Part shown: positions 1 through 34,948 of the stretch, one piece after another
Numbering within the stretch: position 1 is the stretch's first letter
Layout of the letters: the number at the start of each line of letters is the position of its first letter
Assembly: GCA_948435375.1 (NCBI GenBank)
Contig: CAOJGQ010000001.1
Location: forward strand, 1-34,948
DNA from: an uncultured Candidatus Saccharibacteria bacterium
GTDB lineage: Bacteria > Patescibacteriota > Saccharimonadia > Saccharimonadales > Saccharimonadaceae
DNA length: 34,948 nt
Reading direction: 5' to 3'
Position numbers and translations under genes: made by a program
Notes under the pieces: generated by a model
What the model was told of the DNA's origin: nothing
Databases searched by the model: none
The model's input: the letters and a program-made list of their open reading frames with translations, nothing else

Positions 1-437
1 GCGATCCATAAAATCCCGACTGGAATGCCGCAAAACTTATAAACCTTCGTGCTTTTCTGCCAAATGGAATAAGTATAGATGGATGTTGCGAAAACCGAGA
101 GCAGGCTTAGGAACCCTTCGTAAGTAGGAATGGTAGCAAGAATGATACCGAGATAGACGATAGCGAGAAAAATATAATCGCGCTTCTCGTTGGTTTCGCG
201 TTTGCCATTCTTCTTTTCTTCCCAAAGAATATACAAATTACGAAACATCGCCACTACGCACATTGCTAGCCCCGTCCAAGCCCCAAGCAGAACATAAGCA
301 ATTATATTAGCGACTAGCGAGAAAGCGCTGACGATGACGATTTTGCGCTTATCTTTTAGAAAGTAAGTCCAAGCCATCAGGACATACATTAAGATTGTAA
401 AGATTTGGGAAAGAATGTAGATAAAATCTATTTCCAT
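1..437 (-). CDS. YgjV-like inner membrane protein (partial, runs off the left edge)
   Basis: An open frame from an ATG at 437 runs leftward off the window, so only the first 145 residues are seen. The protein is almost entirely hydrophobic, with membrane segments near residues 5-23, 33-58 and 88-120 and a charged loop (EEKKNGKRETNEKRD) around 74-88. The overall pattern, with an AMCVVAMFRNLYILWEE stretch, resembles the YgjV family of small membrane proteins (Imp-YgjV), whose substrate is unknown. A weak AGAG lies just upstream of the start, inside one arm of a long-range inverted repeat in the leader. The family call rests on pattern recognition only; a PnuC-like transporter is an alternative. 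Confidence 0.6.
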   Translation of the reverse strand, partial: MEIDFIYILSQIFTILMYVLMAWTYFLKDKRKIVIVSAFSLVANIIAYVLLGAWTGLAMCVVAMFRNLYILWEEKKNGKRETNEKRDYIFLAIVYLGIILATIPTYEGFLSLLSVFATSIYTYSIWQKSTKVYKFCGIPVGILWI

Positions 438-440
438 TTT

Positions 441-619
441 AGCATCTCTTTAATTATTAAAAACGATGCCAAATAAAAGCGACACCGCGAGGGTGTCTAT
501 ACCTATATAACAACTCGGCTATTGCCGTCTTGCTAGCGGTGCCGCTTAAATACGGCAACTGTTCGCTAGAAAAAGCTACTATGCACCGAGATGCTTTATT
601 CAATGATATAAGTATAAAC
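441..619 (-). promoter_or_regulatory. Structured 5' leader of the YgjV-like gene, with pseudoknot potential and a terminator-like hairpin
   Basis: On the minus strand, 569-564 pairs with 538-533 (6 bp) and 558-552 pairs with 528-522 (7 bp). The two helices interleave, which is the topology of an H-type pseudoknot. Further down, GACACC and GGTGTC (496-491 and 486-481) form a hairpin followed by GCTTTTATTT. An 8-bp helix between 595-588 and 448-441 would close the whole leader and cover the region just before the start codon. This is the layout expected of a cis-acting riboregulator. I do not recognise it as a known riboswitch class. Confidence 0.45.
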
Positions 620-625
620 TTCCTT

Positions 626-631
626 ATTATA
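626..631 (-). promoter_or_regulatory. Extended -10 promoter (minus strand) for the YgjV leader
   Basis: On the minus strand a perfect TATAAT is preceded by TGG, giving an extended -10 element. No good -35 is visible 17 bp upstream. Transcription would start near 619 and give a leader of about 180 nt. Confidence 0.5.
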
Positions 632-690
632 CCACATTTAAACGATATTATTTGTGCTCTATCTTATGTATTTACACAATAGACCACAGA

Positions 691-1008
691 ATGACAATTA
701 TACTCGCTACTAGCGAATGCGAAGCCTTAATCGGGCGCGAACTTGATAAAAACGAAGTGCAGAACTCTGACCAGCTCGACTTAACATTTAGCTGTTTTCC
801 TCTAGAAACTCTGTTAAAGCCTGCCGGACTGCGCCCTGCCACGTACAAGATGATTTGTCAATTTGCCCATTCGACTCCTGTTGATTGGACAAATTTTTTG
901 TTAATGCCTCAAATTCGAGCCCCAAATTCGAGCCCCAAATTCGAGCCCCAAATTCGCACCTCAAATTCAGGCTTCAAAAACTTTCGTCCAAGAAAAGATA
1001 TATCCTAA
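691..1008 (+). CDS. Doubtful small open frame, 105 aa
   Basis: This frame is open from 652 with an internal ATG at 691. No convincing ribosome binding site or promoter precedes it, and no family is recognised. The last third is made of a 13-bp tandem DNA repeat, giving QIRAPNSSPKF-type residues that look like translated repeat rather than selected protein. It lies in a zone of gene remnants. It may be a decayed gene end or non-coding. Confidence 0.2.
   Translation: MTIILATSECEALIGRELDKNEVQNSDQLDLTFSCFPLETLLKPAGLRPATYKMICQFAHSTPVDWTNFLLMPQIRAPNSSPKFEPQIRTSNSGFKNFRPRKDIS
910..974. repeat. 13-bp tandem repeat, five copies
   Basis: Unit CAAATTCGAGCCC. Three copies are perfect (910-922, 923-935, 936-948) and two are degenerate (949-961, 962-974). 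The period is not a multiple of three, so it is not a protein repeat. It is far too short and unspaced to be a CRISPR array. Confidence 0.85.
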
Positions 1009-1031
1009 TGGTTAAAAGCTGATTTAGATTT

Positions 1032-1340
1032 TTACTGCAGATTTCCGCGATAAAATTCCACAATCTTTTCAAACGGAATAATGTCTTTACGATCATACAA
1101 ATCCGTGTGCACCGCGCCCGGAATCAACATCAGTTCCTTATTATCACCTTGTAGTTTCGCGTAGGCATCTTTACTAAAATAGCAAGAGTGCGCCTTGTCG
1201 CCGTGAATAATCAAGACCGCGCTACGAATTTCGTCCGCAAAGGCGAGTTGCGGGGTATTGATAAACGACAAAGCCGAAGTTTTATTCCAGCCACCATTCG
1301 AGTTTAACGACCGCTCGTGATAACCGCGCGGAGTTTTTGT
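1032..1340 (-). pseudogene. C-terminal remnant of an alpha/beta hydrolase
   Basis: The minus-strand frame encodes the last ~100 residues of a dienelactone-hydrolase-like alpha/beta hydrolase. It includes SFINTPQLAFADEIRSAVLI, the HGDKAHS loop and IPGAVHTDLYD, which carries the family's C-terminal acidic and histidine residues. The similarity continues upstream of the only possible start (TTG 1271) through RGYHERSLNSNGGWNKTS and then stops at about 1340; an in-frame TGA lies at 1377-1379. The nucleophile elbow and the N-terminal two thirds are missing, and there is no ribosome binding site. The remnant abuts Fib_succ_major fragments, so this locus has been rearranged. Confidence 0.75.
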
Positions 1341-1345
1341 AATAA

Positions 1346-1522
1346 TCGTTAGTCTTTTACATAAAATGGCGCGTCTTCAGGGACGCAAGTTATAGTAGTA
1401 GCTACTGGTCCAACACAGCAAACCAACCTGAACTTCATGCATATTATTTTACGGTCAACTCTGCCCATATCTACCCATCGAGCAGCCACAGCCCTCGCTG
1501 GGCTGGCTTGACGGTCCAAGCC
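1346..1522 (+). pseudogene. 3'-end fragment of a Fib_succ_major domain gene (plus strand)
   Basis: After two stop codons (1340-1345) the plus frame reads YWSNTANQPELHAYYFTVNS followed by HIYPSSSHS, RWAGLTVQA. This matches the C-terminal pattern of the Fib_succ_major domain (PF09603/TIGR02145): YWSST, an alternating strand, then a terminal R-x-x-G-hydrophobic-V-R/Q. These domains occur in secreted surface proteins. The fragment has no start, no signal peptide and no N-terminal domain half, and its 3' end runs head-on into the minus-strand fragment at 1523-1741. Confidence 0.6.
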
Positions 1523-1741
1523 CTAAGTTTTCCTGACCATAAAGCCATAAAACCGCGCAAAATTTGCCGAAGCCTGAAGATCGGGAATATAGAAAAAGAG
1601 ATTATAAGCATTATAGACCGACGCATAAGCCGCACCAGACCAATGCAACCCACTATAACCAGCTCCTCTAATCGAGCCAGACACCATATCTAGATTCCCG
1701 CCACGAGTTAGATATATAGGAGATAACGGATATGTTTGACG
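1523..1741 (-). pseudogene. 3'-end fragment of a Fib_succ_major domain gene (minus strand), beginning with the shared 27-bp core
   Basis: On the minus strand, YPLSPIYLTRGG is followed by SGSIRGAGYSGLHWSGAAYA, VYNAYNLFFYI and FYGFMVRKT, then TAG at 1525-1523. This is the end of a Fib_succ_major domain (Trp-containing turn, then G-F-x-V-R). The SPIYLTRGG codons (1723-1697) are identical at the DNA level to a repeat at 30338-30364. The frame is intact to its stop, but no start codon with a ribosome binding site exists upstream. It is a silent or decayed 3' piece. Confidence 0.65.
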
Positions 1742-1748
1742 TCTACTT

Positions 1749-2006
1749 TTTCTGCTTCTGCTTGACGAAGAGAATACTGCAACGAAGTCTACAACAAAAC
1801 TTTGACTGTTGCCTCTGGTTTTTCGATTTATGTTTTGACGAAGGAGGATCCGGACTTACGAGGAGGAAGAGCGCGCCATACCCGTAACGACGGGATATGG
1901 CGACGCGCCTCCTTCGCAAAATCAGAATCGAAAAACCAAATTACAAACAACCAAGTCTAACATACAGGCCTCATTACGATATTACTTCGTCAAGCAGAAT
2001 CAGAAA
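1749..2006. repeat. Large imperfect palindrome downstream of the muramidase gene
   Basis: The two arms run from 1749 to about 1887 and from about 1888 to 2006. Matching blocks are 1749-1770 with 1985-2006 (21 of 22), 1816-1828 with 1926-1938 (13 of 13), 1839-1847 with 1908-1916 (9 of 9) and a core hairpin at 1875-1901 (GCCATACCCGT with ACGGG-A-TATGGC). The left arm carries about 20 extra bases next to the core. The right tip overlaps the muramidase stop codon (2000-2002). It could fold as a very long transcript hairpin. It has no recognisable transposase and no target-site duplication. Confidence 0.75.
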
Positions 2007-3274
2007 TACCAAACATCAATATCAACATCTCCCTGTATCCCCTCAATCCTCCCCGTATCACACAGCTGCCAAATCCCATATTCGCCCACATATGTCACCT
2101 TGTCATGATATTGTGCCAGCCACACCGACGTCTTTCTCGGTTGCCAAATCTTCTCCAAATAATTTTTGCTCCCATAGAGCCAACCCTTATAGCCCTCCTT
2201 CGCTAACTCCGCCAAGAACTCCTGTGCCACCCGATTAACCGTCCGAAAACTCATCCCTGCCTGGTTAAAATTCTTCCAGTCCTCCCAGTCAAACGCCACG
2301 CCCAGTTCAATCTCATAGCCCCGAATCTGCTCCGCTACCCACGCCGCCTGCTTTTTCGCCTCCTCAATGTTATTAGCATAAGAATAAAAATACACACCCA
2401 CCGGCAATCCAGCTTTAAGCGCCTCCTGAATATTGCGTTCAAAAAACTTATCTACTACATACTCCCCGCCGTAGCCCACTTGATAACCTAACCGAATGAA
2501 AGCAAACTCCGCCCCCGCTTTCTTCACCTTCGCCCAATCAATCTCACCTTGCCAGCTCGAAACATCAATCCCGACTTTCGTCCGCTCGTTTTTATAATCA
2601 GCCTGCACCTGCGCAAAATCCTGCTTCGGTCGCGTCGCCACGGTCGACGCACCTCCCCCTGACTTCACCGGCTCCACCACTTTTAGCTGAAATGCTTGAC
2701 GCGTTTCATTACCGCCCGCATCCCGAATCACATACTCAAGATCATACGTCCCAACTTTTCCCAGATCATACTCACCCGCAATTTCTCGCACCGGTTCATC
2801 ATCCAAATCGTCCCCACTCAACATTAAATCCGTCAAATTACCATCATAGCCTTTCTCCACCGTATAACTCGGCAAACCATAAATCACTGGCGCCACCTTA
2901 TCCACCACTTTCACCGTAAAATTATACGACCGCTTCCGCCCCCGAACATTAATATACTCAAACCCCACTTGCTGTTCACCCAGCTCATCCGTCTTCACTA
3001 CTGTGTTATCTACTAGCTCACTATCCAATCTCGCCAAAAAGTCTGAGATTCGCACCTCCTCCCCGTAGCCAACTTTCAACTCCTCCACCAACCCAACCGA
3101 CTCCACGTCAAGCCGTCGCATTTCTGCCGCATCATATATAATATATCCCACCCCAGCCAGCAACGCTAAAAGCAAACCTGAACCGACCAAAAGCCAAACT
3201 CGTCGCCGTTTCAAAAGCCCCTTCACTGACCGTTTGTTTGTCGGACCCACCGTTGTTTCTGGATGATACTCCAT
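2000..3274 (-). CDS. Membrane-anchored GH25 muramidase (lysozyme) with an Ig-like domain
   Basis: The 424-residue protein has a basic N-terminus, one membrane segment at about 29-49, then an extracytoplasmic stretch with a DUF5011-like bacterial Ig fold at about 120-205 (KVAPVIYGLPSYTVEKGYDG), a short linker, and a glycoside hydrolase family 25 domain from about 233 to the end. The GH25 signatures are GIDVSSWQGEIDW and the DxE catalytic pair in AFDWEDW; the domain ends in DVDIDVWYF. GH25 enzymes cut the MurNAc-GlcNAc bond of peptidoglycan. Here the enzyme is tethered outside the cell and could remodel its own wall or act on the host's. The ATG at 3274 sits about 7 bp after a TAAAAT -10 box, so the mRNA is probably leaderless. 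Confidence 0.9.
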   Translation of the reverse strand: MEYHPETTVGPTNKRSVKGLLKRRRVWLLVGSGLLLALLAGVGYIIYDAAEMRRLDVESVGLVEELKVGYGEEVRISDFLARLDSELVDNTVVKTDELGEQQVGFEYINVRGRKRSYNFTVKVVDKVAPVIYGLPSYTVEKGYDGNLTDLMLSGDDLDDEPVREIAGEYDLGKVGTYDLEYVIRDAGGNETRQAFQLKVVEPVKSGGGASTVATRPKQDFAQVQADYKNERTKVGIDVSSWQGEIDWAKVKKAGAEFAFIRLGYQVGYGGEYVVDKFFERNIQEALKAGLPVGVYFYSYANNIEEAKKQAAWVAEQIRGYEIELGVAFDWEDWKNFNQAGMSFRTVNRVAQEFLAELAKEGYKGWLYGSKNYLEKIWQPRKTSVWLAQYHDKVTYVGEYGIWQLCDTGRIEGIQGDVDIDVWYF

Positions 3275-3276
3275 GT

Positions 3277-3286
3277 TATAATTTTA
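3277..3286. promoter_or_regulatory. Overlapping divergent -10 boxes driving two leaderless genes
   Basis: Plus strand: TATAAT at 3277-3282, TTGTTT -35 at 3253-3258 (18-bp spacer) and ATG at 3289. Minus strand: TAAAAT at 3286-3281 preceded by TGC, and ATG at 3274. The two hexamers share two bases and each predicted transcription start falls on or next to its start codon, so polymerase can serve only one gene at a time. Confidence 0.6.
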
Positions 3287-3288
3287 GC

Positions 3289-3999
3289 ATGAAACCCAGT
3301 CTCAAACATTTTTTCCAGCCTCCGCTCATGCGTCTTTGGCTCGCTCTTTGGCTGATAATTTTCTCAACCATCTTTATCCTTGGTCTCATCGCCCCTGACT
3401 ATCTTATCCTCACTCTAGTCAAACTCAGCGGTATCTTCCTTTGCATCGTCTACGCGCTCTACCGTTCACCGAAGGACCATCTCCTCCAGCTCGCTCTCTT
3501 CATGACTTTTGTCGCCGACATTTTTCTCGCTGTCAGCAACACTTCGCCCTATGGTTTACTAGTTTTCTTCACTGCCCAGATTATTCACTTCATCCGCCTC
3601 AGTCCTCCAACCAAAAAACATCAACCCTTACTACTTTTTATTTTTATCGCCCTCGCCGTCACTACGCTTGTTGCCTTTTGCGCGCCAGACTACACGACCC
3701 CTACCATCGCTGGCTTTTATCTCATCATGCTGCTCGCTAACCTTTACCTCGCCCAAAAGTGGCAACAATCTATGCCCAACAACCTTCCCGCCCACGCTGC
3801 TTTCTTCGGCTTCCTACTTTTTCTCTGTTGCGATCTCTGCACTGGACTCTCATTTTTCTCGCTCACTGGCGCACTACCGCTTAGTTTTTACCGCCCCGCC
3901 AACTTTTTCGCCTGGTTTTTCTACTATCCGTCGCAAATTTTAGTGTCAAACAGTTCAAAGTGTGCTACAATGAATCTAAAGAAGGAAATTGTGCTATAA
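3289..3999 (+). CDS. Polytopic membrane protein, YhhN-like
   Basis: The start is taken as ATG 3289, because the -10 box at 3277-3282 excludes the 17 upstream codons of the longer frame. The 236-residue product is mostly hydrophobic, with roughly seven to eight membrane helices. Two acidic positions within helices (LFMTFVADIFLAV, and LFLCCDLCTGLSF near the end), followed by a YPSQILVSNS tail, resemble the YhhN/TMEM86 family, which includes lysoplasmalogenases. The similarity is weak and enzyme activity is not established. Its stop codon overlaps the -10 box of the next gene. Confidence 0.45.
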   Translation: MKPSLKHFFQPPLMRLWLALWLIIFSTIFILGLIAPDYLILTLVKLSGIFLCIVYALYRSPKDHLLQLALFMTFVADIFLAVSNTSPYGLLVFFTAQIIHFIRLSPPTKKHQPLLLFIFIALAVTTLVAFCAPDYTTPTIAGFYLIMLLANLYLAQKWQQSMPNNLPAHAAFFGFLLFLCCDLCTGLSFFSLTGALPLSFYRPANFFAWFFYYPSQILVSNSSKCATMNLKKEIVL

Positions 4000-4000
4000 T
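3991..4000 (+). promoter_or_regulatory. Extended -10 promoter for the P-loop kinase gene
   Basis: The sequence reads GTGCTATAAT and ends at 4000, nine bases before ATG 4009. A transcript from here would be nearly leaderless, while GGAGG at 4001-4005 could serve a read-through mRNA from the preceding gene. Confidence 0.55.
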
Positions 4001-4008
4001 GGAGGTAT

Positions 4009-4503
4009 ATGGAAGGTAATAAATCACACTCACCTAGCAGCGGCCAACGCGCAATTTTAGTTTTTGGCGCGCCCTGCAGTGGCAAGACCACTTTCGGAAA
4101 ACAGTTTGCAGATCAGTTCAACGCTACGTTCTACGATTTGGACACCCTGAAGCAAGAACACAACTTGTCTCGCCAATTTATCTTAATCTTGGTCGAGCAA
4201 ATCGCCAAAACCGGCTCCACTCTCGTCATCGAAGGCGGCATCGGCACCGAGCGCGAACGTCGCGAATTGACCGAAGTCCTGCGCGCGGCCGGCTATTCGC
4301 CCACCTTGATCTGGATCCAAACCGACGTCAATACTGTTCGTGCTCGCTTGAAGAATCGCCTGAAATCTGTCGAAAAAGCCAAAGCGATCTATGACGCCGG
4401 CGTTAAATCGCTCGAAGCTCCATCGGATTCCGAAGCCCCAATCGTGCTTTCTGGCAAACACACCTATCATACTCAGCTCAAACAAGTCTTAACCCAGCTC
4501 TAA
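4009..4503 (+). CDS. Small P-loop kinase-like ATPase (AAA_33 / zeta-toxin-like fold)
   Basis: The 164-residue protein has a clear Walker A motif, FGAPCSGKTT, at about 19-28, a DLDTLKQEH segment after the first strand-helix unit, and a LVIEGGIG strand in the Walker B position. A C-terminal lid rich in Arg (VRARLKNRLKS) resembles the LID of nucleoside-monophosphate-type kinases. The family phosphorylates varied small molecules or RNA ends. The substrate cannot be read from the sequence. Neighbours are unrelated genes on the same strand. Confidence 0.65.
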   Translation: MEGNKSHSPSSGQRAILVFGAPCSGKTTFGKQFADQFNATFYDLDTLKQEHNLSRQFILILVEQIAKTGSTLVIEGGIGTERERRELTEVLRAAGYSPTLIWIQTDVNTVRARLKNRLKSVEKAKAIYDAGVKSLEAPSDSEAPIVLSGKHTYHTQLKQVLTQL

Positions 4504-4554
4504 TCAGTACTCAACCCTAAGAGCCATTAAAGTTTTAAGGTTTTATATTATATT

Positions 4555-5100
4555 GTGCTTTTGAAAGACCAAGAATTTGGTGAAATTATCGTGCGTAAAA
4601 ATCCTTTATCGAAGAACGTGCGATTTTCTGTGGCACCCTCTGGAAGGCTGCAAATGTCCGTGCCACAGCATACCAGCGATTTTCTCGTCAAACGTTTTCT
4701 CAACATTAACCGCGATCTCATCCGCGAACAAATCCCCCTGAGCGACCCCGCTACGCAGCGCGCCCGAGACGCCAAAAAGAAACTCTTGATGAAAGATGCG
4801 AAGAAATACTTGCCTTATCGATTGGAATATTTCGCCAAACTCTACGGCTACTCCTACGAAAAATGCCGCCTCTCGCACGCCGCCACACGGTGGGGAAGTT
4901 GCTCTTCGAACGGCACAATTTCGCTCAACATCGGCCTCATGCAAGTCCCCGAAATTCTCCGCGACTACGTCATCATCCACGAACTCGCCCATCTCAACCA
5001 TATGGACCATTCCAGCGCTTTTTGGCAAGAAGTCGCCAGCCACGACCCCAAATACAAGGAACATCGCAAACGCCTCAAAATGTTCTCCCCCGGAATTTAA
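4555..5100 (+). CDS. YgjP-type (DUF45) zinc metallopeptidase
   Basis: The 181-residue protein begins at a GTG (4555) set five bases after a TATATT box, so it may be leaderless. The C-terminal half has RWGSCSSNGTISLNIGLMQV and the zinc motif HELAHLNHMDHSSAFW, with the HExxH pair and a third His followed by FW, as in the YgjP/DUF45 (M48-like) family. A basic N-terminal domain precedes it. Members are often encoded beside restriction or housekeeping genes; their physiological substrate is unknown. The length is slightly below the usual ~230 residues. Confidence 0.8.
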   Translation: MLLKDQEFGEIIVRKNPLSKNVRFSVAPSGRLQMSVPQHTSDFLVKRFLNINRDLIREQIPLSDPATQRARDAKKKLLMKDAKKYLPYRLEYFAKLYGYSYEKCRLSHAATRWGSCSSNGTISLNIGLMQVPEILRDYVIIHELAHLNHMDHSSAFWQEVASHDPKYKEHRKRLKMFSPGI

Positions 5101-5150
5101 AAATCGCCGATTCCAAAACCGGCATAAAAACCAAACAAAGCTCACGAAAA

Positions 5151-5176
5151 ACTGCCGGCCCTTTCGAGCCAGCAGT
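5151..5176 (-). terminator. Rho-independent terminator (minus strand)
   Basis: On the minus strand, 5176-5168 pairs with 5159-5151 (9 bp, one G-T) and is followed by TTTTT. It lies 11 bases beyond the TAA at 5188-5190, not directly after the annotated stop of the cysteine-rich gene at 5398. Confidence 0.75.
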
Positions 5177-5187
5177 TCCACTGATGA

Positions 5188-5397
5188 TTATTCCGATGCC
5201 GAGCCAAGACGACCTGCTTCATTATATGCATTTCCGCGGTCTTCCGCCTCTGCCGAGATCACAACACCGCTCTGCTTACAAAACTCTACGGTATGCGCAT
5301 CATCCTACATCTCTCTTGTCGCAGCCGTGCGCAACATGGTTTCCACATCTGCAGTCTTCTTTTCTTTCGAAGCTGCTTTTTGTGCTTCCTCACCCTC
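5188..5397 (-). other. In-frame continuation downstream of the cysteine-rich gene, interrupted by TAG codons
   Basis: After the TAG at 5400-5398 the same frame continues for 69 codons to TAA 5190-5188, broken by one further TAG (5307-5305). The residues remain protein-like and acidic or Ala/Lys-rich (EGEEAQKAASKEKKTADVE, then AHTVEFCKQSGVVISAEAED). A terminator directly follows the TAA. The simplest reading is that the gene once ended at 5188 and was shortened by nonsense mutations. Programmed TAG read-through is less likely, since TAG ends rpsN normally. Confidence 0.45.
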
Positions 5398-6033
5398 CTA
5401 TTCATCCAGATATTCACCAACAGAATCAGTTGCCTCAACGCTACTTTTGGCGCGATCGTTGCTTTCGCCTGCGCAGTTGGTGCAGTCTCCGGCTTCATCA
5501 TTCTCGCCGTTACTGCATTCCTCACACTTGTCGCACTTGTCACACTCGCTGCAATCGCCCTGACCACAACCGTCACAGTTCCCACAGCCAGAACAACCAT
5601 CACAATCGTCATGCTCACCGCAGTTCCCACCACATCGGCAGCCAATACCACATGACAATTCCTTCAGTATATCAGCATGCAAATCCATCAAATCCCGATT
5701 GCTCTCCCTGAGTAAATCGATCACAGCCCGATTCTCACTCTGCAACACCTCGACCAACCTTGCCACTGTATTGCTTGCTAAATCAAGCGCAGTCTGCACC
5801 ATCTCCTGTTGTACAACCGTCGTCATCTCAAAAGCGCTCGCCGACTCTTCATCTTCATTCTGCTTCGTAGCCGCCTCGAAACCAGCCTCATAGCTGGCCT
5901 CGTAACTGTCCTCATAATCATCACCGGCATCCGGTGATGATTTGGTAGTAGCTACCAAATCCCGTACGATCATGCATCCAACACCAATCAGCTCACCAAC
6001 TACAACTACCTTCAGAAACTTCTCAAATTTCAT
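5398..6033 (-). CDS. Single-pass membrane protein with a cysteine-rich tail, unknown function
   Basis: The 211-residue protein has a hydrophobic N-terminal segment (residues 7-25, ending MIVRDLV), an acidic Tyr/Glu stretch at 38-56 (DDYEDSYEASYEAGFEA), a helical amphipathic middle, and a tail at about 130-192 with 16 cysteines mostly spaced CxxC (CDGCSGCGNCDGCG, CSECDKCDKCEEC). The Cys density suggests metal binding or a disulfide-rich exposed domain; no family is recognised. GGGGGC precedes ATG 6033. It is the last gene of a unit with the 6049-6246 gene under the promoter at 6381-6409. Confidence 0.7.
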   Translation of the reverse strand: MKFEKFLKVVVVGELIGVGCMIVRDLVATTKSSPDAGDDYEDSYEASYEAGFEAATKQNEDEESASAFEMTTVVQQEMVQTALDLASNTVARLVEVLQSENRAVIDLLRESNRDLMDLHADILKELSCGIGCRCGGNCGEHDDCDGCSGCGNCDGCGQGDCSECDKCDKCEECSNGENDEAGDCTNCAGESNDRAKSSVEATDSVGEYLDE

Positions 6034-6048
6034 AATTTGCCCCCTTTT

Positions 6049-6246
6049 CTATTCTCCTTCTGAAATTCTGTCTTCAAACGGCTTATCCTCAAGCCCGTCA
6101 TCCTCATCCGCAAAATCCTCGTCTAGCCAATCACCCGACATGTCCTCATCCAGCAAATGGCCTAAACCCGCATCAAGCACTCGAATTACTAGCGCTCCGC
6201 CCGCGATCGCCAAAAGCAACCCGAGCAAAATTTTACGTTTCTGCAT
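6049..6246 (-). CDS. Small membrane protein with an acidic tail, 65 aa
   Basis: A basic start (MQKRK) leads into one membrane helix (residues 6-22) and then a tail with about 20 Asp/Glu (DEDMSGDWLDEDFADEDDG). AGGGGGTGA precedes ATG 6246 by a normal distance. It lies 15 bases upstream of the cysteine-rich membrane protein and shares its N-terminal topology, so the two may act together. No family is recognised. Confidence 0.65.
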   Translation of the reverse strand: MQKRKILLGLLLAIAGGALVIRVLDAGLGHLLDEDMSGDWLDEDFADEDDGLEDKPFEDRISEGE

Positions 6247-6264
6247 CTTTTCACCCCCTTATTT

Positions 6265-6348
6265 TTAGCGTAGTGGCCAAATCTTGTTTTCAAACGCATA
6301 ACCAGTCTCGCTTACAGTAAAAACCGCTTTTTTGCACGGAATAATCAT
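6265..6348 (-). CDS. Possible 27-aa small protein in the leader of the 6049-6246 gene
   Basis: The transcript from the promoter at 6381-6409 contains ATG 6348 to TAA 6265, encoding MIIPCKKAVFTV then SETGYAFENKIWPLR. It fills most of the ~128-nt leader and ends 18 bases before the next start. The ribosome binding site is weak (TTAAGAAATTG). It could be a genuine small protein or a regulatory upstream frame. Confidence 0.35.
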   Translation of the reverse strand: MIIPCKKAVFTVSETGYAFENKIWPLR

Positions 6349-6380
6349 CAATTTCTTAAGATTCGCCACCCTATCTTCTC

Positions 6381-6409
6381 ATTATAGCACACATCCTCAC
6401 AAAAGTCAA
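6381..6409 (-). promoter_or_regulatory. Promoter P1 of the shared type (TTGACT, 17 bp, TGTGC-TATAAT)
   Basis: On the minus strand, TTGACT (6409-6404) is followed by a 17-bp spacer ending ATGTGTGC and TATAAT (6386-6381). The element is nearly identical to those at 7241, 17857 and 25181. It drives the small membrane and cysteine-rich protein genes. Confidence 0.85.
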
Positions 6410-6493
6410 CTAAACCGACCTTCACAAAGCGAAACTTTCGCATCAACACACAAACCCAACCTCTCAAACCTCCCAGCAGGGGATTAACCCACG

Positions 6494-6518
6494 AAAAAGA
6501 CCGCCAATCAGCGGCCTT
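6494..6518 (-). terminator. Rho-independent terminator of the 6635-7183 gene
   Basis: On the minus strand, GGCCGC (6516-6511) pairs with GCGGTC (6504-6499) and is followed by TTTTT. A separate small hairpin (CTGAGC-aaaa-GCTCAG, 6552-6567) lies between it and the gene. Confidence 0.65.
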
Positions 6519-6634
6519 AATCGGAAAGGAGGGTCAAAATATCTGTACAACCTGAGCAAAAGCTCAGATCACCCTTCAAGAATCAAAACTGATAAATCCA
6601 GAAGCTATATCGAGCCCACAAACTCGCAGATATT

Positions 6635-7183
6635 CTAGAGATAATCTTTAAAGAACTTCTCCAGCTTATCTAAATCTTCCAGCCGGTCACCGACAATCTG
6701 CTTCAATTCCGCCGTTGTTTGCGCCCTGGCTAAATCTCCCACAAGCTGCCCACGCAAAACCTGCACCGCCGTCACGGCCGTTTCGCCGCAATTTGAGTCT
6801 TCGGCCTGTGCCTGTTCAGCTTTATCAAACATCGGCCCCATATCCTCAACTACACCGGCCAGCAACGTCAGCATTGAATTGAACATCGAGCTATCGACAT
6901 ACTCCTGAAAATATAGCTCAACGTTTTCCATGGCCTCCTTGACCACCTCGTACTCGGACGTTTCACTAGAACCCGGTGTCTCATCCTTCAAATTAGTCTC
7001 CGGCCCCTCCAAAATTCCGTCCACCTTAGATGTTTTCGGCGCTAAACTCGACATTTTTAGCGTCGCTCCATCAGAAGCCTCCATCGCCCATCCCGGCGCA
7101 ACCGGCTCATTCATGCATCCACTCATGTTCTTCTCCCCCTTTACTCCAAATTCCACATCGCTTAAGAAGATCTCTTTCATCAT
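6635..7183 (-). CDS. Acidic protein of unknown function, 182 aa
   Basis: The frame is open from a TTG at 7201, but AAGGAGA places the start at ATG 7183 (or the adjacent ATG 7180). There is no signal peptide and no membrane segment. The first ~80 residues are Ser/Pro/Glu-rich and probably disordered; the rest (EYEVVKEAMENVELYFQEYV onward) is predicted helical and ends in RLEDLDKLEKFFKDYL. No domain is recognised. It is a single-gene unit, with promoter P2 upstream and a terminator downstream. Confidence 0.65.
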   Translation of the reverse strand: MMKEIFLSDVEFGVKGEKNMSGCMNEPVAPGWAMEASDGATLKMSSLAPKTSKVDGILEGPETNLKDETPGSSETSEYEVVKEAMENVELYFQEYVDSSMFNSMLTLLAGVVEDMGPMFDKAEQAQAEDSNCGETAVTAVQVLRGQLVGDLARAQTTAELKQIVGDRLEDLDKLEKFFKDYL

Positions 7184-7240
7184 ATCTTCTCTCCTTTCCA
7201 AAATTTGTTAAGGAGCAAAATTGCACACCCCTCTTCTTCC

Positions 7241-7269
7241 ATTATAGCACACATGACGAAAAAAGTCAA
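7241..7269 (-). promoter_or_regulatory. Promoter P2 of the shared type
   Basis: TTGACT (7269-7264), a 17-bp spacer ending ATGTGTGC, and TATAAT (7246-7241) on the minus strand. The initial transcript is GA-rich then GGGGTGTG, also seen after promoter P3. Confidence 0.85.
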
Positions 7270-7329
7270 GCAAAAACCGCCAGCTCTCTGCCAACGGTTT
7301 CTCCACTTTCAGCCCAACTGAAAACTCGC

Positions 7330-7770
7330 CTAATCCAACGCAGTTTCAGTCAAGCACAATACCTCGCGAAAATACGGTGTCGAATCAACATAATAGCTAT
7401 ACTGAATTGAGCCCAGATATGACTCATAAGCCTCACGCGCCGGAGCATTGTCAATCGCATCCGACGACGCAATAACCGCTGGGCAAGTAAGCCCAAGCTG
7501 CTGCAATTTATGCAAAAGCTTGTACCCAGCCTGCCGATCAATCTGCCTAAACCGCCCATGCGGCATCTGCATATCCACCACCATCAGCCATTCTTTCGGA
7601 TGCTCCATAATATCATCCAGAACTTCCTTCGAAGCCACTGCCTCATAAAACTCTCCCGAACAAACGAAGCCCCGGATTTCCGCTTCTGGGAAAAGATGCT
7701 TCAGACAGCTCATCAAATCCTCTCGTTTTGACTCTCCATCATCGACCACAAAAATCTTCTTTATCTCCAT
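7330..7770 (-). CDS. Orphan response-regulator receiver domain protein
   Basis: The start is ATG 7770, preceded by GGAGGT; the frame stays open 23 codons further upstream without a ribosome binding site there. The 146-residue protein begins KKIFVVDDGES, with the acidic pair of receiver domains at 10-11. The likely phosphoacceptor is Asp66 in LMVVDMQMP, and SSD near 102-104 marks the Ser/Thr position. The usual C-terminal Lys-Pro is not evident: that region reads YSYYVDSTPYF. No output domain is attached. It follows the SAM-domain and kinase-like genes on the same strand, separated by a strong hairpin, and may be part of the same signalling module. Confidence 0.65.
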   Translation of the reverse strand: MEIKKIFVVDDGESKREDLMSCLKHLFPEAEIRGFVCSGEFYEAVASKEVLDDIMEHPKEWLMVVDMQMPHGRFRQIDRQAGYKLLHKLQQLGLTCPAVIASSDAIDNAPAREAYESYLGSIQYSYYVDSTPYFREVLCLTETALD

Positions 7771-7851
7771 TTCAAACCTCCAAACATCACATTTTTGCGA
7801 GTTACTTTTTAAAGAACTAATCTCAGCTAAACTCGACATTTAACTAATTTC

Positions 7852-7900
7852 TGGGAGATGCTTTTTGGCATCTCCCACTCAGATAGTAAAGGCCTTTACT
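7852..7900 (-). promoter_or_regulatory. Intergenic hairpin and 16-bp palindrome between the SAM-domain and receiver genes
   Basis: TGGGAGATGC at 7852-7861 pairs perfectly with GCATCTCCCA at 7868-7877 around a 6-base loop, without a T tract on either strand. A 16-bp perfect palindrome, AGTAAAGGCCTTTACT (7885-7900), overlaps the stop codon of the upstream gene. Either could set relative expression within the operon by partial termination or RNA processing. Confidence 0.5.
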
Positions 7901-9098
7901 CGACTTCATCCGGCACCAGCTCAACCTGCTCGCCTATTGCATTCGTCACACACATCGGTGCGAGCTTCGTCTGCGGCAGCAACGTGTCCCAGTTCACTCG
8001 CTCGGCCAAAAAATACAACTCCTGGAAATAGTCCATCTCATGTTCGGCCGGCACCTCGTCCGCCATCACCATGTTGAGAACGTACTTCACCAAGTTGCGC
8101 TCGTTGCTAATCGCCCCCGGCCCAATCTGCAAGCCCAACTTCGCATACAACTGATCGTGATTCAGTAAGCCAACCTCACGTGGCAAATTCGGATCGGCCA
8201 GTGCCATCTTGATCCGAGAATAGTCGTACGACATCGCCGTCACTACCACTGGACCAGCACCGGCCAACGCCCGATTAATACTCAGTCTCAGCTCGGTCGC
8301 TGCTTCATGGATCATCCCGGTATCTGGCACCCGTGGATTCGAAGTTCCACCGTTCGCTTTGTACTGCATGAAATCCCTCAAAATCACACTGGTATTATTC
8401 ATTTTCTCCCACGTCTGCCACCACAGCGCCAAAACATCCTTGCTCTTCGCAAGTACCGGCCAGAAATACTGCTCCAGCCGCTTCATGGTCTCCTTGCGCC
8501 GCGCCTTCGTCACGAACTTTCCGTCCACGCCCGGCATTGCCGCAAAGATCTCACCATATTTCGACTGGGTCAAGCTATTGCTCACCTGATAGAACCGATC
8601 CGATAAGATCTCATCGTTCTCAATCGCAAACTTTTCCATCTCAGTTACCAACTTCGCCGGCGCCTCAAACACATTCAATTTGGCCGCCAACGCTGCATGC
8701 ACCGTCGCAATATAGGTATTCTCCGACACTTTCAGTGCATTCGCCGTCCGCAAAACTTCCAACCAAGACGCATCATTTTCCGGCACATCTCTGAGATATG
8801 AGACTTGCGGCTGCGGCATCACTTCCATCTCCGACGCATCAGCAACCTCCTGGTCAGCCGCTTCATTTTTCGCAAACTTATCCGCAATCACCTTCAGAAC
8901 TCTCCGCGCTTTGACCGGCTTCAAACCAATCTCCACCAGATCGCCCTCCTTCAGCATCAGCAAATCTGCTTCCGTCTCAACGCCGGCACTCTCCGCCAAC
9001 GCTGCAACTATCTCACTCATCATTTCCGGATCACTTATTCCAGCAAGTTCCAAAAAGGTCTTCAGTTCCTGTTCAAATCCTCGATTTAATTCTGTCAT
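7896..9098 (-). CDS. SAM-domain (sterile alpha motif-like) protein of unknown function
   Basis: The 400-residue protein starts at ATG 9098 behind a strong AGGAGGAG site. Residues ~10-72 match the sterile alpha motif pattern (LKTFLELAGISDPEM, then DLLMLKEGDLVEIGLKPVKA), a fold used for protein-protein or RNA contact. The remainder is mostly helical with a Trp-rich segment (FWPVLAKSKDVLALWWQTWE) and no recognised enzyme motif. It is the second gene after the kinase-like protein, 20 bases downstream of it. SAM domains are uncommon in bacteria, which supports a signalling or scaffolding role; this is an inference. Confidence 0.65.
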   Translation of the reverse strand: MTELNRGFEQELKTFLELAGISDPEMMSEIVAALAESAGVETEADLLMLKEGDLVEIGLKPVKARRVLKVIADKFAKNEAADQEVADASEMEVMPQPQVSYLRDVPENDASWLEVLRTANALKVSENTYIATVHAALAAKLNVFEAPAKLVTEMEKFAIENDEILSDRFYQVSNSLTQSKYGEIFAAMPGVDGKFVTKARRKETMKRLEQYFWPVLAKSKDVLALWWQTWEKMNNTSVILRDFMQYKANGGTSNPRVPDTGMIHEAATELRLSINRALAGAGPVVVTAMSYDYSRIKMALADPNLPREVGLLNHDQLYAKLGLQIGPGAISNERNLVKYVLNMVMADEVPAEHEMDYFQELYFLAERVNWDTLLPQTKLAPMCVTNAIGEQVELVPDEVE

Positions 9099-9118
9099 TT
9101 TCTTCTCCTCCTATTTAC

Positions 9119-10216
9119 CTACAACTGAATATCTCGTTCCAACAGTTCCAACTCACGCTTCGGGATTTCTCCCCACGCTTCATAACTCAAACGACAAATC
9201 TCCTTCAGGTACTCTTCAAACCAACGCATATGATCCCATTGACGTTGCGAGATAAACTCCACAAACGGTTTTTCGCGTTCCGTCATTTCATAAAAATAGC
9301 CATAATCGGCCAACAACCCAAAGCGCAAAGCGCCAAGTAACACGGCTACACAGTCAAAAGCGTGATAAACTAATTTTTGTTGCAAAATTGTACTAGCTCG
9401 AAAACGCTCTCTTATGCTATCCGGAGAAACATAACGTGAACCCGAAAAACTCGTATCTTCTGAATTACCGTAGCAAAGCAAGACACCAAGCGTCATCAAT
9501 CTGAGCTGTCCAGTCTTTAGATCCAGCTCTAGCATATCGGGCCTTAAATTTATCAGTAGTCCCATTTCCCACAGAGTACGCATGATCGTCAAAAAATCTC
9601 GCGCCAGCCAGGCAGCCGTTTTTAACGATACACGCTGCCCATCTGCCAAAATATTCGACAACGGCATAGCCCGACAAACATCGAAATCGCCGTAATCAAG
9701 CACATAAACATTATACGAAAGCTCTTCGAACGGCACTTCTTGCCAATCATAATCTCCATCTCCAATATCTACAAATTCCTGATCACTGGAACCTTCCAGC
9801 ATCATTTTCTCCCGCAAACACGGAAAAAAGCACACCTGATCATAATTAAGAAATTTTGATTTCGCAATGCTTCGATTATTCCAGCAATATTCCGACCCCC
9901 TACTAGAAAACGTCGCATTGCAATAGACATAATCATCATTCAGTCGCCGTTCAGCCCGCTCTAACTTTGAAAAAAGTCGATCCATACTTCTGGATCTCGC
10001 TTCCACGACTACTAACTCATGCTTTTCGTGCGGCCACATCATCACTACAACCTGCTTCTGCTGCTCATCCTGGCAAACCAAATAAACCGGTGTATTCTCT
10101 GGGTCATAGAAAAGTGGTCGAAGATAACGATATTGCTTCTGTCGACTAGCAAAAATCTTTCCCCACCGATTTTCGCGCAAATCTTCGCTCAGTATTCCTG
10201 GCTTCTGATCATCCAA
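9119..10216 (-). CDS. Protein-kinase-like protein with degenerate catalytic motifs (probable pseudokinase)
   Basis: The frame is open from 10282, but AGGGGGTGA points to a TTG start at 10216, giving 365 residues. The C-terminal half follows the order of a Ser/Thr kinase C-lobe: a helix ending LWEMGLLINLRPDML (222-229), where kinases have H-R-D-x-K-P-x-N; QLRLMTLG (241-244), where they have D-F-G; and SGSRYVSPDS (~258-267), like the G-T-x-Y-x-x-P-E activation segment. FDCVAVLLGALRFG then resembles the helix-F region. The catalytic Asp of HRD and the Asp of DFG are both replaced, and no glycine-rich loop is obvious, so phosphotransfer is doubtful. It is the first gene of an operon with SAM-domain and receiver genes. 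The kinase relationship is by pattern only. Confidence 0.5.
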   Translation of the reverse strand: MDDQKPGILSEDLRENRWGKIFASRQKQYRYLRPLFYDPENTPVYLVCQDEQQKQVVVMMWPHEKHELVVVEARSRSMDRLFSKLERAERRLNDDYVYCNATFSSRGSEYCWNNRSIAKSKFLNYDQVCFFPCLREKMMLEGSSDQEFVDIGDGDYDWQEVPFEELSYNVYVLDYGDFDVCRAMPLSNILADGQRVSLKTAAWLARDFLTIMRTLWEMGLLINLRPDMLELDLKTGQLRLMTLGVLLCYGNSEDTSFSGSRYVSPDSIRERFRASTILQQKLVYHAFDCVAVLLGALRFGLLADYGYFYEMTEREKPFVEFISQRQWDHMRWFEEYLKEICRLSYEAWGEIPKRELELLERDIQL

Positions 10217-10314
10217 AAAGTCACCCCCTTTACTATCAATTATTAAAATTCTAAAACCGGTTTTTAAAGCCTCCTTCAACACTTTATAAACTATTCTACG
10301 GTTTCACATCAACG

Positions 10315-10343
10315 AATATAACACACTTCATCATATAAAACAA
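10315..10343 (-). promoter_or_regulatory. Promoter of the kinase-like/SAM/receiver operon
   Basis: On the minus strand, TTGTTT (10343-10338), a 17-bp spacer and TATATT (10320-10315). Transcription would begin near 10308, leaving a ~90-nt leader that contains AAGGAGG and the 12-bp palindrome AAAACCGGTTTT (10253-10264) before the TTG start. Confidence 0.6.
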
Positions 10344-10391
10344 CATTGGGCCACCTTTTGAAAGAGCGATCCAAGTTCTATCATAATTTCT

Positions 10392-10432
10392 AGGTTTTTC
10401 CACAAAATCTCCCAAAATTTATCGAAAAACCT
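10392..10432. repeat. 9-bp inverted repeat next to the rplC promoter
   Basis: AGGTTTTTC (10392-10400) and GAAAAACCT (10424-10432) are perfect inverted copies, ending two bases before the -35 box of the ribosomal operon. It may be a regulator site, or chance in AT-rich DNA. Confidence 0.4.
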
Positions 10433-10433
10433 C

Positions 10434-10462
10434 TTGAAAATCCGCCGAAACTGTGCTAAAAT
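10434..10462 (+). promoter_or_regulatory. Promoter of the rplC-rpsH ribosomal operon
   Basis: TTGAAA (10434-10439), a 17-bp spacer and TGTGC-TAAAAT (10457-10462). It is divergent from the kinase-like operon promoter about 90 bp away. Confidence 0.75.
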
Positions 10463-10468
10463 GGCTTT

Positions 10469-10599
10469 TGTATAGTCTAATATTAACGGACATGCGAACT
10501 AGACATGGGGATCAGCCTGCTTTGTAGCCACCTCGTGGCAGCGAAATTGGAACTGTTTCCAGTCTAGATTTCGTGGTGTCTATAAGGGAAAGGAATAGG
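10469..10599 (+). promoter_or_regulatory. Structured leader of the ribosomal operon, possible autoregulatory site
   Basis: The ~130-nt leader has CTAGAC (10499-10504) pairing with GTCTAG (10562-10567). Inside it are a hairpin GCCAC-ctc-GTGGC (10527-10539) and GGAA/TTCC (10549-10560), giving a branched fold. Leaders of S10-type operons in other bacteria bind L4 to control synthesis. Whether this one does is unknown. Confidence 0.4.
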
Positions 10600-11211
10600 A
10601 TGCAAGTCATCATCGGCACCAAAATTGGTATGACCCAGATCATCGGCGAAGATGGTATCGTTACTCCTGTGACGATTTTGCAAGCCGACCCCTCCACAGT
10701 CACTCAGATTAAAACCGTCGAGCACGATGGTTATAACGCTGTGCAACTGGGGTACGGTCAGGGTAAGAATCTGAGCAAGTCGGTTTCCGGCCACGTCAAA
10801 GCCGCCGGAATTACTCCAAAAGTCCTCCGAGAGTTTCGCGTTGAGGAAACTCCAGAGCTCAAAATTGGCGACAAACTCAGCGTCGAGAGTTTCAAAATCG
10901 GCGACAAAGTACAAGTTACTGGAGTCTCCAAAGGCAAAGGTTTTGCCGGCACCGTCAAACGCTGGAATTTTAACGAATCCCGCAACACTCACGGTTTCAA
11001 AGGCAATATCCGCCGCGTTGGATCCATCGGTTCAATGTACCCACAAAAAGTTTTCAAAGGCAAGAAGATGCCCGGCCGCATGGGCCACGATCAAGTAACT
11101 GTCAAGAATCTGGTAGTTGCTTTTTTGGATCCCGAGAATAATCTCATCGGCCTCAAAGGCGCCGTTCCTGGCCCGAAAAAAGGCATCGTAACGGTCGAGG
11201 GAAAGGAGTAA
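10600..11211 (+). CDS. rplC: Ribosomal protein L3 (uL3)
   Basis: The start is ATG 10600 (MQVIIGTKIGMTQ), not the longer frame from 10573, since the L3 family begins at this methionine and AAAGGA precedes it. The 203-residue protein has the L3 signatures GKGFAGTVKRWNF and HGFKGNIRRVGSIG, ending in the KNLVVAFLDPENNLIGLKGAVPG barrel region (only part quoted). L3 is an early-assembling 50S protein reaching the peptidyl transferase centre. It is the first gene of this operon; rpsJ (S10), normally before it, is absent from the window. Confidence 0.96.
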   Translation: MQVIIGTKIGMTQIIGEDGIVTPVTILQADPSTVTQIKTVEHDGYNAVQLGYGQGKNLSKSVSGHVKAAGITPKVLREFRVEETPELKIGDKLSVESFKIGDKVQVTGVSKGKGFAGTVKRWNFNESRNTHGFKGNIRRVGSIGSMYPQKVFKGKKMPGRMGHDQVTVKNLVVAFLDPENNLIGLKGAVPGPKKGIVTVEGKE

Positions 11212-11212
11212 T

Positions 11213-11818
11213 ATGGCTGAACTAAACAAAGAAATCTTTGGTCTTGACGTTCAGAATCACGAGCTCTTAAAGACCGCTTATGACGCTTATCTCGCCAACT
11301 CCCGCAGCTCCCATGCGAAAACTCTGAAGCGTGGTGAAGTCCGCGGTGGCGGAAAGAAACCCTGGAAGCAGAAGGGGACTGGTCGCGCACGCTTTGGTTC
11401 GACTCGCAACCCAATCTGGCGCCATGGTGGTGTGGCCTTTGGTCGCACCGGTGAAGAAAACTTCACCAAGAAAATCAGCAAAAACGCTAAGCGCCAAGCT
11501 ATTCGCCAAGCTCTTAGCCTAAAAAATGCCGACGGCGCTATCATCACGATTGCGACTTTTGCTTGCCCAGATGGCAAAACCAAAGAAACTGTCAAAATGC
11601 TAAAAGACAACAAGATTAAAGATGATGAACGCGTTTTGCTCGTAGTTTCTGAAAAAGACGAACTCGTCAACCGCGCCACCAATAACCTTGAAAACCTCAA
11701 GGCAGTACGTCCGACTTATCTCAACGTTTTTGATCTACTTAACGCTGATAAAATCATCATCACTGAGAAATCGCTGCCAATCATCGAAGCTTGGTTGCTT
11801 GGAAAGGAGGAAGCATAA
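11213..11818 (+). CDS. rplD: Ribosomal protein L4 (uL4)
   Basis: 201 residues, near the usual length. The conserved loop that reaches the exit tunnel is clear: RGGGKKPWKQKGTGRARFGS followed by PIWRHGGVAFGR. It starts one base after rplC and its TAA overlaps the next ATG by one base (TAATG), implying translational coupling. L4 is the usual autogenous regulator of this operon in other bacteria. Confidence 0.96.
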   Translation: MAELNKEIFGLDVQNHELLKTAYDAYLANSRSSHAKTLKRGEVRGGGKKPWKQKGTGRARFGSTRNPIWRHGGVAFGRTGEENFTKKISKNAKRQAIRQALSLKNADGAIITIATFACPDGKTKETVKMLKDNKIKDDERVLLVVSEKDELVNRATNNLENLKAVRPTYLNVFDLLNADKIIITEKSLPIIEAWLLGKEEA

Positions 11819-12300
11819 TGCGCAGTATTCAATATATTCCTCGCGCGACCGAAAAAGCCTACAACGCCAGCACCAAGAACGTTTATATCTTCTTCGTGCC
11901 ACTAAAGGCCAGCAAACAAGAAATCGCCAAACAAATTTCGGCTGGCTTCAATGTTACGGTACTTGACGTCAAAACTTGCATCCGCAAGGGCAAACCAACT
12001 CGCTTTAGCCGCGGTAAACACGCTTATCCTGGGATTACCAATCGCCAAGACAAGAAAGTTGCCTATATTACGGTCAAAGAAGGTGACAAAATCCCGGTCT
12101 TTGAAGATGTGAAGGAAGAAGCCAAAGACGATAAAAAAGCCGACAAGGCTGACAAAAAAGCCGACAAGGCTGACAAAAAAGCCGACAAGGCTGACAAGAA
12201 AGCTGAAAAAGCTGCCAAAAAAGAAGAAAAGAAAGCCGTGAAAAAAGCAGAAAAGGTCGAAGAAGCGGCAAAAGCAGACAAGAAAGAGGAGGATAAGTAA
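11818..12300 (+). CDS. rplW: Ribosomal protein L23 (uL23) with a long Lys/Ala/Asp repeat tail
   Basis: ATG 11818 shares a base with the rplD stop; the longer frame from 11791 lies inside rplD. The first ~95 residues are a normal L23, with YIFFVPLKASKQEIAKQIS and VLDVKTCIRKGKPTRFSRG. About 60 extra residues follow, built from a 21-bp DNA repeat encoding KADKADK (roughly 12138-12203) and then more Lys/Glu/Ala. L23 sits at the tunnel exit and docks trigger factor, SRP and SecYEG, so the charged tail would project into that area. Confidence 0.93.
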   Translation: MRSIQYIPRATEKAYNASTKNVYIFFVPLKASKQEIAKQISAGFNVTVLDVKTCIRKGKPTRFSRGKHAYPGITNRQDKKVAYITVKEGDKIPVFEDVKEEAKDDKKADKADKKADKADKKADKADKKAEKAAKKEEKKAVKKAEKVEEAAKADKKEEDK

Positions 12301-13136
12301 TGAGTATTAAAACTTATCGCCCAACCACTCCGGCCCAACGCCAGAAGACCACACAAGATTTCGATCAAATTACCACCCGGAAACCGATGAAATCTTTGCT
12401 CGCGCGCAAAAAGCAGCGCGCTGGTCGCAACAACGCTGGCCGTATCACCGTACGCCATCGTGGCGGCGGCGTCAAACGCCATTATCGCGTCTTGACCTAC
12501 AAGCTGCCAACTGATAGTAAATTCACTATCATGGAGATTGAGTACGATCCTAACCGTAGTGCTCGTATTGCTCGCGTCAAAGATCAGAACAATATATATT
12601 ATTATGTGATCGCTGACAATAATATGCGAAAAGGTCAGACTTTCGAAACCGGCAAAGACATTGCGATCGAAACTTCCAATCGCATGCCAATCGAAAATAT
12701 CCCAGTCGGCACTTTCCTTTATGCGATCGAGCTCACCCCGGGTCGCGGCGCGCAAATTGCTCGCTCAGCTGGCACCAAAGTTCAGCTCATGGCAAAAGAA
12801 GACGGCTACGCTACACTGAAAATGCCATCCGGCGAAATGCGCAAAGTTCTAGTCACTTGCGAAGCCTCAATCGGCACCGTCAGCAACGAACAACACCAGA
12901 ACATCAAAATCGGTGCCGCTGGTCGTCGTCGTCGCAAAGGCATTCGCCCAACCGTCCGCGGTGTGGTAATGAACGCTACCGACCACCCACACGGTGGTGG
13001 TGACGGTGGTCGCCACGGTACTGGTAAAGCTCCGCGCACCCCATGGGGTCAGCTCACGCTGGGTTACCGTACTCGTCGTAACAAGAAAACTAATAAAATG
13101 ATCGTGCGCAGTCGCCACGAAGGAAAGAGGAAATAA
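12300..13136 (+). CDS. rplB: Ribosomal protein L2 (uL2)
   Basis: 278 residues, the family's normal length. The [20 protein letters not shown] region and the [20 protein letters not shown] loop, which lies near the peptidyl transferase centre, are both intact, as is the basic end RSRHEGKRK. It is coupled to rplW and rpsS by one-base TAATG overlaps. Confidence 0.97.
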
Positions 13137-13423
13137 TGTCTCGAAGTCTGAAAAAAGGTCCATTCGTAGACTATAAGCTCGCGAAAAAGATCGCCGCCCT
13201 CTCCGCGGATGATCGCACCGTGATCAAGACTTGGGCGCGCCAGTCCACCATCTCCCCTGAGATGGTCGGCCGCACCATCGCCGTCCACAACGGTAAGGTC
13301 CACGTCCCAGTCTTCATCAGCGAGAACATGGTCGGACACAAACTCGGAGAGTTCGCCCCGACGCGCAAGTTTAAGCGCCATGGTGGCAAAAAAGCCGCTG
13401 AAGCAGCCAAGGGAGGTAAATAA
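13136..13423 (+). CDS. rpsS: Ribosomal protein S19 (uS19)
   Basis: 95 residues starting [15 protein letters not shown], with the conserved [20 protein letters not shown] and [18 protein letters not shown]19 sits in the 30S head with S13, which is also present in the window. TAATG overlaps join it to both neighbours. The short Ala/Lys C-terminal extension is unremarkable. Confidence 0.97.
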
Positions 13424-13848
13424 TGAGTAATACAATTTTTGCCCACGCCGCTATCAAAGGCATCGACAACCAACCACGCAAGACCCGCATCGTTGCCGAT
13501 CTTGTGCGCGATCGTTACGTCGCTGACGCTGTGGTGATCCTCGAGAACACCCCGCGCCGCGCCGCTCGCGCCGTCCGCAAAGCTATCGAATCCGCTGCCG
13601 CCAACCTCATGAACAATAGCGGCGTCAGCGTCGACCCTAAGACCATCCGCATCGCTCGCATCAGTGTTACCGCCGGTACCCGTATGCGTCGCTATGTGCC
13701 AGCGTCACGCGGTCGTGCTTTACCTTACGAGAAAATCTCTAGCAACATCTTTGTCGAAGTCGCTGGAGAAGAAAAAGTTAAGAAAACTGCCAAGGCTGCC
13801 GCCGAGACTAAAGCTGCGGATCAACCAGCCAAAGAGGAGGAGAAATAA
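13423..13848 (+). CDS. rplV: Ribosomal protein L22 (uL22)
   Basis: 141 residues. The body (KTRIVADLVRDRYVADAVVI, AARAVRKAIESAAANLMNN) and the beta-hairpin that lines the exit tunnel (GTRMRRYVPASRGRALPYEK) are typical. A ~25-residue Lys/Ala/Glu tail follows the normal end. TAATG overlaps occur on both sides. Confidence 0.95.
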   Translation: MSNTIFAHAAIKGIDNQPRKTRIVADLVRDRYVADAVVILENTPRRAARAVRKAIESAAANLMNNSGVSVDPKTIRIARISVTAGTRMRRYVPASRGRALPYEKISSNIFVEVAGEEKVKKTAKAAAETKAADQPAKEEEK

Positions 13849-14474
13849 TGGGACAGAAAGTAAACCCAGTTTCTTATCGTCTACAGATCACCAAAGATTG
13901 GTCATCCAAGTGGTTCACCCGCAAAGCTGACTTTCGTAATTGGCTGATCGAGGACACCAAAATCCGCGAGACGATCGAGAAACGTTATAGCAGCCGCCCC
14001 ACCATCGCGCGCATTGATATTGAGCGCAGTGCCAACCTCACCACGGTTACCATCCTAACCGCCAAGGCTGGTGCTGTTATCGGCAAACAAGGCGCTGGTA
14101 TTAATGAGCTGAAAAAAGAACTTGAAAAATTCGTCAAAGGCCCAATCCGCCTCAACGTCGAAGAAGTCAGAAAACCCGAACTTTCCGCCAAGCTCGTCGC
14201 CGAAAACATCGGCTTCCAGCTCGGCAAGCGCATGAACTTCCGCCGCGCCGTAAAAATGGCTTGTCAATCAACCATGAACGCCGGTGCGAAAGGTATTCGT
14301 GTCGAAGTGAGCGGCCGTCTGAACGGCGCCGAAATGAGCCGCCGCGAGAAATTCATCGAGGGTAGCGTGCCTCTACATACGCTCCGTGCCGATGTCGATT
14401 TCTATGTCTGCCACGCTCAAACCGTAGCCGGCATTGTTGGCGTTAAAGTTTGGATTTATAAGGGGGAGAAATAA
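13848..14474 (+). CDS. rpsC: Ribosomal protein S3 (uS3)
   Basis: 208 residues beginning MGQKVNPVSYRLQITKDW. It carries the KH-domain GxxG loop (VIGKQGAGINELKKEL) and the C-terminal MNAGAKGIRVEVSGRLNGAE. S3 helps form the mRNA entry channel. The frame overlaps rplV by one base. Confidence 0.97.
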   Translation: MGQKVNPVSYRLQITKDWSSKWFTRKADFRNWLIEDTKIRETIEKRYSSRPTIARIDIERSANLTTVTILTAKAGAVIGKQGAGINELKKELEKFVKGPIRLNVEEVRKPELSAKLVAENIGFQLGKRMNFRRAVKMACQSTMNAGAKGIRVEVSGRLNGAEMSRREKFIEGSVPLHTLRADVDFYVCHAQTVAGIVGVKVWIYKGEK

Positions 14475-14475
14475 T

Positions 14476-14895
<420 letters not shown>

Positions 14896-14896
14896 G

Positions 14897-15187
14897 ATGG
14901 CTGGAGAATTACAAGGTATCGTCAGCTCAGCTGGGCGCGATAAAACTATCACGGTTTCCATTGCAAGCCGCGAAACGCACCCGCTTTATCGCAAGCAATA
15001 TACCAAAACGCGCAAATACACTGCGCACGACGAGAAAAACGAAGCTGGTCTCGGTGATAAAGTTTTGATCGAAACTTGCCGCCCATATAGCAAGACCAAA
15101 GCTTATCGTCTCGTCAAAGTCCTAGAGAAGTCGCACGGCACGGTCGAGCTGAAAGACGACGTTACAAATACAGGAGAGGAAGCATAA
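14897..15187 (+). CDS. rpsQ: Ribosomal protein S17 (uS17)
   Basis: 96 residues. The OB-fold signatures are GIVSSAGRDKTITVSI, HPLYRKQYTKTRKYTAHDE and the GDKVLIETCRPYSKTK motif. It begins one base after rplP, closing the position where L29 is usually encoded. The tail is slightly extended and acidic. Confidence 0.95.
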   Translation: MAGELQGIVSSAGRDKTITVSIASRETHPLYRKQYTKTRKYTAHDEKNEAGLGDKVLIETCRPYSKTKAYRLVKVLEKSHGTVELKDDVTNTGEEA

Positions 15188-15556
15188 ATGATTCAACAGG
15201 AAACTAGATTAAAAGTGGCTGACAACAGCGGCGCCAAGGAGCTTGGTGTAATCCGGGTCCTTGGTGGGACACGCGCTCGTTATGCCCGTGTTGGCGACAT
15301 CGTCACCTGCAGCGTCAAGGAAGCCAGCCCAACTGGCGGCGTGAAGAAAAAAGCTGTAGTCCGCGCCGTTATCGTCCGCACCAAACAGCAAATCCGTCGC
15401 TCCGACGGCAGTACTATTCGTTTCGACGACAACGCTGCGGTCCTAGTCAACGACGACAAAACCCCTAAAGGCACCCGCGTTTTCGGACCAGTCCCCCGCG
15501 AACTGCGCGAGCTCGGATTCAACAAAATCATCAGCTTAGCTCCGGAGGTACTCTAA
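15188..15556 (+). CDS. rplN: Ribosomal protein L14 (uL14)
   Basis: 122 residues, exactly the usual size: [19 protein letters not shown], the [17 protein letters not shown] strand, [17 protein letters not shown] and the end [10 protein letters not shown]. It abuts rpsQ directly, and its TAA shares the A of the next ATG. Confidence 0.97.
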
Positions 15557-15783
15557 TGGCCAAAAGTTTGAAAGTCGGCGACAAAGTGAAGGTTATCGCC
15601 GGAGATCACAAAGGCGAGATCGCCGAAATCGTCAAAGTCGACCGGAAAGCCGGCAAAGCTTTCCTGAAAGACATTGAAGTCCGCGAGCGTCATCTGAAGC
15701 GTACACAATTTAATCCTAAAGGCGGGGAGAAAACAATCCATCTCGGCATTGATTTCTCCAACCTGAAAAAGGAGGATAAATAA
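15556..15783 (+). CDS. rplX: Ribosomal protein L24 (uL24), short form
   Basis: 75 residues instead of ~100. The KOW motif is clear (VGDKVKVIAGDHKGEIAEIV), then HLKRTQFNPKGGEKTIH. The C-terminal strand region of typical L24 is missing. Overlapping starts and stops on both sides argue that the short length is real and not a frameshift. Confidence 0.93.
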   Translation: MAKSLKVGDKVKVIAGDHKGEIAEIVKVDRKAGKAFLKDIEVRERHLKRTQFNPKGGEKTIHLGIDFSNLKKEDK

Positions 15784-16352
15784 TGGCAGACAAAATGACC
15801 CCCCGGCTCAAAGAGCTCTATAACACCAAGCTCAAGAAAGAGCTCCAGAAAGAACTTGGCCTGAAGAATATCAACCAAGTTCCGAAGCTCGAAAAAGTCG
15901 TCATCTCGAGCGGCGTTGGCAAAAAGCGTGAAGACAAGCGTTTCACCGAAACGGTCGGCCTCACCTTGACTAAAATCAGCGGTCAAGCCACCACTAGCCG
16001 TCTCGCGAAGAAATCCATCGCTGGTTTCAAAATCCGCAAAGGCATGGGCGCACCAGTCGGCTATCTCACCACTCTGCGCAACGACAAAATGTACGAATTC
16101 GTCGACCGCTTGATCAATATCGCCTTGCCACACGTCCGCGATTTCCACGGCGTCAGCCGCAAAGCCTTTGACAAGCAAGGGAATTATAGCCTCGGGCTCA
16201 AGGAGCAAACCGTCTTCCCCGAAATCACTTTCGAAGATGCCTCGGTCCTCCACGGTCTCGAAATCACATTTATTATTAAAAACGGGTCTCACGAAGGGAG
16301 CATGAAGTTGTTAGAAGCCTTTGGTATGCCATTTGAAAAGGAGAATAAATAA
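15783..16352 (+). CDS. rplE: Ribosomal protein L5 (uL5)
   Basis: 189 residues, slightly longer than usual. Recognisable blocks are [60 protein letters not shown] and [17 protein letters not shown]5 binds 5S rRNA, as does L18, which is encoded 9 kb away beyond the accessory island. Confidence 0.96.
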
Positions 16353-16621
16353 TGGCGAAGAAATCAGCAGTTTTGCGCGACGAAAAGCGTCGCAAGATGA
16401 ACGAAAAGTATAAAGCCAAGCGGGCCGAGCTCAAGGCCGCCGGCGATCTCGAAGGTCTCCAAAAGTTGCCACGAAACGCCAGCCCTACGCGGCTCAAAAA
16501 CCGCGACATGTTGGACGGTCGACCACGTGGCTACATGCGCTATTTTGGCCTCAGTCGTATTAACTTCCGTGAGAAAGCCTCAAAAGGCGAAATCCCGGGC
16601 GTAACAAAGAGTAGTTGGTAG
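16352..16621 (+). CDS. rpsN: Ribosomal protein S14 (uS14), cysteine-free form
   Basis: 89 residues: [53 protein letters not shown] and a terminal SSW, then TAG. It is the long form without CxxC zinc ligands. The TAG stop here argues against general TAG recoding. The frame overlaps rplE by one base. Confidence 0.96.
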
Positions 16622-16640
16622 GAAAGGAGAGAAGGAAGAT

Positions 16641-17042
16641 ATGTCATTACAATCAACTGATCAAATCGCCGACCTGATTACTCGCATTCGCAATGCTATC
16701 ATGGTTGGCAAGACCGAAATTCGCGTCCCAACCAGCAAACTCAAAGTAGCAGTCACCGAAGGTTTGAAACATGCCGGTTATATCGCTGACTACGAAATCG
16801 AGGACGGTAAGCCTCGTGGCACCCTTCATGTCACTATTTGCGAAGAAGGTATGCCAGCAAAAATCACCGAGATTTCCAAAGTCTCGAAACCAGGTCGCCG
16901 CGTTTATGCTGGTGCCGAAGAGATCCCGGTCGTCAAATCCGGTCGTGGCGCCGTGCTCATCAGCACTTCGAAGGGCATCATGACTGGCCGCGAAGCCAAA
17001 AAGCAGCATCTTGGTGGCGAAATCCTAGTCAAAGTTTACTAA
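16641..17042 (+). CDS. rpsH: Ribosomal protein S8 (uS8)
   Basis: 133 residues: DQIADLITRIRNAIMVGKTE at the start and the GAVLISTSKGIMTGREAKKQ, GGEILVKVY end. GGAAAGGAGAGAAGG precedes ATG 16641, and the 19-base gap is the only real spacing in the operon. A strong terminator follows, so the spc operon is cut here instead of continuing into rplF. Confidence 0.96.
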   Translation: MSLQSTDQIADLITRIRNAIMVGKTEIRVPTSKLKVAVTEGLKHAGYIADYEIEDGKPRGTLHVTICEEGMPAKITEISKVSKPGRRVYAGAEEIPVVKSGRGAVLISTSKGIMTGREAKKQHLGGEILVKVY

Positions 17043-17061
17043 AGCTAGATTGCTAACAAAA

Positions 17062-17091
17062 ATTCTTCCTCGCATGAGGAAGAATTTTTTT
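17062..17091 (+). terminator. Rho-independent terminator of the rplC-rpsH operon
   Basis: ATTCTTCCTC (17062-17071), GCAT loop, GAGGAAGAAT (17076-17085) and then six Ts. Confidence 0.92.
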
Positions 17092-17116
17092 GTCTGAAAA
17101 TTGCCAAAACCAAATA

Positions 17117-17147
17117 AAAAAGACCCTCCGAGATAGAGGATCCTTTT
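17117..17147 (-). terminator. Rho-independent terminator of the 17157-17699 gene
   Basis: On the minus strand, AAAGGATCCTC pairs with GAGGGTCTTT around a TATCTCG loop with two G-T pairs, followed by a T run. It sits 10 bases after the stop codon. Confidence 0.75.
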
Positions 17148-17156
17148 ATTTAGGAA

Positions 17157-17699
17157 TTATACGTACAGTTCTGCCTTGTTCTTTAGTTGTTCGGCATCTT
17201 CCTGTTCAAGCGTTTTGTAAGAAAAAACATGCCCTTCAACTACACGCCCCAAAATGAGAGAACATCGGACAACATATAACCAGACTTCATCAGAAGGCTT
17301 CGGAATATACCCGTCCGCCGCCGGCATTAAAAGTGTGCCAGTCAAAGAATCATCACCCCAATAAATCATCCAGCCGCCCGATTCAGCAGCAACTCGACTA
17401 ATCGTATTTATTTCAAACTTCTTCCTACTACCATTATCAATCTTATTCACGCCGAACGCCTGCTCCCGTAGATACCTTTCATCTGCCCCAGGCAACCGAC
17501 TTGCAACTAACGCTATAACATGTTCCGCTAGCTCCGCGTCTTTATCCCGTTTACACGAATGCGTCTTGATGATTTTATATAAATCATCAATGATTCCCGA
17601 ATCATTGTCTTTCATTGCCACCTTCGCGACTTTCCAGGTCATTCTTGGCATTCTCCGCTGCAAATCTCTTACCTTTTCCGTTCTGCTCAATCTTCTCAT
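17157..17699 (-). CDS. Protein of unknown function, 180 aa
   Basis: ATG 17699 lies behind TTAGGAGGGA. The N-terminus is basic (MRRLSRTEKVRDLQRRMPRM), followed by an apparently globular, soluble middle and a mixed C-terminal half (SGGWMIYWGDDSLTGTLLMP, then WLYVVRCSLILGRVVEGHVF). No signal peptide and no known domain are seen. It forms a single-gene unit with promoter P3, a leader holding a short upstream frame, and its own terminator. Confidence 0.65.
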   Translation of the reverse strand: MRRLSRTEKVRDLQRRMPRMTWKVAKVAMKDNDSGIIDDLYKIIKTHSCKRDKDAELAEHVIALVASRLPGADERYLREQAFGVNKIDNGSRKKFEINTISRVAAESGGWMIYWGDDSLTGTLLMPAADGYIPKPSDEVWLYVVRCSLILGRVVEGHVFSYKTLEQEDAEQLKNKAELYV

Positions 17700-17754
17700 T
17701 TTATCCCTCCTAAGAATAATTTTATAAGAAAAACTTACTTACTAGCTCTAGACC

Positions 17755-17787
17755 TTACAGTTCATCTGGATATAGTGTCTTTATCAT
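17755..17787 (-). CDS. Possible 10-aa leader peptide
   Basis: Within the ~150-nt leader of the 17157-17699 gene, AAGGAGG is followed after eight bases by ATG 17787 and the frame MIKTLYPDEL, then TAA. An earlier ATG (17791) in another frame gives MHDKDTISR. Such a strong ribosome binding site ahead of a short frame is unusual and suggests translation-linked control. Confidence 0.35.
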   Translation of the reverse strand: MIKTLYPDEL

Positions 17788-17856
17788 GCATAATTCCTCC
17801 TTCTTAAAATGCTACCTACTTTTCTAAGAGGCCAAAAACACACCCCCATACCTCCC

Positions 17857-17884
17857 ATTATAGCATACATTACTAAAAAGTCAA
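17857..17884 (-). promoter_or_regulatory. Promoter P3 of the shared type
   Basis: TTGACT (17884-17879), a 16-bp spacer ending ATGTATGC and TATAAT (17862-17857), followed by GGGAGG and GGGGGTGTG as at P2. Confidence 0.83.
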
Positions 17885-17912
17885 TACTACAAGAATAAAA
17901 ATACTTTTAATA

Positions 17913-18320
17913 TTGACTAATAAATCTATATCCAGGAGAAATTTTCCGTATCCAAAACAACTGGGATTTATTTTTTCCGCTACCAGTAGGCGCAATTTTG
18001 GTATATTAATCCCTAAACGCAATATCAAGAACCATTCGCTACGATATTGTATTAATGAAGGCGTAGAAGAACGTTCATATTTCATTCTAGAATTCGGCGA
18101 ACGCCTTGTTTCGAATCAGACCGTAGCTGATATGGAATTTCGACGAAAAGTAGCCATCGAAGAATATAATCGACTACGCCAAGGCGAAGCTCCTACCAGC
18201 CCCGATCAGACACTGCTTGGTGATTTTAAAAGCCCGAACCCGTCTGAAAATTGCCTCTATCACAGCCAGAGGTTTAAGGAACAAAACGCTGAAACTCTGG
18301 CGAGTTACCTCCAATCTTGA
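17913..18320 (+). CDS. Hypothetical protein, start uncertain
   Basis: A 135-codon frame opens at TTG 17913 and ends with TGA at 18320. AGGAG at about 17934 is not followed by a usable start, so the true start may be internal; ATG 18133 is the only internal Met with useful length. The better-looking part is MEFRRKVAIEEYNRLRQGEA and what follows. A strong terminator overlaps the stop, which supports transcription through this frame. No family is recognised. It is divergent from promoter P3 and could be a shortened gene. Confidence 0.4.
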   Translation: MTNKSISRRNFPYPKQLGFIFSATSRRNFGILIPKRNIKNHSLRYCINEGVEERSYFILEFGERLVSNQTVADMEFRRKVAIEEYNRLRQGEAPTSPDQTLLGDFKSPNPSENCLYHSQRFKEQNAETLASYLQS

Positions 18321-18345
18321 GCCGCATTATGCGGCTCGTTTTTTT
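18318..18345 (+). terminator. Rho-independent terminator
   Basis: GAGCCGCA (18318-18325), TTA loop, TGCGGCTC (18329-18336), G, then eight Ts. It overlaps the stop codon of the preceding frame. Confidence 0.88.
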
Positions 18346-18387
18346 TGTTTTGTTTTTTGCTATACCGAAACACATATCACATAGTTA

Positions 18388-18416
18388 TTGACTTACTTGG
18401 AAATTTATCATAAAAT
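18388..18416 (+). promoter_or_regulatory. Promoter of the 18455-19543 gene
   Basis: TTGACT (18388-18393), a 17-bp spacer and TAAAAT (18411-18416). Confidence 0.65.
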
Positions 18417-18454
18417 AAAGGTGTAGCAAATTTAGAACATAAGGGGGAATTTTT

Positions 18455-19543
18455 ATGGACAATCAAAAAGCTACTGAAAATAGCACCTTAACTTACACAC
18501 TAGGGAAGCACGAAAATTATCTTGAGCTAAACTATCTTGAGTTTCTGTTTGATTTTGCATCACATTTTGTTGTAGAACTTAACAGCCTGCACAACAATAA
18601 TCAATTCGAGAAGGTAACATGGCTCGAAAACATCACCAGATACCCAACTACGCTTCGTGAACACCTCTGCTACGCCGCACTCCACAGTGACCAGATGCTC
18701 GATGCCACACCAACTAAACAACGAACCTATCCTTTCGAAGAATTAAGACCAACTGAAAGGCAAAAACATTTTTTTTCTGATACTTTGAAAAGATGTTTAA
18801 ACCTAGCTGACGACTTAATTATTTTGGAAATCATGATTAATCACTATCAGACAGATATCATTCAACCACTCCAAAATATGCAAAGTGAGCTTAGTGCCAT
18901 GATCAACCAGTTGACCAAACTCCAGACTGACTGTCAAACCGAAAATCTCAAGATGGCCCTAAACGACTTAACCGGAACATATTTTGCATTACTCGAACAA
19001 CAGCTCAAGAGTATCGACTGGCCTCTCACTAATTGTCAAACTGCAGTCAACAAAACCGCCAAACAATATCACGCACTTTGGCAACTAGCGTTTGAAAACA
19101 CGATCAAGACACGAAATGAACAGCTCAACGACAAACATGAAGGCATAGAGATGGTGCGAGACATCCAGCCAAAAATTGACCAAATTTGGCGAAAACTGCT
19201 CGTAAAATCAGGCCAAACTCTCAAAATCGACGAAATCTCTATAGAGGATCTAACGAACTTTCGTAACAAAATTTACAAACTTCGTATAAAGATTTACGAG
19301 TGTCACACGAGGCACTATCCTCGAGAAGAAAAGGTGGCTAAAAGCCTCAAAGACATCCAATACGAAAGAGTTACCAATCCAGTCAGTCAGATTAAATTGT
19401 TACTCGAAGATTTTGATCGCGAATACCAAAATGGCCTTGATTTTTTCAACAAAGCTCGAAAAGAACAATCCAACTTCATACCAATGGCCGCTAAAACCAT
19501 CAACTTCGCCAAGCTTTCCTTTGAACACTTGTTTTGTTGTTGA
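18455..19543 (+). CDS. Helical protein of unknown function, 362 aa; intact copy of a duplicated family
   Basis: ATG 18455 follows AAGGGGGAA. The protein has no signal peptide; it is rich in Gln, Asn, Lys and Leu and predicted helical, with probable coiled-coil from about 110 to 200 (LQNMQSELSAMINQLTKLQT). It ends in a short aromatic/Cys tail (FEHLFCC) and TGA. The first ~125 residues have a clear decayed paralogue at 26281-26681 (shared pattern NLTYTLGEH, then the LREH-YYATLNS region). It has its own promoter and terminator. Function is unknown. Confidence 0.65.
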   Translation: MDNQKATENSTLTYTLGKHENYLELNYLEFLFDFASHFVVELNSLHNNNQFEKVTWLENITRYPTTLREHLCYAALHSDQMLDATPTKQRTYPFEELRPTERQKHFFSDTLKRCLNLADDLIILEIMINHYQTDIIQPLQNMQSELSAMINQLTKLQTDCQTENLKMALNDLTGTYFALLEQQLKSIDWPLTNCQTAVNKTAKQYHALWQLAFENTIKTRNEQLNDKHEGIEMVRDIQPKIDQIWRKLLVKSGQTLKIDEISIEDLTNFRNKIYKLRIKIYECHTRHYPREEKVAKSLKDIQYERVTNPVSQIKLLLEDFDREYQNGLDFFNKARKEQSNFIPMAAKTINFAKLSFEHLFCC

Positions 19544-19555
19544 ATACCCAACAAC

Positions 19556-19589
19556 AAACCTCCAGCTAGTATATATGCTGGAGGTTTTT
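19556..19589 (+). terminator. Rho-independent terminator of the 18455-19543 gene
   Basis: AAACCTCCAGC (19556-19566) pairs with GCTGGAGGTTT (19577-19587), followed by further Ts. Confidence 0.88.
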
Positions 19590-19625
19590 CATTTTCCCAA
19601 AACCTTAACCTTTTCCAAACTTTTC

Positions 19626-19635
19626 ATGCTATACT
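19626..19635 (+). promoter_or_regulatory. Probable promoter of the arginine gene cluster
   Basis: An ATGC-TATACT extended -10 ends at 19635, 30 bases before ATG 19666. The -35 region is poor. Confidence 0.5.
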
Positions 19636-19665
19636 ATTACTAATAACCATAAACGAGGTGTGGAA

Positions 19666-20661
19666 ATGGATTTTACGGGGCGTGACTTTTTGCAAATATT
19701 AGATTTTAGTCCAGACGAGCTGCGCTATATGCTCGACGTCGCTAAAGTTTTCAAAAACTACAAAAAGACTGGCCAAAGTCACAAATATTTTCCTGACAAA
19801 AATGCTGTACTGATTTTCGAAAAGACTTCCACTCGCACCCGTTGCAGCTTTGAAGTGGCCTGTCACGACCTTGGTATCGGCACTACCTATCTCGACCCCA
19901 GTGGCTCGCAAATGGGACACAAAGAATCCATCGCCGATACCGCGCAAGTCCTCGCTAAACTTTATGATGGCATCGAATATCGTGGCTTCGCTCAAAAAAC
20001 CGTGGATGACCTCGCGAAATACGCCGACGTTCCAGTTTGGAATGGCCTCACTGACTACTGTCATCCTACTCAAGCCCTAGCAGACTTTCTCACCATCGAA
20101 GAACATTTCGGCAGTCTCGACGAGCTCACCGTCGCTTATCTCGGCGACACGCGCAACAACGTTGCGAATTCCCTCATGGCTATGAGCGCCAAAATGGGCG
20201 TAAACTATATCGGTTGTGGACCCGAAGTACTTAAACCTGATACCAAATTACTCAAGCAATGCCAAGAAGTTGCTGCTCAGACTGGCGCCCAAATCACCAT
20301 CACATCAGACTTACAGACCTTAGCAAACACCGCCGACGTGATTTATACCGACGTCTGGCTCTCAATGGGTGAGGACAAAGCCAAATGGCAAGAACGTATC
20401 GACCAACTAAAACCTTACCAAGTCACCATGGATGTCATGAATCTCGCCGGGCCAGACGCCATCTTCATGCATCCATTACCATCCTTCCACGACCTTGAAA
20501 CTTCCGTCGGTCGTGATGTTCATGATAAATTCGGTCTCAGTGAACTCGAAGTAACGAACGAAGTCTTCAATTCCAAGCGCTCACTCGTCTTCGAGGAAGC
20601 GGAAAATCGCATGCACACCATCAAAACCGTGATATATTTAACTTTAAAAGGTAGGGAATAA
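19666..20661 (+). CDS. arcB: Ornithine carbamoyltransferase (probably catabolic, ArcB role)
   Basis: 331 residues from ATG 19666, with GAGGTG just upstream; the longer GTG start at 19660 lies within that site. The carbamoyl phosphate motif STRTR is at 55-59, followed by HPTQALAD, the ornithine loop DVWLSMGE and MHPLPSFHD near the C-terminus. The last usually reads H-C-L-P in this family; here Pro replaces the Cys that lines the ornithine site. In the arginine deiminase pathway the enzyme splits citrulline to ornithine and carbamoyl phosphate. Adjacency to arginine deiminase and an antiporter-type carrier supports the catabolic role. Because of the altered motif, another transcarbamylase specificity cannot be excluded. 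Confidence 0.87.
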   Translation: MDFTGRDFLQILDFSPDELRYMLDVAKVFKNYKKTGQSHKYFPDKNAVLIFEKTSTRTRCSFEVACHDLGIGTTYLDPSGSQMGHKESIADTAQVLAKLYDGIEYRGFAQKTVDDLAKYADVPVWNGLTDYCHPTQALADFLTIEEHFGSLDELTVAYLGDTRNNVANSLMAMSAKMGVNYIGCGPEVLKPDTKLLKQCQEVAAQTGAQITITSDLQTLANTADVIYTDVWLSMGEDKAKWQERIDQLKPYQVTMDVMNLAGPDAIFMHPLPSFHDLETSVGRDVHDKFGLSELEVTNEVFNSKRSLVFEEAENRMHTIKTVIYLTLKGRE

Positions 20662-20666
20662 TTACT

Positions 20667-21899
20667 ATGAAAAGTACTATTTGTAACTTTAGCGAAATCG
20701 CACCGCTGAAAAAAGTTTTGATGCATCGCCCCGGCGACGAATTTCTTAACCTTACGCCCGGAACACTCGAGCGTCTACTCTTCGACGACATCCCCTATCT
20801 CAAAATCGCCCAGCAGGAGCACGATGCTTTCGCGGGTGCCTTACGTGCCGAAGGCGTGGAAGTGGTTTATCTCGAAGATCTCATGGCTGAAACCCTCGAC
20901 AACGCTCCAGCCAGTGTCCGCAAAAACTTTCTCAAACAATTCATCGCCGAAGCAGGCGTCACTTCGCCCAAAATCGCCAAGCATTGTTACAATTTCCTGA
21001 ATGGCTACAAAGACAACCGTGAAATGGTCAAAAAATGCATCACTGGTATCGACATTTTCGAGCTTAAGCGTCTTAGCGGCGTCTCCGGTTTTTACGCTAC
21101 TCGCGACACCGGCCGCATGATTATCGACCCCATCCCCAACCTTATCTTCCAGCGCGATCCTATGGCTACCATCGGCTACGGCGCCACTTTACACAAAATG
21201 TGGGCGCCCACCCGCACCCGCGAGTCAATTTTCGCTGAATATATTTTCAAATATCATCCCTTCTACGAAGACACCAAACTCTATTACGACCGCACCGAAC
21301 CCTATTCGCTCGAGGGCGGCGACATCCAAGTTCTCTCACCCGAAGTAATCGCGATTGGCATTTCCCAGCGTACTGAGCCCGACGCCATTGCCGAATTTGC
21401 GAAAAATCTCTTCGCTGACCGAAAAAACACTTTTAAATATATCCTCGCCATCGACATCCCGGACGAGCGCAGTTTCATGCACCTTGACACTGTCATGACC
21501 CAGGTCGACACGGGCAAATTCGCCGTCCAGGATGCCATCATGGACATTTCCACCATCTACGAAATCACCAAGGGCCGCGGCAGCGAACTCGAAATCGTCG
21601 AAAATCGCCAAAGCCTGCAAAAAGTCCTCGAAAAATATCTCCATCTCCCCCGCGTTGAGCTGATCAAATGCGGCGACGGTCGTCGCATTGCTGCTGAGCG
21701 CGAACAGTGGAGTGACGGTGTGAACCTGCTCTGCGTCCGTCCCGGCGTCGTCATCGCTTACGACCGCAACTTCGTCACGAACGAAAACCTCCGTCGTCAC
21801 GGCGTCACCGTAATCGAAATTCCTAGCTCAGAAATTTCCCGTGGCCGCGGTGGCTCGCATTGTATGGCAATGGCACTCGTGCGCAAGGAGGACAAATAA
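20667..21899 (+). CDS. arcA: Arginine deiminase
   Basis: 410 residues, the normal length. The guanidino-modifying fold motifs are in order: MHRPGDEFLNLTPG, DDIPYLKIAQQEHDAF, NLIFQRDPMATIGYG, EGGDIQVLSPEVIAIG, FMHLDTVMTQVD (catalytic His and Asp) and RGRGGSHCMAM with the nucleophilic Cys. It converts arginine to citrulline and ammonia. It starts five bases after arcB, so the two are co-transcribed. Small deviations from the family (FQRDP for FTRDP, GGSHC for GGPRC) leave the catalytic residues in place. Confidence 0.95.
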   Translation: MKSTICNFSEIAPLKKVLMHRPGDEFLNLTPGTLERLLFDDIPYLKIAQQEHDAFAGALRAEGVEVVYLEDLMAETLDNAPASVRKNFLKQFIAEAGVTSPKIAKHCYNFLNGYKDNREMVKKCITGIDIFELKRLSGVSGFYATRDTGRMIIDPIPNLIFQRDPMATIGYGATLHKMWAPTRTRESIFAEYIFKYHPFYEDTKLYYDRTEPYSLEGGDIQVLSPEVIAIGISQRTEPDAIAEFAKNLFADRKNTFKYILAIDIPDERSFMHLDTVMTQVDTGKFAVQDAIMDISTIYEITKGRGSELEIVENRQSLQKVLEKYLHLPRVELIKCGDGRRIAAEREQWSDGVNLLCVRPGVVIAYDRNFVTNENLRRHGVTVIEIPSSEISRGRGGSHCMAMALVRKEDK

Positions 21900-21944
21900 T
21901 TTCATAAACTCGAAAGCCCCAAAGCTAAACCAAGAAAGGAAACT

Positions 21945-23702
21945 ATGCCCAAAAAGAAGAAAAAAGAACGTCAAAAAAGTCGTCGCTCAATGCTCTCGGC
22001 TTATTCGATTATTATGATCTTAGTAATCGCACTCGGAATTATCTCGCATCTCCTGCCAAAAGCCGAATTCACCCCGCTACCGCCCGAAGAAGTTAGCGAA
22101 GAGATTACTGTTGAAGAGGAGGCAGTTGATAACGAAACCGACATCGTCCCGACGAACGAAATTTCAGCCGAGACCACTGTTGAAACTCACGAGGCCACAG
22201 CTACCGAAAACAGTGTCGAGCCAATTAATGATACAGTGGTAAACGGTGTTGACGTTGAGATTAAAGACGGCGAAGTAGTCGAGCAGCCCGATCTCGTGGT
22301 TGACGAACCCGAATCGGCTGAACTACCCACCTTCGCCAGCCTCGAGGAATGCGAAGAGGAAACCGGCGGCGAATGTGCTATTGTCGACGGCTCCGGCGTG
22401 GTTGGCGCCAAGCTCTGGCAAATCCTCATGGCCCCAATCCTCGGTTTCGAAAACGCCATTGATGTCTGTATTTTCATCATGATCCTCGGTGGTTTTCTCG
22501 CTATCGTCGCGAAGACCAAAGCCCTCGAAAACGGCGTCAAATTCTTAGTCAAAAAACTCCACGGCAAGGAATATCTCCTGATTGTCTTGCTTATGCTCAT
22601 CTTCTCGGTCATGGGGACGACTTACGGCTTCCTCGAGGAAAGCGTCGGCTTCTACGTCCTCGTCGCAGCCACCATGTTCGCCGCTGGGCTCGATCCGCTA
22701 GTTGGTGTCGCGACTATCTTGCTCGGTGCTGGCTCCGGCGTACTCGGCTCGACCATCAACCCCTTCGCCACCGGCGTCACACTCTCAGCCATGAAAGATG
22801 CCGACATTCCTTATGACCAAGGCCTAATCATCCTCATCGCCACCATTCTCTGGCTCACCACCCTCGCAATTTCCATGTTCTTCACCATCCGCTACGCCAA
22901 AAAGGTCCAAAAGAACAAAGGCTCGACTTTTCTCAGCCTGCGCGAACAAGCTGCCGCCGAAAAAACTTATAATCAATATCTCGAGTCCAAAGAAGACGAT
23001 GACAGCCTTTCTGCACGCCAGAAAATCACCTTGGTAATCTTCGCCCTCACCTTCCTCGTCATGATCGTTGGCTTCCTGCCTTGGGGCGAGTTCGGCATCG
23101 AATTCTTCGATAGCTGGACTGGCTGGCTGACCGGCGCCACGCTCGGCAACTGGTGGTTCTACGAAGCTGCCCTCTGGTTCCTGATCAGCTCGATCATCAT
23201 TGCCATCATCAACCGCACCGGCGAACGTGGCTTTGTCGACACTTTCATCAGCGGCGCTGGCGATATGATTGGCGTTGTCCTCGTCGTCGCAGTGGCGCGC
23301 GGCGTCTCCGTCCTCATGGGTCAGACTTTCCTCGACAACTTCATCGTCTTTAATGCTTCGAACTTCCTCGCCACCCTCCCCGAAATGGCCTTCGTCCCGC
23401 TCAATTATCTCTTGCATATCGTCCTCTCGATTCTCGTGCCGTCTTCCTCTGGCCTCGCCACCATGTCTACTCCAATCATTGCGCCAATCGCCAACACGCT
23501 TGGCTATAGCACCAACGTTACCGCCATGACCATCGTCGCCGCCAACGGCCTTGTCAACCTCATCGCTCCAACTTGCGGCGCCATCATGGGCGGTCTCGCT
23601 CTCGCCAAAGTTGACTATCCAACCTGGTTCAAATGGGGCATCCGCGTCGTTGGCGTCATCGCCGTAGTCAACATTGTCATCCTCTGCCTCTTCTCACTCT
23701 AA
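21945..23702 (+). CDS. arcD: YfcC/ArcD-type basic amino acid carrier with an acidic insert
   Basis: 585 residues. A Lys-rich start (MPKKKKKERQKSRRS) is followed by one membrane helix (~18-38), then about 110 highly acidic, low-complexity residues ending in a segment with two Cys (CEEETGGEC), and then the polytopic carrier. The carrier part matches the C4-dicarboxylate/YfcC family (GTTYGFLEESVGFYVL, VLGSTINPFATGV, VPSSSGLATMSTPI and PTCGAIMGG). With arcA and arcB as neighbours the likely cargo is arginine in exchange for ornithine. The acidic insert between the first two helices is not typical of the family and would lie outside the cell. Confidence 0.85.
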   Translation: MPKKKKKERQKSRRSMLSAYSIIMILVIALGIISHLLPKAEFTPLPPEEVSEEITVEEEAVDNETDIVPTNEISAETTVETHEATATENSVEPINDTVVNGVDVEIKDGEVVEQPDLVVDEPESAELPTFASLEECEEETGGECAIVDGSGVVGAKLWQILMAPILGFENAIDVCIFIMILGGFLAIVAKTKALENGVKFLVKKLHGKEYLLIVLLMLIFSVMGTTYGFLEESVGFYVLVAATMFAAGLDPLVGVATILLGAGSGVLGSTINPFATGVTLSAMKDADIPYDQGLIILIATILWLTTLAISMFFTIRYAKKVQKNKGSTFLSLREQAAAEKTYNQYLESKEDDDSLSARQKITLVIFALTFLVMIVGFLPWGEFGIEFFDSWTGWLTGATLGNWWFYEAALWFLISSIIIAIINRTGERGFVDTFISGAGDMIGVVLVVAVARGVSVLMGQTFLDNFIVFNASNFLATLPEMAFVPLNYLLHIVLSILVPSSSGLATMSTPIIAPIANTLGYSTNVTAMTIVAANGLVNLIAPTCGAIMGGLALAKVDYPTWFKWGIRVVGVIAVVNIVILCLFSL

Positions 23703-23752
23703 AAAAGTCCGATACAGGCTAGAGCCCAAAAACCATAAAAGAAAAGGCATGA

Positions 23753-23786
23753 AAAAAGAGGTCCAAATTTCCGGGCCTCTTTTTTC
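23753..23786. terminator. Bidirectional terminator between arcD and the 23808-25076 gene
   Basis: AAAAAAGAGGTCC (23753-23765) pairs with GGGCCTCTTTTTT (23774-23786), giving a T tract on both strands between two convergent genes. Confidence 0.92.
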
Positions 23787-23807
23787 AGGGGGAATTAAAA
23801 TCAAACA

Positions 23808-25076
23808 TTACTTCATGAAACCATATCTCTGCAATCGTTCAACTGCTAGTCCGTATAACTTCGGGTCGACATAACGCAAACCAGAAAACCGATTTGTATC
23901 CGAACAAACCGCCATCAAACCTCCAATTGTCTTAATTTCATAGTGATCCGAATCATTCAAAAGTTTATAAGCACGTTTACTCCAATCTAATGCCACGATT
24001 GTGCTCTTCTCGTCAGGATAGCACAGCTCGGGTGGCATCACAATCTGCCACTTCTTCATGCAATTCATCAGTTCACTGAGCAGACCATGGCCAAAGTTTC
24101 GCACTTTTAATAGCTGCTGCCGAGCACTATTCACCCCCTCCGCGAAGAGCGCCATGAACTTTTGCACCGTAGCAGTATCACTACGCGATAAACAGCGGGC
24201 AGTTCGTCTCGATAGACCTAACGCAGACTCAGACTCAAACGGATGATCTAAACTATCTTCCCAACCAATCTCAACCATCCCTTCTGTAGACAACTGACCC
24301 TCTCGTTGTAAAACCGACGTGATTACCGACCACTCCCATAGAGTAATCTCCACATGAGTATCAGCAAAGTTATCGAAATTGCTAAAATATTCCACCGCCT
24401 CAGCCACTGTTTCAATTCCGAGCTCTTGCAAAATTTTTAGACTACGCCACGACCAGCGCAGTTGTAGAATCGACCCATCCGGCGGAACATCATTTAATGC
24501 TTCCACGGTCAGCTCCGCACGCTCTTCTCGCTCTCGAATTTCTTCCAGCAATGTTTCAATCCGCGCTAAAGCTTGATCACGCCGAAAGTTATAGTAGCGC
24601 ACCTCTTCCATCAACTGTTTTACTTCATTCATCAACTCCGGGGTCTCATTGCTCATCTGACGATTAGAAGCCGTAGACTCCACGTCCTCAACCAGCTTCT
24701 CGACCGAAATTCCTGGCCGGCCAATTAGTATATACCGTATCCTACTCGTTTGTAAGAACTCGACCGCCTCCAGAAAGCATCTCCACACCGAACCCCAATA
24801 ATCTCTCTCAAGTTGACTTTCCATCATTATTGACTCTTGCACATATCCCAATGTGCGCTGCAGAGCATATCCACTGAGATCTCCATAAGGCATTTCCTCC
24901 AGCGCTTCAAAGACGTGATCAAGCATTTTCTCCCGGCATCCCAATTCATCGAAAACCGGCCCCTTACCTCGTAGTGCAATCTCATCTTCCAGTTCGAAAG
25001 CTATCACATAGACGCTCTCTTCGAAAGACAGGCCAAAACTCTTCATTTTCCTAACATCGACTACTCTTTCTGACAT
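23808..25076 (-). CDS. Protein with three RpoA C-terminal-domain-like modules, unknown function
   Basis: 422 residues from ATG 25076 behind AAGGAGGAAGG. Residues 1-190 are helical, with a coiled-coil-like stretch at about 140-190 (MNEVKQLMEEVRYYNFRRDQ). Three modules resembling the helix-hairpin-helix of the RNA polymerase alpha C-terminal domain follow, at ~204-259, ~283-340 and ~360-420. The middle one is clearest: LGLSRRTARCLSRSDTATVQ, then LLKVRNFGHGLLSEL, compared with the alpha-CTD pattern L-x-L-S-x-R-x-x-N-x-L and K-x-x-N-x-G-x-x-S. Such modules bind UP-element DNA and activators. A role as a DNA-binding or polymerase-associated factor is an inference. It is a single-gene unit under promoter P4. 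Confidence 0.6.
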   Translation of the reverse strand: MSERVVDVRKMKSFGLSFEESVYVIAFELEDEIALRGKGPVFDELGCREKMLDHVFEALEEMPYGDLSGYALQRTLGYVQESIMMESQLERDYWGSVWRCFLEAVEFLQTSRIRYILIGRPGISVEKLVEDVESTASNRQMSNETPELMNEVKQLMEEVRYYNFRRDQALARIETLLEEIREREERAELTVEALNDVPPDGSILQLRWSWRSLKILQELGIETVAEAVEYFSNFDNFADTHVEITLWEWSVITSVLQREGQLSTEGMVEIGWEDSLDHPFESESALGLSRRTARCLSRSDTATVQKFMALFAEGVNSARQQLLKVRNFGHGLLSELMNCMKKWQIVMPPELCYPDEKSTIVALDWSKRAYKLLNDSDHYEIKTIGGLMAVCSDTNRFSGLRYVDPKLYGLAVERLQRYGFMK

Positions 25077-25180
25077 TTTCCTTCCTCCTTGTTCATGTAC
25101 TTATTCTTTTGGCAACATTCTCAGAATAAAAATCCTAAAGATCTTACTCCGAAAAGCTAGAATACATAGCCTATCCCCTC

Positions 25181-25209
25181 ATTATAGCACACATCGTGAG
25201 AAAAGTCAA
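25181..25209 (-). promoter_or_regulatory. Promoter P4 of the shared type
   Basis: TTGACT (25209-25204), a 17-bp spacer ending ATGTGTGC and TATAAT (25186-25181), followed by a GA-rich start as in P1-P3. Confidence 0.85.
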
Positions 25210-25258
25210 GCATCCTAGCCGGTTTCTCCGCAAAACCTTTCATAAACCCTCAATTTAC

Positions 25259-25308
25259 CGTGAAAAATAGCCAAAAAACTTGATTTTTCACGTAAAGTTT
25301 GCTAAAAT
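25259..25308 (+). promoter_or_regulatory. Fic gene promoter with a 10-bp inverted repeat over the -35 box
   Basis: -35 TTGATT (25280-25285), a 17-bp spacer and TAAAAT (25303-25308). ATG 25315 falls on the predicted start point, so the mRNA is probably leaderless. A perfect inverted repeat CGTGAAAAAT / ATTTTTCACG (25259-25268, 25283-25292) straddles the -35 box and looks like a repressor operator. Confidence 0.6.
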
Positions 25309-25314
25309 ATTCTT

Positions 25315-26199
25315 ATGATTAACCAAGTCACCAGGGCCAAAATTGACCAGCTCGCGGCTACATACCGCAAATTAACCCATGAATACCCCGATGCAATCCG
25401 CGAAATTACTCTCTCCGAACTCCCAGAAATGGTTTATAACTCTAACGCTATTGAAAATTCCACCCTCACTCTCGAAGATACCGAAGACATCTTGATCCGC
25501 GACCAAATTCGCAGCGACCACGAAATCCGTGAAATTTATGAGGCCAAAAATCTCGCGAGAGCCATGGAATATCTCATGGATAATCCCGAGCCGCAAATCT
25601 CTGTCCAGCTAATCCTAAAGCTCCACCATATCCTACTTAGCAATATTCGCGACGAAATCGCTGGACGCTTCCGCTCCGGCAAAGAATGGGTACGCGTCGG
25701 CACACATATTGGCGCCAACCCTGAATTCGTCAACAGCCTAATGTATGATCTAGTCGAAAATTATAACCACCATCAAGAGCAGCATTTTCTCGAAAAAATT
25801 GCCTATTTCCATGCCGAATTTGAGAATATCCATCCTTTCGGAGACGGCAACGGCCGTATCGGTCGCCTACTTACCAATGAGCAACTAGACCTCCTCGAGC
25901 TGCCACCAATCATTATCCCCAACAAGTCCAAATTCGACGAATATTATCCTGCTCTTGATGAATACACTAAAGTCAACAAAGCCGACCAGCTCACAGAACT
26001 TTTTGCTAAATTACTCATTGAAGCGCTCCATCGTCGGATTACTAAACTCACAGCCAGGAAAATCATCCCTCTCGCCGACTGGGCCAAGGAGCACAATCTC
26101 AATCCACAATCCGCCACCAACAAAGCTATTCGCGGCACCATTCCCGCTTTTCGCATGCGCGGTCATTGGATGATTGACGCTAACTATGAACCTTTATAA
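25315..26199 (+). CDS. Fic-domain protein with N-terminal inhibitory motif and C-terminal HTH-like domain
   Basis: 294 residues. The Fic active site HPFGDGNGRIGR begins at residue 173 with the catalytic His. The N-terminal motif SNAIEN (~42-47) fits the S/T-x-x-x-E-G/N inhibitory helix of class II Fic proteins. The C-terminal ~50 residues (IPLADWAKEHNLNPQSATNK, then a short wing ending MRGHWMID) look like a small winged-helix DNA reader. Fic enzymes transfer AMP or related groups to protein hydroxyls. The HTH-like tail together with the palindrome over its own promoter suggests autoregulation. The target is unknown. Confidence 0.88.
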   Translation: MINQVTRAKIDQLAATYRKLTHEYPDAIREITLSELPEMVYNSNAIENSTLTLEDTEDILIRDQIRSDHEIREIYEAKNLARAMEYLMDNPEPQISVQLILKLHHILLSNIRDEIAGRFRSGKEWVRVGTHIGANPEFVNSLMYDLVENYNHHQEQHFLEKIAYFHAEFENIHPFGDGNGRIGRLLTNEQLDLLELPPIIIPNKSKFDEYYPALDEYTKVNKADQLTELFAKLLIEALHRRITKLTARKIIPLADWAKEHNLNPQSATNKAIRGTIPAFRMRGHWMIDANYEPL

Positions 26200-26280
26200 T
26201 GGCACTCTAGACTTTTTCTCCGTTTTAGCATAAATTACTAGAGTATCCAAGTAGCACAACATAATATAAGGGGAAATTGT

Positions 26281-26681
26281 ATAAACAATACTAAAGACGC
26301 TACCGAAAATCGTAACCTAACCTACACTCTGGGAGAACACTCGGACTATCGTTGTTCGATTACTACGGGTTTTTGTTCAACTTCACTTCACTTTTCACGG
26401 CTGATTGCACAGTCCTCAGGCAACAAGAAAATCTTGCCGGCACCGATTGGCTCACCGAAATCATTGAACACCCCACTAATCTGCGCGAACATATCTACTA
26501 TGCCACGCTAAATAGCAATCAAGCTCTCGACGCTCGACCGGTTAAAACCAATCTCCAAGGCAAAAAGCTTGAACGCACACCTAGACAAAATTTATTTTTC
26601 TCTGGGATCTTCGATACTATCATGAAGCGCTCGAAAAAGCCCCAGGAGATCCGGAGACCAAAATCAGCCCAGAAAGTGTAG
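26281..26681 (+). pseudogene. Decayed paralogue of the 18455-19543 gene (start lost, frameshifted, truncated)
   Basis: Aligned by eye with the intact gene, the ribosome-site region (AAGGGGAAATTGT) is kept but the start codon reads ATA in place of ATG (26281-26283). The frame then reads NTKDATENRNLTYTLGEH and shifts frame near 26350. It continues as YYGFLFNFTSLFT, DWLTEIIEHPTNLREHIYYA and LNSNQALDARPVK, parallel to the intact protein's first ~125 residues. It ends at TAG 26679-26681, about 230 residues short. It lies just before the rplF promoter. Confidence 0.75.
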
Positions 26682-26715
26682 AATAAGCAAAAATTTCAAC
26701 AGTGACATTATTGTT

Positions 26716-26739
26716 CAGGCCCCACACATGTGGGGCCTG
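26716..26739. terminator. GC-rich hairpin between the accessory island and rplF
   Basis: CAGGCCCCACA (26716-26726) and TGTGGGGCCTG (26729-26739) form a long perfect stem. No T tract follows immediately, so termination efficiency is uncertain. Confidence 0.45.
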
Positions 26740-26778
26740 CGCTGCTTTATATGCTATCTTATTGCTTCATTTTCACCC

Positions 26779-26807
26779 TTGCGCGTCTCTATAACTTGTG
26801 CTATAAT
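26779..26807 (+). promoter_or_regulatory. Promoter of the rplF-rplO operon
   Basis: TTGCGC (26779-26784), a 17-bp spacer and TGTGC-TATAAT (26802-26807). The second half of the spc operon has its own start here. Confidence 0.75.
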
Positions 26808-26835
26808 GACAACGATATTAATATAAAGGGAAAAT

Positions 26836-27372
26836 ATGAGTCGTATCGGAAAACAACCCATCGAAATTCCGGCGGGAGTGACAATCACGGTCGGCGACAC
26901 GGATATTACCGTCGCTGGACCGAAAGGTCAACTCACTGTCCCGCTTCAGGAAAATGTTAAGGTAGAGGTCGTAGACAACATCGCCACGGTTACTCGTGAC
27001 AACGACGAACCCAAGTCACGTGCTTGGCATGGTCTGCAACGCGCCTTACTCAGCAACGCCGTTACTGGCGTCACCAAAGGCTTCGAAAAGAAGCTTGAGA
27101 TTAACGGAGTCGGCTTCCGTCTCAGTGGCGGACCAAAAGAAATCGAAATGGCCCTCGGTTTTTCGCACCCTGTGAAATATCAGGCTCCCGAAGGCGTCGA
27201 TCTCAAAGTCGACAAGATGACAATCACTGTCGCAGGCATTGATAAACAGCAAGTCGGCCAGGTCGCTGCCGAAATTCGCGCTCTTAAGAAACCTGAACCA
27301 TACAAGGGCAAAGGCATCAAATATGCTGACGAAGTTATTATTCGCAAGGCAGGAAAGGCAGGGAAGAAATAA
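26836..27372 (+). CDS. rplF: Ribosomal protein L6 (uL6)
   Basis: 178 residues: MSRIGKQPIEIPAGVTITVG, KGFEKKLEINGVGFRLSGG and the end KKPEPYKGKGIKYADEVIIR. AAAGGGAAAA precedes the ATG. It is the first gene after the island, and would follow rpsH directly in a standard spc operon. Its TAA overlaps the rplR ATG. Confidence 0.97.
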   Translation: MSRIGKQPIEIPAGVTITVGDTDITVAGPKGQLTVPLQENVKVEVVDNIATVTRDNDEPKSRAWHGLQRALLSNAVTGVTKGFEKKLEINGVGFRLSGGPKEIEMALGFSHPVKYQAPEGVDLKVDKMTITVAGIDKQQVGQVAAEIRALKKPEPYKGKGIKYADEVIIRKAGKAGKK

Positions 27373-27701
27373 TGAATAAAGTATTTCGCGCAAACCGCAC
27401 CCGCGCTAAGCTTCACGGCACCGCTACGCGCCCACGGCTCAGCGTGCACATCAGTAATCTACACATCATCGCGCAACTTATCGACGACGATAGTGGCAAA
27501 ACTTTAGCCTATGCCACCACGGTTGGCAATAAACTCACCGGAACTAAGACCGAAAAAGCCGCCATGATTGGCAAAGAAATTGCCGACAAAGCCAAAAAGG
27601 CTAAAATCAAAGCCGTAGTCTTCGACCGAGGCGCAAAAATTTATGCCGGCCGCATGAAGGCACTTGCCGATGCCGCCCGCAAGGAAGGATTGGAGTTCTA
27701 A
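27372..27701 (+). CDS. rplR: Ribosomal protein L18 (uL18)
   Basis: 109 residues: RARTRAKLHGTATRPRLSVH is close to the frame's NRTRAKLHGTATRPRLSVHI, and FDRGAKIYAGRMKALADAAR marks the C-terminal 5S rRNA-binding part. Slightly shorter than many homologues at the N-terminus. Coupled to rplF by TAATG. Confidence 0.95.
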   Translation: MNKVFRANRTRAKLHGTATRPRLSVHISNLHIIAQLIDDDSGKTLAYATTVGNKLTGTKTEKAAMIGKEIADKAKKAKIKAVVFDRGAKIYAGRMKALADAARKEGLEF

Positions 27702-27702
27702 T

Positions 27703-28383
27703 ATGGCCGAAGCAGACAAAACCGCTAAGGTTATCAACAAATCTGGCACCCTCAAAATGGATGACAAAGTCGCCGAGACCAAGACTCGCCGCGACATCAA
27801 TGGCAAGAACATGGGCCGCCGCAATAATCGCCGCGACCGCCGAAACGTCGACACTACGCCGAAGGAATTTGACACCGTCACGATTAACATCGACCGCGTC
27901 TCCCGTACTGTGAAAGGCGGCCGTCGCATGCGCTTTAAGGCACTTGTCGCCATCGGCAACCACAAGAACAAAGTTGGTATCGGTGTCGCTAAAGGTAGCG
28001 ATGTGACCAGTGCTATCCAAAAAGCCACCGCCGTTGCGAAGAAGACTATGATCGAATTTAACATGGACGGCGAGACTATCTGTCACGAAGTTGAGACTCG
28101 CGCTACTGGCGCTGACGTCTTAATGAAACCAGCCGCTCCTGGTACTGGGATTATTGCTGGTGGCGTCGTCCGTAGCATCATCGGTCTCACTGGCATCAAA
28201 AACCTCATCTCGAAGAGTCTTGGCAGCACCAACAAAGTCAACATTGCTTACGCCGTGATTGACGGTTTGCGCGAGCAGACCCCACGCGATCAGTGGGTTG
28301 GCAATGCTGGCAAAAAAGCTACGAGGTCTACTTCTGACCAAAAAGCCCAAAAAGCAACTTCCGCCACTAAGGAGGAGAAATAA
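27703..28383 (+). CDS. rpsE: Ribosomal protein S5 (uS5) with N- and C-terminal extensions
   Basis: ATG 27703 is chosen because the longer frame from 27664 lies inside rplR. 226 residues compared with ~166 in most bacteria. About 50 basic residues precede the S5 core (KEFDTVTINIDRVSRTVKGG, GNHKNKVGIGVAKGSDVTSA, APGTGIIAGGVVRSIIGLTG), and a Lys/Ala/Thr tail follows. rpmD (L30) would normally come next and is absent, as known for CPR bacteria. Confidence 0.96.
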   Translation: MAEADKTAKVINKSGTLKMDDKVAETKTRRDINGKNMGRRNNRRDRRNVDTTPKEFDTVTINIDRVSRTVKGGRRMRFKALVAIGNHKNKVGIGVAKGSDVTSAIQKATAVAKKTMIEFNMDGETICHEVETRATGADVLMKPAAPGTGIIAGGVVRSIIGLTGIKNLISKSLGSTNKVNIAYAVIDGLREQTPRDQWVGNAGKKATRSTSDQKAQKATSATKEEK

Positions 28384-28850
28384 TGAAGTACAACGATTTG
28401 CAAGTTAATAAGAATACCCGGTCTACCCGTGCTGGTCGCGGTATCTCCGCCGGTCGCGGAAAAACCGCCGGTCGTGGCACTAAGGGTCAGAAAGCCCGCA
28501 CTGGCCATCGCAAGATGCCAGCCGGCTTCATGGGCGGTCAACGCGCTATCATGCAAGCTGTACCGAAGCTTAAAGGCTTCAAGAGCTTACATGCCAAGGC
28601 GCAAAATGTCTATACTGACCGCCTCAATGATTTGAGCGGCAAGATTGACAATTTCACCCTCGCGGACCGCGGTTTGATTGAAAACCCCTACGCCAAGGTA
28701 AAGGTTATTACTCGCGGTGATTTAACGGCGAAAATCGAGCTCGAAACTCAATTCGCCAGCAAAACCGCCATCGCAGCAATCAAAAAAGCTGGTGGCAGCT
28801 TCAAGAAAGTCGCCATTCCGCAGCGCATTGCTGAAAAAACCGCCGAATAA
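28383..28850 (+). CDS. rplO: Ribosomal protein L15 (uL15)
   Basis: 155 residues. The Gly/Arg-rich N-terminal arm (NTRSTRAGRGISAGRGKTAG, GTKGQKARTGHRKMPAGFMG) and the C-terminal KKAGGSFKKVAIPQ are typical. Coupled to rpsE by TAATG, with a terminator shortly after the stop, so secY is transcribed separately, unlike the usual arrangement. Confidence 0.96.
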   Translation: MKYNDLQVNKNTRSTRAGRGISAGRGKTAGRGTKGQKARTGHRKMPAGFMGGQRAIMQAVPKLKGFKSLHAKAQNVYTDRLNDLSGKIDNFTLADRGLIENPYAKVKVITRGDLTAKIELETQFASKTAIAAIKKAGGSFKKVAIPQRIAEKTAE

Positions 28851-28870
28851 CTAAACATTAGTTAACCAAT

Positions 28871-28899
28871 AAAAGACACCGCTTCCAGGGGTGTCTTTT
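28871..28899 (+). terminator. Rho-independent terminator of the rplF-rplO operon
   Basis: AAAAGACACC (28871-28880) pairs with GGTGTCTTTT (28890-28899). Confidence 0.9.
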
Positions 28900-28935
28900 A
28901 TTAATGTAAGCTTTTATAGTGTTGCTAATTATTAA

Positions 28936-29412
28936 CAATATAACGCCGCCGTTGCTGGTAGTCTTAGCACAGCCAATTTTACTAGCGGAACAATTGCTGA
29001 CACGACCGATTCTATCTGTCCAAAAGGCTGGGAGTTACCAATCAGTAGACGCAACCTAGACTCTGTTTCACCTGATTTCGGTTTACCGATCGACCAAAAC
29101 AAAAGCTTCTATAATTTGTTCGCCGCCTACGGCTATACTATTGATCAATATCAAAAAACTCATAATGTCAGTTACGCCAATGTTTTATCTGGCCAATATC
29201 AAAATCCTCTTCTCAAACCCTTTTATGCTACAATCACCGGCACCGTTGAACACAATAACCAAAGAATCGGCTACTCATTTTACGGCTTCCTCTGGAGTAA
29301 ATCAGCCATCGGACCCGATGCTGACATGAACGCTCTTATCACTCCCGCCCTATATCTCGTCAACAACTCGGGCATCGGCACGGGTTTTCCGATTCGATGC
29401 GTAACCAAATAA
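28936..29412 (+). pseudogene. Fib_succ_major domain remnant lacking its N-terminus
   Basis: From just after a TAA (28933-28935) the frame runs 158 codons: YNAAVAGSLSTANFTSGTIA, DSICPKGWELP, NLFAAYGY, FYGFLWSKS and the terminal GFPIRCVTK. This is the order of the Fib_succ_major domain: an A-A-x-A-G-S entry, the S-I-C-P-K-G-W-x-L-P signature, a Trp near the end and V/I-R-C. Signal peptide, N-terminal part and start site are missing. The rplO terminator is immediately upstream, so it is probably silent. Confidence 0.75.
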
Positions 29413-29432
29413 AGCCCCGACGTTCACTTAGC

Positions 29433-30077
29433 CTACCCGACGTTCACTTTCTTCACTGGATGCCGAATCACCGTTCTCAACTTACTTACCTCGCATCTGC
29501 GTGGATCACTCAAATAAATCTCATGGTGCAACCTTTTCTTCGATAAGTCAATCTCATAGCTATTTTCTTCCGCAAACTGCCGCATCAAGTCCACAGTTTT
29601 CGGCTCATCATCATAACTCCCCAGATGCATACACTGCACCGCAACCCCCTCATCATACGACCAAAACTCCACTTTCGAAAAATCCTGCCTCTTCTTTCTC
29701 GTCGCTTCCGCGATCGCCCAGTCAAAATCCCCCTTCGATACAAAATCCGGCAATCTGATAGCCGAAATAAACTGCAAATCATCTTTTCGGTTATAATCAA
29801 TCCCGGTTTTATTGCCATCTTGCCACCAAAACCCCTCCAGCGGCGGCACCACATAGTCAAAATACCCCGCAATTTTATGCTCGCTTTTCTTGCTCATTTT
29901 GATCGTGAAAGCAATTGCATAAAGCAAACCGATCGAGGTTTTATACTCACCATTCTCATCATTCGGGTTGCCCGCGCCCCGTACCGCAAGATAATTTATC
30001 ACCGGAACAGTCACGATACTCGGCTGATTTTTCGGCAAATAAAATTCCTTATACTCCTTTTTAAAATCAAACGCCAC
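29433..30077 (-). CDS. GyrI-like small-molecule-binding domain protein
   Basis: The start is set at GTG 30077: the ATG at 30083 directly abuts the GGAGGT site, while GTG is spaced six bases from it, and homologues I recall begin with the following residues AFDFKKEYKEFY. The 214-residue protein has NYLAVRGAGNPNDENGEYKT, FTIKMSKKSEHKIAGYFDYV and the end KLRTVIRHPVKKVNVG, typical of stand-alone GyrI-like proteins. The fold binds small hydrophobic or cationic compounds in multidrug regulators; free-standing members have no settled role. It lies between Fib_succ_major remnants. Confidence 0.85.
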   Translation of the reverse strand: MAFDFKKEYKEFYLPKNQPSIVTVPVINYLAVRGAGNPNDENGEYKTSIGLLYAIAFTIKMSKKSEHKIAGYFDYVVPPLEGFWWQDGNKTGIDYNRKDDLQFISAIRLPDFVSKGDFDWAIAEATRKKRQDFSKVEFWSYDEGVAVQCMHLGSYDDEPKTVDLMRQFAEENSYEIDLSKKRLHHEIYLSDPRRCEVSKLRTVIRHPVKKVNVG

Positions 30078-30155
30078 GCTCATACCTCCAATTCTATATC
30101 AATAACCTACTTCTTCATTATATAACATTTATACCAACTTAGAGATTTCGCATCG

Positions 30156-30364
30156 TCAATGGCCCAATCGACTAAAACGAACCCTAAAGCCAACCCAACG
30201 ATAATCGCGATACGCCGGCAAAATTGCCCCATCCGTAAAATTAAGATCATAAGACATAAATTGCGTCAGCGCCGTATTCGACCAAAAGTAGCCCGACCGC
30301 CCAGATGTTCGCAGCGCCCCATAGTCCAAATAGACAAACCCGCCACGAGTTAGATATATAGGAG
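30156..30364 (-). pseudogene. Fib_succ_major 3' fragment (minus strand), frameshifted
   Basis: Starting with the shared core (30364-30338, SPIYLTRGG) the minus strand reads FVYLDYGALRTSG, then needs a one-base shift near 30300 to continue SGYFWSNTALTQFMSYDLNF, DYRWVGFRVRFSRLGH and TGA (30158-30156). The motif order (Y-F-W-S-N-T, then G-F-R-V-R) is the end of a Fib_succ_major domain. There is no start codon or upstream domain. Confidence 0.65.
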
Positions 30365-30446
30365 AATCGTAGATATATATTATATATTTGTGAAATCTAT
30401 ACCAAAATATCTCCAGAATATTCTATATATCTAACTCGTGGCGGGT
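30336..30446. repeat. 25-bp perfect inverted repeat at the head of two divergent Fib_succ_major fragments
   Basis: 30336-30360 and 30422-30446 are exact inverted copies, separated by 61 bp of AT-rich DNA. Each copy encodes IYLTRGG at the start of a 3' fragment pointing outward. A third copy (27 bp identical to 30338-30364) is at 1697-1723. Confidence 0.9.
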
Positions 30447-30652
30447 TGATATATTTGGAGAATGGCTCTTTGTGGAGCGCAGGGATAATTGGTTATCATA
30501 CATCATCAACCACCTATCATTATCCCGATTACATATTTATCTATGTATTAAATTCAACCAAAGCATTTGCAGGATACGACGGCTATCGTCCGAATGGCTT
30601 TACGGTCCAACCAAAAACAAAAACCTTCATATCTAAACCAAGTATGCTATAA
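30422..30652 (+). pseudogene. Fib_succ_major 3' fragment (plus strand), in frame
   Basis: The core repeat is followed in one frame by LIYLENGSLWSAGIIGYHTS, YHYPDYIFIYVL, DGYRPNGFTVQPKTK and a stop at 30650-30652. The Trp-turn and the final G-F-T-V-Q fit the Fib_succ_major end. No start or ribosome binding site is visible. Its stop codon overlaps the -10 box of secY. Confidence 0.6.
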
Positions 30653-30653
30653 T
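30644..30653 (+). promoter_or_regulatory. Probable promoter of secY-sortase
   Basis: TATGC-TATAAT ends at 30653, 33 bases before ATG 30687. The -35 region is weak. Confidence 0.6.
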
Positions 30654-30686
30654 AGAACCTATACGTAGAGAATTAAGTAGGGAATC

Positions 30687-32105
30687 ATGAATTTTAAGAC
30701 CATTTTCAAATCTTTCAAGAACAAAGATATGCTAAAACGCATGCTAATCGTCATCGGCTTGCTCATTATGTACCGCTTTTTGGCACACGTTCCAGTTCCT
30801 CTAGGCGAGCCACAAACTTTCCAAGAAGCCGTCCAGAACTTTATTACTCGGTCTGATTTCGGTAATTTTCTCAATCTTATCTCTGGTGGCGGACTAACCG
30901 CTTTCTCAATCCTCCTTGTCGGTTTATCACCATATATTACTTCTTCCATCGTAGTTCAGCTAATCACTAAAGCTATCCCGCGCCTTGAGGAACTCTCTCA
31001 GGACGGCGAGACCGGCCGTCGCAAGATCAACCAATGGACCCGCGTCCTGACTATTCCGTTAGCCATCATCCAATCCGTCGCATATATTTTCATCCTTTAC
31101 CAATCCGTAATTGCCTCCAACACCACCATTGCCACTGCCCCAACCACCGCTGATTGGCTCCTTTCCGTTACTTCTATGGTCGCTGGTTCCGTCATTCTTA
31201 TGTGGTTTGGTGAGCTCATCACCGAACAAGGCATCGGTAACGGCATTTCAGTTATCATTTTCACCAGCATTATTTCTCAGCTCCCCACCACCTTAGCTAG
31301 TCTCGGCGCCAGTCTCTTCGATACTTCCGAAGGCTCTTTATCACTCTTTGGCTGGTTTAACCTTCCTGTCAACCCTACTATCTTCTGGATCGTCTTCGGT
31401 TTCGCTATTGCTCTACTTATCGTGATTTACTTTCTCGTTAAGCTTAACGAAGCTCAACGCGTCATCACTATCAACTACGCCAAACGCGTTCATGGTAACA
31501 GTGCCTATGGTGGCATCAAATCCATTCTCCCGCTCAAGCTCATCGCCGCCGGCGTCGTCCCAGTCATCTTCGCTACCGCTTTCCTGTCACTACCAGCCCT
31601 ACTTGGCCAATTTATCACCACAATTTCTCCTGACAATAGCTTTGGCTCTACGCTTATCACGCTTTTCACCGCACCAAACGCCAACAACTTCCAGCAATAT
31701 TACCCTACTGGTATCACTCCACAATGGTTCTTCTACCCTGCCGTCTATTTTATCCTCGTAGTACTCTTCACTTATTTCTACACCAGCATCATCTTCAACA
31801 CCAAGGAAATCGCCGATAATCTCCAGAAACAAGGCGCTTTCATCGAAGGAGTACGTCCCGGTCTCCAGACCGCCAATCATCTCGGCAAAACCATCACTCG
31901 TCTCAACCTCTTTGGTGCTCTTTCGCTCGGTCTCATCGCCATGCTACCATTCCTGACTGATTATATTTTCATTATTATCAGTGGTGCTCCAATCGGTTTA
32001 TCTATCTCCGGGACTGGTTTGCTTATTGTCGTCACTGTCGCCCTCGAGAACCTCCGTCAGCTCAATTCTCGCGCACTCATGGTAACTTACGACGAATATA
32101 AATAA
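30687..32105 (+). CDS. secY: SecY, channel subunit of the Sec translocon
   Basis: 472 residues with ten predicted membrane helices. Recognisable blocks are LIMYRFLAHVPVPLG, GGGLTAFSILLVGLSPYITS, ELITEQGIGNGISVIIF, INYAKRVHGN and QGAFIEGVRPG. It translocates secreted and membrane proteins such as the muramidase, sortase and Fib_succ_major proteins. AGTAGGGAATC precedes the ATG. It is separated from rplO by 1.8 kb of fragments and the GyrI-like gene. Confidence 0.97.
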   Translation: MNFKTIFKSFKNKDMLKRMLIVIGLLIMYRFLAHVPVPLGEPQTFQEAVQNFITRSDFGNFLNLISGGGLTAFSILLVGLSPYITSSIVVQLITKAIPRLEELSQDGETGRRKINQWTRVLTIPLAIIQSVAYIFILYQSVIASNTTIATAPTTADWLLSVTSMVAGSVILMWFGELITEQGIGNGISVIIFTSIISQLPTTLASLGASLFDTSEGSLSLFGWFNLPVNPTIFWIVFGFAIALLIVIYFLVKLNEAQRVITINYAKRVHGNSAYGGIKSILPLKLIAAGVVPVIFATAFLSLPALLGQFITTISPDNSFGSTLITLFTAPNANNFQQYYPTGITPQWFFYPAVYFILVVLFTYFYTSIIFNTKEIADNLQKQGAFIEGVRPGLQTANHLGKTITRLNLFGALSLGLIAMLPFLTDYIFIIISGAPIGLSISGTGLLIVVTVALENLRQLNSRALMVTYDEYK

Positions 32106-32121
32106 TAAAAGGAAAGGTCTT

Positions 32122-32808
32122 ATGAAACTTCCAGTGGTGAGGAAATTGCACTTTAGCCCTCTTGGTATTGCCAGCACAATCTTAATTATCATTCTTGCTA
32201 TCTTTTTTGGTCGTGTCGCAATTTGGGAACATAACTATATTAAAACCAAAGAAGGTAGCGAGCGTGCCGTCGCCGCCGTCTACGAAGGCGAGAATGTTGA
32301 AGAAACTCCGCCTACCTCCACCGACCTCGCAAATTACACTGTCGCTCCCGACAAGCCCCGTTATCTCTCCATTCCTAGTCTCGGCATTTCCAACTCCCGC
32401 GTCGTCGAAATCGCCAAAAAGGACAACGGTACACTCGATACGCCAGCCAACATCCACGACGTTGGTTGGTATGTCGACTCTGCCGTACCCGGTTCCCAAG
32501 ACGGCACCGCCATTATTGATGCTCACGGTGGCGCACTTGGTGACGGCATCTTCAAGTCTCTCCCCAACATCCAAACCGGCGCCGTTATCCACATCGAAAT
32601 GGGCGACGGTCGCCGTTTCACCTACCATGTGGTCGACACTGCCTCAAAAAGCATTCGCGGAACCGAAGCCAATGATTATATGCCAACCGCCAGTACTTCA
32701 CCCGAAAAAGGTCGCGGCTCACTCACTCTCATCACCTGCACCGGCGACTGGTGGCTCTCCAGCCAGACCTATTCTCATCGCCTCTTCGTCCGCGCGGTGC
32801 TCGAATAG
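32122..32808 (+). CDS. Sortase (class E/F-like transpeptidase)
   Basis: 228 residues: basic N-terminus, membrane anchor at ~15-33, linker, then the sortase beta-barrel. Catalytic residues are visible: His135 in IDAHGG, Cys206 in LTLITCTGDWW and Arg220 in YSHRLFVRA. AAGGAAAGG precedes the ATG, 16 bases after secY. Sortases link sorted surface proteins to the wall. No protein with an LPxTG-type tail is encoded in this window. The subclass is a guess; the family assignment is firm. adk and map, common at this position, are absent. Confidence 0.9.
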   Translation: MKLPVVRKLHFSPLGIASTILIIILAIFFGRVAIWEHNYIKTKEGSERAVAAVYEGENVEETPPTSTDLANYTVAPDKPRYLSIPSLGISNSRVVEIAKKDNGTLDTPANIHDVGWYVDSAVPGSQDGTAIIDAHGGALGDGIFKSLPNIQTGAVIHIEMGDGRRFTYHVVDTASKSIRGTEANDYMPTASTSPEKGRGSLTLITCTGDWWLSSQTYSHRLFVRAVLE

Positions 32809-32857
32809 CCCCACAAACACGATGTCCGAAATAACCTCGCAAAATCTTCAAAAACTA

Positions 32858-32886
32858 TTTACTTTGACATCTTTCTGTGCTATACT
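32858..32886 (+). promoter_or_regulatory. Promoter of infA
   Basis: TTTACT (32858-32863), a 17-bp spacer and TGTGC-TATACT (32881-32886). The predicted start is only ~7 bases before ATG 32900 and no ribosome binding site is seen, so infA may be almost leaderless. Confidence 0.6.
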
Positions 32887-32899
32887 AAATAAGTAATTT

Positions 32900-33121
32900 A
32901 TGGCTAGTCAAAAAGAAGTAATTAAACTCACTGGTGAGGTGATTGAGGCGCTGCCCGACACCCATTTTCGAGTCAAGCTTGAGAATGGTCATAATATCAT
33001 TGCACACATCAGCGGAAGAATGCGCAAAAATTATATCCGCTTAGTGCCGGGCGACCGGGTAGAAGTTGAACTCACCCCATACGATCTCACGAAGGGGCGT
33101 ATCAGTTTCCGTCTGCAATAA
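32900..33121 (+). CDS. infA: Translation initiation factor IF-1
   Basis: 73 residues, the normal length: [40 protein letters not shown] and [20 protein letters not shown]. It is an OB-fold protein that occupies the A site during initiation. It precedes rpmJ-rpsM-rpsK-rpsD-rpoA, as in most bacteria. Confidence 0.97.
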
Positions 33122-33129
33122 GAATATAA

Positions 33130-33154
33130 AAGTGTTGTGATTTTTACAACACTT
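33130..33154 (+). terminator. Hairpin after infA, possible terminator or attenuator
   Basis: AAGTGTTGT (33130-33138) pairs with ACAACACTT (33146-33154). The following sequence has only a weak T tract (GTTGGCTTTT), so read-through into rpmJ is likely. Confidence 0.5.
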
Positions 33155-33261
33155 GTTGGCTTTTATGATCTAGAATGATTAGTTGAGAACCATTTTAGTA
33201 TCGAAAGTTGATAAGTTCGTCCTAATTTCACAACTTTAACGGAAAGGATAATTTTGACACT

Positions 33262-33378
33262 ATGAAGGTGCGTGCCAGTGTTAAAAAGATTTCCCCAGAT
33301 GACATCATCGTCCGTCGCAAAGGCGTGCTACGTGTCATCAATAAGAAAAAACCTAAGAATAAGCAAAGGCAGGGTTAA
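33262..33378 (+). CDS. rpmJ: Ribosomal protein L36 (bL36), cysteine-free form
   Basis: 38 residues from ATG 33262 to TAA 33376-33378: [24 protein letters not shown] and a terminal KNKQRQG. The zinc ligands of the common form (C-x-x-C, C, H) are replaced, so this is the zinc-independent type. GGAAAGGA lies upstream at a longer than ideal distance. Confidence 0.93.
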
Positions 33379-33380
33379 GC

Positions 33381-33767
33381 ATGGCAAGAATTGCGAGCGT
33401 AACCGTCCCCAGCGAAAAGCAAGTCTGGATTGGCTTGACTTACGTTTACGGTATCGGACGGACTACGAGTAAGGCCATCCTTGCGGAGGCGAAAATTGCG
33501 CCTACCACTCGGGTGAAAGATCTCACTGAGGCTGAAATCCAAAAAATCAACGATCTCATCAGCAGCAAATATGCTGTCGAGGGAGATCTCAAGCGCCTCG
33601 TTACCAACAATATCAAACGTCTCAAAGACATTAATTCCTACAAAGGTATTCGTCACAAAGCTGGCCTACCAGTCAACGGTCAGCGTACTCGTACGAACGC
33701 ACGCACGCGTAAGGGTAGAGCGATCGCCGTCGGTGGGGCACAACCTAAAGCAGCGAGCAAGACGTAA
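33381..33767 (+). CDS. rpsM: Ribosomal protein S13 (uS13)
   Basis: 128 residues: [35 protein letters not shown] and the basic end [18 protein letters not shown]. It contacts S19 and tRNA in the 30S head. It starts two bases after rpmJ. Confidence 0.97.
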
Positions 33768-33776
33768 GGAGCAGTT

Positions 33777-34220
33777 ATGACAGAAGAGATGGAAAAATCT
33801 ACCGTAGCGACTGCCAGTCAAACTGAAACAGTCGCTCCGAAAAAGGTCAAGGGCAAGAAAGGCAAACGCGTTGTAAACGCCGGCCAAGTTCATGTCCAAG
33901 CCACTTTTAACAACACAATTATTACCGTCACCGACAAAAACGGTGGAGCCTTAACCGCTTCATCAGCTGGAGCTAATGGCTTCCGCGGTAGTAAAAAGGG
34001 TACGGCCTATGCCGCCCAAATCGCCGCCGAGAAAGCCCTCGAAGCCGCTAAGCGCGAACATGGCCTGAGCAGCGTTGACGTTTTTGTCAGTGGTATCGGC
34101 CTTGGTCGCGACAGCGCCATTCGCGCCGTCTCCAGTGTCGGTATTCGAATCGATAGTATCACAGATGTAACCCCAATCGCACACGGTGGTGTACGACCTA
34201 AGGGAGAAAGGAAACCGTAA
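33777..34220 (+). CDS. rpsK: Ribosomal protein S11 (uS11)
   Basis: 147 residues. A ~35-residue Thr/Lys-rich extension precedes the core (HVQATFNNTIITVTDKNGGA, GANGFRGSKKGTAYAAQIAA, ending in the HGGVRPKGERKP tail). It lines the mRNA exit region of the platform. AAGGAGC precedes the ATG, and its stop overlaps the rpsD ATG. Confidence 0.96.
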   Translation: MTEEMEKSTVATASQTETVAPKKVKGKKGKRVVNAGQVHVQATFNNTIITVTDKNGGALTASSAGANGFRGSKKGTAYAAQIAAEKALEAAKREHGLSSVDVFVSGIGLGRDSAIRAVSSVGIRIDSITDVTPIAHGGVRPKGERKP

Positions 34221-34837
34221 TGGCACGAGATACCTCTCCAATCGTAAAGCAAAGCCGTCGTGAAGGGTATGCGCTAGCGCCGAAAGCCCACAAAGTGATG
34301 GCTAAAAAGTCTGGTATTCCAGGCGAACACGCTGATATGCGCGTGCGCGGTGGCAGCCTTTATCTCACTCAGCTCCGCGAAAAGCAAAAAGTCCGCCGAC
34401 TTTACGGCCTGCTTGAAAAGCAATTTGCAAAATTGATGAAAGAAGCCGCCCGCGCCGACGGTTTGGCTGGTGAAAACCTGCTCCAATTCCTCGAGCGCCG
34501 CGCTGACAATGCAGTCTACCGTGCCGGATTTGCGACTACGCGTCGCCAGGCTCGCCAGCTAGTCTCGCATGGTCATTTTCTACTCAATGGCCGCCGTATC
34601 GACATCCCGAGCATCCGCCTCAAAGTTGGCGACGTGCTTGAAGTCCGACCAAAATCACAAAAAACCGAATATTTCAAGAATCTCGATAATGTCGTCGCAA
34701 GTAGCTCTACTACTCCTCTGAGTTGGCAAAAATCCGATCCGAAGAAAATGAAAATCGAAATTACCGGCTTGCCTAAGCGCGAAGAAGCAGAAGCTGGTAT
34801 TAATGAACAACTAATCGTTGAGTACTACTCACGTTAA
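34220..34837 (+). CDS. rpsD: Ribosomal protein S4 (uS4)
   Basis: 205 residues: LREKQKVRRLYGLLEKQFAK and the S4 RNA-binding domain LERRADNAVYRAGFATTRRQ, then ARQLVSHGHFLLNGRRIDIP. It is a primary 16S binder, and in some bacteria the alpha-operon repressor. The N-terminus lacks the zinc cysteines of some S4 forms. AAGGAGGAATT after its stop serves rpoA. Confidence 0.97.
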   Translation: MARDTSPIVKQSRREGYALAPKAHKVMAKKSGIPGEHADMRVRGGSLYLTQLREKQKVRRLYGLLEKQFAKLMKEAARADGLAGENLLQFLERRADNAVYRAGFATTRRQARQLVSHGHFLLNGRRIDIPSIRLKVGDVLEVRPKSQKTEYFKNLDNVVASSSTTPLSWQKSDPKKMKIEITGLPKREEAEAGINEQLIVEYYSR

Positions 34838-34847
34838 GGAGGAATTA

Positions 34848-34948
34848 ATGACGACAAAAGTTATTCACGAAGCAAATCTCGCCGAAGTTAACCAACTTGG
34901 TGACAACAGCGCTGAGTTCGTGATCCGACCGCTCTTTCACGGTTACGG
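34848..34948 (+). CDS. rpoA: RNA polymerase alpha subunit (partial, runs off the right edge)
   Basis: ATG 34848 follows AAGGAGGAATTA. The visible 33 residues (MTTKVIHEANLAEVN, then EFVIRPLFHGYG) match the start of the alpha N-terminal domain, where F-x-I-x-P-L-x-x-G-Y-G is conserved. Its position after rpsD is the standard alpha-operon order. Confidence 0.93.
   Translation, partial: MTTKVIHEANLAEVNQLGDNSAEFVIRPLFHGY

Follow-up and report, generated by a model that had tools for sequence, protein, structure and literature searches.

Diversity-generating retroelements (DGRs), as described from Bordetella phage, Treponema denticola and CPR/Patescibacteria, combine a reverse transcriptase, a template repeat (TR) with AAC codons, adenine-specific changes in a variable region (VR) at the 3' end of a surface-type gene, and an accessory gene beside the reverse transcriptase, and are common in CPR bacteria (PMC8144416). 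In silent-cassette gene conversion, exemplified by Neisseria pilS/pilE, Borrelia vls and Anaplasma msp2, one expressed gene is accompanied by many promoterless partial copies that keep the reading frame and share conserved boundary sequences, whereas integron gene cassettes are small units with fixed ends. DGRs are regarded as makers of new variants without memory, and silent-cassette systems as memory without a maker. The genome described here carries a DGR together with some 80 startless copies of its VR, bounded by fixed DNA ends at which cassettes have been exchanged, so that the cell appears to keep a library of alternative tips for a surface protein.

The starting point was a 34,948-nucleotide stretch of DNA (the window; contig CAOJGQ010000001.1 of assembly GCA_948435375.1, positions 1 to 34,948) from an uncultured Candidatus Saccharibacteria bacterium, an assignment that its gene content also suggests, in which an earlier note had described two outward-facing, startless Fib_succ_major-type gene ends headed by a 25-bp perfect inverted repeat. 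That observation holds, and is far larger than first described. Both arms of the repeat encode IYLTRGG and begin reading frames without a start codon, which end in GFRVR on the minus strand and GFTVQ on the plus strand; a repeat search gives 50-nt arms at 84%. One detail requires correction: the minus tail has the conserved Trp (GYFW), whereas in the plus tail this position is not Trp (GYHT). The features are collected in the table, in which C numbers denote contigs of this genome (C1 is the contig of the window), G numbers other genomes of the genus and L numbers individual loci.

Table. Positions of the cassettes, their boundary sequences, the DGR components and neighboring features.
Location	Strand	Feature	Remarks
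Window 30181-30361	-	Silent VR-like cassette 1 (diverged type)	Core, then IYLTRGGFVYLDYGALRTSGRSGYFWSNTALTQFMSYDLNFTDGAILPAYRDYRWVGFRV; no start codon; profile match 1.1e-22
Window 30423-30606	+	Silent VR-like cassette 2 (diverged type, looks mosaic)	Head as in C8:20990, tail as in C8:21361; no start codon; profile match 1.8e-20
Window 30337-30361	-	5' core arm of cassette 1, CTATATATCTAACTCGTGGCGGGTT	25 bp, shared with cassette 2; first 23 bp are the genome-wide fixed core
Window 30423-30447	+	5' core arm of cassette 2	25 bp
Window 30362-30379	-	Degenerate 18-bp motif just upstream of the core of cassette 1	Consensus AAAACATCTCCnAATCTC; positions -18 to -1 carry clearly more information than the bases further upstream
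Window 30405-30422	+	Same degenerate 18-bp motif upstream of cassette 2	
Window 30596-30608	+	Fixed 3' end of cassette 2	GGCTTTACGGTCC
Window 30181-30191	-	Fixed 3' end of cassette 1	GGCTTTAGGGT
Window 1536-1719	-	Third silent cassette in the window	Upstream flank identical to that of C9:8507 although the bodies are unrelated
Window 1720-2007; C1:60776-61064; C5:13841-14096; C9:8508-8747		Repeat of ~230-290 bp with inverted ends	Ends CTTCGTCAAACAGAAGCAGAAA
Window 17157-26681		Block of ~9.5 kb with ornithine carbamoyltransferase-, arginine deiminase- and YfcC-type antiporter-like genes	Interrupts the ribosomal protein operon between rpsH and rplF; ORFs 18455-19543 and 26352-26681 near its ends look, by eye, like partial copies of each other
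Window 28936-29412		Startless C-terminal piece of a second Fib_succ_major-type gene	Ends RCVTK; lacks the core
Window 29433-30083	-	GyrI-like gene	Next to the preceding piece
C11:30349		Start of the Fib_succ_major-type target gene	Runs into the contig end
L050 928-1944		338-aa ORF upstream of the DGR reverse transcriptase	DGR accessory protein of unknown kind
C16:3650-3837	-	Template repeat (TR)	NVNITTGSLRNAGNNGNYW..NNNNRWNGFTVRCLA
C4:44067-44849		RecA	1.2e-141
C12, L056 253-1275		Second reverse transcriptase	Beside a phage terminase-like gene
G040 C63:1200-4700 (L116)		Cluster of about six cassette-like units	Each followed by CGCTGCCTTTGCTGTGCCCGATCTCC or a close variant

The core CTATATATCTAACTCGTGGCGGG is not a chance repeat. 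The 15-mer GAGTTAGATATATAG occurs 71 times in the 908,884-bp genome against 0 for the reversed control, and TATATATCTAACTCGTGGCGG, with up to two mismatches allowed, occurs at 86 places (control 0; chance expectation for an exact match, 4.7e-7). Three of these are gene-end copies (C10 end, C11:12027 and C16 start), and the rest are startless cassettes of ~184 bp. Each copy starts a frame IYLTRGG-xxxxxx-GSLRxAG-xxGYYWxSTAY...RWxGFTV, and the unit runs from the core to the fixed 3' end GGCTTTACGGTCC, beyond which there is no similarity except the degenerate 18-bp motif just upstream. All copies with a recognised 3' end have the same length modulo 3, and none has a stop codon (79 copies, 4731 codons), although a few copies are broken (C2:86446, C8:18532). 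The cassettes are mostly intergenic: only 7 of 79 overlap an ORF of at least 150 aa, and only 17 of 79 have any in-frame start-like codon within 100 bp, such that, unlike a DGR VR, they do not lie within the coding sequence of a target gene. Of the neighboring pairs less than 400 bp apart, 14 are tail-to-tail, 9 tandem and 8 head-to-head. The L15-SecY gap that holds the paired window copies is 1836 bp here, against 78 bp in G013 and 441 bp in G023, both without a cassette core, so the window copies are insertions of this lineage; no GyrI-like gene was found upstream of SecY in the relatives checked.

The earlier note would have been refuted had no full-length Fib_succ_major gene carried the core, and this condition does not refute it. 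A gene with a signal-like N terminus and a weak Fib_succ_major match runs into the end of C11, and contig C16 begins inside the core with an in-frame VR ending RCLAK-stop. C16 continues with the 338-aa accessory ORF, a 412-aa reverse transcriptase (RVT_1, 5.9e-11) and, on the other strand, a template reading NVNITTGSLRNAGNNGNYW...NPSNNNNRWNGFTVRCLA with AAC/AAT codons. The order target-accessory-reverse transcriptase-template is found in many relatives, and the target is contiguous in relatives such as G009, G030 and G084; C11 and C16 therefore very probably form one locus, although this join across an assembly gap is inferred. DGR reverse transcriptases carry a motif 4 of the form [ILV]GxxxSQ and a YxDD box, and the C16 enzyme reads IGNLTSQ and YVDDF. 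The accessory ORF has no significant Pfam, NCBIfam or PHROG match but is conserved at 42-50% in several relatives at the same place. The three gene-end copies differ from the template at 13, 13 and 16 of 51 adenines and at 0 of 123 other bases, as expected of a DGR. With respect to a C-type lectin fold of the variable domain, a structure model of the target domain was of too low confidence to use, and a sequence search found no solved relative. The second reverse transcriptase, on C12, is probably a prophage retroelement separate from the C16 system.

Of the 71 copies with the same length as the template, 37 are young (at most 16 non-A changes; 34 silent and 3 gene-end) and 34 are old (26-62 of 123 non-A sites changed). 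In the young set, 752 of 1887 A sites and 203 of 4551 non-A sites are changed, and without the gene-end copies the counts are 710 of 1734 (41%) and 203 of 4182 (4.9%), which indicates that these copies derive from DGR products. None of the 34 old cassettes has a stop codon, against 27.0 expected if neutral (minimum 21 in 400 simulations); the simulation assumes uniform substitution from the present template, so the expected number is approximate, but the gap is wide. In these old cassettes the end codons are fixed (ACT 34/34 and GGC 33/34; at the 3' end GGC 34/34 and TTT 33/33), while interior Gly, Leu, Ser and Arg codons are mixed. Protein is thus conserved inside and DNA at the ends. The template itself reads TTTTTGTTAACTCG where the cassettes read CTATATATCTAACTCG, so the outer part of the core was not copied from the template.

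Past exchange at the core is recorded in the genome. C1:1719 (the third cassette of the window) and C9:8507 have 100% identical upstream flanks, including the motif, but bodies only 40% identical and unrelated downstream DNA. Conversely, C2:40057 and C7:3688 have identical 161-bp bodies in unrelated flanks on both sides, as do C22:293 and C23:6939. The switch points are the core and the 3' end. Assembly errors at repeats could mispair a flank and a body, but would not create the several bodies that follow one flank sequence. The repeat with inverted ends sits directly beside many cassettes, with 13 near matches in the genome, nearly all next to a cassette, and might have helped to spread them. 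It is separate from the cassettes, however, which lack inverted ends (the 5' core and 3' end are not inverted copies of each other), and as it lies beside only some of them, the possibility that a MITE is the cassette itself was rejected. A palindrome, AACTTGTAACGGCGTTACAAGTT, occurs 14 times in the regions examined, most within about 100 bp of a cassette (C7:15483, C8:18179, C10:4833, C15:16927 and others).

A profile of the cassettes finds matches in 84 of 90 genomes of the genus, with large sets in G023 (at least 70), G042 (56), G039 (53), G061 (49) and G053 (44), counts that include ordinary VRs and templates. The core with up to two mismatches has only one further match, in G011, and other species (G023, G039, G042) have their own fixed ends. 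In the second species read in detail, G023, 44 cassettes have the fixed 5' and 3' ends, no stops and one length modulo 3 (44/44 in frame), and candidate template-VR pairs are A-biased, with the reservation that the G023 regions were chosen from profile matches, which favors intact copies. In the G040 cluster most units are spaced roughly 430-470 bp apart with similar spacers, forming an array rather than scattered copies. Reverse transcriptase relatives occur in 53 of 90 genomes, the closest in G039, G023, G040, G013 and G042. Scans of two further collections gave nothing: no reverse transcriptase was found in genome_contigs, and no exact core in genome_contigs or viral_contigs.

The interpretation in the earlier note, that the two tails are silent 3' cassettes able to recombine at the core into an expressed surface gene, is supported in part. 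They are silent 3' cassettes, a gene of the same family carries the core in frame, and exchange across the core has taken place; the note missed that the primary source of variation is a DGR, and transfer from a silent cassette into the expressed gene is not shown. In our reading, to which we give a probability of about 0.6, the two tails belong to a genome-wide archive of promoterless, startless VR copies. What the data establish is that a DGR has changed the VR at template adenines, that about 80 VR copies lie scattered in mostly intergenic DNA between the same 5' core and 3' end, that bodies have been exchanged between sites at those ends, and that the copies stay open and in frame even when strongly diverged. 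It is inferred, on the other hand, that the copies were laid down from DGR-diversified VRs or are partly overwritten in place by retrohoming, that the fixed ends serve as crossover homology for RecA (present in the genome), and that segmental recombination returns stored tips to the single expressed surface gene, giving two layers of variation, new writing by the DGR and recall from storage. Against recall, the three gene-end copies in this one genome contain only template-derived sequence, with no tract from a diverged silent cassette, and the expressed gene is broken by the assembly gap. The open frames could also mean that cassettes are constantly renewed from expressed VRs, here or in other strains, without ever returning, and the model does not extend to how a cassette first reaches a new site.

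Several alternatives were weighed against this reading. The cassettes could be dead-end by-products, VR copies thrown continually into intergenic DNA by DGR activity or recombination and never re-expressed, their open frames reflecting only recent origin from expressed VRs; the absence of silent-derived tracts in the gene-end copies and the closeness of 34 silent cassettes to the current TR are consistent with this notion. We consider it unlikely, as 34 others have diverged far without a single stop, with ends fixed at the DNA level while synonymous interior sites drift, which recent neutral copies would not show, and as a second species also shows fixed ends with no stops. Marginally better, though still doubtful, is the proposal that the silent cassettes are themselves direct targets of retrohoming, in which the reverse transcriptase writes mutated template copies into them in place, anchored at the 3' end, and matter mainly as extra acceptors. 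The A-bias is present in silent cassettes, and several mosaics (C8:20990, C23:6468, C15:5436, C2:79265) have an old 5' part and a template-like 3' part, as 3'-anchored retrohoming would leave. A general polarity of this kind was rejected, however, since only a subset shows it and it is weak over all cassettes (62 changes at 38 5' sites, 63 at 52 3' sites). In addition, silent cassettes lack the last 12 bases of the template (CCGGTGCCTAGC) that the expressed VR shares, and identical bodies at different sites with the same 16 A-changes cannot be independent retrohoming events.

Movement of cassettes as site-specific units, by a recombinase that recognises the core plus the 18-bp motif and inserts them at loosely matching sites in the manner of integron cassettes, appears less likely still. 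The motif belongs to the site rather than to the body, as identical bodies have different motifs, and it is conserved in degenerate form at about 77 distinct sites; but a search for tyrosine recombinases found only one, which looks like the housekeeping Xer protein, and no conserved motif was seen on the 3' side of the insertion sites here. Plain decay of a duplicated gene family, the alternative offered in the earlier note, could account for the lack of start codons, the intergenic positions and the few broken copies, but is contradicted by the stop-codon and end-codon tests, the identical DNA ends and the adenine-specific changes, and is very improbable.

In its boldest form, which we hold only tentatively and as slightly less likely than not, the system would be a memory written by reverse transcriptase, in which a DGR makes protein-tip variants, the cell deposits them as dispersed promoterless cassettes that selection keeps readable, and recombination at the fixed ends recalls them into one expressed surface gene, the scheme occurring in several species of a genus of tiny, probably host-dependent bacteria, each with its own end sequences. 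A genome that joins maker and memory would be a new design for variation in a bacterium with under 1 Mb of DNA, where about 1.7% of the genome goes to gene tips that cannot be expressed where they lie, and would make testable how such bacteria keep and reuse binding specificities and whether DGR output can be stored. No description of dispersed startless VR cassettes was found in the literature searched, which was limited, so the claim of novelty is provisional.

Compared with integrons, the units here are likewise small and mobile-looking with fixed ends, but they are parts of genes rather than whole genes, they are scattered, and no integron integrase was found. Compared with the pilin, vls and msp2 systems, several startless donors share fixed ends with one expressed gene, but the donors are DGR products, lie singly or in small groups rather than in one array, and have not been seen to pass into the expressed gene. 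Compared with described DGRs, the C16 locus is a DGR by its reverse transcriptase, template repeat and adenine-confined differences, whereas the dispersed cassettes are not ordinary DGR VRs. In the papers that could be searched, remote VRs are few and lie inside whole genes, as in T. denticola, with 2-7 target genes and at most one suspicious or truncated one (PMC4891356); here there are some 80 startless VR copies with fixed ends, half of them only distantly related to the present template.
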